This document shows, piece after piece, positions 1 through 64,000 of a DNA stretch of 64,000 bases. Position 1 is the first letter of the stretch; every line of letters begins with the position of its first letter. A model generated the notes under the pieces. That model was not told the DNA's origin. It worked only from the letters and a program-made list of their open reading frames with translations, and searched no databases. The stretch is from positions 3,788,001-3,852,000 of the forward strand of contig OV121092.1 of NCBI GenBank assembly GCA_921293015.1, in the 5' to 3' direction. This DNA comes from Phorcus lineatus (taxonomy: Eukaryota > Mollusca > Gastropoda > Trochida > Trochidae). Made by a program: the position numbers and the translations under genes.

Positions 1-3000
1 TCACAAAGGTCTTCTACGAATAATGCTTACTATGTGCTAGTGACATTATTTTCTTCCCAAAGAGCTAGCGCAACTCCCTACGTTAACCCCTGTTTTAATT
101 TGAGCAGATTCCCCTCCCGGGATAAATGCAACACATTTCTTTAACTAACGAATCAATTATAGCATGGACTTGAGCTACCAACGTGCTAGCATTTCCATTG
201 ATTTTGAAGGAGATAAGGTAATCTAGGGTTACAAATTTACTATTTCCAGTTTCTAAAAATCGTTCAATTCGCCTTGCTGATAAATGGACAAATGGGTGGC
301 AAATCTATTTCTTTGTCGTAATATTCATTTGTTTGAATTTTAAGATTATTAAAATTCAATATTAATCTTAAATTGTTCAGGCCATGTAAAGTACATGTAA
401 GTATGATGTAAGGTAAGTATGCTTTGCAAGCCATTGATAAATACATGTTTAAATGTGACGATCCTCAAAAGCATTGTACTCGATACTATATAACAAAGAG
501 ATTAAAAAACTAGAAACAGGACATACATACTAGATTTCTTAAATAAAGTTCATATGTTCTACTAAATTCACAAATAAACTTCATATTTCTACTAAATTCT
601 ACAAATAATCCCCCCAATTCAACAGTTCTGGCAACTTTCAAAAGCTATAATAAATAACCGTACAGCCAGGTCTGCAAAAATATATCAATCTCAAAGTTGA
701 TACGTTTAATATAGGGATTGATTTTGCTGTCCATTCAAAAACACCTTCATGTACGATCATATGCCAAGTTTGAGAAGCAAGTTAAGAACTGCTGAGGCAA
801 GCACTTGTCACTTTTATCTCATTTTTTCTTCTTCTTTGTGATTTTAACCGAAGTTTGACAAGCATGGATGTAACGTTTGAATCATTCAGCCGTCACTTTT
901 ATCTGTCGTATCACGTCAAATATTATTTGATGGTCTTTGAAGCTTTCATCGTATACAAAAAGTGGCATCGATTTCATTGAAAGGAAAAGAAAAACGTCCC
1001 CTTTTATTCACGCTTTTAGAAGCATATCGTGATAAGGCGCCATCAACTTTTCACATTCTTCCGTTAATCTGACAAGCATGATCGAACTCCAGGAAGCATT
1101 TATTCATTCCTGTAGAGGGCTCTTTAGCCATAACTCTTGTTTTGACGTGGAGAATATTCTAAAACAACAATACGGAAGGAAAATTATTTGAAAACTTCCA
1201 TTTGAAAACACAAGAAATTAACGTAAATATCCTGAATGACGAATTAACCGATTGCCTCATTGTGGAAGTATGAAGCAAAGAAAATCAATTTGTCATTGAT
1301 GTTTTCATTAATATAAAAAGTTTTTGTGTTCTAATTTCATCTATAGCTAAAGAAAAAAGAGCCGTGTTCGACGTCTTATCTTCTATAGTATAATCTGGTA
1401 TATTACACTCAAAACGTGATGTCTGTAACGTCTTAGGAAACAAAACAAAAATTCTGGGCACATTTCTAACCTTAGTTATTATCTTAATATCTTGTCAGAA
1501 TGCCATTCAGATTGCCTATAATGCATTTATACCTAATCGGTCCAGGTGAGAAGGTTATCCTATTTCCATAAGATTAAAAGAAAGAGGAAAATCTAATTGA
1601 TGGTGTTCACGTGTGTCAAAACAAATCTACGGGAAATGCAGGATTATGGGAAAGGTCAATATGCTAATTATATGATGTTTCAGCGCAAGGACAGATATTA
1701 TATGTATGTTACAATGACACGCAATTGTTACAAGGAATGTAAACCTTACATACATAATGTTCAGAAAAAATCGACATGGACATGACTACATCTTTCATAT
1801 TTAGTTTGCGAAAATATAATCGGAAAGAAAGTATGTCATTACTTTAAATATCAAAGCAAAACAATTTTGAAAGGAAAAAATATTGTAATTGTTTGTATCC
1901 TTATCGACATCTCGTGTATCCACTTTTATTTGTTTTAGGGTCATTGACCTGCTCTATGTGAACCTCCGACATTCGCTTGTATTTTCGACACAATGACTAC
2001 TTCCCGTTAAATAATTAAGCAATGGTAAACTTGACTTTGAGTGCTGTTAAAACTATAGTTAAACATCCTGTTGCGATACGAGATCTTGGAATTTTGGCCA
2101 CTCTATATTGGCGGCTCATACTGGATTTAACCTGAATCCTCACAATACGTGCAGTCATGATGACCTAATGCATAACATACTGAAAAAACCCATCGCCGAT
2201 TACACGTTCATTTTAAGTAAATGACATATGATGACAAAATATTATTTTGGCAATTAGTGACGGCGTAACGATGAAAAAGGCTCCCAAATCCAATGAATGA
2301 CCAGTTCCATTTTTCATTATTGATATGGTGACTCCTATGAATATGCAATTTGATCCCAGCCCATTAAACAAAATCATCTTCAGTTGAATGTTATACATAG
2401 GATAAAAATTTCAACGGTGAATAATGACCAATAGAACCATTCTCTGGCGGAGACCATTTTCAATTTTACACCGGTAATGACAGCCAATTATCATTCTTGC
2501 TGTATATGTGGGTAGGGTCTGTTGACTGTTATTGCTAAATGCTTAATCATTTTATAAATGTATGTGTGTATGATAGACATGGTCTGCCATTAGGAAGCTA
2601 TTGTAACTCAACGCGAAGCGATTGGGGGAAATTGAATAAAAACATTTATACAACGATACAGCTATGACATATTTCAAGATTTGATTTGAAGTTGTAACTG
2701 CTGAAATAGCTTTTTTAATCTGAAATCTCGTATTACAAAGCTTTGTCGTTAATAAAATATTCTCACGATGTCTTGTCTTGTATTCTTGATTTCTACTGAT
2801 CTGTGGTATTTCTAACTGTATATGTGAATCGATTTGTTTGTCACTAAGCGAATCTACTTTTTTATAGCAACAATATGTGCTATATTTATACATAAAGTAC
2901 ACTAAAAAAACTATCCCTTCGTCATTTATAGTTTCTCACGCATCTGATTACACGAGCTAAAAAGCAATATCAACCTTAATAAAAGAAATTGCAAATTTTT

Positions 3001-4574
3001 TACCTGTTTACTTCCTTTATATTTTCATATATATATAAATATATAATATATATATAACACGACTAACTCGTCCTAATTTGCCATCCTCTCACGTGCGAGC
3101 TTTGAAAGCTCACGGAAGTGACTAGGGTGCGAGTTTGCAAAATAGATTTCACATATGATCATATGTTGATTCAGCTTTCCTATATCTGTATATGGACAAC
3201 GTATTTGATAACTGTATCAGGATAATCGTGAAGTTATTTTCGGAGCCATTGTAGATTTAACATTCATTTTACTTATCCTATGTGACTACATTATTCTATC
3301 CGATTGAAAGTTTGGAGAGGGAGAACCAAGTTTAACTAGTGTGTCATAACAGTTCGATGGATATGGTACCAGATTAAGGTGAAACGGAAGTTTAACAAAC
3401 CATAAAATGATACGACGGTGACACTGATGTTAAACATTCCTCAATTATCAAGAGCTGTGTAAGTCAATAACGAGCATTGTTAATTAGTTGATAATATTCT
3501 ATCGTATCTTCTTGTACAATATCTAGAATTACCCCTCGACCTTAAACCTTTAGCAACTATATAAAGTTAAGTATAATTGTGCATATCATAGCTGTAAAAG
3601 TTGGATAGATTACTTTTAGTGTATCTTATGTTGTTTTTGGTTAAAGTATCATGAAACCTGACTCTCATTTGAAATACGATTTTCACTTAATAACAGTCAT
3701 AATATTTGGAGTAATAATTACAAGCAATTTAACGACATAAGTAGCTCGTTCGAGTCGCTGTAAACGATTATTATGAAAACTCCCGCTGAATTTGAGTACC
3801 TTATTGTGCACTGATGACTGATTACCCAACGTTACTTTTAAATCATATTGATAAAGCAAGAGTTTAGTCCTGTGTCTTTTATTTGTGGTATCTGAAGGCA
3901 AATTTGTAACATTATTTTAGAAATACACGTATAACAGTTGTGTTATTAATATTCTCCGTTACAGTGTCCCAAGTTACAGTAGCAGTGTTGTGGCAGCTTA
4001 TAGTTAAAGGTTGCCTGATACATATGTTATTGTGCTACATGATATGCTTGTGAGCAACTGGTTTCATAATTGTTGTTAGATAAAACACATTATAATGCGT
4101 ATGTTAAAACATAGCAGGGCCTTGTTATATATAACTCCCCTATCGCTTAGGAAATACTTAGAAGGCGTAATAATCTATACCTTGCTAAAATAGACATAAA
4201 CTCAATATTGTGGATGTCCATTGACAATACAATTTCTATATCATAACTGTATACAGGCGGTATCAATGACTTCAAAAAGTTTCAAAGAATTTCAGTTCAA
4301 ATTAATCTCAGTATCGTTCACATATGAAATGAAATTTTTTCGAAACATAATGAATTCCAATTGTCAATCAACTATTTTAAATCTTGGTAAATATATATTT
4401 TTTGCATTTAAGCTTTATGCTACGCTTCATAAATGAATTGTATTAGTAAAAAAGTAAAATGGTTATCACTTATTTCAATTGTACATAGCATGAAATGTTG
4501 ATTTGCATATCTAATTATTCTTCGGGACTAATGTTCATATGATTATTTTTTCAAAAACATATATATTTTGCAAA
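1..4574. other. AT-rich non-coding stretch, nothing recognised
   Basis: Only short scattered ORFs occur here and none has a recognisable domain, periodicity or splice context. A small AT-alternating tract lies around 3026-3058. If the receptor exon at 8 kb belongs to a minus-strand gene, this region would be its next intron, but I could not find the following exon here. Confidence 0.5.
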
Positions 4575-4636
4575 TGTATGTTATGTCCTGTGGGCCTGTG
4601 GCCTCTTTGACAGAAATAAACTATCTATCTATTCAC
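4575..4636 (+). mobile_element. 3' tail of a non-LTR retroposon (LINE or SINE)
   Basis: A short 'cctgtgggcctgtggcctc' block is followed by 'gacagaaataaac' and then a (TATC)n run. A unique 3' segment ending in a short tetranucleotide array is the usual end of many invertebrate LINEs and SINEs. No body of the element is visible upstream, so it is probably 5'-truncated. Confidence 0.45.
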
Positions 4637-4813
4637 ATATACATTTACCTCCTAATCTTTTGTTTCCTTGTTTTGTTTGTCTTCATGCTTTGCTCCGAAA
4701 TAAATACTCTGTTGGTCCATATACATGCATTTATTCATTTCATTTGCATCTGTTAAGGCAAATCTAGTACAACAGTTCTTACAACTTAACAATGCACATA
4801 ATACTGAAATGTG

Positions 4814-4918
4814 CGGTTGCACATAGTAATAAAACTTCGGTTGCACATAGTAATAAAACTTCGGTTGCACATAGTAATAAAACTTCGGTTGCACATAGTA
4901 ATGAAAACTGGGGTTGCT
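4814..4918 (+). repeat. 24-bp minisatellite, about 4 copies
   Basis: Units start at 4814, 4838, 4862 and 4886, an exact 24-bp period. The first three are identical and the fourth diverges near its end. Each unit reads cggttgcacatagtaat followed by aaaactt. The period is a multiple of three, so the minus strand shows a spurious 8-residue peptide repeat. Confidence 0.93.
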
Positions 4919-6850
4919 AAATGTCAAAAATGTTAATTTGATAGCATCAATGTCAACGACACCTTTCCATATACAATCTTTATCTATAGAGAAATATGTA
5001 TTATAGGATGAGTTACATCAGGTGACATTTCCGTTGAGAATATGATACATCGGTTGGGATGACAGAGAATACATGGTCCCATTATCTTGTATGTTATTAG
5101 ACCTTGATATCTAACAGTGACTTTAAAAACTGAACGTTTCCTGGACAATGTATCTTATCTGTTATTTTCATACCATCACTGTCCTTCAAACGTCCTCCAA
5201 ATGTATTGGTGTATTACTATGTCTCACATTCCTTCTTCTGGTATTATTAATGATTTGTTTTATATTACTAATAATTATTTCATTATGTTTTCTCAGATAG
5301 GTAAACAGGGAATTAACATTACAACCAAAAATAACTTTACATGAATAACTCTTACGAACATGTCGCGAATTGTCAAGTAAAGATTTGTGCACATGTAAAG
5401 GCAATTTGGAATTCTTATGGTTAAATAAGATGTATGTGTATATGGCAATGACCCGAGTGAAAAATAAGTAAATGTTTCTAATATATTACCCGTATATACT
5501 TCAGAAACTAAAACAGGTGCACTACATCTGCCAGTATAGAATATATATAACAAACACTTACTTTTACTGGTAGACAGTGCTATCCCTGATTAGTTTACAT
5601 GATGTGGGAGAGACGTCAAGTCGCCCAAAGCCTTCTCTGACAATACTTTGATTCCTACAGGAAATTGTACTTTTCCTTATAGTATTTCGTTTGACCTAAT
5701 CAGTTATTCCTTATTCTTGAAGAAAGAGCTGTGTCTTTAAAGATACAAATACAAATGACGTTGCGTGGATGAATGTTATATATATATATATAAAACATAT
5801 AACTCTGTACAATAATATCAATCCTGTACTTGCGAGGGTACCTAACATGAGTAAAGTTGCACGCAGACCTCAAGGCCGAATATATTAGAATAGCCATGCC
5901 GCCTATAAGAAAGTTGACATAAAAACGTGCGATATTTGGCATCAGAGGACCTGGAAAACTTATCAAATACGACGACAAAAATACTTTGAAAAAATCACCT
6001 TGTGTTGTCTTGTAGGTTCAGCACAGCAATAAATGAACACACCCCGTATCTAGAAACGATATAGATACGCACTAGAAACTTTCGAGTTTTTACTTTTATC
6101 GAAATATTCGAATAATCATAACCTTTTTCAACAACTACATGCTTACTTTCCTTATTGTGAACTTTTGAACAAAATGGTATATATAGAAAGAGAATTCTAA
6201 GATGCATAGCGGTAAGAACAATCGAAAAAAAGTACTTTATCAGACAATAAAGGTATACTTTTTTCATGACGTAACAATTGAATGAGGTTATATCCGCTCG
6301 TCTCCGCTGCCCCCTTGTGAACACGCGTCCACGGTAACCTTTCATCTCTGTTATTTCGATGAACATGGCTTAACCCTATGGATGTCTATCGTTAGCATCA
6401 CCTTCAACGTTCATGACAGCAGCAATAAAAAAGATGTCCGGATTCAGTCCACCATCACGCTTCCAAATCAAACAATACCCATAATTCTTTGTGGAATGTT
6501 AACCACGTGATAAGCCTTATACGGGCAATGTGGCCCGCACTGCATAATCGCACGACATGAGTTTGTTAAAGTAAAGTTTTTTTAAAAAACAAGAGGTGTA
6601 TATTTGTTTGTTTAAGTTTTCAAAGAAAAAAATGGGAAGAAAATATAGCTCAAAATTGAATACATGAAAAAGCTAAGCTTTAACCAACTAAATATCGTTT
6701 TAAACTAGGGGTTGGGTCCCATACTTGGAATAGCTAACAGTTAGCCCTGTTCATGGATTATTAATGTCAGCAATGTAAACCCTATATTTTATTTCTAGAT
6801 TATTAAAATCGGAGTGGTCTCCGTATAGCTTATTTTAGCATTTTAGAAAT
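4919..6850. other. AT-rich non-coding stretch
   Basis: I see no gene here. Two minus-strand ORFs (5700-5978 and 5995-6366) contain hydrophobic runs but match no family I know. A TATA-alternating tract lies around 5778-5794. Confidence 0.45.
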
Positions 6851-7018
6851 GAAATAAAGTTCGCTCTACCCCAATGTGTTTTGTAATAAAGTATAGTTTT
6901 CCCCTGAACTATTATAACGTTATGGCACTAGGACCCGTCCTTGTGCTTTAACTATAATAGTTCAGGGCAAAACTATACTTTATTACAAAACACATTGTGG
7001 TAGAGCGAACTTTATTTC
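6851..7018. mobile_element. 168-bp foldback MITE with arms of about 67 bp
   Basis: The left arm (6851-6917) is the near-perfect reverse complement of the right arm (6951-7018), differing at only a few bases; the loop is about 33 bp. Arms begin gaaataaagttcgctctac. Immediately outside are ttagaaat (6843-6850) and ttataaat (7019-7026), matching at 7 of 8 positions, a possible 8-bp target duplication as made by hAT-type transposases. There is no coding capacity. The RNA would fold into a long hairpin. Confidence 0.88.
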
Positions 7019-7983
7019 TTATAAATAATTGATATTCAACTAGTGTGTAAATAGTGTTTAAAAAATATCGAAGTACTTCTACGTCCGACCACAGGAGCAG
7101 ACGTGACACGCATGTCTATCATAGCGGGTAGTCAAATCAATATGAAAAAAAATCCCATGTCCCTTTTTTATTTGAACTATTTATTTTGAGGATTAATTTT
7201 GCGGGGGGTGGTGAATTCTCTTTTCCCCCTTTTATAAAAGCATAACAACTAATATAGTTTAAAAATCTTATCTGTCTAACATATTGGTAATAAAAGTATA
7301 AATAAGTATTCTACAGGAAGAATAAACGATCTCATATTTTCTTTTTTCTTATTAATATGCGAGATAACGGTTTATAAAATTTCCTTGATGAAATAAAAAC
7401 TGGCATATCTAGACTTTTGACAATTATAGATAACATTGTCTATTCAATGAATTAATTATACGATTCGTTGAAACAGAAACATGAGATTACCGTTTCGAAC
7501 AAAATATCAGACAAGGAAAAAATGCTTTAAAAGTCGATTTCCTTCAGCACATATTTTGGTTTTATATATACAATTACATAGATAAATAATATTATAACAG
7601 TTAGATGTTTCTTGGCTTTTTAAATGTTAAATATATAACCTTTAATCGAAATAAAAAAAGACGATAGTTGGATTCTAAACGAGCAACATGAACATTTGAA
7701 ACTGATATTTCAGAGCAAAAGTAAGCAGAATGCATGAAATGCGAATGATAACTTACTTCATAAAATGGTATAATTTATTTCTAAATAAAGACCTATCACT
7801 ATAACGACGTTTCTATTCAAAATGACTTTTGTAATTTTCTAAAATATTCAACATAGGAAAACGATTTGATATCAGTGTGGTACACTTAGAGTGCTAACTT
7901 GGATATCTAAATACCCATATACAAGTTCAATTAATTAAATTTGTGAATTTCATTTCTTAATTCGAATTGTAAAATGTACTTAC
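7019..7983. other. Non-coding, presumed intron
   Basis: Downstream of the receptor exon on the minus strand. I see no second hormone-receptor-domain exon carrying the expected fifth and sixth cysteines, and no known repeat. Confidence 0.5.
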
Positions 7984-8194
7984 GGTTCGGATCAACGATG
8001 CTAAGTCCTTTCGGGCAGGGGATGACTGCAAAACTGCCCTCTTTGGTGACGGGCCAGCAGGAGAACTCATCAAATGAAGCATTACAGTACTTGAAGCTGG
8101 AGTCTGAAATTTCGAGAGTAGCATTTAAGTTTCTCCTCTCACACTCTCGTTGACTCTGTAGTCGTAGAAGTCTTGCTATTATGTGGTTATCCAT
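7984..8194 (-). CDS. Exon of a class B (secretin-family) GPCR: N-terminal half of the extracellular hormone-receptor domain
   Basis: On the minus strand, reading from 8194, the peptide has an amphipathic N-terminal helix with Cys18, then Cys37 in KYCNASFDEFSCWP, Cys46, and Cys60 in GSFAVIPCP. This order (C in helix, C-x-x-x-FD, CWP, G-S-x-x-V-x-C-P) is the hallmark of the peptide-hormone-binding HRM domain. In the family, Cys1 pairs with Cys3, and Cys2 and Cys4 pair with Cys5 and Cys6; the last two are absent here and must lie in the next exon. There are two N-glycosylation sequons (NAT, NAS). The exon ends in phase 1 at ACC/GTAAGT, donor at 7978-7983. The 5' limit is uncertain: the Met at 8194 is not followed by a signal peptide, so an acceptor is more likely, either TTAG before 8197 or CTACAG before 8155. 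The GSxAVxPC motif recalls PDF- and PTH-receptor-like members; the subtype cannot be decided. No seven-transmembrane exon is visible in the window. Confidence 0.82.
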
Positions 8195-11100
8195 TTGCTA
8201 AGTTTGACCTCATGCACTTATTAAATCCAGAAGGTGTCACAGCACTTGTTCATAGATCATCACATAACATTACACGCGTTTGAGGTCCACAGGGCACATG
8301 TCGGTGCACATGTATCATAGATATGAGGTTTCTTCCAGGTGCATATCAATATGGAAGAAAACGTCGAAACACTTGTATTGGTACATAAGGACAAAGATCT
8401 TATTTTATCACTAGTTTTCATAGTTTAACTACAATTTAGATAGATACATGGTCCGTTAGCAGTGTATCATATTTCGTGGTGTAAGTCACACGACACAGGA
8501 CACACATGTTTGATTGACAATTCCAGTGAACATGTTGTCTCAATAGTAAATACTTCTCTTCATGGCCAAAGGTTTATAGATCCTAACCCTTGTAACAGGG
8601 AACCACAGAACACAAGTCTTCACACATTGACAGAAGTCAGGACCAGACGTCTGAACACTCGTGGCCTTATCAAACAAGTCTCACCACTTGTCAGCGGGTA
8701 CATACGGTTTGCACACGGCCTCATTAAATGTCTTAGTCTTCCGTGATAATTATATATTTTCTATCAACGCCGTCTTGCACTAATACGAGGACCTATAAAT
8801 CGATAAGATCGTGAAAAACACGCACACTCTTAAACGTAAAGACACTGTTGCCCATCTTCAGGCATGGTGCTAATCCAAGAAAGACACTTTTATCAATTTG
8901 AACTAAGTTCAAGCCAATCAAGAGGTTTTACTTGATTCGCATGTTAAAAAGGCTGCTTGCGCTGCCTGTTACGACACTGCCGTTGTGTAGAGTGATCAAT
9001 GATGATGGTAGCGGCTTAGCGTCTAACACTGAAGTAATCCATTTCATCATAAAGGATTGAAACACTTTTCATCGGCCAACTCACCGCATCGTTCATTGCC
9101 ATTGTTAATGCATTACTTCCACTCTACTCTGATTTAATTAGAAACAAAATTGATTTTGCTAGAACGAAATGCAGTCACAGTACAAATCTCCTGCTCTTAT
9201 GAAACCTCTTGTTTTAAAAGTCACACAGAACAACCAAGCATAATATCTGAAGACATCGTATATACACATCCCTAATAAACGATTTGTTTTCCACATTTTC
9301 ACAATTCCATTCTCCCTTTCAAATTCTGATGTAACGAGCATGAACTTGAGACGATTATAATCATACTCCTAGTTGCAGACGGAATTGCCTGGTTAAAATA
9401 GTTGCAAAAAGCAAAGTTCTATCTAGCCAAATAGATAAGCTAGAAAATGGACGAGCTGAGATTGGATATCTCTTTCAGAATTCAAAAGTTTTAGTTAAAA
9501 AACCAAACCAGTAGAGGCCCTTCTCCAATTAGATATAGACCTTTGAAACGAACGCCCCTTATCTCCTTTAAACTTCAACGATGTAATTGCGAGTGACATG
9601 CAGTGGTGATGCTAGTGTTATTGGGGTTACAAATCAGCGATCTCTCTCATCTCCCTGCGAGATAGTCAGGCTCTGTATGGCTGGTTGTTCAGCTGTCTAC
9701 ATACGATCAATAGATCTACAAGATCTCATTCAAGAAAAGTGCTTCGTGTACTACAATCGGCATCGTCTTGAAGTCAAGAACTCAAATCCACGATAGAATG
9801 TTTGTGTTTTTTCGTTAGAACTGTGAACATTTAAAAAGTAATTATCGCTTGACATGTACAATTAATCAACTGTCCACATTGTTTTGAAGGATATTGAAAC
9901 CTGAATGTTTTAAGTATCTAAATGTGTATAGTATATATCACCCTAGCCCCCAGCCCTGTTTTAAATCACAAAGGTTAAGTGTCGGAAAAAATAATATTGC
10001 GTCACACACAGATAGCTTTATAAAATTATTCTTGACCTTATGCATATAAAATAGGTTGAAGAATTATATGGCTGTTGCGGGAAGTTCATGATAAAGCAAT
10101 GCCAAATAACTTTCATCGCTGGGTAAAATGTACCGAAAAAACATATGTTATTGAATGAACTTAGTGAATCAATATTTAACTCACGGGACCCAACGCAGAT
10201 TGAGTCGCATGGTCAATAATATGACGTTCATATTAGCTGCTTTTTACATATTGCTTGCCTATTTGGGATACGAACATACAAAGACTAGATCTAGATCTAA
10301 CTTTCAGGAAATCTGATTATCATGCTGAATTCACGCAAAATGCCAATTGCAAATTGAAGGAAGCATCTCTCGTCTCTAAGTGAAATATGTTCGCCACAAG
10401 AGCAAACGAGTAAGCGACTGCGAAAGTATGCAAGTTTAAATTTGCAATAGAAGTTAGTAATTTCAACTTTCATTTACAATCGTGGTATCTTAAAAAAATG
10501 ACAAAAACCCTTAAACGTTTAGATCTTAAACGGAGGATTTATATACTGTCAGTATACCATGAAAATCATCACACTGGTTATTTGCATAAGCCAAGGCTCG
10601 CAAAAAACAATGTTTATTCCTAATGCATGATATTTACCATTCGTAAACACATTCACATGATAATCTTTATATATTCTCTTTTAAAATATAATATATTAAA
10701 GGTTGTCTGAATATTTTTAACTTTTCATTCAATTCTCTCCGCAGTATAGAAAGTTCCTGCAAAGGACTTTATTAACGGACGTTAGTGACACACTTGTTTC
10801 CTTTTCAAGTGGCAACGAATTTGTACATATTAAGGACGCAGTCAAGTAATTCTTGTAGTAGTTGTCTTTTGTGCAGCGTACTTGTATCTTTAGAGTCACA
10901 TGCATGTCATTTTCAGAAAACAATATTATGCTATAAGCTAGAGAGTCTGATTAAGATTGACCGTGTTTTGACGAATAAAAAGAATATGAAGGGATTCGAA
11001 CTCGTTCTATATAGAGATTTCCTCTCCACAGCGATCGGACATCAGCTTCATTACTCTCATGTTTTGACGCTTCAGGAGCTAGGTGCAAGTATTTCTGGTG

Positions 11101-12009
11101 AATCTTTCGTTAAAGTTACTCACTGCCATCCTACTTTTAAACGTGATAGTGTGATTGGTCCACTAATGACAAGATTTTGTCTGCACACAATTGGTGTCAG
11201 AACGTGAGAGTAGTCAGAGACCTTTCAGACCCTTGTGAAGAATAAAACTAAGCCCCAGATAAAATTTTGAATTCTGGAACAGTGACACATTAAACTTTTT
11301 TTCCTCGGATGACGGTCAAATTCAATCTGTCAGTACGTAACACGCAGGTTACGCAGACCGGTAATCACAAATCAAAAGTTCGACTTCTTATCGGTCACAA
11401 ACTTTTCCGTTTTCGAGGAAAGAAAATAGTTTGCTCAACAATTTCCCCCATGAACAGATGTGGTGCAAGCCTTAAGTGTATATTTTATTTTTTGCTAGTA
11501 ATCTAGTTTATTATTGCTTTCATGTACTACAGACTGCCAGATCTTGAACAAATGTGTTAATCAAATTGCCTGATGGTAATGAGTTATTTCATTTTATAAA
11601 CTTACTTAAGATGAGACAAGAGTTATGAATCCAAACATACTGAATGATGTTAAATAATTAAAAAAATGCTTATAATGTGAATTATTTAACACTTGATTGA
11701 CCTAAATGTTTACCAAAGTGAAAATCATTAACATTGACACACTATTAGTATGTATCATGTTTGTTTTATATAAAATAAGTTCCTTTTTTATTTTGTAAAT
11801 ATTGTGTTGTCGTATATTCCATTTCTAAACCACATCCAAAGATCTTAATTAACTTCAACTTTCTACTATTTTGTATCTGCTTTTCGTTAAATATATATAT
11901 ATCTCTTAAACCAAATATTGGTTTCTTGAAAACAATTTAGTGTTTAAGGATTGAGAAATCAATCCTCTTGTCTTTTTCTCCCCGCTTGAAATATGTGATC
12001 GTAGTGATA
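8195..12009. other. Non-coding, presumed long intron of the receptor gene
   Basis: ORFs of 60-140 codons occur on both strands but none shows a domain, signal peptide or supported splice context. The longest (10785-11207, plus) is compositionally unremarkable and I would not call it a gene. Confidence 0.45.
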
Positions 12010-12256
12010 TGGGATTTAACGCAGCTTTCAAGAGTATTTCTCTTATATTGCGGCTGCTAGTATTAGTGCAGGGAGAAAGCCCAAAACACCATAGTGTCTG
12101 TGCAATGCGGTGAAACCTGCGAGCACCAGCTCGAACTAGTATGGGTGGTACTGCACTGAAATCAGTGTATCATTGCACCCATCTCACTGCGTGTAGAACA
12201 GTTCTCTACTGCAAACAAAGTTACCAAGCCTCTGGCGGGATTCGAACCACAGCCCA
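12010..12256 (-). mobile_element. tRNA-derived SINE, copy 1 (minus)
   Basis: On the minus strand it starts with a B-box-like GGTTCGAATCCCGCC (12235-12250), runs through ttcagtgcagtac, ctcgcaggtttcaccgc, gggctttctccctgca, actagcagccgc and ttgaaagc, and ends near gcgttaaatccc. The same string of blocks recurs on the plus strand at 47.28 and 56.84 kb. The B box suggests a tRNA-derived RNA polymerase III head; the A box is missing, so this copy is 5'-truncated. Confidence 0.8.
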
Positions 12257-12419
12257 CTTGTAATAGATACAAACATGTAAAGTATTAAGACGAATTATAT
12301 GATTTTTACGAAAACCCTTTAAGACTGACCCTTAATAAACACTTTGTTAAAAGTGGTTTAAGGTTAAAGTGTGCGAATATACAATGGTGAAAAATCTTGA
12401 AATAATGGTTCTGTATTGG

Positions 12420-12620
12420 GGGTATTGCATGGCAATTTATCAGGATTGCCACCTCTAGACACTACCACAGACATGGGAACAACTCATTTGGTTTGCAATC
12501 ATTCATTGAGCGAGACACTCAGGTTTCTATTGAGACGCTAGTTTATTTCTATTTGTCTTTCCTGGCGGAGAAAGACCATTTGTCTTCAGTCCAATTTTAT
12601 CCATGAGGCTTCTTAACTTA
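12420..12620 (+). repeat. Dispersed repeat related to 17.13-17.29 kb
   Basis: The order 'gggacaactaatttgcttgcaat', 'cattca', 'tttgtct' and 'cctgg(c/t)gga' is shared with 17.13-17.29 kb at moderate identity. A weaker resemblance (ctggcggagaccatttt) appears at 2443. Probably an old dispersed element; class unknown. Confidence 0.4.
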
Positions 12621-15600
12621 AGGGTTAAATTAGATATGGAGAGCTTTATATAAGAGCTTTAATTGTAACCGTTCCCATACCTCGAAGCAGCAGGGAGTAT
12701 ATGTTGTACATGAAACCTGTTTTTAAAAAGAATCAATGATGATGCGACCGGAAATCTTTCTTTCAAAGATTTCTGTAAAAAAATGATATTGTTTGATCAT
12801 TGTTCGTCTCATGGACTACAATGTTGAAACTGCAGGTATGTAGTAATTGCAAAGTTGAAATATGAATGCTGTGGAAGATGAGCCACATTGAATCATCACT
12901 TTTCCTATCTATAGTCTACGTTATGAACCATAAACAACCGATTGAGGCTACCGGCATATGTACATTGTTGCCTCTTGTAAAGCTTTACTGATAGCGATTG
13001 CTGTATCATATCTTGAATTCGTAGATTATCATAAAAGCTCCAGACAGATACGTTTTACATAAGCTGTCGAAGTGCATACTGATCCAAACTTATTTACTTA
13101 TGATTTATTACGAGCGTAAACATAAATGACACAACAATAAATGAATAAATTTCGCCCTTTCAATAATCTGTTGTTGATACTCAAATCATGTCTACCGTGG
13201 GAAAAAGTTATGATTCGAAAAAAAATTATTTATTTGTTTAAATATCGTCATGTCTTTTTATGAGATAATCTACTCTTAATTAGTTACATACTGGAAAAAT
13301 AAAATACTTGATTATATTCATGAAAACACTACAAACATATTTTGACGCCATGATCGTAAGTCTAAAAGGTATCTGTTTTGCTTTGTATACGTGTATACGT
13401 GTAAAGCACCGAAAACAAAACAAAACACAATATTTGTTTCATGAGATAAATGCGAATGTAAGTAACAGAATCGTGGGGTTTACACATTATCTGTAGCAGA
13501 TAAGGATTTACTTGTTGTTGGATATTTCATGTCTAATATAAAAATTATTTTTATCATTTATCTACATTCTGCCAAATACATTACTTGCTATTGTTTATGA
13601 AAGACACTAAAATCCTTTTTTACCTTAGCTGTTAACATGAGCGAACGCCTACACTGTATTTAGTATTAGTTTTGATATACAAATGATTTGTTGATTGAAA
13701 AACAGTTAATAATACATACTTTTATAATGTATATGTATGGTTGAGGTCTTAGTGGAGGGAAGGTGAGTAAAGTTTTTATATCGGTTAAGGTTTGAAATGA
13801 GAAAATGATGAATAAATTTCTCTCTCTATGCTGCTTTTCTTTTGACATGGAATCTCTTTATCTGAGTGCTACACAGATAATATTTGTTTCATTCGATTTA
13901 AGCCGAACGTTAAGGAATGAAGTATATATTCAAACTAAAGCTTTCCACTCCTTATTGTTTGACTCTTAAAGTAGAATTAAATTTTAGTTCATGTAAATTC
14001 TACGGCAATATTTTGTCGATTAAATAAAATATAAATCTAATATTCAGAAATTAAAAAAACATGTTTACGGGTGTCAATCACTAATTTATTGAAAAAAAAG
14101 ACTATAAATTGTCTGTCTGGTTCACCAAGACATCAGATTTACATTTATTCTCGACGCATGAAGAGACAGGAGAGATATCTGTAAAGTTATTGATATTTAA
14201 CGGTGAATAAGGACAGTTATATTTTCATCCACTGACGCAGCATTTTTGAATTCATTGAGATTCCGTTAGAAATATATACAAAGCTCACATACTGGAACAA
14301 AGCGGGCAATTCAAATTATTTCTTCTAAAATACACTTTGTTGAATGTTTACCTGCAACTTACAGTTTATCGTTAAATCACTTCAAATGTATAATGCAAGA
14401 AGGACAATCTAAAATGACACAACTAAGTTGTTTAAATCGTGTACAACAGGAAGTCATTACACAAAAAACCAAAAGAAGCCCTTAAGTCATTGAAGATTCA
14501 TTTGAATGACTCTTTTTTTATTACGTTTTTTTTACATATTTGATTAACATTTACACGATGATATATGATTGATGTGAATGAATGTTACATAACGGACAAC
14601 AGTAATTATGAGATAACCAGCCTGACTGAATGGTGGTTTTGGCGTGTAAACTACAGCAAATGAAATAACTCTTGGAAGGTTTAGTTATAATTTTTTTTTC
14701 AAATTGTTAAGACTTTTGTGTCTAAGATCGGGTAAATGTATTCCTTTAAGCATAAACATTATTATAGGAGAATATATGTTGTTTTGTGTAGAACAAGTGT
14801 ATTAAGTACTGAAAATATCTACGAAATCGTGACCCAAAATCAACAACGTTGCAAATATATAATGTTTAGCAATAAATCATCATCAACCAAGCAAGCAAGT
14901 TTGACTGACAAATCAACCTTGGACATATCAATTAGTGATAACGTCAACAACAATGAAAACACATGAAAAAATGTTTCCTGTTGGTAGTGTTATGTAATAG
15001 TGTCGAAATGCACGCAACGCAATTTGTTCGTGAATCCTCGTTTCAAAAAGATGCACATGAGAATGGAGTTAATTGTTCGAATGGATTCTCTCCTACATGT
15101 TACTGTCTTCTGCTGTCAGATCAAACGATTTTATTTTCTTGATTTTATAATTTTCTTTATAATGTTAACAGCAAACATATAATTTCAACATGAAAAGCAT
15201 GATCCTTTAATTTGTCTATAGGTAACGGTTTATATGTTCATAGGTTTCCACGAGATCAGAGTTTACTCATTTAACCAGCAAGCAACGTATACGTTACCTC
15301 ATTACCAATGAAAAATCAAATGTTAATGTTAGTAATCTTGAATAGATATATTTTTTTATTAACATATTTCTGGTTTGGAGCATCGAGATAAGAGATTTTA
15401 AGACGATGAATTTATCATATTCATTATTAATTATTCATGAATAATTACATCCTTGGTCCGATTTCATACTTCTATTTTTAAAATGTTTCTGTAAAATCAT
15501 ATTGATAGTTTTGATTGACAACAGAATATGCATCTACGTTTATTGGTTTTATACAATAGAAGAAGAATGTTTTAACAATTTAAGGATCAGTCCATAAACT

Positions 15601-16548
15601 GCATGTTTCATATAATTTAAAAAAGTAATACTAAGTTTCATTATCAGACCAGTCACTGTTAAGGGAACCACCCAAATTTATCCATCAAGACTTGAAGACA
15701 AGAGAATGAGACTTCGGATTTCTTTTTACACCAATATTATACAAGTAGTAATGAGACTGATACATCCTAAATACAATTCCAAAATAATTCAAAATTAGCA
15801 TTGAAAATGTAACGTCAGTAACACACACACAAACAATTCATATTCACTAATTAAGATAAGTTAAGAAAACAAACATAGTCGTTTTCACTTATAATCATAA
15901 CAATGTCGCAAAAAAGCTTGGAAGTCCTGTCCTGTCATAAGTAAGCAAAAACAGTTATTACAATATAGAAACATGGTTTTTGTTTCTATGGTCGTTATCT
16001 ATGAATTGTCAAATTCTGAAGATAACTCTCAACATGTCATTTTATATAAACAGAGGCTACTTGAAAGTCAGGTAACATTATTATGTCTGTGATCCAACAA
16101 TAACAACAAGCATTGTTATCATTTACAGTATTGAATAAATAGATTCCTATCGAATGCCATTTTGGAATGCAACAGTACTGCGACATATGTCATTAGGAAA
16201 ACGTCATTTAAAACAGACAACTGACAGAAAAAAGAGTAAAAAGCGTATGACAAGTGCCATCAATACAACATTAGAATATCATTTCGGCTTCTGCCCGTGT
16301 GTGTACGTTGTTTCTGAGCGAAAACTTTAACCGTTAGTACGTTATGGGTTGATTACGTTGTTAATTTCATCTTTCACAATGTTTTTCTAAAAGAACTAGC
16401 GCCGGCTGCATTTTCTTAGTGATTCCCTATCGAGGTATTTCGTATACGTTTTATATCTTCAGCATTAATGAAGCCTTTTCAGGGTTTAGTGTGTGAAAGA
16501 TTTGTTTGGTCAGCTTTAGTAGGTGAAGAAGAAAAAGCAACAGCAGCG

Positions 16549-16670
16549 ACAGTAGTAGTAGTGGGAGTTGTGGTGGACGTCGTAGTAGTAATAATGAAAG
16601 TAGTATTAGCAGAAGTAGTAGTAGTAGTAGTAGTAGTTGTAGTAGTAGTAGTTGTAGTAGTGGCAGTTGC
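16549..16670 (+). repeat. Imperfect (GTA)n trinucleotide microsatellite
   Basis: Blocks of GTA repeats are interrupted by GTT, GGA and GAA triplets. All frames stay open across the tract, which produces poly-Val, poly-Thr and poly-Leu ORFs that are artefacts of the repeat. Confidence 0.93.
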
Positions 16671-17129
16671 ATTCAAACATTGAGAAACGTCTGACCATCG
16701 TCAATATTTGAAAAGCTCATTGGAGCAGGCTACAGGTATCAATTTTCCGAATTAAGTGTTTGAATTTTCTCGATTACAAATATTGAATAGTGTTATATCA
16801 GAGACGATGATAATGATAGTTTAGATAAAATCAAATGCACAAGGATTGAAATAAATCGGAAAACACTGAAAAAATTATGTCGTCAACCATAAACATATCT
16901 TTGGTCATATGGAAAAGAATATCAGAATTTACTCCTTTTGAGAAAGGAATTTTAAGTTTCTAATTTGCCTTTCTTATGATTAAATGCAATGAAGATCGTG
17001 ATGTGAGCTTGACCTTAACCATAGTCATTGAAAGCCAGGGTTTCCTTTCACAAACCTCCCATTCTTTAACATTGCAGAAAGGTAACTTCAGAGACCTACG
17101 GTCACCTTTAGGCTTTGTGAAAGGAGGCC

Positions 17130-17292
17130 CTGACCCATACCGATAGTGGTTACAAACATTGGGACAACTAATTTGCTTGCAATCCTTCACAGCCGGAGAC
17201 AACCATTCAATGAAGAGCAATTTGTCTACCCTGGTGGACAGGATTTGCTGTGTTGAGGGCGATCTAATTTTATACTGAATTTGGTCTCGTCA
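17130..17292 (+). repeat. Dispersed repeat related to 12.42-12.62 kb
   Basis: Shares the ordered blocks described for the 12.42 kb copy. It lies inside block X1 but has no counterpart in X2, consistent with a separate insertion. Confidence 0.4.
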
Positions 17293-18200
17293 TCGTCTTT
17301 GTTTGTTTGTTTTTTGCTTTACATGAACAAATCTGCACTGTACTTCTCATATGATATCACTATTATACTATTTTCAAAGCATGATAACTATTTGATATAC
17401 ATTTTAAAGAATTTACACAGAATAACAAATAATTGAATGGAACCAGGAATACCCTGTCATGACACACACGTTTCGTAAAATATGCACACATTTATTCTCT
17501 ATAAATTATCAAATTTAAAGCAGGTACAATATTACCTTTAGTAACATAATTCAAGTTGAGTATCATAAATCATAAACGAATAACATATTTGTATTGTTTA
17601 TTAATAAGGGCCATATTTCGCGGTCCTTTCAAAATTTCCTATACCAACTATACCATACTATACTACTATATCTATACCAACTTTATCATTATCCAGTTGA
17701 ATATCCTTTAACATCTCAGACTGACTTCTGTCTCGTATGAGACGTGTGCGAATCGCAAAGGTAGCGGAACTTCAGGCTTCTAAGCGCTTTAGGAATAGAC
17801 TGAATGCTTCATTTTAAACAGCAGGGCCGATTGGTCAACTTACAATCTATAGTATTAACGAAGCTGATTGCAGTATTCAACGGAAATGCAGTTACGTAAA
17901 TAATGAGATAAGACAGACACGTTTTTTCCCCATTCGTTTCGGAATACTGAATCCATTAGCTCCAATCGATACACCAATAACAACGCTGATAACATTTGTA
18001 TGTAATTATCAGCAGTTAAAGGTGAATTAAAACAAGGAAGTTGACTTTGTACGAAATTGTATCGTGATGTCCTTGAACATTGCTGATTAGGACAGAAAAC
18101 AAATAAGCATCATGCCAATTGATTGATCATGAAGTAGACTGCAACGTTTTCTGTTTTATTGATTGTTATAAATGATGTACATAGAATTTGCGTAATCTTT

Positions 18201-19464
18201 CTCATAATCAACATTATCTTAAGATTATTTACAAAACGCAGGAAATGGTTTAGTTTTTGAATGTTTATAATTCCCATATCACTTCTATATATACTGGTCA
18301 GACGTTTATGTGAAAATGAAATTTTGTATTCTCACAACATGAAATAGCTTTCTTGTTTAAACAGTAAATAAAGAGTCAAATACACATTATGCTCAAGAGA
18401 ATATGAAGAATTTTTACTTTATCAAAGTACAATAGGAAGTCAATATTTCATAGAAGTGAATAGAGATGAACGTATTGAATTTCCCTCGTATATACTCCCT
18501 GGAAACATACTAAATATGGCATGTGGGATAGCCTTGGCTCTGTATCCAAACAATTCGTTCAATGCACTTGCAGGGAAACAAAAGTCCCTATTTAATCAAT
18601 TTTATGAGTTTTGATTAGAAAATGAAAATATAAACAACGTTCATTATTTAATCTATTCATTTCTTTTATGAATCTTATGTTTATTTTACGAATTTTACAC
18701 TGTTATTTTTATACATTTTTGTATTTATGAAAACGAATATAAAGCATTAATGATTGATGCAAGTTACCACGATTTTGAGATTTTGTGATATTGTGACAAT
18801 CTTTCCATGACAACGTTACAATTGGTTTAAACGCCATTATGGAGATTGGCAATCACGGTAATGATGACAAGAAATTGATTGATCCTTGTCAATAAATATA
18901 GTTAAGACCGGTTTGATACTTTTGTTAGTATTTCCTACACTATGAAGAGATGTTGACAGGACTGACTTACTAGCTGTACCTTGATTAGTTCTTGCTTTTG
19001 AGACAGTTGTATAACGTGGTTCTTCACTCGTAACTTTTATTTGTAATTTTATTGGAACGACTATGTTAACGTCATTCTGTATATCATATTATCAAGATTA
19101 TAAATTATTTTGAACGTGTTTTGAATTTAGTGTATTTTGTTATGGCAAATGTATTCAGGTCATAAAGACATGCAATAGTCAGTGTCTATAAACACGAGGT
19201 CTTTGCAGATTTAAAGTTTGCTTGATAAAATACACTAAGATTTGTGATATCATGCATGTTATTCCACACAATCTAATTTGAATTCAATGCAACGAATCAA
19301 TTGTAATCCAGTACAGTATTATTTTTTTCGTTATGAAACGCTCAGCTCATACTGCAATTGATATTAAACTGGAAATCAAAAGGAACAACAGTGAAAAGGT
19401 TGATAAGATGAAAATGTAATGAACCGAATCGCTTCATCTCTTGATATGCCGAATCGAAACTCTA
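18201..19464. other. Non-coding spacer between X1 and Y1
   Basis: AT-rich, with no gene or recognisable repeat. Confidence 0.45.
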
Positions 19465-22400
19465 ACGATTATTTAACGATCAATGGATACTGGTTATCGC
19501 TCCAACAAATGCTCCCTTTTGAATTATTAGCTTTGATGTTTAATCACTTAAGGGGAATAGTATAAGCTCTCTGTAAACAAGATAAAGTCAGAACGGGACA
19601 GGTTCATTAAATTGGAACCTTTATCATACAGATTCAGCTTATAGTGAAACAATAGTGCTTGCCCTAATAGAATAAGCCATGACTACATAATATAGGGATT
19701 CAGTACTAGATTTTTGAAAATTGGCAGTTAATGGCTAAGCCAATGTCATATATTATGAAGGATAAAAACCATTATTTAAAGATTAAGCATTTTCATTTGT
19801 GTCTACATAAGCGAATACTACATAAATCGCATTGACGACACATTCGCAATAGAAAAAAAATATTAGAAAGTCGGACCGTTCCATATACGATTTTGTTGTG
19901 GAGGAAACCATGTCTTTTATAACAATGATATTAATTTTAAACAGTTATATTGAAACATACATTGTCATTGATAACCTATTGCAAACGAGATATTCCTAAA
20001 TATCCCTCGAGTATATTTATCAGTTATCGGTATCTTTATAATATTCACAATTGAGTAACAAAATATTACCTGTTTAATGTCATCCAGCACTTTAATACTT
20101 AAACCATTGTGTACTGACCCAATAGGAAATTATCGGTAAATGTTGATCAGTCAGTTATTGTTCCTGAAGGATAATCACTGAGAAGAAGCTCATTTAAAAC
20201 TTTGTTGCTATCTACTGGCGAAACACATATCAAATCCATACGTTGTAAATATTAGTTATCCTCGGGGTTTTGTACTGTAATTTTACAATATTTCATAGCA
20301 ACCACATCCTAAAACTTTTTGTTATTTTTTAATCTATGTACAACTATCTTGTCAGTTCGGATGGGTTAAAGGCAACAAGCATAAGAATAAATTTAGTCGG
20401 ATTAATATCTGTTTCAAAGAAAGAAACAATTTGCTATGCTATCCACATTTACATTTTGTTTTGTGTTGAATAGCAAATCTACAAATATTCATTTGACTGC
20501 ACCAAGTTAGTTTGGAACATTTAAAGGTATCAATAAATGCAATGGAGATTTGTGGAAATAATCACCTAATTGAAATTAATGAAACATATACATATGATAT
20601 TGCAGTCAAGTGCAAACTTCATTTAAACTAGATATCTAATATGTAATACTTTTTAGGTAATAACCCAATACTTATCTTTTGGCCACACTTCCCAAATAGA
20701 AACTAATGACAATGAGTATGGTATACTGTATTCAGTCGAATATTGTTCTGAAAGTAGTAACTAGATAGTATCAAGTGTTTATAGATAAAATGCATTATTT
20801 TGTAAAGTCCCTTTTTGACATTCCTTATTGTAAATCAAGTCGATTGTTTCCTTTCGTGTTTGTCGTCAGTTTTATATAGATATTCAAATATAAATATAAT
20901 TTCAAAATAAAGTAATAAAACCTACGAATTAAACTGTACTAAAGCCTTAATAATTCAAGTCACAGCCTCGTCAGCTTCTGTCATTTTTAATAGGTTTGTT
21001 TACGTCAGCTTTGATCTAATTACGTCTGGTTTCTAGTTCTGTTACTTTAAATAATACGAATGTGTCTGTGTAAGGGAAGTGGGTAGTTACTCTAGTTCAC
21101 TGTTGAATCTTGAATAACAGAATGATAATTATAATCAATGTTATATTAAGTGAGACAACGTTTTACAACTGCTTAGATTATCACAAAGCTTCATTTCATA
21201 TTGTATCGTTTATAGGGACTGCATTATCTGCCAAATGTAGAAACTCAAAGCTACAATTTCACGGTAAGTATCAAAACTCCGATGTCAATTGACAATCGCC
21301 AAAGTTAAGATGTGAAGAGATCTAACCAAAATAGATTCCTTTAGGAAGCCTTAATTATAATTCTCAACTCACAAGATTATACATTTTCTCATTGGGAAGT
21401 AAAGCATGCTATTTGATCTTTTTGATTAATACTTTTTTAATTGGCTGTTGTTATTTAACATTGTTGCAGGTAGAGTACAAACCTTAACAGAGTGTGGTTT
21501 CTAAAATCAAAGTCTTCGGTAGTACAAATATAATTCTATTTTGATGTCCAAATTATGAATATCAGAGCAAACGCCTATTCTTTAGTACACGGTTTAAAAA
21601 CCAGTTTTATTTACTTTCAAACTAGTTTCGTTTACGGTGATAAAATGAATATTTCAAACGTACCAATGCAATGTTCTATATAACGGCAACGAACTTATAT
21701 ATACATGTGCATAAATTCACCTTTATGTCTTTGCGATAAATACATCAAGGTAAACATTTTTAGCCAAATAACTTTACTTAAAAAAATACCTGAAATAAAT
21801 GAGATAAGAATATCAGTGAATTGAAAAGATAATCAACATAACAAAATCTTAAAATATTTTATTTATTTTCGTTAGTTGAACAGCCATCTTACTGCAAGTA
21901 ATGTAGCATGTTTTCTGTGAGAAAGTCTAAAGTCTGACGTACTAAATTGGATAAGCTCGGCAAATACAATTTTTCAATTTCAAACGATTAATAAGTTCGG
22001 ACTCACAATGGAATGGCCGGAATGGGGAAAACTCAAGTACAACAAGAACATCGAAAAAAAGGTTAGCAATGCTTTAAACATACATTTAACCATATGATTT
22101 TTCAGGCACATTTTCTGTATCAATGGTATTTTACAGTAGCCTTCCAATGCGCCACTGATTTTTTGTTATAAGAAGCTAACATGACGATGTTAGCTCTAAG
22201 TTAATTGATGCCTTATTATTGTCATCTATGAGAGTTTGATCCGACTATATATAACAGATTTTGCCCTGAGGTAAACAGGCTTTGCTTGACATCAGATAAT
22301 ACATCAGGTACCTTAAGTAATAGGATTCAGTGAATGACACATGTGAAATGGATAGATTAGGGGTTAACTAATAACATTATAAACCGGTCATGGGCCAAGC

Positions 22401-22508
22401 GGAACGTGGCTCTATTACACTAAGCCTTGGCAATAGGTCTTGGCTCCAGAGTAATTTTAAGATTTGGAGATGGATCCAGAAGGTTAAGGGTGTACTAATA
22501 ATATGTTA
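19465..22508 (+). repeat. Segmental duplication block Y1
   Basis: Collinear with Y2, which follows head to tail. Strongest matches: 'ggttatcgctccaacaaatg' (19493 and 22544), 'aacagttatattgaaac' (19940 and 23083), 'atgcaatggag' (20536 and 23656), the 'ctgtcat..taataggtttgttta' segment (20978 and 25235), and the distal block at 22168-22500. ORFs are not conserved between copies, so the similarity is not coding. Confidence 0.85.
22168..22500 (+). repeat. Conserved ~330-bp distal Y block, copy 1
   Basis: Better preserved than the rest of the Y unit and present three times (22.17, 26.66 and 48.15 kb). Shared segments include 'gttagctctaagttaattga', 'ggggttaactaataacatta' and 'ggttaagggtgtact'. 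Stops occur in every frame in all copies, so it is non-coding. It could be an old short element or a conserved regulatory or RNA element. Confidence 0.72.
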
Positions 22509-25500
22509 CAGTGTTACGATTATTTAACGATAAAAGAGTACTGGTTATCGCTCCAACAAATGCTCCCTTTTGAATTCTAAGCTTTGATGTGTACTGACTT
22601 GAGGGAAATAGTATATCAGCTCTCTGTATACAAGATAAAGGGAGATGGTTCATAAGATTGGAACGTTTACAAATCATACAGACTCAGCATGAGGTGAATC
22701 AGTAGTGCTTGACATAAGTCATGACTGCAGAGTTTAAAACTCAGTGTTAAATATTGGAAAAATGGCAGTTAATGGGTAAGCAAGTGTCATATATTTTGAA
22801 GGAAATATACCTATTATCTAAAGATTTCTTGTTAATTTCAATTTATGTGAACGCTACATATACTACTTTATATATACATAAAACATACTATATTGCACTG
22901 AAAACAAGTACACGATAATTTATAAAAATCAGGGTTCTATTCTACAAAGCAGTTGTATTGTTACAATCAGCTGTAGCGCATTATTTAAACATTGGTCACA
23001 ATCGATTTTAGTCCAGGCCGTCCCTGTTAAGATTTTGTGGTGGAAGAAATTCGAGAATTTTTAACAACAACGATTTGAACTGGAAACAGTTATATTGAAA
23101 CTTACAACACGGAAACAAGTCTCTTCTTTCTTCTCCTTTCCTATCGGTATTTAAACATTATTCGCATTTCAATAATAGATGGGGTCGTGAATTGCCCATT
23201 TAATTTCATACTTCATCAGACATTTTATGAATCCAAAACTTAAAAAATTCAAGCAATATGTACTGCCATAAGAAGACATTCTCTGTAAATCTTGTTCAAT
23301 CAGTAATTGTTCTAAATATTATTCCCTTAGAAAAAATTCCCTTAACATTTTATTGCCATCTACTGATGAAATACATCTCAAATTTTATACTTTGTCTATA
23401 TTAGTTTTCCTGTGGGTGTTGTACTTTTACTTTACAATATTCCATTCCACAAAAGTTGTGTTGTCATGTATCTTGTCTTAAAAGGTCACAGGCATAAGAA
23501 TAAATGTAATGTTTAATTCATATATGTTTCCTTTTATTAGAAATAATTTGGTATGATATGAAATTCTATATTTTGATTTGTTTGGTATAACAAATAATGC
23601 CAATATTCATTTGATTGCACCAAGTTCGTATTGGACCATTTAAGGTATGAGTAAAATGCAATGGAGGTTCCCAGGAAGTAATCGTCTAAATGATATGAAA
23701 GATATATATTTACATGACATTGCAAGCATGTAAAAACCTTTGCTATAAAATGTGATGACATTGGTGATGTTTTTTTATGCTTAGTGAAATAAATGTGCTT
23801 AGTTTGTGACCAGTATACTACATAAATGAACATGTCTTAACCATGGTTAATAAATGAAAAAAACTTGTAGTCACCTGTAGGCACTACAAAAATAATAACT
23901 AACTAATGACTGTCAGTTCCCTCCTCTTTTTCGAAAGAACTGAAAGAATGGCGTGCGGGTTAATGGCATCTTCTAAAGGATGAGAATTAGCAAATGATTT
24001 GCAAGAGAAAATAATCACATTGATCAATTCATTTTACTGCCAAAATTCTAGTTTTATCGTTATTATCGTTAAGTTTAAATTTACATTTAGTTTGTTGTCA
24101 TCAAAGTTTCAAGTTTCAAGTTAACAGAAGTATAATCCTTCTACAATCATTTAATAGATTGACAAAGCGAACAATAATTGCAAAAAATATTGATTAATGT
24201 AATTTGATTTGAAACGTTCATGTTTGTAAAATCAATGATAAAGTTTCTATCCAATTAACTGAAAACTGACGCCCCTAGCATAACTGGTCATGGATTTATT
24301 ATTTGCAATGCTTTGTTTCAATCCTGTTATTTTAAAAGAGAATCTCGTTAACACAGGGCGACATCATGATCAATACAAAGTGGTGGCAAGTAGGCTATTT
24401 CCTTATAGATATATTCTTTTACTTGTTATTTCCCAAATAAAAAATGATGACTACGATTATGAAATACTGTAAGTAATCAGTCTAATAATTGTTCCAAAAA
24501 ATCTCTATATCTACTGTTTCTGTCCGTTTGTATACTGATAAATGTAACATTTGTCTTATATTCTTTGTCATTTGAGAGACGTTTGTATTTAACAGGTCTA
24601 CCTTTTCAAATTACTATTGGATAAAATTTAAATGTAAAATGTTAAAATATCAAATATAGATTTAGAATACAGTAAACTTGAATAGTGTATTATAAAATTC
24701 AAATTTGAGAGCACTTTGAAATCTTACATTTTAGCATGTCAGAAGCTTGAAAGAGAGTAGTTATAATACTATTAAGAATTTATCCCGAACATTCAAGAAA
24801 TATCATGGAATATTCTGGATATCGGAGAAAATATTCACTCCGTCATTAATAGTTTGTAATAGTTTTATACTTGATATACTTTGTACTTAGTTTTCAAATA
24901 CTCGATCTAAACTATTTAGAATGAAAAAACAAAAGAACCGTATCATTAATTTCTTTGTGAATATTCATTACAAAAATAACACGAACACGAAGTGTATTCT
25001 ATCACTAAATAAATTCTAAATACAACAACATTTTTAATGGACTTTTCAGATATGTTTCCCAACTCTCTGACTTTGATATTTCTTACTGCAGATTATGTCT
25101 ATTTTGTATTGTTCCTTTAAATATTTGTCAGTTTTAGATGAATGTTCTTAACATTTTTTAGGTGAACTAATGAATCGTATGAAGAAACTCTATTATCAAT
25201 TGTGATTATTCGATTAATAGTCTTATCTTATTTCTGTCATCCATAATAGGTTTGTTTAAGTATCTTTGATCTACAAACATCTGGTTTCTAATTCTGTTTT
25301 CTGAAGTGGTTCTAATGGGTCTGTGTTAGGGACGTGGATAGTTATCCTAGTCCACTGGTAAATCTTGAATAACATACTGATAATGATAGTCAATTTCATA
25401 TCACAGGAGGCAACATTTAGAAGCTCGGCAGATAGATACAAAGTTAATTTGATATTGTACCTACCTAATTTGCATTATCTATCACAAATAGGAACTCAAA

Positions 25501-27010
25501 ATATAAAAACCCCACTTAAGTAAGTGTCCATAATAGGCATACAGGAATTCCTTTATATATACAGTTGAAAGAAACAGTTTATCTGATTTTTGCCATTGAA
25601 ATGTGTAAAGAATCTGTGACTGTTTGCATCATGATTGATTTATTGAGTCATAGTTAAATCATGAACTTAATCATCAACAAGTTAAAATTTGTGAAACAAT
25701 AAACGATTCCTGCAACACTTCAGTATATATATGCTTATAATTCCCAACTCACATGATTGCATAATTCACACAAAAAATATTAGACCTTCAAATACCAAGC
25801 ACACTACAGGATAGAAAAAAACCAATTGCAGTTTGAATCGAATCATTTGAATTTTCATGTGTTTTGGAAAAAACTTTCAATTCATTGTTGATTGATTGTA
25901 ACATTGTAGCGGATAGTTTTGACTGTGTGGTTTCTACAATAAACCTCTTTGATAATGTCCAAATAGAACCTCCTGCAATATCAAAATAACGAATATCTTA
26001 ATAAATGCCGTTTCTGAAGTGCTAGGTTTCAAAACCAGTTTCATTTACCTTTATACAATGATTAGACACCAATGTTTAAAAAGTACCAATGCAAAAGTTT
26101 ACAACTACAGTGAAATTATTCATATGTGTGGTTAGACCTAAACTCTTTCAATAGAATTTAACTGACTTTGCTAATTAGACTTCATAAATCGGCCCTTTAG
26201 TCTTTCAGATGATTGTCTGATGATTAAGACGTCTTGGACATTTAAAGTCATAAAGTAAAAACATTCAATATTCAAATAATTTTTCAGTTCAACAGCCATG
26301 TTACTATAGGAATAGTGACATGTTTTCTTATAAAGTACTAGTAAACTAACCTTCCAAGTGGGAAAAGCTAGGCAAAAACATTATCCAACTTTAAATGATT
26401 TAAAGTTTAGATTTTAAGTTCGAATTCGCACTGAAATGTCCGTCTGAAGTTTTTGCGAGTTTATGTGATTTTACTACTGGAGATTGAGATGATCACTTTA
26501 ATGATAGTACATTTTGTGTAAACTCGACTTTAATGAAGAATATGTTGAGATTGGTCCATCTCAAAAAGGGCGATTAACATGTTATGATGTGGTTATCAGG
26601 CATAATTCTCTGTATAAAAGGCATTCTACCGTAACCTCCCAATAAACCAGTGATTTCCTATAAGAACCTGAGATGACGATGTTAGCTCTAAGTTAATTGA
26701 TGCCCTATAAGTGTCATCATGGACAGTTTGATACTAGTATTTGTAACAGATTCGGCCCTGAGGTAAACACGCTGTGCTTGGCATCAAGCAATACATCATG
26801 TGCCTTTATAATGGGACTCGGATATGTGAAATCGATAGATTAGGGGTTAACTAATAACATTATAAACCAGTCAAGTGCCAAGCAGAAAGTGCTTCAATTA
26901 CACTTACCCTTAGCAATACGTCTTGGCTCCAGAGTAATGAGTATTGGAAATTGACAGATGGATCCAGTAGGTTAAGGGTGTACTAATAATATGTTACAGT
27001 GGTCAAAATG
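22509..27010 (+). repeat. Segmental duplication block Y2
   Basis: Starts with the same sequence as Y1 (acgattatttaacgat at 22515 and 19474) and is joined directly to the end of Y1 just after 'atgttacag'. It is longer than Y1 because of scattered insertions or deletions. The part from 24.07 kb onward is also collinear with Y3, for example 'agtaatcagtctaataattg' at 24472 and 45494. Confidence 0.85.
26660..27003 (+). repeat. Conserved ~330-bp distal Y block, copy 2
   Basis: Second copy of the block described at 22168; same segment order and no open frame. Confidence 0.72.
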
Positions 27011-28157
27011 TCAAGGATGAATCTTGATTAGAATAATGATTTTCTATGCAACATTTGGCCATTGCCTTTGCTGTAAGAGAGCTTCCTTCTAAACGTGATA
27101 GCATGATGAAAGAACTCGATGGTGTTGACACTCAAGGGCTGATGCTGGTTTGAATTTGTCAAGTGCTATATTGTTTAAAACGTCTGATTCTAATAAAGTT
27201 GATTGATCTCCTTTATGTTACTTCTTCTTAAACGTACCAAGACAAGACATTTCATACTGTAGGTTGTTTCTGTAAACATCCAGTAACATTTGTTATGCTT
27301 TCTTAGAACAATTGATAAACGAAAACTCATCAAAAATGTGTTTATGAATTAAAATGTTTACGTGATGTGTAAAGTAAATAAATAAATATCGCATTCTTTA
27401 CTTCACAAGTCAATGTGTAATGTTAACAATTCTTCTTATTATGTTTTTTAGGACATACTTGCTGTGAGTATGTTCAGTCAGCAGAATGCCTACAAGAATA
27501 GAGACATCTTTCTAAGATTTCCTTGGCAGGATTAAAATTTCATCTGATATTTTTAGTATCTGTTAAAAAATTGAAACCATTTTAAGCCTGTTGCTTTTAG
27601 AAATAAAATAACTAAAGATTTCATGATGAATCAGACAGAACACCAATTGCTATTTCCAAAAATTTAATGACATGATAACATGTAACAATAGGAAGAAGAC
27701 CATGTTAGTATTTTAGCCATTTTATTAAAGAATTACAGTATTCAAGACCATCAAAACTTTGCTTACATTACTTACTTACTATTGAAAATTGAATACCATT
27801 TTGTTTACAAGCACTGATTTTAATTTACGAAGACTATATATGATCAAACATTCCACTTTGCATAAGCTACAATGAGCTTAATTCGATGTCTAAGGACTAC
27901 GAGAGGGTGGGGGGACTATGGGGGTTGCAATATTGTGGCTTGTATGATGAAAAATGTATCATACCACATTGCCGATAATTGCTTTTCTTCTTATCAGATA
28001 TCTTTAACAAAAGTGTAACTTGCAGATAGTTTTATTCCAGGATTTGTTTACAGATCTTTCTCTACATTTTTCATATATGTATATTACGAATATAATAAGA
28101 GAAGGTAACATATCATGATTGATTGTTAAGATAATGCATATTTTGAGGAGATGACAT
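27011..28157. other. Non-coding stretch left of the foldback element
   Basis: The first ~80 bp continue the Y2-Y3 similarity ('tcaaggatgaatcttgatta' here, 48488 in the third copy). Beyond that I see no gene or repeat. Confidence 0.45.
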
Positions 28158-28320
28158 TGTTCCGTGCAATCTGGGAATGATCACAATCTGCAGATTGTTC
28201 GCTCACAATCTGCAGATTGTTCGAACAATCTAGGAATTTTTTTCATTCCTAGATTGTTTAAACAATCTGCAGATTGTGAGACCTGTACACTCTGGGAATG
28301 ATCACAATCTGGGAATTTGC
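28158..28320 (+). repeat. Left terminal inverted repeat of the foldback element
   Basis: Contains three copies of the perfect 16-bp palindrome ACAATCTGCAGATTGT (28183-28198, 28205-28220, 28262-28277), plus a hairpin with CAATCTAGGAAT and ATTCCTAGATTG arms (28226-28257). Matches the right terminus in inverse orientation. Confidence 0.88.
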
Positions 28321-28430
28321 TTGTTTGTAGAATATCTTGCATTATAAAATGAGAATTGTCTACTTTATTTAGGTTTTTCTTTGTGTATGCATCCAAATGA
28401 TGGAGAATAGTAAAACTGTTGTCAAGTCAT

Positions 28431-29400
28431 AGATTGTGACAGGTTCATAGCTCGCATATATATCAAACTGACGGAGTATAGGGATCCAATCCTAGATTGT
28501 GAAGGGCTTACAGATCGACATTATATCAAACTGAGAGGGTATAGGGGTCGATTCTCAGATTGTGAAGGGCTCATTTCTCACCTATATGTCAAACTGAGGG
28601 AGTATTGGGATCTATTCTCAGATTGTGATGGCTCATAGCTCACCTTTATTTAAACTGAGGGAGTATAGGGATCTATTCTCAGATTGTGAAAGGCTCACAG
28701 CTAACCTTTATTTAAACTGAGAGGGTATAGCAGTCGATTCTCAGATTGTGATGGGCTCATAGCTCGCCTATAAACCAAACTGAGGGAGTATATGGGTCGA
28801 TTCCTAGATTGTGAAGGGCTCACCGCTTGCCTTTAACTCAAACTGACGGAGTGTAAGGGTCGATTCTCAGATTGTGAAGGGCTTACATCTCACCTTTTTT
28901 TAAACTGAGAGAAAATAGAAGTCGATTCTCAGATTGTGAAGGGCTCAGATATCGTCATTATGTCAAACTGAGGGAGTATAGGGATGGATTCCTAGATTGT
29001 GAAGGGCTCATAGCGCGTCTATATGTTAAACTGAGGGAGTATAGGGATCTATTCTTAGATTGTGAAGGGCTCATAGCCCGCCTATATGTCAAACTTATGG
29101 TGTATATGGGTCGATTCTCAGATTGTGAAGGGCTCATAGCTCGCGTTAATGTCCAACTGTCAGAGTACAGGGATCTATTCTCAGATTGTGAAGGCTCATA
29201 GCTCACCTTTTTTTAAACTGGGAGGAAATAGAAGTCGATTCTCAGATTGTGAAGGGCTCAGATATCGTCATTATGTGAAACTGAGGGAGAATAGGGATCG
29301 ATTCCTAGGTTGTGAAGGGCATTGCGCTTGTCGTTGTGTATTATATAGCTAGTAGAGGGTTCAATTCACACATTGTGAATATGTGGAGGTAGAAAACTAA
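28431..29400 (+). repeat. Left array of the 63-bp repeat, about 16 copies
   Basis: The anchor 'agattgtg' starts at 28431, 28494, 28557, 28620, 28681, 28743, 28806, 28869, 28931, 28994, 29057, 29120, 29183, 29244 and 29307, with a degenerate last copy at 29370. Spacing is 61-63 bp. A unit reads agattgtgaagggctcatag, then ctcgcctatatgtcaaactg, then agggagtatagggatcgatt plus a few bases. Copies alternate between 'tctcag' and 'cctag' just before the anchor. Confidence 0.95.
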
Positions 29401-30485
29401 ATTTGTATATCGATTCTGCGATTTTCAAATTTTCATTAATCATAGTTTGCGGTAACCCGAATAACACTGTTTGGAGGGTGTTACTATTTATGTAGAAGTA
29501 AGAATTATGGTTTAAACATATCTTTATTTCCGAAAATGAAACAAAGATTGGCAAAAAGCTATAATAGCTTATTTGAACGCCGCTCTTTTACATGATACAT
29601 AAAGCTGGAAACAAACACAAGAAAATGTGAAAATAAAAAAGCAAAGAAACAATGTATAATGTTAACATGTAGTTACGTAATAGGATTTGAAATAGTGCCT
29701 GGTATATGCCTAGTATTGAAGTCTGCTGCAGCCTCCGCACGAAACAAAGTAAAGTGAAAATAGTTATAGATAATTGCAGAATGTCAAGAAAATGTATTCC
29801 TCGTGTTGATAAAATAGTGTAATGATTCAAGAATATTGCTGTTTTCCAGGATAGTCAGATTATCGTTGCCGTATAAAACTGTAAGAATTATTTCTTATAT
29901 GTGTAAAAGGTTTGCATATGAAAATCATTAATAACAATTCACTATGAAAAGTTAATTTAATATCTGAAAAGTTAATTACACTGAAATTTAATTCTTCATT
30001 CTCGCTTATTTGACTTAAGTTAGGTTAATTGACCATTATTACTATCTGTATTTACACAAAACACTATAATCTCCTTTGGTATGAATTACTTGCATAGACA
30101 CTTACACTTACAAGGTACAATTATATTAAGCATTGTCTACCTTTGCATTTGGTAGAGATTTAATAAAAGAGCTATAAAAATCGGTTGGTATCATTTATGA
30201 AATGATATACAGATATTATGAGGGATTCGTTAGCACTCTGTGACAAGGATTTGTCGCCGCTCAAGGTAGATTTTAATGTTATATCGTTTTTAAAAAAGTA
30301 TTGATCGGAATCTATAATATAGTTGGCATTTAAAGAAGTAATGAAAAGGATCCTCCCGAATGTTCCCACAAGAACAGGCAGGATTTACTGACAACAATAA
30401 GTGGACTTGCTTTGCGTAGTATATTTTCAATATGATGCTGCCATTTTCCATCTTCATTTTCCATTTTCATCTGTGTAAACATGCT
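29401..30485. other. Core of the foldback element, no gene recognised
   Basis: About 1.1 kb of ordinary AT-rich sequence between the opposing arrays. Short minus-strand ORFs (29366-29554, 29588-29830, 30172-30369) have no transposase motifs. It may be captured host sequence or the remains of a lost transposase region. Confidence 0.55.
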
Positions 30486-31300
30486 TCTATACTCCCTTAA
30501 TTTGACGTAAAGACGACCTATGAGCCCTTCACAATCTGTGAATCGACTCTTATACCCTCTCAGTTTGATAAATAGGCAAGCTATGAGCCCTTCACAATCT
30601 GAGAATTGACCCCTATACTCCTCTCAGTTTATCATAAAGCCGATCTGGGAGCCCTTCATAATCTGAGAATCGACTGCTATACCCTCTCAGTTTAGATAAA
30701 GATGAGCTGTGAGCCCTTAACAATCTGGGAATTGATCCCTATACACCGTCAGTTTGACATATAGGCGAGTTGTGAGCCCTTCACAATCTAGGAATCGGCC
30801 CCTATATCCCTCGGTTTGACATAAAGACGAGCTATGAGCCCGTCACAATCTGAGAATTGACTGCCATACCCTCTCAGTTTAAATAAAGGTGAGCTGTGAG
30901 CCCTTCACAATCTGGGAATCAACCCCTATACTCCCTCAGTTTGACATATAAGTGAGATGTGAGCCATTTACAATCTGAGAATTGACCCCTTTATTCTGTC
31001 AGTTTAAATAAAGGTGAGCTATGAGCCCTTCACAATCTAGGAATCGGCCCCTTTACTGCGTCAGTTTGATTTATAGGCGAACTGTGAGCCCGTCACAATC
31101 TAAGAATCGACTGCTATACCCTCTCAGTTTAAATAAAGGTGAGCTATGAGCCCTTCACAATCTAGGAATCAACCCATACGCCCCCTAAATTTGACATAAA
31201 GGCGAGCTGAGAGTCCTTCACAATCTGGGAATCGGCCCCCATACCCCCTCATTTTGAGAAAGAGACAAGCTGATTGCTCATCACAATCTAGGAATCGATC
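30486..31300 (-). repeat. Right array of the 63-bp repeat, about 13 copies, inverted
   Basis: The reverse-complement anchor 'acaatct' occurs at 30531, 30594, 30658 (variant), 30720, 30783, 30845, 30907, 30970, 31032, 31094, 31157, 31220 and 31282, spacing 62-64 bp. The monomer is the same as in the left array in opposite orientation. The copy number differs from the left arm, as expected if arrays expand by unequal exchange or slippage. Confidence 0.95.
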
Positions 31301-31370
31301 CTTATACTTGCTAAATAGAAAAACCTTAATAAGCTAGATAATTCCCATTTTATAATGATGAAAATACTAC

Positions 31371-31530
31371 TAAAACACAAATTACCAGATTGTGATCATT
31401 CCCAGATTGTTCAGGTCGCACAATCTGCAGATTGTTTACACAATCAAGGAATCCCTAGATTGTGAGCAAACAATCTGCAGATTGTTCGAACAATCTGCAG
31501 ATTGTGATATACCCCAGATTGTTCGTAACA
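31371..31530 (-). repeat. Right terminal inverted repeat of the foldback element
   Basis: ACAATCTGCAGATTGT occurs at 31420-31435, 31470-31485 and 31490-31505. The last two are joined by TTCGAA-type sequence, making a perfect 36-bp palindrome at 31470-31505. Aligned inversely with 28158-28320, the arm differs by scattered substitutions and small indels. Confidence 0.9.
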
Positions 31531-31709
31531 ACATCATGATTAATGTATCCAAAATCTTGAAACAGAATATGAAACCAAAATAGAAATAAAATGATTTTAA
31601 TATTTGTCTTACTTGTCATTGTCTTCGTTCTTTTAAAAACCATCAACAAACAATTTCCCTTACCTCAAAGAGATATTACTGAGCTATTGTATGGACATAC
31701 CTGGCAACG

Positions 31710-31733
31710 ACTTACCTGAAATGAAAAGGAAAC
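31710..31733 (-). other. Candidate recursive splice site 1 (minus strand)
   Basis: On the minus strand: pyrimidine-rich TTTCCTTTTCATTTCAG directly followed by GTAAGT, so a good acceptor and a near-consensus donor share one AG/GT junction (junction at 31715/31716). This zero-length-exon layout is the definition of a recursive splice site in long Drosophila and vertebrate introns. Same strand as the receptor exon 23.5 kb away. Confidence 0.5.
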
Positions 31734-32737
31734 ATTACATTTGCTGTTTACTCCTTGGACTATAACAACTTCCAAGCAATTGTTAACAAACAATTTACAA
31801 CTTTATAATGTTCACCTCAGGGTAAGTTGGAATAAGTACTATACTAGCGACTCGTTAAGAAAACTTTGATAAGAAAATGCTATGCTTTAGAATTGATATT
31901 TGATAACTTTGTCTTGTCTTATGTTTACTTTACTGATACGTATACAATATACCGGTACAATCCAAATACATTTAAGATAACTACCTAAATTTAAAAACAA
32001 GAAGTGTACTTAAATATTCTATTAACCAAGATGAATATGCTAAATACATATTCTGCAAGAACTCCCAATCATCCCTTCTGATTTTATAACCTCTGAATAA
32101 ACATTATGAACTATGTAACGGTTTTCTCACAGAACTCCCTCTATGGATGTGTAGCAATAATCAATGCCCTACTTGTCACTACAAGCTCTGATCTGAACTG
32201 TAATGGATGCCTTTCAGTGCCGTTCAACATAACAGAATATTGCCAACTGAAATACCGAAATGCAAAAGATTACCAAAATGGTAGATATAAAACCGGTCGA
32301 TGCTGGACATAACTAATTTGTTATAAGAGTTGCACAGTCACAAGAAACCGCTAAAGAGACGTCTAACATTCAAAAGACCAATGGAGCCATATTGTTTGCG
32401 ACCATTCAACTGCTCTACATGTTTGGATAACGCTCGGCACAGGGATGTCTGTTCGACCATCTAATCTGTCTAGCAATAAAGGCAACCAATTTTGCACAGT
32501 GGCAACGTCTACAATAGGTTCCTTAAACTAATATGCTGAGGTATTCCGGTTAAAGATTACCTATGTATTTTTGTCAACTTGTCCAAAATAATCTTTTTCT
32601 TCCCAATATGGATAATTTTGGGATGAGATTGTTCATTTATATAAGTGGCAAAGCTGTGGTGTACCGTGTCTATACCTTTCCTTATGTCCATGAGATGTCG
32701 ATAGATTTTACTCTTAACAAACTAATCCCTCTTCAGA
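31734..32737. other. Non-coding stretch right of the foldback element
   Basis: An ORF at 32106-32312 (plus) contains four cysteines after a 'ttttctcacag' acceptor-like sequence, but I recognise no family and the third copy of the locus lacks this part. Otherwise nothing is seen. Confidence 0.4.
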
Positions 32738-33671
32738 GCCGAGGTGGCAATTGCTCTCGCTATACCTCCAGACTAATTACTGTCCACTTCTTGTAGCCTT
32801 TCTCGTCATTTCCCTTGTAGAAAATGTTGCCTTAATCAAGCACAAGGGGGAACTACCCACATTTAATCTTCATTGTACAGACTGCATAAACACCAAAGGC
32901 TTCAAGTAATTTCCTTGCTTGAAAATTAGAGACCTCAGAGTTGAAGGTCTCGGCACATACTTCTGCGTTCAGTTCTTAATATGTGCATTTTTCGACATAC
33001 AAGTCAACGATAGAGAAACAAAAAGTTAAAAATGACTTAAATGACAATACAATTAGGACAAAGGTTTTAACAAAATTCAAAATTTACAATTCTTGTTTAC
33101 TTACTTGTATTATTTTTACCTATGTTAAAACCTTCAATAAGTAAACATAGTTTTACATTACATAATTACATAATCTCAGGACAAACAGGCCTACCTTGCT
33201 TATACTGAGATTCAAAATATCTCTAACTACCGCCATAATGAACGACTGTGCTTTTAGGACGGTTTGCATCATGCGTGAGATGTAATTACTGCGTTTCAGG
33301 AGGCTTAATTGGCTATAAAGTTTATAATGTCTATTACTGTTTCATGACGGTCACTAAAACATTTGGTTATAAATAATGTTTCCATCTTTTGATTGAAAAA
33401 CATTGCCTTGAAATTTGAAACGTTTATTTAAATTTTCGTGAGATCACTTTATCAAAAAAACGTGCTTCTGTACTGTATATCTTTGATGTTAGCATGAATG
33501 AAACTGCTCTGTTAAAAAAAACGAAGTTCGTAAAGATTAAAAGACTCAGGTGTGATAAGCCTATTGTTCATGTATATATTTACATATGTGTAAATATTTA
33601 CATTTTGTTCATGCTTCATCACAACGAAAACAAGAAAGAACTGTTTTGGTGTTTTTCTTCTTTCATTACAG

Positions 33672-33892
33672 CTGCTACCTTTTACTGTTGGGAATACACT
33701 ATACTCTACACCTCCACCAATACCAATTTGCAGGGCGGAAACCGTCATCTTAAGGTCCTTAATCCAGGATTTCTGGCTACTTTAGTTGTCTCACAAATAC
33801 ACCCAGACGTCCGTAAATATAATGACAAGGAAGAACTTGAATGCTGTAATGATACGCCTCTATATAGGTTTATAGGTTTATTCGAGACATGA
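33672..33892 (+). other. Splice-acceptor-led conserved block in Z2 (possible exon)
   Basis: A polypyrimidine tract and 'tttcattacag' precede 33672; the same acceptor-like sequence and following bases recur before 49759 in Z3. In Z2 an ORF runs through to 33892, but the Z3 copy has indels that break every frame. A minus-strand Met start in the same block (33748) is also partly kept. Either a decaying exon or a conserved non-coding piece. Confidence 0.25.
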
Positions 33893-34775
33893 ATATCGAG
33901 ATTGTGATAAGTGTTTTTTGAGGACCATTCAACTTTGATGAATATGCATTAATCATAAACAAATAAACATAGTTTCAGTATATATTGTATTTGATTGAAT
34001 GAACCATATTTTGACGTTTACTTCCGAAAACCCTTAGATTGAAGTAATGTCCGTATTGTAGATCTTTGTATACCCCTTAATTTAATGTTAATCTAGTTAT
34101 TGACGTTGTAAATTACAGAGTTTATATAATAAATATCTTAGTTTCTAAAAACAATACCTTGTGGTCCTTTAAAAACAATGAAACCTGCTTTTCCTTTGTC
34201 TTTCTTCATGTAAAGATATTCATTATTTGTTTCGAAATTTATCATAGAATCATATTGCATATAAACAGTAAACCGAATCATCATGTAAAAGTACAAAATG
34301 CTGTAATTTTGTTATTTAAAAAACTCTTATATTTACCATTTATCACAACCAATAAACGCTTTTTAACATTTTGCAAAATTGCTTCGTCCACTTTTGTTAC
34401 CGCCTTTATACAAAAATACATTTGAAAGTAAAATCCAAGAAAAACATAATTGTATAACATGCATTTAATTTGCAAATAATGAGATGTGTTGTCCATACAT
34501 ATTCGTTTTGAGAATAAACCATATAGGAAATACAACCAATAACGCAGACGGTTTGTTTTTGGCTTATTGATAACATATTTCACAAAAGACAGACAGATAT
34601 TTCCTAAAGTTAACAATTTTGGTAGATGTCAAATGTCACATTGCATAACGTACATTTAATAGTTTTGAGCATACAGTCTGAATGATTTAAATGAAGTTGA
34701 CATTTTATCTGATATAATGTTTTCCAGACAGACATATAGGCAGAATGTCAAATAACCGAATAGAATAAACCCGTC

Positions 34776-34901
34776 ATGTCACAGAGACTGCTGAAGTTTA
34801 TCATTTATCTTGTCATCTTCTCAATAGTAAAGTTTTGTGGATGTACATTCAAAGACATGATTGAAATACATGATCGTTTTCATGACAATAAATCAATGAA
34901 T
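34776..34901 (+). CDS. Candidate first exon of a small secreted protein, copy in Z2
   Basis: ATG at 34776 opens a 43-codon frame: a charged start, a hydrophobic run (LLKFIIYLVIFSIVKFCGC) typical of a signal peptide, then an acidic and basic tail (IEIHDRF, KSM). The frame stops at 34905-34907, but a GT donor (AAT/GTCTGA) at 34902 would end an exon in phase 0 first. The Z3 paralogue at 51341 has the same start, hydrophobic core and donor position, plus an in-frame 18-bp insertion. I do not recognise the family, and no downstream exon was identified. The weak donor and lack of a known homologue keep confidence low. Confidence 0.38.
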
Positions 34902-37486
34902 GTCTGAGCAATATTGGTTGTCGGAAATCACTATATCCTGTGGAATTGTCTTAATGTATTTCATACTGGGGATGTAGCTAAGTAAATAGAGTGACCGCCC
35001 ATCACCAGTGATCGAGTCTTGGTCGTGTCATACGAACATAAATTTGAAGATGGGAGTTTTTGCTTCCTTGCTTGACACACAATATACACAATACAGGCGT
35101 GACTGGCGCTGCACTTTGATTGCCTGGTGCACTGCGCACCATGCGAATTACTTATAAAATACTTTTACAAAGAACAATAACAAGTTATTATTAATATTGC
35201 ATTACGATTTTTGTTCAAATTTGGTTGACAAACTTGTTGCATGAACAAATTAATTTTTTATTCAAAAAGTGTCTTTGAAAATGCACTCATGATAAAAACC
35301 ATAAAAACAAATTGACGATTCAGTGTAAGGAATGAAACAAAATGATTTTAATGCCAGTTAAATGTATTGAGAATTAAATGTGATGTGAGTTATTGGTAAC
35401 TATAATTTTGACATAATTTTAGCCGTTATAGCATGCAATTAATAAAACAATATGAATTAAACATTTAGTATTTAAATCACCTCACCTCACTTCACCTCCA
35501 GAATGAAAATCAAGATGTTAATGGAAACCATTGTCAACTTTCTTGTGTCCCTTAAAACATACTAATGCGGCTATTTCTGCTCGACAACGTCACATTAAAT
35601 GATCTTTTGACAACAATTTGGGGAAAACTAAGCCGTTATTCAAAGTATAGCATTGACATATGGATATTTACTTTTTTAATTGAACCCATACCATTATCGC
35701 CTGGTAATGGCCATATAGAGTGTTTTATGGGTCAAATTGGACAAATATAAAACAATGGTATTATTATATCGAAAAGAATTGACTGATAAAGGAAATTGCT
35801 CATCGATTTCCTGATTTGAGTTATAAGGGTTCAAATTTTGATTTCTAATCGAAAACTAGACAATGGACATGAAATGGTGAGCACCCATTAGTCAAACTTC
35901 ATTTTGGAGCAATTAAATAAGACAACTATGGTTTGATATTGATAAAAGTGTTGTGTACATTGCATGAAACATTTGGGTTTCTGAACATTCCTATTGCCTC
36001 TTTTTTAAATATAATTGAACCAACTAAAATGTCATGCATTTTGCAACATTAGTGTGAATATTGTAACTAGAATAATTTCATGTGCTATTTTGACAACTAT
36101 AAATGTAAATTTCTTAAAACACAATCCAACCATATTTGTGTCTGGATTTTGATTATCTATCACATTAGCAAAGCGGAATAATAATAAGTAATACATTTGG
36201 ATCACATTCAAGGGCTTTATTATGACATTCCACTTTTACGTGTAAACATAATTAACCAACGGCTTTTTCGACACTGCACTGCTTATGGTACTATGTCTTG
36301 TGAACACCATATACTAAAACAAATCGTCTTGTATGAAACAAGCACTTATTCACTTATTTTTCCTCATCATCATGTTTTGCCTAAGCTATTAACATGAGCG
36401 AACAACTACACTGTATATCTTTGCATTTATTTTACATGAAACATGTAACAAGCACTTTTTCACTTGTCATTATTTGTCTCACTTTTGTTCTCAAAATCAT
36501 TAGTTTTGACATGAAATTTCCGTCTCAGAGAACTACGCTTAGGACACACACACTATAGTTTATTTCGTTTGAAAAAAGCGAACTGCAAATGACTAAAAAA
36601 TAAGGTTTACTTTTTAACTACAACTCTCCCATTCTAATTGTTAAATATAAGAAGTAGACTCCTATTGTTTTCACGTAATTTACCTGACCACATTGTGTTG
36701 ATTAAATGAAATATAAACACAATGTTCGGACATGATAAAAATTATTTACTGGCGCCAATCACTTAATTATTGAAAAAGGCCTCCAAATATGTTCGTCTAG
36801 TTCAACCTAGACATCAGATTCACATTTATACTTGAGAGTGTGAAGATAAAGTGCGATATTTTACTGTCAAAATATTGATATTTGAAAATAAATAGGGACA
36901 GGAATATATAGAGCCAATGATATTTTTTGTTGATGGCAAGAAGGACTGATTCACGTATATCATTTTCATCTACAAACCCCAAATAGTGAAACAAAACTGT
37001 CAATTGGAATATATTTCAATACTGTACAAGTTGTTGTTGGTTCAACTTTTGCAAATAATATATTGTTATCAATCTTTTTCAGATTGTTAACTGTTTGTAT
37101 CTAGGTATCTAGATATTTGATTTTTTTAATGTTTGGTATGGCAACTCTAACAGTATAATACTCATTCCTACAGTATGAACTAAGCTTTTAAATTATCATC
37201 AAATTTGAACCTATTTTGTTTTGTGTAGAACAAAATTTGTTAAGCTATGAAAATATCTCACAAATCCTAACTTGAAAGCATTGTAGTTTCAGCTATGTAA
37301 TATTACATATTCATTTACCAAGCGAGGTTGACTGATGTTAACCTTTTACTTAACAATTCTCTCTTCAAAATATTTTTCATGTGATCAACAATTAGTACTG
37401 CTGAACAAAAGTGTCGAACAATAAAACATTTTTTAATGTGAATGTAGTTAATTGTTGCTATGGATGACTATTTTTTATACTGTCCA

Positions 37487-37540
37487 CGCCGCTTATGGCT
37501 GAAATATTGCCCGAGCGGAGTTAAACAATAACTCACTCAA
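37487..37540 (+). mobile_element. SINE 3' fragment of gastropod-type family
   Basis: 'cacgccgcttatggctgaaatattgcc', then 'gcggagttaaac', then 'actcactcaa'. The order gctgaaatattgc, gcggmgttaaac, (ACTC)n is one I associate with very abundant SINE tails in marine gastropod genomes. Only the last ~55 bp are present. Confidence 0.55.
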
Positions 37541-37933
37541 TTTATACTGTTTTCTGCTGTCAGATGAAGCGATTTGAAAATTGTATTCATAATGTTGCCA
37601 ACAAATAAATATTTCCGACATTTAAACCATGAATATTTCATTTGAGGTCCTATTATATTGTGCCATATTCCCCATGGCAGAACGAAACAATGTGCAAGTT
37701 GTCATTTTTACATATTTCCATGGGTACCCCCTCAGCGTCACACCAAAAGGTGAATGTCCCCATATCTTTGGTTCTAATTATCATAGAACCATAATCTTGG
37801 TATCTAAATGTATGTTTAGAAGGTCACTGAATCCATTTACAGACATTTCAGATAGCTACCAAGAGTCATTTGTACGAAATTTTAGGTTTCCGTTACAAAA
37901 ACTCATAATTCATGACTTCAATCGGTAACAATT

Positions 37934-38331
37934 CTATTTTCTCTTCTCCACAGTTAATGTATATCATTTTATTTTACATTATTTGCACTGAGAGTAGAAT
38001 TATGAATACTTGTAACCCTTTTGTTGACTTATGTGTACTTATAACACACAAATTAAGTGTCCAAAAGCAAACCAAGGGACCTACCCTTAATCTACTATCA
38101 TTGAAATACACCAACTCAGCCTTGGAAAAAATCTATTTTCTCTTCTCTACAGTTAATGTATATCACTTTATTTTACATTATTTGCACTAAGAATAGAATT
38201 ATGAGTACTTGTATCCCTTTTGTTGACTTATGTGTACTTATAACACACAAATTAAGTGTCCAAAAGCAAACCAAGGGACCTACCGTTAATCTACTATCAT
38301 TGAAATACACCAACTCGGCCTTGGGAAAAAC
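37934..38331 (+). repeat. Tandem duplication, 2 x 199 bp
   Basis: Copy 1 (37934-38132) and copy 2 (38133-38331) are about 95% identical by eye, so the duplication is recent compared with the X, Y and Z blocks. Each copy begins with a strong acceptor-like 'attttctcttctc(c/t)acag', but the sequence after it has early stops in each frame, so an exon duplication is not supported. Confidence 0.93.
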
Positions 38332-38950
38332 TTACAATTTTGTATTTTGAATGTGTTGTTTTACTTCTAAATCATTGGGGATTTAAAGGGATAGATTTAA
38401 AGGGCACAAAGAAGAAAGATAACACATAGGTACTAATTCCGTCATTACACACATCACAGGCATGTAGTATAGGAGTACATTCTTGCAAATTATTCATTTT
38501 CAATCTCAATTTGACTGTTTGATTCAGCTGCTTTTTGGACATCAGCAATTTATCAAAATCATAGTATTAAGAGAGAGCATCATCATAAATAACATCACCA
38601 TACACTACACACCACAACAACCATCAATTATCATCCTCAAAGCTGTCATGTTGCGGGGCCTTGATGTCGACCAACTCTCTAGGAAGAGCGCACTGGCTCT
38701 AGCTTCCCATCCACAAGAGTCGAACTATGACTCTCATTAGCAACAAGAACAACAGGTATTGGAACAGAGATGTATTCCATAGAGCCACCTGCTAATTGAA
38801 ATGCATTGTATGATACTCTAGGCTTTTGATGGTATCATGATGGTGTCCATGTTACATTGTTTGACTCATCTTCACAGCAATAGTCATTCAGTTGCAGACA
38901 GCAAACTTAATCAACATTTTTTATGTCAGGTCCACCATACCAACAACAAA

Positions 38951-39098
38951 ACTGAAATCCTTATAGGGCTTTTATAAGTGATATGTAACTGAAATCCTTA
39001 TAGGGCTTTTATAAGTGATATGTAACTGAAATCCTTATAGGGCTTTTATAAGTGATATGTAACTGAAATCCTTATAGGGCTTTTATAAGTGATATGTA
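38951..39098 (+). repeat. 37-bp minisatellite, 4 identical copies
   Basis: Units start at 38951, 38988, 39025 and 39062 and are identical. Each contains the short palindrome cttata...tataag around GGGCTTT. Identity between units implies recent expansion or homogenisation. Confidence 0.96.
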
Positions 39099-40060
39099 CA
39101 TAAGGAAGACAAAATTTTCTGCGTAACAACTTTATTTTAAAATTCATGTTCCTGAGTACATGATTACTCCATCAGGTTGGTTGTAGGATATATGAATTTT
39201 GGTACATATAACCACAACAAGTAAACATTAAACAATAGTGAGGAAACCTAATTTTCGAGATTAATCATATGAGAATGTAATACAATATGGATTTCCAGTA
39301 AATGCATATATGAAGGCACCTAGCTCACCAAACATATCTGATGGCACAACCTTATAGTCACTTGATCTGACATGAAAAACTTTGAAGTCACCGTAGGAAT
39401 GAGCAACTTAATGCTGTAATTTTATCAATAGATATATCAAACAAAATATGTCTGCATCTCTAGACAACAGAACAATAGGACCCCTAGTGGCCGGTGGACT
39501 ACAACTGTTTCCAGAAGTTCAGATATTACTAATTCAACCAACTCGCAGTGGATAATTTCGTATGTTGTTTGATCAAATTATTCAAACTAAATCAGATAGA
39601 CACCTAGGTATGAAGAATTGTAATAAAACAATTATGTTTTGTCGCTTTCATAGCACATCTCTCTTCTGGGGCTCAATACAAACTTAGTGCATAGTTGTCC
39701 CTGGAAATATAGATAAATTGAAACGGCACTAATGAAACTGATCGCAATCTTGCAACAGAAATGCATATAGTTTATTGATTAATTTGACATGAGACAGGCA
39801 AGTTTTCATCCATTCGTTTCGGAATATGAATATATTTGCCTTTGCATTATCTAATTGAAAGATCAATAACAGCGCTGCTAAAATGTCTAAAAGTTTACTT
39901 TGTAGGAAAATGTATCGTGATGTCCTTGAATAACACTGATTATGAGAGGAAGCAAAAAACAAATTCGTTGGTCATGAACAAGACTGCAACGTTTGCTGTT
40001 TGATTGATTTATACATATTGTAGACTTGACTTTTGCGTAACTGTTTCTTTTTTGTGTGTT

Positions 40061-42488
40061 TTGTTTTCTAATTATCACCGATGTGATGTTTATCCTGCGG
40101 AAAAGGGAGAGTTTGCTTCGCATAACAAATATGCTCTTAAACTTAAAACTTAAAGAATATACCTGCTCTATTTAATAGCTGAGAAGGCAGGGTCTGCATA
40201 TTCTAAAACATAATTACCATATTATTGCACCTGTTGCGATTTAACAAAAGAAAGGTATTTACAACAACTGACAAAATGTAAACACAAGTATATAATAATT
40301 TATTACAATAACTAAGTTCAAAGAAGGCCCCTCGACAATAAATAGATTACCTGACAAGAAATAAGTTGTAATATCTGATTGGTAAACAAGAAATTGATAT
40401 GTGATTCGTCTTTCAAAAAGGTGCAAACATGAAATAGAACAAGTTCTCAAACTTTGAGTTTCGGACATTTGTAATAGACTTTTCAAAATACAGTAATTTA
40501 GTAAGAAATAATACAGCAATTGTTTACAAGGCAATGTTATATTTATTAGTTATTATTTTAGACTTAAACATCTCGTAAAGTGTAACAACAATTATACCTT
40601 ACATATGTTGAGAATACATTGAATTTTGATAATTACTTTAGCTTAATTCACTTTGTGTTGCTATCAATTTTTTATCAAGCAGATTATGAAGTATTAAAAC
40701 ATGCTGTTGTCACAATCAAAGATCGATACAATCCCATATGACTTAATTTTAAGACTTATCAGACATTTGTATACACATGTCATTGATATTTAAGTTGTGT
40801 TAAGTGTCAATAAAAATACCGAAGACACATTAACATTAGACTGAAGAGAAGAGGATGAATTTCAACGTTATCGAAGTATATTAGATCAATTTGTTTGAGT
40901 ATTGCTTATAAATAATAACTGTTACAAAATTCTTACATTACGTTATACATGTTATCAACTATAGTCTATAAGAAATGTGGAAATGTCTATAATGTATTTA
41001 TTATTTGCTCAACAAAGTGATTTTATGATGTTCTACATATAATGTTCAAAGGACCTGAAGTGGAAAGATATGTAACTGGATTAAAATATCATCTTTACGA
41101 AAAGAACAAATTAGAAGGTCAATCATTTCATTTCGCTGAGCAGCTCATTGGCCAATTCAAGACTTATAGTATTTAGTCTATGCCTGCGGCAAAAGGTCAG
41201 AAATTACCAATGTTTACGACTCATTGCACTGTAATAAAAACAAGAAATTTGTAAATAAACAACAAGTGACCCAAAATTGCGCAAGTTACGTCGTGTGGGG
41301 AAAACTGTCGTGCGGGCAAAGTTTTCCAAAGGCGTTTTCCGATGAAACTGGACTTTTTTTTAATAAACTAGGTGTATTCTAAATGATACATGAGATTCTC
41401 ATAATCACTGGTCTTGTTTCCTTCAATAACACAAAAACAGATTTACGTATTGTTATGTTATCCTTATTTGATGAGCTTGAGATATTTAATAGCTATATGT
41501 AATAGATTATCTTCCTTCCTTTATTTTAAGCTATGATAAACACTCGTGACCCAAAGCTATCTTTTCAAATAAAACATTACCAGGAAAACATCATCAGTGA
41601 AGAAGCGGTACAATGTCCTAATGGACACAAGAATGTCTTTAGTAGATAGCTATGCATTTACAAGAATCTGATTACAGGAACACTAAATGTGTTTCTTTGA
41701 AAATGACATTAGACTAATGACATAAGAAAACATAAAGACGAGCATTTCTTACCATTTACAGTAATTGCCTACCTTAAACATGCAAACCCTCCAGCTACAT
41801 CTTTGATTGAAAGATGTGAAATTTAAGATTTAAGGTTTATAAATTCAACTAGATATGACTTTAATTTAGATTTAGTTTTACAATCGCAATTATGATCCAT
41901 ATGTTTTACGCATATTTTGATCATCCTTAAGTTTTTCAATAAATTTGCCAATAGTTCTATGACTATCATTGATATCAGGTGACAATCATTTCTAACCATA
42001 AAGACTGTCAGTACCTTAATTTGGAAAATTGCAAGCAAATACAGTAGTAAGAAAACATGTTTGTACGATTCAAATAACAAGAGAAGGTAACATTGTTCAA
42101 TAAACATTGAATAATGTTACCACATTCAGGCAACAATGTTACTGCTACAAGTTAGTTAATGATATAAATATGATATTTTAAATTTTATTTTTTATTTTTT
42201 TCTGAAACTTAACATCGGTAACAATCGATTTTAAATCATGTGTTAAAGATCACAAAATTTAGGTCAAAAATAGTAAAATTTTATATAAGAAAATTGAAAA
42301 AACTAAAAATGCTTAAGGAATTCAAAAATTATGTGACGAGAGCTCCTTTCTCAAGCAAATAGAAATCTTTGCTCAAGTGAAAAAGACATTTATTCTGCAA
42401 GCTAGTAAACATTCAACATTTGGGAGGTTTGGTATCTATTAGGCTACCTGATCTGCCTGATGCCAAATCTTGTACCACGCACGTGTGA
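40061..42488. other. AT-rich non-coding stretch
   Basis: No domain-bearing ORF. A small GC-richer island at 41270-41345 (tgacccaaaattgcgcaag...) is not assigned. Confidence 0.45.
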
Positions 42489-43180
42489 TTTCAAATTGCG
42501 AAAGAGGAAGGTAAAGTTGTTCAAAGACACATTGTTGAAGTGCAGCCTGTGCAATGCGACTCTTATGCACTTGAGCGTATTATTGAAGAAACATGCCTAC
42601 AACAGTCAACATGCCGTGCCTCTTCTTCTTGAACTCTGATTTTAATTGCGTCAACATGCCAGGATGGTAGGCTCAGTGTAGATTTAGATGGTTTATAGTC
42701 TATAATTATCATGCCTCTTTACTCCCAGTAAATGGCCGCCATGATCTTGCCAGCAGTGGGAATTCTGAAATTCTTGGGTGGAGAAGAGTTCTCATGCTTC
42801 TCTTGCATAGGTTCTTGCTTGGTGCCAGGATCCCAGTTATCCATGTAACCAGACGGGAGTGAAACTTATCTAGATCAGCATTGTACATGTCGAAGAGCTC
42901 ATGACTGGATTCAACTCTTTGGTGTCGATGTTATGCATTTACGTTTTGTAGTACCCATCTTGCATATGGATGTGCTCATGAATCATGTTTAAACACTTCC
43001 AGGAGAAATATCTTATCCATCTTTATTCTACGATCAGACACGGTTCAGCCCTGAACCCGTGCAACCATATCATCTGTATTGGCTTCATAAGTTATTGTCA
43101 TCGTCCAAGGAGCTGCCTTGCCGCTGAAACTCAGCTGACCATGTTGCAGCAGTAGAATATTGAGGGGCTTCTTTCCAATA
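42489..43180 (-). pseudogene. Degenerate mariner-family transposase
   Basis: Reading the minus strand and allowing frameshifts, mariner blocks appear in order: APQYSTAATWSAEFQ (43180-43130), ARVQG and SDRRI (about 43050), YARWVLQ, SSHELFDMYNADLDKFHSRLV (about 42900-42840), WDPGTKQEPMQ, a PPKNFRIPTAGKIMAAIYW stretch (42770-42720), IIIDYKPS, and AQVHKSRIAQAALQQC (42580-42530). The region of the first catalytic Asp (normally GDETW) is deleted and several stops interrupt the frame, so it cannot be active. It is more GC-rich than its surroundings. Terminal repeats were not found. It would encode a cut-and-paste DDD transposase in its intact form. Confidence 0.8.
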
Positions 43181-45049
43181 CACATTGGTCATATGTCTAT
43201 GTATGTCAACCCTTCATTTGAGAGAAACATGATAACTACACAGTGCTTAGTTTTAGAATTTCCATGACTGAAAGGGGTTAACTGTGTTCAACAGACTGTA
43301 AAACTCAAGTACATGATCTGGAAGGTTTGTTTATGTCTGAAAACTGTCATCAGATGGCCTATCTTTATAATGACATCAACAATGATGTCTTCAGGTATGT
43401 ATCAATACTCACTTCTATATAGACTTTCCCTCATATGTTTGCCAAAGAGTAAGTAAGTAATTAAGTGAATTTTTGGTTATTAAGTAACTATGAATCATGG
43501 AAATTATACAGACACAACAACTTATTTCGTAATTGAGCTTTCTATGTGGTGAATAAAATGATAGCGAGTTTCATACTTCCTGTCTTATTAGTATATTTTA
43601 AAAGATAATGGTGATGATACAAATTTAAAATTGAAAATTAAAGCTTCATGATATATACCTTAATCTATATGACATTTACATTAGTTATAGTTGGTTTTAA
43701 ACACGATCACTTACAGGAAAGTTGAATATGCACATTTCATATATAGAGATTATTATACGACCAAGTGTGTCATATGATATATACAAAACGAGTGTCAAAT
43801 GTTGTATTACCGAGTGCATAGTTAAGTCTCTAGCTTCGCCTAATAGAGAGAAACATACTGGGAAAATAGTATATGTAAAGTATATGACCATTTGCTACTA
43901 GTTTACGTTTAGCAAGTAATATACCGATACTGCTTTCACAAATAGTGAAACTGTTACATCGCTGTGGAAAGATAAATGTTAGCATAGTAGTGACGCGGCC
44001 ATTTTAATGTGTTGATCGACGTTCAAGCAAGACCGCTAGAATGAGTTATTCAGCTGAAGATAAATGACAGAAAGAGATGAAATTCAACATCATATGTTTA
44101 ATAACTTTGAATATTAATATGGCATCATCGATGAAACGTAAGTGTTTACGTTCGAAGGTTTTATACGTCATCTTTAGATTCTCAGTTATTTGGCTTGAGG
44201 CGATGTATACGACATGCACTCACTCACACTGGTACCTAAACCGGAATTTCTGTCGCCGAATACTCTGTTCTCTCAAACGATAACGAGGAATTTGTTCGCT
44301 TGTACCTGCTTCCTTACGATTACAAACACATTGACACTTCCAAGTGGCTGATTTTTGTCAAAGATTTTAACAACAATTTATTTTAACAAGAGAGTTGACA
44401 GGCGAAAACGTTGCCATATTATCGGCTAGCTGCTACCTAGACTTGTGAAAATCTTACAACCAAATTTTGCAGGAAAACTGGAAAATAACGTATATAAAGT
44501 TAATATTTGTTGACGTTGGTTTATTTAGTGACAATTTATGAATAAAGAAAGCGTTTATTGTTGTTATGATTCCCGACTTGTAATCTCGTCTCATTGTGAT
44601 TGAAAACCGTGAATGAAATTTACGCTACGTAGTAAAAAATTATGAATGGAAAAAGTAGTCCCTCGTCTCGTTCACAGAGGTCAATGTCATATTTCAACCA
44701 ATCAGATACGCTAAAAGTGATATGTGCACATGTGCTCGTATCGAAAATATTAACTCGCTTATCATCAACCATATGGATAATAATTATGAATACGTTGTTA
44801 GAAGATGAGTCTTTATTGCATATCTAGTCCATTTGTTTCACAACATTATCAGTAGAGTTTTGTTTCCATCACAATTAACCCCTCCTGATAACACTGTAAT
44901 CTCAAAACAAAATGTACTAAGAAGTGTAATCTCATATATGAATTTATTCTATTCAACAGAATACTTTTTGAAATTAATTATATAAATTAGGATTTAAGTC
45001 CATTCTTCTTTAGTTTGGGGATGTATGCAGTGACGTTTTTACCCCTAAA
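43181..45049. other. Non-coding stretch
   Basis: The first part may still belong to the mariner element's 5' region. No other feature recognised; short plus-strand ORFs at 44077 and 44642 have no support. Confidence 0.4.
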
Positions 45050-47280
45050 TTGAATTTCAAATCGGGCCTACATTTAGTTTACTGTAGCTACAATCATTGA
45101 ATAGATTTTCAAAGCTCCACAAAAAACAAAAGTTAGCAAACATAAAGATTAGTGTAATTTGATTAAAAATTGAACTACGTTTCTTGACAATAAAATGAAC
45201 ACAAACCCACAATACATAACTGGGTATGGTTTTATCGTTGGCAATACTTTGTATCAATTTGTATGTCCAAACAAACCAAATTTACACATGTTAAATAACA
45301 AATAAAATATACATTAAACATTATTTCTAAATACAATTATGGAAAAATGCAAAAGATGAATCTCGTTTATGAAGACAAGGCGACATTGTAATGATACAAA
45401 GTGGTTGCTTGTAGGCTAATACCTAATAAATATAATTGTTTACTAGTCATTTTCTAAATCAAAAACTAATGACCAGGATTATGAGGTACCATAAGTAATC
45501 AGTCTAATAATTGTTCCAAAAGTAGTAACTAGAATGTGTTTGTCTACACGAAATAGTTAATAATGACTCTTTATAGATAAAATGGAGTAATAATAGTAAC
45601 GTAAAGAGATAAGGAAGTCTCTGATGTAGATTCATGACCGTATTGTAAACAACCAGTGCCTGATTTCAAGCAATTTCTCATGACTCCAGGGTAATATTGT
45701 TTCGATATTGACACCTATTTGATTGGGAGGTTAAGGGTCAGCTCCTTACGTCCTCCATCTAGAGAGAATCTGTTTCTGCACTGCACATAACTCATCCCAA
45801 TAACTCGAGGTCTTTTGAGATATGAATGAACACCCGGAGACAATAGGATCAAACATGTGCTCATTGTGGTTACAATTTGGTAAACACAGGTTGCTTGGTA
45901 AACTTATTACAAAATTTATATCAAAGAACTTTACATATATATTTCATTAACCAAACGGTCCTCAACAGTATGGCTATTTTGATATTATACATTCATATGG
46001 TCGTCTTTCTGGAGTATGGTGATTATAATTTTCATATACCTTTCACGAAAATAATCACAGTTGCTTTTGAATAAAATTAAATTTTCACAATCACTTTGCG
46101 TGACACATTTCCCATAAAGTTATATTTATATCCTCAGCAAATGCTTGTAAAGCATTCGATAGAAGTTTTTACACAACATCTCCACATTCAGAAACAATTG
46201 CCCTTGCATTTGATGTAATCCTCTTCTATCTAAAACCAAGCGTTGATGATAAAATGATTAGAGCTGTGTCCAATGATACATGGTCATCTCACCAAAATAA
46301 CCAGATAATGGTGTGGAAAAACTTGAGGAAATAACAGTTGTTGTGAAGAAAAGCCTTTAGCCGGAGACAGTTGATCATCAAATTCTCTCTCATTTTCTTT
46401 ATCAAATTAAAATAACAACCAAAATGTCAGGGTAAGATATCAACTAACATTTTTCAAACAGCCAAATTTAGACAAAACGATCTACTGCTTCTGTCAGTTT
46501 TAATGCCAATGGATATATAATTTGTCTTATATTCTGGCTAATCCGAGGGACGTTCGGGTACATTAAATAGATGTTGAACCTCACATCTTCAAAGAGTTAT
46601 TAGAATGTTGTCAAGAATTCATTGCGCATTTCCAAGAAATGCTGTTCCATACACCTCAGAAATGTCAATAGTGTAATCATATTAGATTTGAAACACTTTG
46701 AGCTTAGCTTCAAGCACTAAATCTAAACCATTTTAAATGAGTTTACAATAGAAACATACAAGTTATATCATTGGGAATGTTCATTAAAGTGATAAACAGG
46801 CCATAGAATGGTTCTTTGAATACATTCATATCTTTAATGGACTAATCATATATCTATTCTCAGCTCCCTAGATTTAATATTCCCTATTGTAGATCAAGTC
46901 TTTTGTTTCCTTTGGTATTTGTGAGTTATAACTAAATATTCCTAAAACTTCCAAAGTGAACTAATGAAACCCACGTAGATATCTGTACCAAATTATAATA
47001 TTTCAATTGACAGCCTTATCAGCTTCTGTCATACAAAATAGGTATGCTTACGTAGGCTTTGATCCCATAACGGCTGGTTTCTAGTTCTCTTGTCGTATGT
47101 GATACTAATGTGTCTGTGTTAGGGACGTAGATAGTTATTTTAGTTCGTAACATCATATCATTATCATAACCATAGTCACAGTTATGGTATGTGAGGCCTC
47201 ATTTAAAAGCTGCGAAGATAATGACAAAGTAAAATTTTCCATTGTATCATCTACATAGTCTTCATTCTCTCAACTCACAA

Positions 47281-47432
47281 CCCATGGTTCGCTAGTTCCA
47301 GCCGATGCTCGCAGGTTTCACCGCAATGCATAGCCACAATGGTGTTGCGGGCTTTCTCCCTGCAATAATACTAGCAGCCGCGATATAAGTGAAATAATCT
47401 TGAAAGCGGCCTTAAACACCAGCTCGCCTCAC
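47281..47432 (+). mobile_element. SINE copy 2 (plus), flanked by ~50-bp direct repeats
   Basis: Contains the family blocks ctcgcaggtttcaccgcaat, gcgggctttctccctgcaa, actagcagccgcgatataag and cttgaaagcggccttaaaca. The A and B boxes are missing. A ~52-bp sequence just left (47229-47280) is repeated just right (47433-47484), about 88-90% identical by eye. This is far longer than a normal target-site duplication. Confidence 0.82.
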
Positions 47433-48149
47433 GTAAAATTTGCCATTGTATCATCTACAGAGTCTACAGTCTCTCAACTCAAAACTCAAATCTCGCTGGA
47501 AGTATTAAAAATGCCAAATGACAGACATTTGTACAATACACTTTCTAAAATCCCTTAAATGGTAACTTTGAAAGAGCAATAACAATAAAATAAAAGACCT
47601 AAGTGGATATGATGCACATACAGGAAGTCGTTTATATATTCCTTTGAAGGGAACAATTGATATAATATTTGCTACGGAACTGGGTATAAATCTATAACCT
47701 TTTCCTTCAGGATGATATATTCAATAAGATTTATATCAGTAAGTGTGAAAAGTTCTAAACAAAATCCGCTTCATATAAGAAATCCATATTATAATTCTCA
47801 ACTGACATGTTTAAACAAATCATGACCATCTTACCAATAACAGAGCAAACAACAGCAAATTGAATTCATTCATTTGGGTTGTCAGTTTGTTAAGTTAAAT
47901 AATCAAGCATGCAATATGGCCTTTTTAGATAATTCATTTTTGATGGACTATTGTCACTTAAACATGTTGCAGATAGAGCACAAACGTAAATAATGTGTGG
48001 TTTCTAAATTCAGCCTCTTCGATAGTACAAAAAATATATTCTCCTATAAAGTCCATATAATGAATATCCGAACTAATGCCCTGTTGCTGTAAGTAAGGCA
48101 TTAGGTTTTCTGAGAGAAAATCTCAGGAACAGCGAATATTTCTTAGAAG

Positions 48150-48487
48150 CTAAGATGACGATGTTTGCTCTAAGTTAATTGATGTCTTATTAGTATCATC
48201 TTTGACAGTTTGATTCTACTATTTATAACAGATTTGGCTCCGAGGTAAACAGGCTGTGCTTGACATCAGATAATACATCATAAGCATTTAAAGTAAGATT
48301 CAATGAATGACACATGTGAAATCGATAGAGTAGGGGTTAACTAATAACATTATAAACTAGTCAAGTGCCAAGCAGAAAGTTGTCACATTACGCATGGCCT
48401 GGGTAATATTTCCTAATGAGTAATGAGATTTGGAGACTGACAGATGGATCCAGTAGGTTAAGGGTGTACTGGTAATATGTTTACATG
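48150..48487 (+). repeat. Conserved ~330-bp distal Y block, copy 3
   Basis: Third copy of the block described at 22168. It ends 'ggttaagggtgtactggtaa'. Confidence 0.72.
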
Positions 48488-49169
48488 TCAAGAATGAATC
48501 TTGAATAGAATAATAATCAGTCCATGCAACCTTTGGCCATGTTCTTGCTGTGATAGTATATATTTTATTTATATTAATTTCATTGTTAACATGAAGATTG
48601 TTTATTTAAAAATTCAAATTACAATTTTTTTAAATAAATAAAAATATATTGTTTTCAGATTAAAGAATTTTCAAATATGTGCCCATCTTTATCATGCTAT
48701 TACTCATATTTTTGGGATGGTTAGTTTATTGAATGTAAGTGGTAGACCTGTGGAGGAGCTATCTATGAATCTATGAATAATGTCAATAGTTTTTATTGTG
48801 AACAAACTGACCACTCTTCAGCATTTAGGTGGAAATTACTCTCTACATTTCTACAGACTAATTACTGTCAACTAATTGTGGCTTTTCTCGTCATTCTCTG
48901 GTATGAAATGTTGCCCTAATCAAGTACAAGGGGGAACTACCCACATTTAATCTTCATTGTACAGACTGGATTAACACCAAGAGCTTCAAGTAATTTCCTT
49001 GCTCTATAATTAAAGACCTCAGAGTTGAAGGTCGAAGCACATACTTCTCTGCATTCATTACTTATAATGTATATTGCTCTACATTCAAGTCAACGATAAG
49101 ATAATCCAAAACATTGAAAAAAGATTTGATAACATTTCAAATAGGTCGCAGATTTTAACATTATTCAGA

Positions 49170-49262
49170 ATTTACACTTAGGGTTTCTCATATGTATTTG
49201 ATTATTTCTCTTTGCTCCTGTTGGTGTTTTTTCGAGTGAATAAAGATTGATTGACTGATTGA
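49170..49262 (+). mobile_element. Truncated retroposon tail, (GATT)n-type
   Basis: 'gtgttttttcgagtgaataaag' is followed by 'attgattgactgattgattg'. Absent from the aligned position in Z2 (around 33.1 kb), so it inserted after the duplication. The left limit is approximate. Confidence 0.5.
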
Positions 49263-50473
49263 TTGTTACCGATTATATTTGAAGAAGTAAACTTTAGCAA
49301 TAGGTCAAATGCGTTTACAATACATAATTACGTAACCTCAGGTCAAACGGGCCAACTGTTTCTAAGATTGTTTTAAACTACAGAGATAAAGAATATGTTT
49401 TTTGGATGGTCACTTGCATGCATTGGGAGTAATCATTGTGTTTCATTTATTCATAATGTTTTGGTTTTGAATTAAGTAATTGTCCTGAAATCGGAAATAT
49501 TCATTTTCTTATTTATCTACGAAAAAGGTGCTACAGCTATTTTAAAAACTGTAAAGTTATGCTTGCTAGCATAAATGAATCTGCGCTGTCAATAAATGGA
49601 AGTTAACACTGATGAAATGTCTGACAGTTATATTTTGTCGGTGAACAAAGAATTAGGTGTCTAGGAGTCATATGTGTTAAACATTTACATTTTGTTCATG
49701 CTGTAACATAAAGGGAGTAAGAAAGAAATGTTATGGTGTTCACCTTCTTTCATTACAGCTGCTGCCTTTACCTCTTGGGAATACTCATGACCTTCGTCAT
49801 CAGTGCCAATTGACAGGGCGGAAACCTTCATCTAAAAGTCTAGGTTTTCTGGCTACCTTAGTTGTCTCACAAATAAAAGCTCTCTGTACTGACAGGATAA
49901 TACTTGCATGCTGTATTGAACCACCTGTACGTATATAGTTTAATACGTGTTTTGGGTTTATGAATATTGAAATTGTGATAACTTGTTTTTGAAGACCACT
50001 TAATTATGATTAATAATCATCAATACTGAATAAATAAATTTACTGCAGTATACATTGTCCTTAAAGGATGAACCATATTTCGACGATAAATAGCATATTT
50101 TGTGTTGACAATATCATAAACACTTTGTAACAACAATACTTGGCTGCCAATCAAAAACAATGAAACCTGCTTTTCGCTGGATTTCTTCATGTAAAGATAT
50201 TCATTACCTGTTTTGCATTTTAGATTACTATTGAATATTCTCAACATTTAAGCAAGTCATTATGACTTGCTGAAATTTAGATTATACCTCTTTTATTTAG
50301 CATTTATCATAACCAATCTACGCTTCTTAATTAATTTGCAAATTGCTACGTCAATTCCTGCAAACACCTTTTTAGAAAAATATATTTTGACATTATGAAA
50401 CTATGGTAAATGAATTCATATTGAAATTGTATAACGTATTTTTAATTTACAAATAAAAAGATTTGTTTTCAAT

Positions 50474-51037
50474 TAGTGGTGTAACGATTCATCGATAGTA
50501 TCGATGTTTGCATCGTCTACTACGCGATACGAGTGCATCGATACAAAACATGTTTAGACAATATATCAGAATATTTTTATCGTGAGGGTCCACGATACAT
50601 CGATGTATTGCCATAAGACACAATATATCCCGATACTGTTAACATAATTTGTTTCAAACAAATAACTATAAAAGCTAAAAAAGTTTTTCTTCTATTTCAG
50701 AGATAACAGTGATTAGAACAAAAACAGAAAGAGAAATCATATGATTTTTCTGATATTTTATATGTAATTTCACAGTCTCTCCAAATTTGTGATTTCCCTT
50801 CATGTAATATCTATGAAAAGTTGGTATCTCAGAAATAACATTTCTTTTCTATGTCCTATCTATAGTTCTTTCATAAACTGTAGAGAATCGGGATACGTAT
50901 TGTATCGCAACCACCGTATCGTGATGATAATCGTACCGCAGGTTCCTAGGCAATAATTCCATGATATATCGTCTCGTATGATAAAAAAAGAATCGGGATA
51001 TATCGTCTCGCCACTATGGCCAGGATACACAGGTCTA
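50474..51037. mobile_element. Non-autonomous hAT-like MITE with exact 8-bp target duplication
   Basis: Starts tagtggtgtaacgattcatc and carries many atcgatg/cgatac motifs, with a further inner inverted end (gcgagacgatat) at 50991-51016. The 8-mer TTTTCAAT stands immediately on both sides (50466-50473 and 51038-51045). In the aligned paralogous block Z2 the element is absent ('gtgttgtccat' then 'acatattcgttttgagaat' near 34.49 kb), so this is an insertion with a visible empty site. The 8-bp duplication and TAG...CTA ends fit the hAT superfamily. No transposase is encoded. Confidence 0.85.
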
Positions 51038-51340
51038 TTTTCAATGTATATTTCGAGAATCTGTTTATGCATATTTTTAAGACTACACCATAAAGTAAAT
51101 GTAGCCCATTATACAGGCAGTATCTTTTAGCTTGTTGGTAAAATATTGTTTACAAGACTCAGACAGATATTTCCTAAATATAACCAGTTAGGTAGAAATT
51201 AAAAGTCATATTGCGTACATTTACTCGTTTTCAGCATACAGTATGAATGATTAAAATGAAGTTGACATTTTATCTGATATCAAGTTTTCGAGACAGACAA
51301 ATGGGCAGAATGTCAAATAACTGATTAGGATAAACTCGTC

Positions 51341-51484
51341 ATGTCACAGGGACTGCTGAAGTTTATCATTGATCTTGTCATCTTCTCAATAGTAACGTTT
51401 TGTAGATGTAAATACGAAAATATAATTGAAATACATGATCCAATTGAAATTCATAATCGTTTTCGTGACAAGAAATCAATGAAG
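51341..51484 (+). CDS. Candidate first exon of a small secreted protein, copy in Z3
   Basis: ATG at 51341; hydrophobic signal-peptide-like segment (LLKFIIDLVIFSIVTFCRC), then YENIIEIHD, a six-residue insertion repeating the IEIH motif relative to the Z2 copy, then RFRDKKSMK. A better donor than in Z2 follows: AAG/GTCTGT at 51485, phase 0. The frame would otherwise read on to 51562. The 5' leader is also well kept between copies ('cagaatgtcaaataac', 'taggataaac(t/c)cgtc'). Over 42 aligned codons, 12 differ and all 12 change the amino acid, while the hydrophobic core is nearly unchanged. Family unknown. Confidence 0.4.
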
Positions 51485-52330
51485 GTCTGTCGGCATCATT
51501 GGTTGTGGAGATTACTTTGCCATGATTCACTGATTTGTTGTTGCGTCTTTCATGCATTCTGACTTTCATCGTTGCATGAACAAATGATTTTCTAATTACA
51601 ATGAGACTAACAAAATACTTTCAAAATGAAACTATCAACATTGTTAGAATGTAATAATTTAGTGTACGTAATCAAAGCAAATATCTTAATTTGATATGTT
51701 GAATTCATCGTGAACAAATATGATGTGACTTATTGTAGAGATCGCTTTGATATTAATTGAGCCATTATAGCATTAAATTGATAAGACAATACGAATACCA
51801 CATTAAGTTTTGTAATTACTGCATGTCTAGAACGATAATCAACTTGATACTGGAAACCATTGTCAATTTACTCAAAACATATAAACTTCTTCTATCTTAT
51901 ATTAATAGACAAAACATTGGGAAGACCTTCGCCATAAATCAAAGTGACTAATGGATATATATTTCCGTAAATAATGTTATCATGCCAATGTCTCTGTAAA
52001 TGGCCAAAGAGTATGTTTTGGAGTCAATTCGTTTAAATGTGTGCAATGGTGTTATTGTATCATAAAGCATTCAATATCAATAAAACTTGAAATGTTGAAG
52101 CTCATTGGTTTCGTAAATTGACAATAAAAGGTTTAATGTTTTTATTTTCATGAAAATCATGATAATGGACAGTGAATGGTGAATGCAAATGAGTCAACTT
52201 TAATTTTGGACAGTTTTGGTTTATATTAATAAACAGGTTATATGAGTAATACATTTTGGAGGTAAAAGTTTGGTTTTCTAGGAAAACAAGTATAATGTCA
52301 TTTACAAAAATACACAATATACCTTATTGA

Positions 52331-52994
52331 GAATATGATACAATTTTAGTGCAGTGTACTAGAATTGTTACACATGGTATTTTGAGAACTATGACTACCA
52401 AGTTTTATGAAAAAACATGAATCCATGTTATTCTGGTTTTAATTGAAAAACATAGTGGTTGCAAAAAGTCGGTTTTGTGCAATTACATCCACACAATGAC
52501 ATTGAATAAACCTTTATTGCAATGAGGTATTTTTCCTTTGAAAACGTGCAAAATTTCAGCCTCCACTGTCTGGACACCTGTCTTTGTATGACATGATCTT
52601 GAAACTTGAAACATGAACAAATGTTAATGTTAACGTCAAGTTCAGATAATATTAATATTAAGTTAAACTTATAATTTGTCATAGTAGATATGATTGTAAC
52701 GGTATCTATTTTAATGTCCTGAGTTTAAAATTTGAATAATATTTTGATACAGATGTAATAAAACTATATTAATAATATTATAAAAGACTGTTCAAACTGA
52801 AGAATATGATGATATTCATAGGCAAATTTATAAGTGGCTACTTGACCTAGATGTATGACTTGTGTGTAAGCAACTTGAAATTGTGGGAAATAAAAATGAA
52901 AAAAAATTTAAAAAATGAACAAATGTTAACAGATTGTTAACGTTTATAAGAGTTACCAGTATAGACACCACAAACTCAAAAATACTTAAAAATA
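52331..52994. other. Non-coding stretch left of the Tc1 element
   Basis: AT-rich sequence without recognisable genes or repeats. Confidence 0.45.
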
Positions 52995-54485
52995 AACTCT
53001 TCAAAAAAAGAAACTTGACATTCATGCAAAATTGATTTTTTCGAAACGGGTCAATTGTTTTCATGATACATACCTGTAATTTAAAGAAAGGCTTGCTCAA
53101 AAGTGTAAATTTACCAAAAACAATGGCCCAAAAAGTTTACGTTGTGTTCAGGGACGAAAACGAGCGATTCGTCCAAATGCATTTTCTACCAAAGCACGTG
53201 CAGCATGGGATCATGAAGGTTTACATGCAGACACGTCTGCTTTAGGGTTTAAAAAGCCATATCAGCCGCTGTTCATTCAGACTACAGCGACCTGAAGAAT
53301 GCCAAGACTGAACAGAGCGCAACAACTTCATTGGCAGACTGCAAGCAGGAGCGACGCAGCGAGATGTTGCAACACACTTTGGCGTGTCCAGACAGACAAT
53401 CTCTTCATTGTGGACCCGTTTCAACACCCGACACAGCGTTGATGATAGGCCAAGGTCAGGCAGACCAAGGGTGACTACTCGGGCCCAAGATCGGTACATC
53501 CGACTGCTCCACCTTCGGGAACGCACCAGGAGAGCAACGTCAACAACAACGCAGATACCAGGCCTGCGTCGAATTTCCGACCAAACGGTACGCAACAGGC
53601 TGAGAGAGGCTGGACTTTTTCCACGACGACCGGTTCGACGTCTTGTTTTAACGCAACGTCATCTGGCGGAACGTCTCCAGTGGTGTCAACAGAGGATGAG
53701 ATGGGCACGTGCAAGGTGGAAAACCGTTCTCTTCACTGATGAGTCCCGTTTTCTGCTTTGACGAAGTGATGGAAAAGCACGTGTCTACCGACGTCGTGGA
53801 GAACGTTATGCTACCAACTGTGTTCAAGAGGTTGTCCCATTTGGAGGTGGGAGTGTCATGGTGTGGGCCAGGATTCGTCACGGTGTTAGGACACCCCTTG
53901 TGCATGTTGTGGGTAACCTCACAGGAGTACGGTATAGGGACTTGATCCTACAGCCTTTCGTTATTCCTCACGTCAACGTCCATGGTGGTCTCTTTCAGCA
54001 GGACAATGCTCGACCACATGTTGCACGTGTTTGTCAAGACTTTTTACAGCGTAACAATGTCCAGACATTGCCATGGCCAGCCAGGTCACCAGATTTGTCA
54101 CCAATTGAGCATCTCTGGGACGAACTGGACGAGTGCGTGGTAGGAATCCACCACCCAAAACACTTCCAGGACTTCTTGCAGCACTTCAGCACGAATGGCA
54201 GAACCTTCCACAGGCTGTGATTGACAACTTGATTGCAACCATGGGTCGTCGGTGCCAAGCAATAATCAATGCCAATGGTGGCCATACCCGATACTGACAT
54301 TTGTGCACCCCTGTGATGTTGAAACATTTGTGCACCTGTGCATTTCAAGATCATGCTTATTCTGAATAAAATTTACTGAACAGAGATCTTCAAACAGCGT
54401 TTTAGTTTTCATTTCAATGTTGAATCTGTGGTCTTTATATTGAACTTTGAAAGTCAGTGTCAAGTTTCTTTTTTTTGGAAGAGTT
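52995..54485 (+). mobile_element. Complete Tc1-type transposon (1491 bp), disabled
   Basis: Terminal inverted repeats of about 27 bp: left aactcttcaaaaaaagaaac continuing ttgaca (52995-53020), right its reverse complement (54458-54485), differing by one A. TA dinucleotides stand immediately outside (52993-52994, 54486-54487), the target duplication of the Tc1/mariner superfamily. It encloses one broken transposase. Size and layout are typical. Confidence 0.92.
53299..54297 (+). pseudogene. Tc1-family transposase, broken by two frameshifts and one stop
   Basis: Start MPRLNRAQ at 53299, then a frameshift near 53318 into the main frame: helix-turn-helix (RLQAG, QRDVATHFGVSRQTI), the GRPR AT-hook-like motif (about 53455), first catalytic Asp in FTDESRF (about 53740). 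One in-frame TGA at 53759-53761 follows, after which the same frame continues with RVYRRRGERY, GGGSVMVWARI, second Asp in QDNARPH and catalytic Glu in SPIEHLWDEL. Spacing between these two is 34 residues, the DD34E signature of Tc1. A second frameshift near 54175 moves the tail (VIDNLIATMGRRC...GGHTRY) to another frame, ending at 54295-54297. Length would be about 330 residues, normal for the family. The three lesions make it inactive, although the ends remain good substrates. Confidence 0.94.
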
Positions 54486-54487
54486 TA

Positions 54488-54815
54488 TAACAATCACAGG
54501 CATCGACTGAGTGATTCAGTGTTAGTTTGTTAGTCATTGTTTCGATGAATATTCAAGCTAAAACTATCGTAACATTTCATCAAGATTGATTGTGAGTGTC
54601 GTTTCAATTAATATAACCGTTTCAACCTTTACCTTCAATACGACTGTCGAACATCCTTAGGGGTATTCAATACTTCCACGCTGCTAATACAACAAGTCAT
54701 TTATTATCACACCGGAAAACGAGTCCTCATTATTCAAACAAATGAGTGTCTAGTCCTAATGTGAGAGCAGTTACTCCAATTATGTTATCCTTTCAAAGTG
54801 CTAACCAACAAATAC
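54488..54815. other. Short non-coding gap
   Basis: Nothing recognised; may contain decayed upstream parts of the Penelope-like element. Confidence 0.4.
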
Positions 54816-55190
54816 ATCAATCAAGTTTATGCAAACTTGGTTTTAGGCTACCTTGAAGAGAAGTTTTATCTACAACTAAAAGACATGTATGGGGATGAAT
54901 TCTTGACAGAATTCATATCCAAATTGAAACGATACCTAGATGACTGTTTTCTATTATGGGAAACATCTAAGGGAAATATTTTAGATATCTTCCATATACT
55001 GCAGAACATGCATCCAAATATAAAATTCACATTTGAAACAAACCCGTTTTAGACATCCTTATCATAAAGGAAGGGACTAAACTATTGACGGATATTTACC
55101 ATAAACCTACTGACACACAGCTTTATCTTCATTTCAAGAGTTCTCATGAAAGGCATGTCAAAACAAATGTACCACCTTATTTAGAAAAGA
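54816..55190 (+). pseudogene. Penelope-like element reverse transcriptase fragment
   Basis: The first frame gives YANLVLGYLEEKFY followed by KRYLDDCFLLWE; YLDD is the catalytic reverse transcriptase box, and NMHPNIKFTFE follows it. A frameshift at about 55050 moves the reading to LDILIIKEGTKLLTDIYHKP, then TDTQLYLHFKSSHERHVKTN, a block I know from Penelope-like elements (PTDT.xYLHFxSxHxRH). The upstream fingers and the downstream GIY-YIG endonuclease are missing, so this is a dead fragment of about 125 codons. Confidence 0.78.
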
Positions 55191-55306
55191 CCGACGGAAA
55201 TGAATTCATCGTATTAAATTAAAAAAGATTGATCCACTCCGAACAATCCGATGTTTACTCTTTTCTATACATAATTTTCCTTCACGTGAGAAATCAATTC
55301 TCCTGT

Positions 55307-55320
55307 TATATATCTATATA

Positions 55321-55380
<60 letters not shown>
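55307..55380. repeat. (AT)n microsatellite
   Basis: About 70 bp of TA repeats with two TATC interruptions at the left end. Confidence 0.96.
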
Positions 55381-56837
55381 TGGAACGATTAACGGTGCAT
55401 GACGTACATGAGTTGGAAAATAATATTTTCCTGAAAATATATCTAAGCTAAAGGAAATTTTGAACTTTTTTGAAAAGATAAAAAAAACTATGTTAGCTCC
55501 TGTCGTACACAAGTATAAATGCAAATAACCTATTTTATGTATTAGCTCTAAAAAATTTGAATATGTTTGTTCACAAATATTGCTCAGAAATTGGCGACAG
55601 CCAAACATTGCTTAGCCCTATCTACCATAAGAAACTTCAGATTAGCTAAAATAATTGTTCCAAGGTTGCATTGACTAACATAACACATTTTTTTTTACTT
55701 AGAATAAGTTGGTATTTGCTTCTTATTATGAGCATCTATTTATTCATGAGTAGTCTGTTTGTAATATTGTTCATCCAGTAAATCTTCAACTTCAGAAAAT
55801 TTTACTTACTCAAGCTTACTTCTTCACTGTGTTATTTCAATCAAATGAGTTATTTTTTGTTTTACCACGAAACATGTTTTCTCACTCTGAACTAATCAAC
55901 AACTGTATCAACTCTTTCTAAGGACTATTTCAGCTATTTCAAATTAGCATGAAGATCTACAATTGCAAGACCAAGACACCTACCTGACATCACGTTAGTC
56001 CAGAAACTGACCATCCGCCTGTACAATAATGGACCGATTGGCTTCTGTGTTCACGCTTGTTGTTAACATGCTTCTTGTCGCTGTTATTTGACGTCCTTCT
56101 GTCTGTGTAATTAGTCACTTACTGTCCCAGTATATCACTTCTTTAATTAGGCATTGACACATATAACACATCTCTTACACCAAATCATTAGATTACCAGG
56201 CTCTGCATTTGATTAGTTAGTAGCTTTTTGCATTCACCACCAGAATAGAGCTGTATTTACAGCAACAAACACCATTTCACGTTTTCAAACATTTAAAATA
56301 TGATTGTTGTCCACTGTCTTGTCGATTAGTTTTTTCTTTTTCTTTTTGGAACTATAAACAAACGAGATAAAACATACATTCAGAACAACAACAATGATGC
56401 CGCTGCGATATCCATTTACAATTAACAATCTAGGGCCTATTTGTTTTTCCAAATTTACAATGTCTTGAACATTTTCGATGAGGAAGCAAATCCTAGTGCT
56501 ACTTATAAAACTCCTACAATCGCTGATAATGATAGAAAATACTTTTGAAATAGACCATTAACACTATTGAGGTCAAAGCTACTTTCTTCAGACATGTGCT
56601 TTTAAATTTGGCAGTCTTTAACCATTGATAACGTTCAGATGGTAAGTTACCAAAAACTGCATTCAAACATGTATGCACTCTTTATACAAATATAATTTTA
56701 ACAAGTGAGATAAACTTTCCAATGCAAATTTTAAAGTGTTTTAATCAATATTTATCATATCATATAAATAAATAAAGGAAAGCTCGTTGTGTAATAATAT
56801 CTGAAGTGATTTCTTAGATTGTAATGAGAAAGAATCC
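55381..56837. other. Non-coding stretch
   Basis: AT-rich, with no gene or repeat recognised. Confidence 0.45.
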
Positions 56838-57037
56838 CATGATTGAAACCGTTCGGTTTTGGATCAAGTGGTCCGTGGTTCGAATCCCACCAGGGGCTCA
56901 AAGCTTTGACTGCAGTCAGGTTTTGGGTTCAATGCAACACTCAATTTCAGCGCAGTACAATCCATGGTGTGCGAGTTTCAAACGATGATCGCAGGTTTCA
57001 CCGCAATGCATAGCAACAATACAGTTGCAGGCTTTCT
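56838..57037 (+). mobile_element. SINE copy 3 (plus), with tRNA-like B box
   Basis: The head contains GTGGTTCGAATCCCACC (56876-56892), a good B box, then ttcagcgcagtacaatcc, atcgcaggtttcaccgcaat and gcaggctttctc, the same order as copies 1 and 2. The 3' third is missing after 57037. Together the three copies define a family of at least 300 bp. Confidence 0.8.
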
Positions 57038-58683
57038 CAAAACGCTTCGCTTTGGTTAAGTTACCTGTTCTTTTCTAGACACATCTGGGAGTTCTGGGAA
57101 CGCCTTGAGCTTCTTGGGGGTTCTACATTTGCATAAGCTATAATTCTACTGCATCAATGTTTTCCCACTTATGGAATTCCTATATATATCAAGCAGTTTC
57201 ATCCAAGAATTGTCATGTAGACAAGACTCACCTTACAAACTGCTGTTGGACGAAGAAATTTGGTGAAAATACTTTTAGCTTGTCTCATTTGATATTGAAC
57301 TTTTAATTTGCATGACCTTCATGTTGTAATTTTAACCTCTTGTTTTTTTGAATTGTTATAATTATACATTATTTTTTATTTTATGTTGATGGTTTGATTG
57401 AGAATATTCACACTTGAGAGGAGGGATCCAATGAATAAACCAAATGTAATCTCATAACATTGGTTACAATTTTCAGAGGTCTAGGATGGGTTGATACATC
57501 AAATTCAACACTATATATGTCTGTTATACCACATACCTGCAATGAACCAAATTTAAGAATTGTTTATTAATCATACAATTGAGGTAAGAGACGATGGTGT
57601 TATCGATATCGATTACAAAGTGTAAAGGAATCACAACTGTTATCAAGATGTTGTAATAATTACTCATCTAACACATCATTTGAAGAAGCTTACCAAGTGT
57701 CTCTTACTGGAATGTGCGAAAATAACAGACATGATTTCAAATAAACCAAGTACGGAAAATAAGTGTTTGGCATAATTCATGCATGAATCGATGTAACAGA
57801 TGATAGTGTTATCGGTAATATAGGTTGTCATCACATTTACAAAGTGTAAATGAATCACTTCTGTTATAAACAAGTAGTACTGATTACTTATGGATATTCA
57901 ACACGTGAGTTGAACTACAACACCATCTGATAATGAACAATTGATAAGTACGAATAAGATGACAAAACAATGTCTTTCAAATCATTTTAGTTCTAGAAGG
58001 AACAATTTGTAGAAAAACAGGCGTTTTAAAAATTTAAATTCTGTAAAGCAAACTGTCATTGAAGAATAATTCCAAATTGAATTTTCATCAAAGATAGGAT
58101 ATTTTGATGGTTGCTGGCCTGGTCATTGTATGTGTCATAGAATATCCGCTTACTTTGTGTTAAAGGAAGTAAAATTTTGTTTGACAAATGAAAAAAGTTT
58201 TATACTTCTCCTCCTTGTGTAGATTATGACATCAACGTTGCTAGGATACATTATTAAAATGTTTCTCTTTTACGCAATAATACGTCATTACATGCGATTT
58301 CAACAACCATGCATCTAGTGTATAAGCAAATAGCATACAATTTGACAATCCTTTTGGTAATAGATCTGTCTGGCATCCAGTCTATGCTGACGTTTCTAAG
58401 AGGATCAACAGCTCAGTGTATATCTATGAGCAGTGGTTTGACAGTTCGATTTTCCCTGTTCCTTGATATAAGCTTTTCTTTTGAAAGATTATATTGGCAT
58501 GATAGCTGTGTACATCTTGCATCACTAAATCTAATTCACCTTCATTTGTCAGAAAGCTTGCGTTGTGTTTATCAGTCTTGTTCAAACCGTGGTTAACAAA
58601 GACGTTATAATTTCATTATATTTGAGTAAAACTGAATCATTTCCCAACACAGGGTAATGTTCAATCCAAATAATTACTTCACA
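57038..58683. other. Non-coding stretch, presumed intron
   Basis: Contains a weaker juxtaposed acceptor/donor on the minus strand at 57531-57545 (TTCATTGCAG/GTATGT) with a poor pyrimidine tract. The ORF at 58309-58596 (plus) has no support. Confidence 0.4.
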
Positions 58684-58869
58684 TTACTTCACACAAGGAG
58701 TCACTTGTTCCTGATCTACTTTATAGGGAGATCCTGATTCACAGCAATAACCGCGGCAATAATCACATCCATAAACATCTAAAGCAATAAGGAAAGTCTC
58801 TTGTGTAAAGTTTGTTCTACTGGAATTGGTACTGCTACACCACAATCTGACCATGTTATTAGAAGCCAT
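58684..58869 (-). CDS. Doubtful cysteine-rich small ORF or exon
   Basis: A 61-codon minus-strand ORF whose second half, VYGCDYCRGYCCESGSPYK, packs four cysteines and several tyrosines. A convincing acceptor (TTCCTTATTGCTTTAG) sits just before this part at about 58779, so it could be a short exon. No clear donor follows before the stop, and I do not recognise a family. It lies on the same strand as the receptor exon. Confidence 0.18.
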   Translation of the reverse strand: MASNNMVRLWCSSTNSSRTNFTQETFLIALDVYGCDYCRGYCCESGSPYKVDQEQVTPCVK

Positions 58870-59295
58870 TTTTAGGAGGAGATGATTTTACACCTGGCTG
58901 GATCTACATAGAGTTTTTTTGTATGTGCCGGCAACGGAATAATTTCTTAAATACTAAATTTGTGTTTTAAGTTAGGTGATAATAAGACATAACATACCAA
59001 ACAACTTCAAGAGATACTTTTCTTGAAATTATGAATTATGAGGATATTCAGGGCGAATTGAGTTGTTTTATTATGACTTTTGTTGCTGTTAAATTTCAAT
59101 TATACAGACCACGCATTACTTACTCTCACAATAATGAGTCTTACTCTTGTAAAATGAAAACATGACACTTAGTTTTTCTGGCACAACCATTTTGATATTT
59201 GTTTTAAATCAAGTATTGCATTCGTATGTTGTGCAAGGATGAATTGGGTATGATCAGAAGACAGAAACACATAATCACGTTTGTCTGTAATGTTG

Positions 59296-59836
59296 ATAAC
59301 GATTGTGTCCACCTCTAGCGTCTCGTAAGTCACACAACGTCTCCTAATGGATCTTAGAACGTTAGTGAACATTGCCCGAGGAAGACGTCGTCATTGCTCA
59401 ACAAAGTAACGTTGAAGATCTTGCAACGTCTGTGCAAACTTGAGTGTGGCGTATACCTTGTCTGCGGTACACACGTGCCTTGTCGTCGGCAAATGATTAG
59501 TCACCAAAACCAATGGAATTCCACTGTCGTTGAGTTAATCTTAAGTGCCCACGCAATCCGTCCCCCAAACATCTCCCTACTTGTGAAAGTTGCAGTTACA
59601 AATTGGTTGCGAAGATGACGTAAACATATTGCTGCATCTTCCCAAAGTGACGTCACACGTGACGCTCCTGGCCGCGGGCGGTCTTCAACTGGTCCCGTTT
59701 GATGCACTCTCTTCCTGAGATTTAAAACTGTTTGTTGTGAACAGTTGACGGCTCTTACCACAATGACCACAGACTGACCATGGAGCCTCCCCATAGCGCG
59801 TTGACGTTCTACATTTGTAAGGCGCAGCATTGCCAA
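59296..59836 (-). pseudogene. Second Tc1-type transposase, internally deleted
   Basis: From 59836 the minus strand encodes a Tc1-type N-terminus: RLTNVERQRAMGRLHGQS, a helix-turn-helix with CSQQTVLNLRKR, RPRPGASRVTSLWEDAAICL, then REMFGGRI. The central part with the first catalytic Asp is missing; ADDKARVYRRQGIRH follows in a shifted frame (about 59500-59450), and then a jump to the family C-terminus SIRRRC (59352) and, in a third frame, GGHNRY (59315-59296). All catalytic residues are absent. It belongs to a different lineage from the 53-kb element, judging by the N-terminal sequence. Clear terminal repeats were not found. Confidence 0.85.
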
Positions 59837-62800
59837 AGGTCATCATAATTAAACGTTCAATTTGTTTTTCCAAATGAGCTTTAATGTGCTTACTCAGTTC
59901 ATGCAAACATGCATCGATTGACCTCACTACATGCCAATATTGTCAATGAATACTACCGTTGCTTCAGAAAACCCAATGCACATACATAAAATATAACTTT
60001 GTGAAGGAGAACTGTGAAAACAATCCATGTATACATAAATGCACATACCAGCCGAGATTACCAAAACTCCTTCTCATATCACTTTGCCATTATTTACAAA
60101 CTATACAACACATCTCCCAATCTTCCAGATAAGTATGGACTGAGCTTGATGGTTGCTTCATATCTTCTCATATCATGGCGGAAACATTAGGTCATTGATT
60201 TCAAATCCAAATTCATTAGAATGACAATAATTTGCATATTTATTCAGTAAAAAGGTACACTATCGTGCAATTGACTTTAAGTTTGAGTGTTTATTCCAGA
60301 ATAACAGTGGAATGTTATAATTATTGTCAGCTTGGGCATCAAATCGTTTCCAATTATTTTGAGGAGACAGTTTTCATCTTTAAAGTTTCGAAAGCGACCT
60401 TCATGTAGAAAATTCCTCAAACGGTTCACATACAAAATTCTGGTATTTTGAAGTGTTCATTTACAATATGTGTTCTAATAAAACTTCAGAGAGCCTAACT
60501 TTTAAATTAGTGTCATAAAATCAGCGTGAGATCAGTAAGGGTTAAGTTCACACAGATAAGAGTTTGCTGTGGTCATGATTATAGTCTCAGGTGTCTCGAT
60601 TATTGCCTTTAGTAATGCAAGCCTTGTCGGCATTTTAAGTAAATATTTAGTAGTCGTCTGAGATTATGGGAAACTGATAGCAGTACATTCACAGTAGTGT
60701 TCCTCAAACTGTTGGAAATTTTTATTTTCAATTGAGTGTTTGTGTTTGTTCCCATGTTTTCATAGATATCCCGATGTTACTATTTTAGATAATGACATTT
60801 TCTTACTAATTATATAAAATCTACATATTGCTCAGACGTCTTTGATTTGAAAAAAATATAACATACGTGTATGCAAATTAAAGATCACATTCCTGAAGCA
60901 TCACTATAATACGGGCCAAAGCGATTTACCCTGAATATGGAAATTGATTAAACAATATCACGATGAAAACAAATATCAATATGTCGTCTAATTTTCTGCG
61001 TGCCTAATGTATATTTAATATGTTTGTGGTACCAATATTTTCAGCAGTTTTGTAGATGACATTTAAATAGTCTATATTATACAAACACAACTGGCAGTTT
61101 AAATGTCTATGGAAAAGTGTTTCACTTGAGTTGAATTACTTAAACATAGTGAAATGGAGTAATGTTATAATAAGTGTCAGATTGCTTTGCTTGATCAGTC
61201 TATACAAAACATTCCTGTGTCTCTTTGCTTAAATTAAGAACACAATTAAAAGATCTCTTTATCTGGACTAGCATAACATTATCGGCAACCCATTGGTCAA
61301 GACCAGTCAATTGTCAGAGACATACTTTTTATGTTAAGGTTTGTCGGGCGTATCCTACGCAAACACGCACTGCAAAGAGACCCTTTCCTGCGCTGAGTTA
61401 TAGTACCTACATACATACATGTATCTAGAGGGAAATTATCTAGTAGAAAATCCCACTTTAACGTTACTTGAGAGAAGGATGCACTCACTCTGAAAACGAA
61501 TTAGGGTCTATTGGCTTTCAACATTAGGTCGAGGTATTTACATTCAAACGTTCAAATATACCTGCACTCTGATGCATGTGATGCAATGTATCTCTCACTT
61601 GCATTAATATCCTTTGCACCTTGCATGACAATCTGCCATATTCTTTACACAATAGTTACATGACATGATCTGTCACAGTAGTCGTTATAGTCTAGATTGT
61701 CCTCTGTGTTTGTTGAGGTAAATATTTTACAATGTTGGTACAAGTGAGATAGATAGCATAGGCCTGAATATCAAACTCCTTCTGTCAGGGTAACTTAAAA
61801 GTTTAATATAATGCATTTTCTGTGCAATCGGAAAGCACCCACTTTACAGTTTTAAGATGCTCATACACAATATAGGACCTTATAGTCTATTCAAGAGCAT
61901 ATCATTTTGTTTCTAATGACTGAAATTGGATGCCATTTCTTGTTGAAATCATGATTAGAGAAGATTATTCAATATTAACATCAAAGGTTCACTTCAAAGG
62001 GCACTTTTCAAAGATGCTAATGAATTATTGAAAATTGTATCTTTTATGTCAAAATGTAACAAACACCAAAAATGTTGGCAGTAATATGGCAATATTCCGC
62101 CAACAAAGCCCCTACTTAATATTGCGTCATAAATCGAGTTATCTATCCACGAGTAGCTTTGATGTGATGTGTACAGGGGTTATTGGCAACTTCAGATTCA
62201 GCATTAAAACACATTAGAACACATTGATAGCATGTCCATTATCTGACACAGCTTTATATACTGCCTTGGGACTACCACAGTAGTGATATGAACCTGAACA
62301 AATCACACCATTTAAAAGGATAACAGATTGTGTACTGTGACGTTTAACGGTGTCAAGCACACTGTATAATTACTATGACAAAGTTCTCGTTTCTTTACAA
62401 ATGTATACATGTCCTCTATAGTTGTACGTGTGTCAAATGTATATTAAACATATATTTCAAATGAATGTACTACTAATGACTCATAGGTGTTTCAAAACAC
62501 CGAAATGTGTATGGGAGGCGTGGATGAGAAGGAAGTAAAATGTCAAAGACAGATTGTCGAGATCAAATAATCATCTCCAGAAATAAATCCAGACTTCAGA
62601 ATTGCATAATCACCAGTGCATATGTTCTAATACAAAAACGATTTCATTGCAGAAAATTTATTTCATATCAGGGCGTTAGTTTTTGGAGGCCTAGTATAAC
62701 TTTCATAATACAAATACAGAAAAACTGGACCAATACAGGAAAATTAGGCATAGAAACGAATATGGACCAATTGTAATATGAATATTTATCAATTATCACT

Positions 62801-63806
62801 TTTTCATCATTTATGGCCAATATCATTTGATTCATTGGCCATTGAGACAGGGACAATCCAGGAAAACAGTGTCAACGAACCATAACAGGACTCAGTGCAT
62901 GCGCAAATAATTTTAAGAAAGATAGGCGGGTCATTGCGAAAGTTTCCACAGATATTTCAGTCAACAAATCTTTATTTAGTATTTTGATTTTGAAGGTAAA
63001 AAACTCGTTTTAGATGAGTTTTTAAAGATAACTGTCATTAATTTTATAGTTTGATACTGGCTGAGTTAAAGGTCATTGTTCTCTTGTATGGGTTTCTTAT
63101 TGCATCTGTTGGAATTACATCTGGTCTCAGAACTGTGATTTTTCCAATGTGGAAACACCTTACGATATAAGATCTCAAGCATCAATCTTTATTAGCCAAA
63201 GGGACACGTTGCTGATTTAAGTAGAGGTAGCAAACCTTGTAAATTAATGTAATTTTATCATTAAACACAGACAACCACGCATGTAATAAATTACAAAGAG
63301 AACAGAATTTACCCTCCTTTATTAAGCTTTAAACGTTCCAACTTATCCTACTCACTTCCATGTCGATGAGTAATAACAGTATGCAATCTGAGATCAAAGA
63401 AGTTATGACTTTGAACTTGTACCGTCTTTATATTAAACTTGCATTTTATTTGACAATAACATAGAGCCAATAGTAAGAGCTTCATTGGTATTCACAAGGT
63501 ATGATGATATGATGCAAATGAATGAGAATCTAAAAGTTTTATTGCTTTAATGGTTTCATAAATCACAGATAGCATATTTGTTAAACAGCGATCCATGTTG
63601 CATATAAAATCACCTAAAGATAAAGCAAGATGCCAATTATTAGAACTTAAGCACAAAATTGTGTTTGTTTTTACTTTTTTTTAAAATGTTGAAATAATAT
63701 TGTCTCAAGTCTGTTAACTTTCTTATTCTTATTCATGTTGATTTTCTAGAAAAAAATACCTTACCTTTTTCACTCAATTATCAGTGGTTTTACTTCTTCG
63801 TTTGAC
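59837..63806. other. Non-coding stretch, presumed intron
   Basis: Nearly 4 kb of AT-rich sequence. None of the short ORFs (61225, 62035, 62540 plus; 61297, 62668 minus) shows a domain. The first ~130 bp may be the 5' end of the deleted Tc1 element. Confidence 0.45.
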
Positions 63807-63832
63807 ACTTACCTGAAAGAGAAAGAGAGGAT
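63807..63832 (-). other. Candidate recursive splice site 2 (minus strand)
   Basis: On the minus strand: an uninterrupted pyrimidine-rich CCTCTCTTTCTCTTTCAG joined directly to GTAAGT (junction at 63812/63813). The acceptor half is the best in the window and the donor half is full consensus. Its strand and layout agree with site 1 at 31.71 kb, 32 kb away, and with the receptor exon at 8 kb. Confidence 0.58.
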
Positions 63833-64000
63833 AATTAGTAAGGTATTTTCTAAACATAACATTGACAGATTATCTGAATCTTAGTAGTAACAGAAAAAGA
63901 TTGGGTAAATAAATTGTAATCGGTAATGTGAGATTTCTGTTTGAGTTTTGTAACTAGCCAACATCAAGTGCTACACGTCAAGTCGTCCAGATTAGTAAAA
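63833..64000. other. Non-coding end of window
   Basis: Nothing recognised. Confidence 0.4.

Follow-up and report, generated by a model that had tools for sequence, protein, structure and literature searches.

The foldback elements FB of Drosophila and TU of sea urchin possess arms made of short tandem repeats. Most of the foldback elements named in the available text of two reports are assigned to either the Mutator or the P superfamily, although exceptions occur (PMC4079207, PMC4168063). Tetris, according to the same partial text, was assigned to Mutator by its authors (PMC4079207). In Galileo, the THAP binding sites sit in the tandem repeats (available text of PMC3688188), while for D. willistoni the accessible sections describe tandem repeats in one Galileo copy only (PMC3688188, PMC4168063). 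For Ginger2 transposons, the part of the original description at hand gives a 4-bp target site duplication (TSD), an RTATAY target, TGTNR termini and terminal inverted repeats (TIRs) of 50–180 bp (Bao et al. 2010, PMC2836005). This Ginger2 paper uses neither tandem nor satellite nor palindrom as a word (PMC2836005).

Here, we analyzed a window of 64,000 nucleotides from the gastropod Phorcus lineatus (contig OV121092.1), in which positions are counted from the first letter. Positions 28158–31530 of the window are occupied by a complete foldback transposon with the ends TGTTCCG...CGTAACA, which displays the defining structure of such elements, namely long inverted tandem-repeat arms around a variable core. 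Its parts are the following.

28154–28157, unstranded: left target site duplication ACAT
28158–28400, plus strand: left terminus with the TGTTCCG end, tandem palindromes ACAATCTGCAGATTGT, paired half-sites and an AT-rich spacer
28183, 28205 and 28262: positions of the left-terminus palindromes ACAATCTGCAGATTGT
28431–29379, plus strand: left satellite array of the 63-bp monomer, 16 anchors
29380–30486, unstranded: core, which varies among copies and has no ORF of at least 150 aa
30487–31307, minus strand: right satellite array, inverted, 13 anchors
31310–31530, minus strand: right terminus with spacer, half-sites, palindromes at 31420, 31470 and 31490, and the CGTAACA end
31531–31534, unstranded: right target site duplication ACAT

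The element starts with TGTTCCGTGCAATCTGGG at 28158 and ends with CCCAGATTGTTCGTAACA at 31530. Tandem Repeats Finder reported the 63-bp array at 28431–29320 (14.2 copies) and the inverted array at 30487–31307 (13.1 copies), and the 16 left and 13 right anchors follow each other at a spacing of 61–64 bp. When up to two mismatches were allowed, the palindrome ACAATCTGCAGATTGT gave six matches in the window, all of them exact and all within the two termini, compared with a mean of 0.06 matches in 100 shuffles. The left terminus folded as DNA reached a z of −9, and a search of Rfam at gathering thresholds returned no match. The inverted homology is continuous from the terminus through the spacer into the array, amounting to 85% across a 136-bp terminus piece and, within the arrays, to 77% across a stretch of at most 305 bp. 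A preliminary description of this DNA had proposed two facing arrays of about 16 and 13 copies, a core and inverted palindromic termini, and all of these were recovered where it had placed them; its outer boundaries are exact to the base, as ACAT is found on both sides and the same ends recur genome-wide. Its reading of the locus as one foldback element and not two chance arrays is borne out by the homology through terminus, spacer and array together with the dispersed copies that carry TSDs. As it had also suggested, the number of array copies differs between the arms, and it differs between element copies as well.

The surroundings of the element contain diverged duplicated segments, about 67–80% alike, at 18.0–27.0 kb, 32.6–34.9 kb and 45.3–51.5 kb of the window, and the duplicate at 48.5 kb is without about 5.4 kb that comprises the foldback and its flanks. 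The paralogous segment near 48480–48740, which is without the element, was considered as a clean empty site within the window and rejected, because approximately 1 kb of flanking DNA to either side is missing from it as well. In addition, the window holds Tc1/mariner-like transposase domains in a pair of neighbouring stop-to-stop frames (53312–54220, plus strand), a 168-bp near-palindrome with 91% self-complementarity that is possibly another foldback or a MITE (6851–7018), a 37-bp tandem repeat in four perfect copies (38950–39098), and a dispersed repeat of 82–125 bp at 12015–12139, 47277–47416 and 56957–57038, the main pairs of which are 84–88% alike.

In the genome to which the window belongs (958 Mb, 74 contigs), which appears animal-like in its transposons and composition, the 18-base terminus occurs 640 times exactly and the 33-base terminal pattern 916 times with at most two mismatches, while the reversed control of either gave 0. 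The search with the element ends, which had been suggested as a check, thus recovered these ends at several hundred sites rather than in one isolated copy. Copies were sampled around the best left-terminus matches (20 and then 15 stretches), which yielded 22 complete copies of 2.5 to 9.4 kb, the window one included; owing to this choice, the 22 lean to young copies with intact left ends. Outside this set are L036 and L039, which have a left end without a right end within about 9.6 kb, as well as L009 and the second element of L018. Three of the copies, L029, L030 and L032, are each 6329 bp long and lie at different places, and over 6329 positions L030 differs from L029 at 2 and L032 at 1. Judged from this near-identity of sequence, the foldback family has been active very recently. 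The left terminus is mostly conserved, without gaps, across the 22 copies, which were themselves picked by the left end. Similarity between the left and the right terminus is about 80%, whereas the left end of the window element is 96–97% and its right end 92–97% alike to those of other copies. The ends therefore match across copies better than they match each other, indicating that left and right ends are distinct. Inward-facing terminus pairs only about 0.14 to 1.1 kb apart also occur among the termini listed, and two of these close pairs contain a monomer match. Pattern scans for the paired palindromes in viral and prokaryote contigs gave 0 and 0. Among the open-access papers listed by literature searches, none described this element or any foldback of Ginger type, and a text search of open-access papers left the monomer letters unmatched, while a search with palindrome and monomer letters matched 10 papers, all through one 12-mer only.

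The alignment of copies with their flanks, also recommended in advance, defined the ends and revealed a 4-bp target duplication, which is exact in 20 of the 22 complete copies. The exceptions are L010, with TCTA/CTGT (last base changed or lost), and L031, with AAGA/AACA. The consensus of the insertion sites, R-T-G-[T-R-T-A]-Y-A-C, is a palindrome centred on the duplication. The motif T-R-NNNN-Y-A, which was picked after viewing the sites, surrounds the TSD at 18 of 20 sites compared with a window background of 2.8%, and the exact RTATAY is present at 5 of the 20. RTATA precedes 114 of the 640 exact termini and the scrambled RATAT only 2, the two ends of an insertion being counted separately, while about 4 of 640 would be expected for each from the window composition. 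With respect to the TGTNR rule, the right end TGTTA conforms and the left end TGTTC departs. CCGG or CCGT/ACGG, the Ginger1 target, is found in none of the 20 foldback TSDs.

The core behaves as cargo space, often with LINE pieces. Pieces of the window core are 90–94% alike to core pieces of L043 and L041, and its last third resembles L024 and L011. Non-LTR retrotransposon pieces were detected in 19 of the 22 complete copies; at the same threshold, no such piece was detected in L022, L026 or the window copy. Many LINE pieces lie at the same place in related copies, suggesting that they are derived from one insertion. Three further LINE insertions with duplications of 14–16 bp are situated at different points of one core type (L038:3159-6320, L035 and L034), and one nested LINE carries a 1053-aa ORF with RVT_1 and endonuclease domains. 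Since these duplicated insertion points differ, site-specific LINE targeting of the core was rejected, and ordinary insertion is more likely. Eleven ORFs of at least 150 aa were found in 8 of the 22 copies, the other 14 being without any. Of these ORFs, nine are matches to the L038 LINE protein, the one in L011 runs through an array, and the remaining one, of 189 aa in L034, has no Pfam match. No remnant of a Ginger2 transposase was detected in the 22 copies with a search up to an E of 10, and a recognisable H2C2/DDE integrase-like transposase is encoded in none of them.

For the analysis of the arms, monomers were found without an anchor, and 866 full ones were retained from 1005 matches in the 22 copies, three of which are near-identical. 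Among the 63 windows of the monomer, AGATTGTGA ranks first as the most conserved 9-mer, with a conservation of 0.984 compared with 0.872 outside the 16-base motif; for the window element alone, the values are 0.987 and 0.855 (26/28 monomer matches). Within AGATTGTGA, AGATTGT equals one arm of the terminal palindrome ACAATCTGCAGATTGT. The monomer spacing over 842 steps is 63 in 544 and 62 in 151. In a test of the arms with 218 monomers from 7 of the 22 copies, the nearest relative of a monomer in another element belonged to the same arm in 84%, compared with 49% after shuffling. Left-arm and right-arm monomers thus group apart, suggesting that each arm is largely its own array. Close copies differ in their arrays by 63, 125–127, 188, 496–498, 565 or 1004 bases, so that near-monomer multiples dominate, together with steps of 222–223 and a few short ones of 14–20; L031 aligned poorly in this comparison, and in L029 the left array has a period of 8 monomers.

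A 25-base word of the monomer has 789 matches in the genome. Among the first 100 of these matches listed, 71 are no more than 10 kb away from one of the exact termini listed, and the remaining 29 may be parts of copies with mismatched termini. By the same measure with a slightly shorter terminus list, 69 of 100 monomer places were near a terminus, compared with 1% of random places. The preliminary description had named monomers that mainly form long one-directional satellites as the contrary case, which was not seen, given this proximity to termini and a longest cluster of 11 kb among the matches listed.

We propose that the element is a non-autonomous foldback DNA transposon, which is probably moved in trans by a Ginger2-type, that is, retroviral-integrase-like, transposase. 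The foldback most likely works like a Ginger2 element. The Ginger2-type enzyme would move it by cut and paste, with the terminal palindromes as putative transposase binding sites. Each 63-bp monomer would hold one half-site, AGATTGT of AGATTGTGA, and the arms would be arrays of transposase half-sites. Since 63 bp corresponds to about six helical turns, these half-sites would share one DNA face. By analogy, the Galileo tandem repeats with their THAP binding sites may serve as a precedent for arms that are binding arrays. The arrays would grow and shrink by unequal exchange or slippage within one arm, and the observed changes, mostly near monomer multiples, are as expected of such processes. As a tentative suggestion, this may be the first foldback driven by a Ginger2 transposase, in which two inverted, separately evolving satellites would act as phased half-site arrays that let a gene-less element of at least 6 kb compete for the enzyme.

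Alternatively, the arrays could have no role and represent a selfish satellite that has grown by slippage in the arms of an ordinary inverted-repeat transposon. The wide variation of array length among copies and the repeat turnover mainly in monomer units agree with this explanation, and the termini only 0.14 to 1.1 kb apart suggest that long arrays are perhaps unneeded, unless these elements shrank after insertion. However, conservation within the monomer is highest at the half-site, the near-identical copies bear long arrays, and the 13-mer ACAATCTRGGAAT, common to termini and monomers, occurs 13 times in the element and 0 times in the rest of the window. Arrays without a role are a possible but less likely explanation.

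To return to the proposed Ginger2-type transposase, a 220-aa Ginger2-type probe was searched against the genome and gave matches of up to 79% identity, with frames of more than 500 aa open at several places. One of these places, L044, is an apparently intact transposon with a 542-aa ORF between inverted repeats starting TGTTACAG; its ends start with TGTTAC and contain tandem palindromes, and the flanking TSD is TATA. The L044 protein matched Pfam rve with an E of 3.7e-7 and 30.8 bits, just under the cut-off of 32.6, and the foamy-virus (PFV) integrase with an E of 5.3e-14. We take L044 to be a Ginger2-type transposon on the basis of these features. L044 and the foldback are alike in end design, TSD and target, while their palindrome letters differ, and the only match in a blastn comparison of the window element with L044 was one of 16 bases, outside the termini. 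RTATA precedes 24 of 28 exact L044 termini, and the foldback target is looser in this respect (18% compared with 86% of exact termini). The same probe gave ten equal-scoring matches at an exact spacing of 2393 bp on G000 contig C9:13846869-13868876, a series that forms a head-to-tail array of a transposase-bearing unit.

A relative with the same ends that encodes a transposase, which the preliminary description had recommended looking for, was sought in the 22 copies and at 20 places of Ginger2 type on contigs C1 and C2 and was not found. All of these 20 places are more than 30 kb from every exact terminus listed, and the nearest is 39 kb away, the listed termini being exact matches on contigs to C5. 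It may be that the autonomous partner is rare, that the assembly lacks it, or that it belongs to another family. As the copies encode no recognisable transposase and no such partner was detected, the element is not classed as a Ginger2 member.

Several observations speak against the Ginger2 reading, namely the lack of a transposase remnant, the lack of a Ginger2-type gene near the termini listed on C1 and C2, the left end TGTTC, the looser target, and the single 16-base match to L044. Instead, the mover of the same foldback could be an enzyme from a different superfamily that is able to leave 4-bp TSDs (integrase-like, Mutator-type, PHIS-type, Sola, Chapaev or Academ). The enzymes of Sola, Chapaev and Academ are able to leave 4-bp duplications, and TSD length alone does not determine the superfamily. 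According to the available text of PMC10045372, some IS481EU elements combine TGT..ACA ends with 4-bp TSDs, but IS481EU is described there from parabasalids. The same partial text gives TSDs of 4 to 10 bp for IS256/MuDR and of up to 4 bp for PHIS (PMC10045372). The wider IS256/MuDR range gives slightly less weight to Ginger2 and slightly more to another superfamily, and because of it the mismatch with the 8–10 bp of Tetris does not exclude every Mutator-type enzyme. That no autonomous partner was found in the copies or near the Ginger2-type places of C1 and C2 also fits another superfamily. On the other hand, the target of Ginger1 is CCGG or CCGT in the accessible part of its description (PMC2836005), and the RTATAY-like target, the TGTTA right end and the palindromic ends of the foldback agree with the resident Ginger2-type transposon, which makes an enzyme of another superfamily less likely. 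Finally, a pair of satellite arrays unrelated to each other, or an artefact of assembly, is exceedingly improbable and was rejected in view of the dispersed copies with target duplications, the same ends at hundreds of places, and the inward-facing terminus pairs.

A young family that has hundreds of termini and bears an integrase-like insertion signature would demonstrate independent origins of the foldback form. The family would also offer a natural test of whether tandem repeats in transposon arms are binding-site arrays, and its near-identical copies make bench testing direct. Satellite-like DNA is dispersed here by transposition, with both ends known. If the arms are half-site arrays, selection on transposition itself would produce and maintain this dispersed satellite DNA.

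Compared with known systems, the foldback shares with Ginger2/Tdd the 4-bp TSD, the RTATAY-like palindromic target, the TGTTA right end and the inverted repeats, while it differs by having no transposase, a left end TGTTC and satellite arms of a 63-bp monomer. In contrast to the Helentrons of oyster, it has inverted arms, TIRs and a 4-bp TSD. The oyster Helentrons that carry satellite-like repeats (PMC7492417) share with it the scattering of short satellite-like arrays by a mobile element. Tetris of Drosophila virilis, as far as described in the text at hand, is likewise a non-autonomous foldback whose TIRs contain tandem repeats, in which the repeat and the outer TIR share a stretch, but it has a TSD of 8–10 bp, repeats of about 220 bp and three complete copies, and its repeats also make kb-size satellite arrays (PMC4079207). 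Galileo of the P superfamily differs by its TSD of 7–8 bp and its GTANTAC target, but likewise possesses long, internally repetitive TIRs and a palindromic target (available text of PMC3688188, PMC4168063). The likeness to FB/Galileo that had been proposed beforehand therefore does not extend to the TSD, which is 4 bp here compared with 7–8 bp in Galileo, but it does hold in design.
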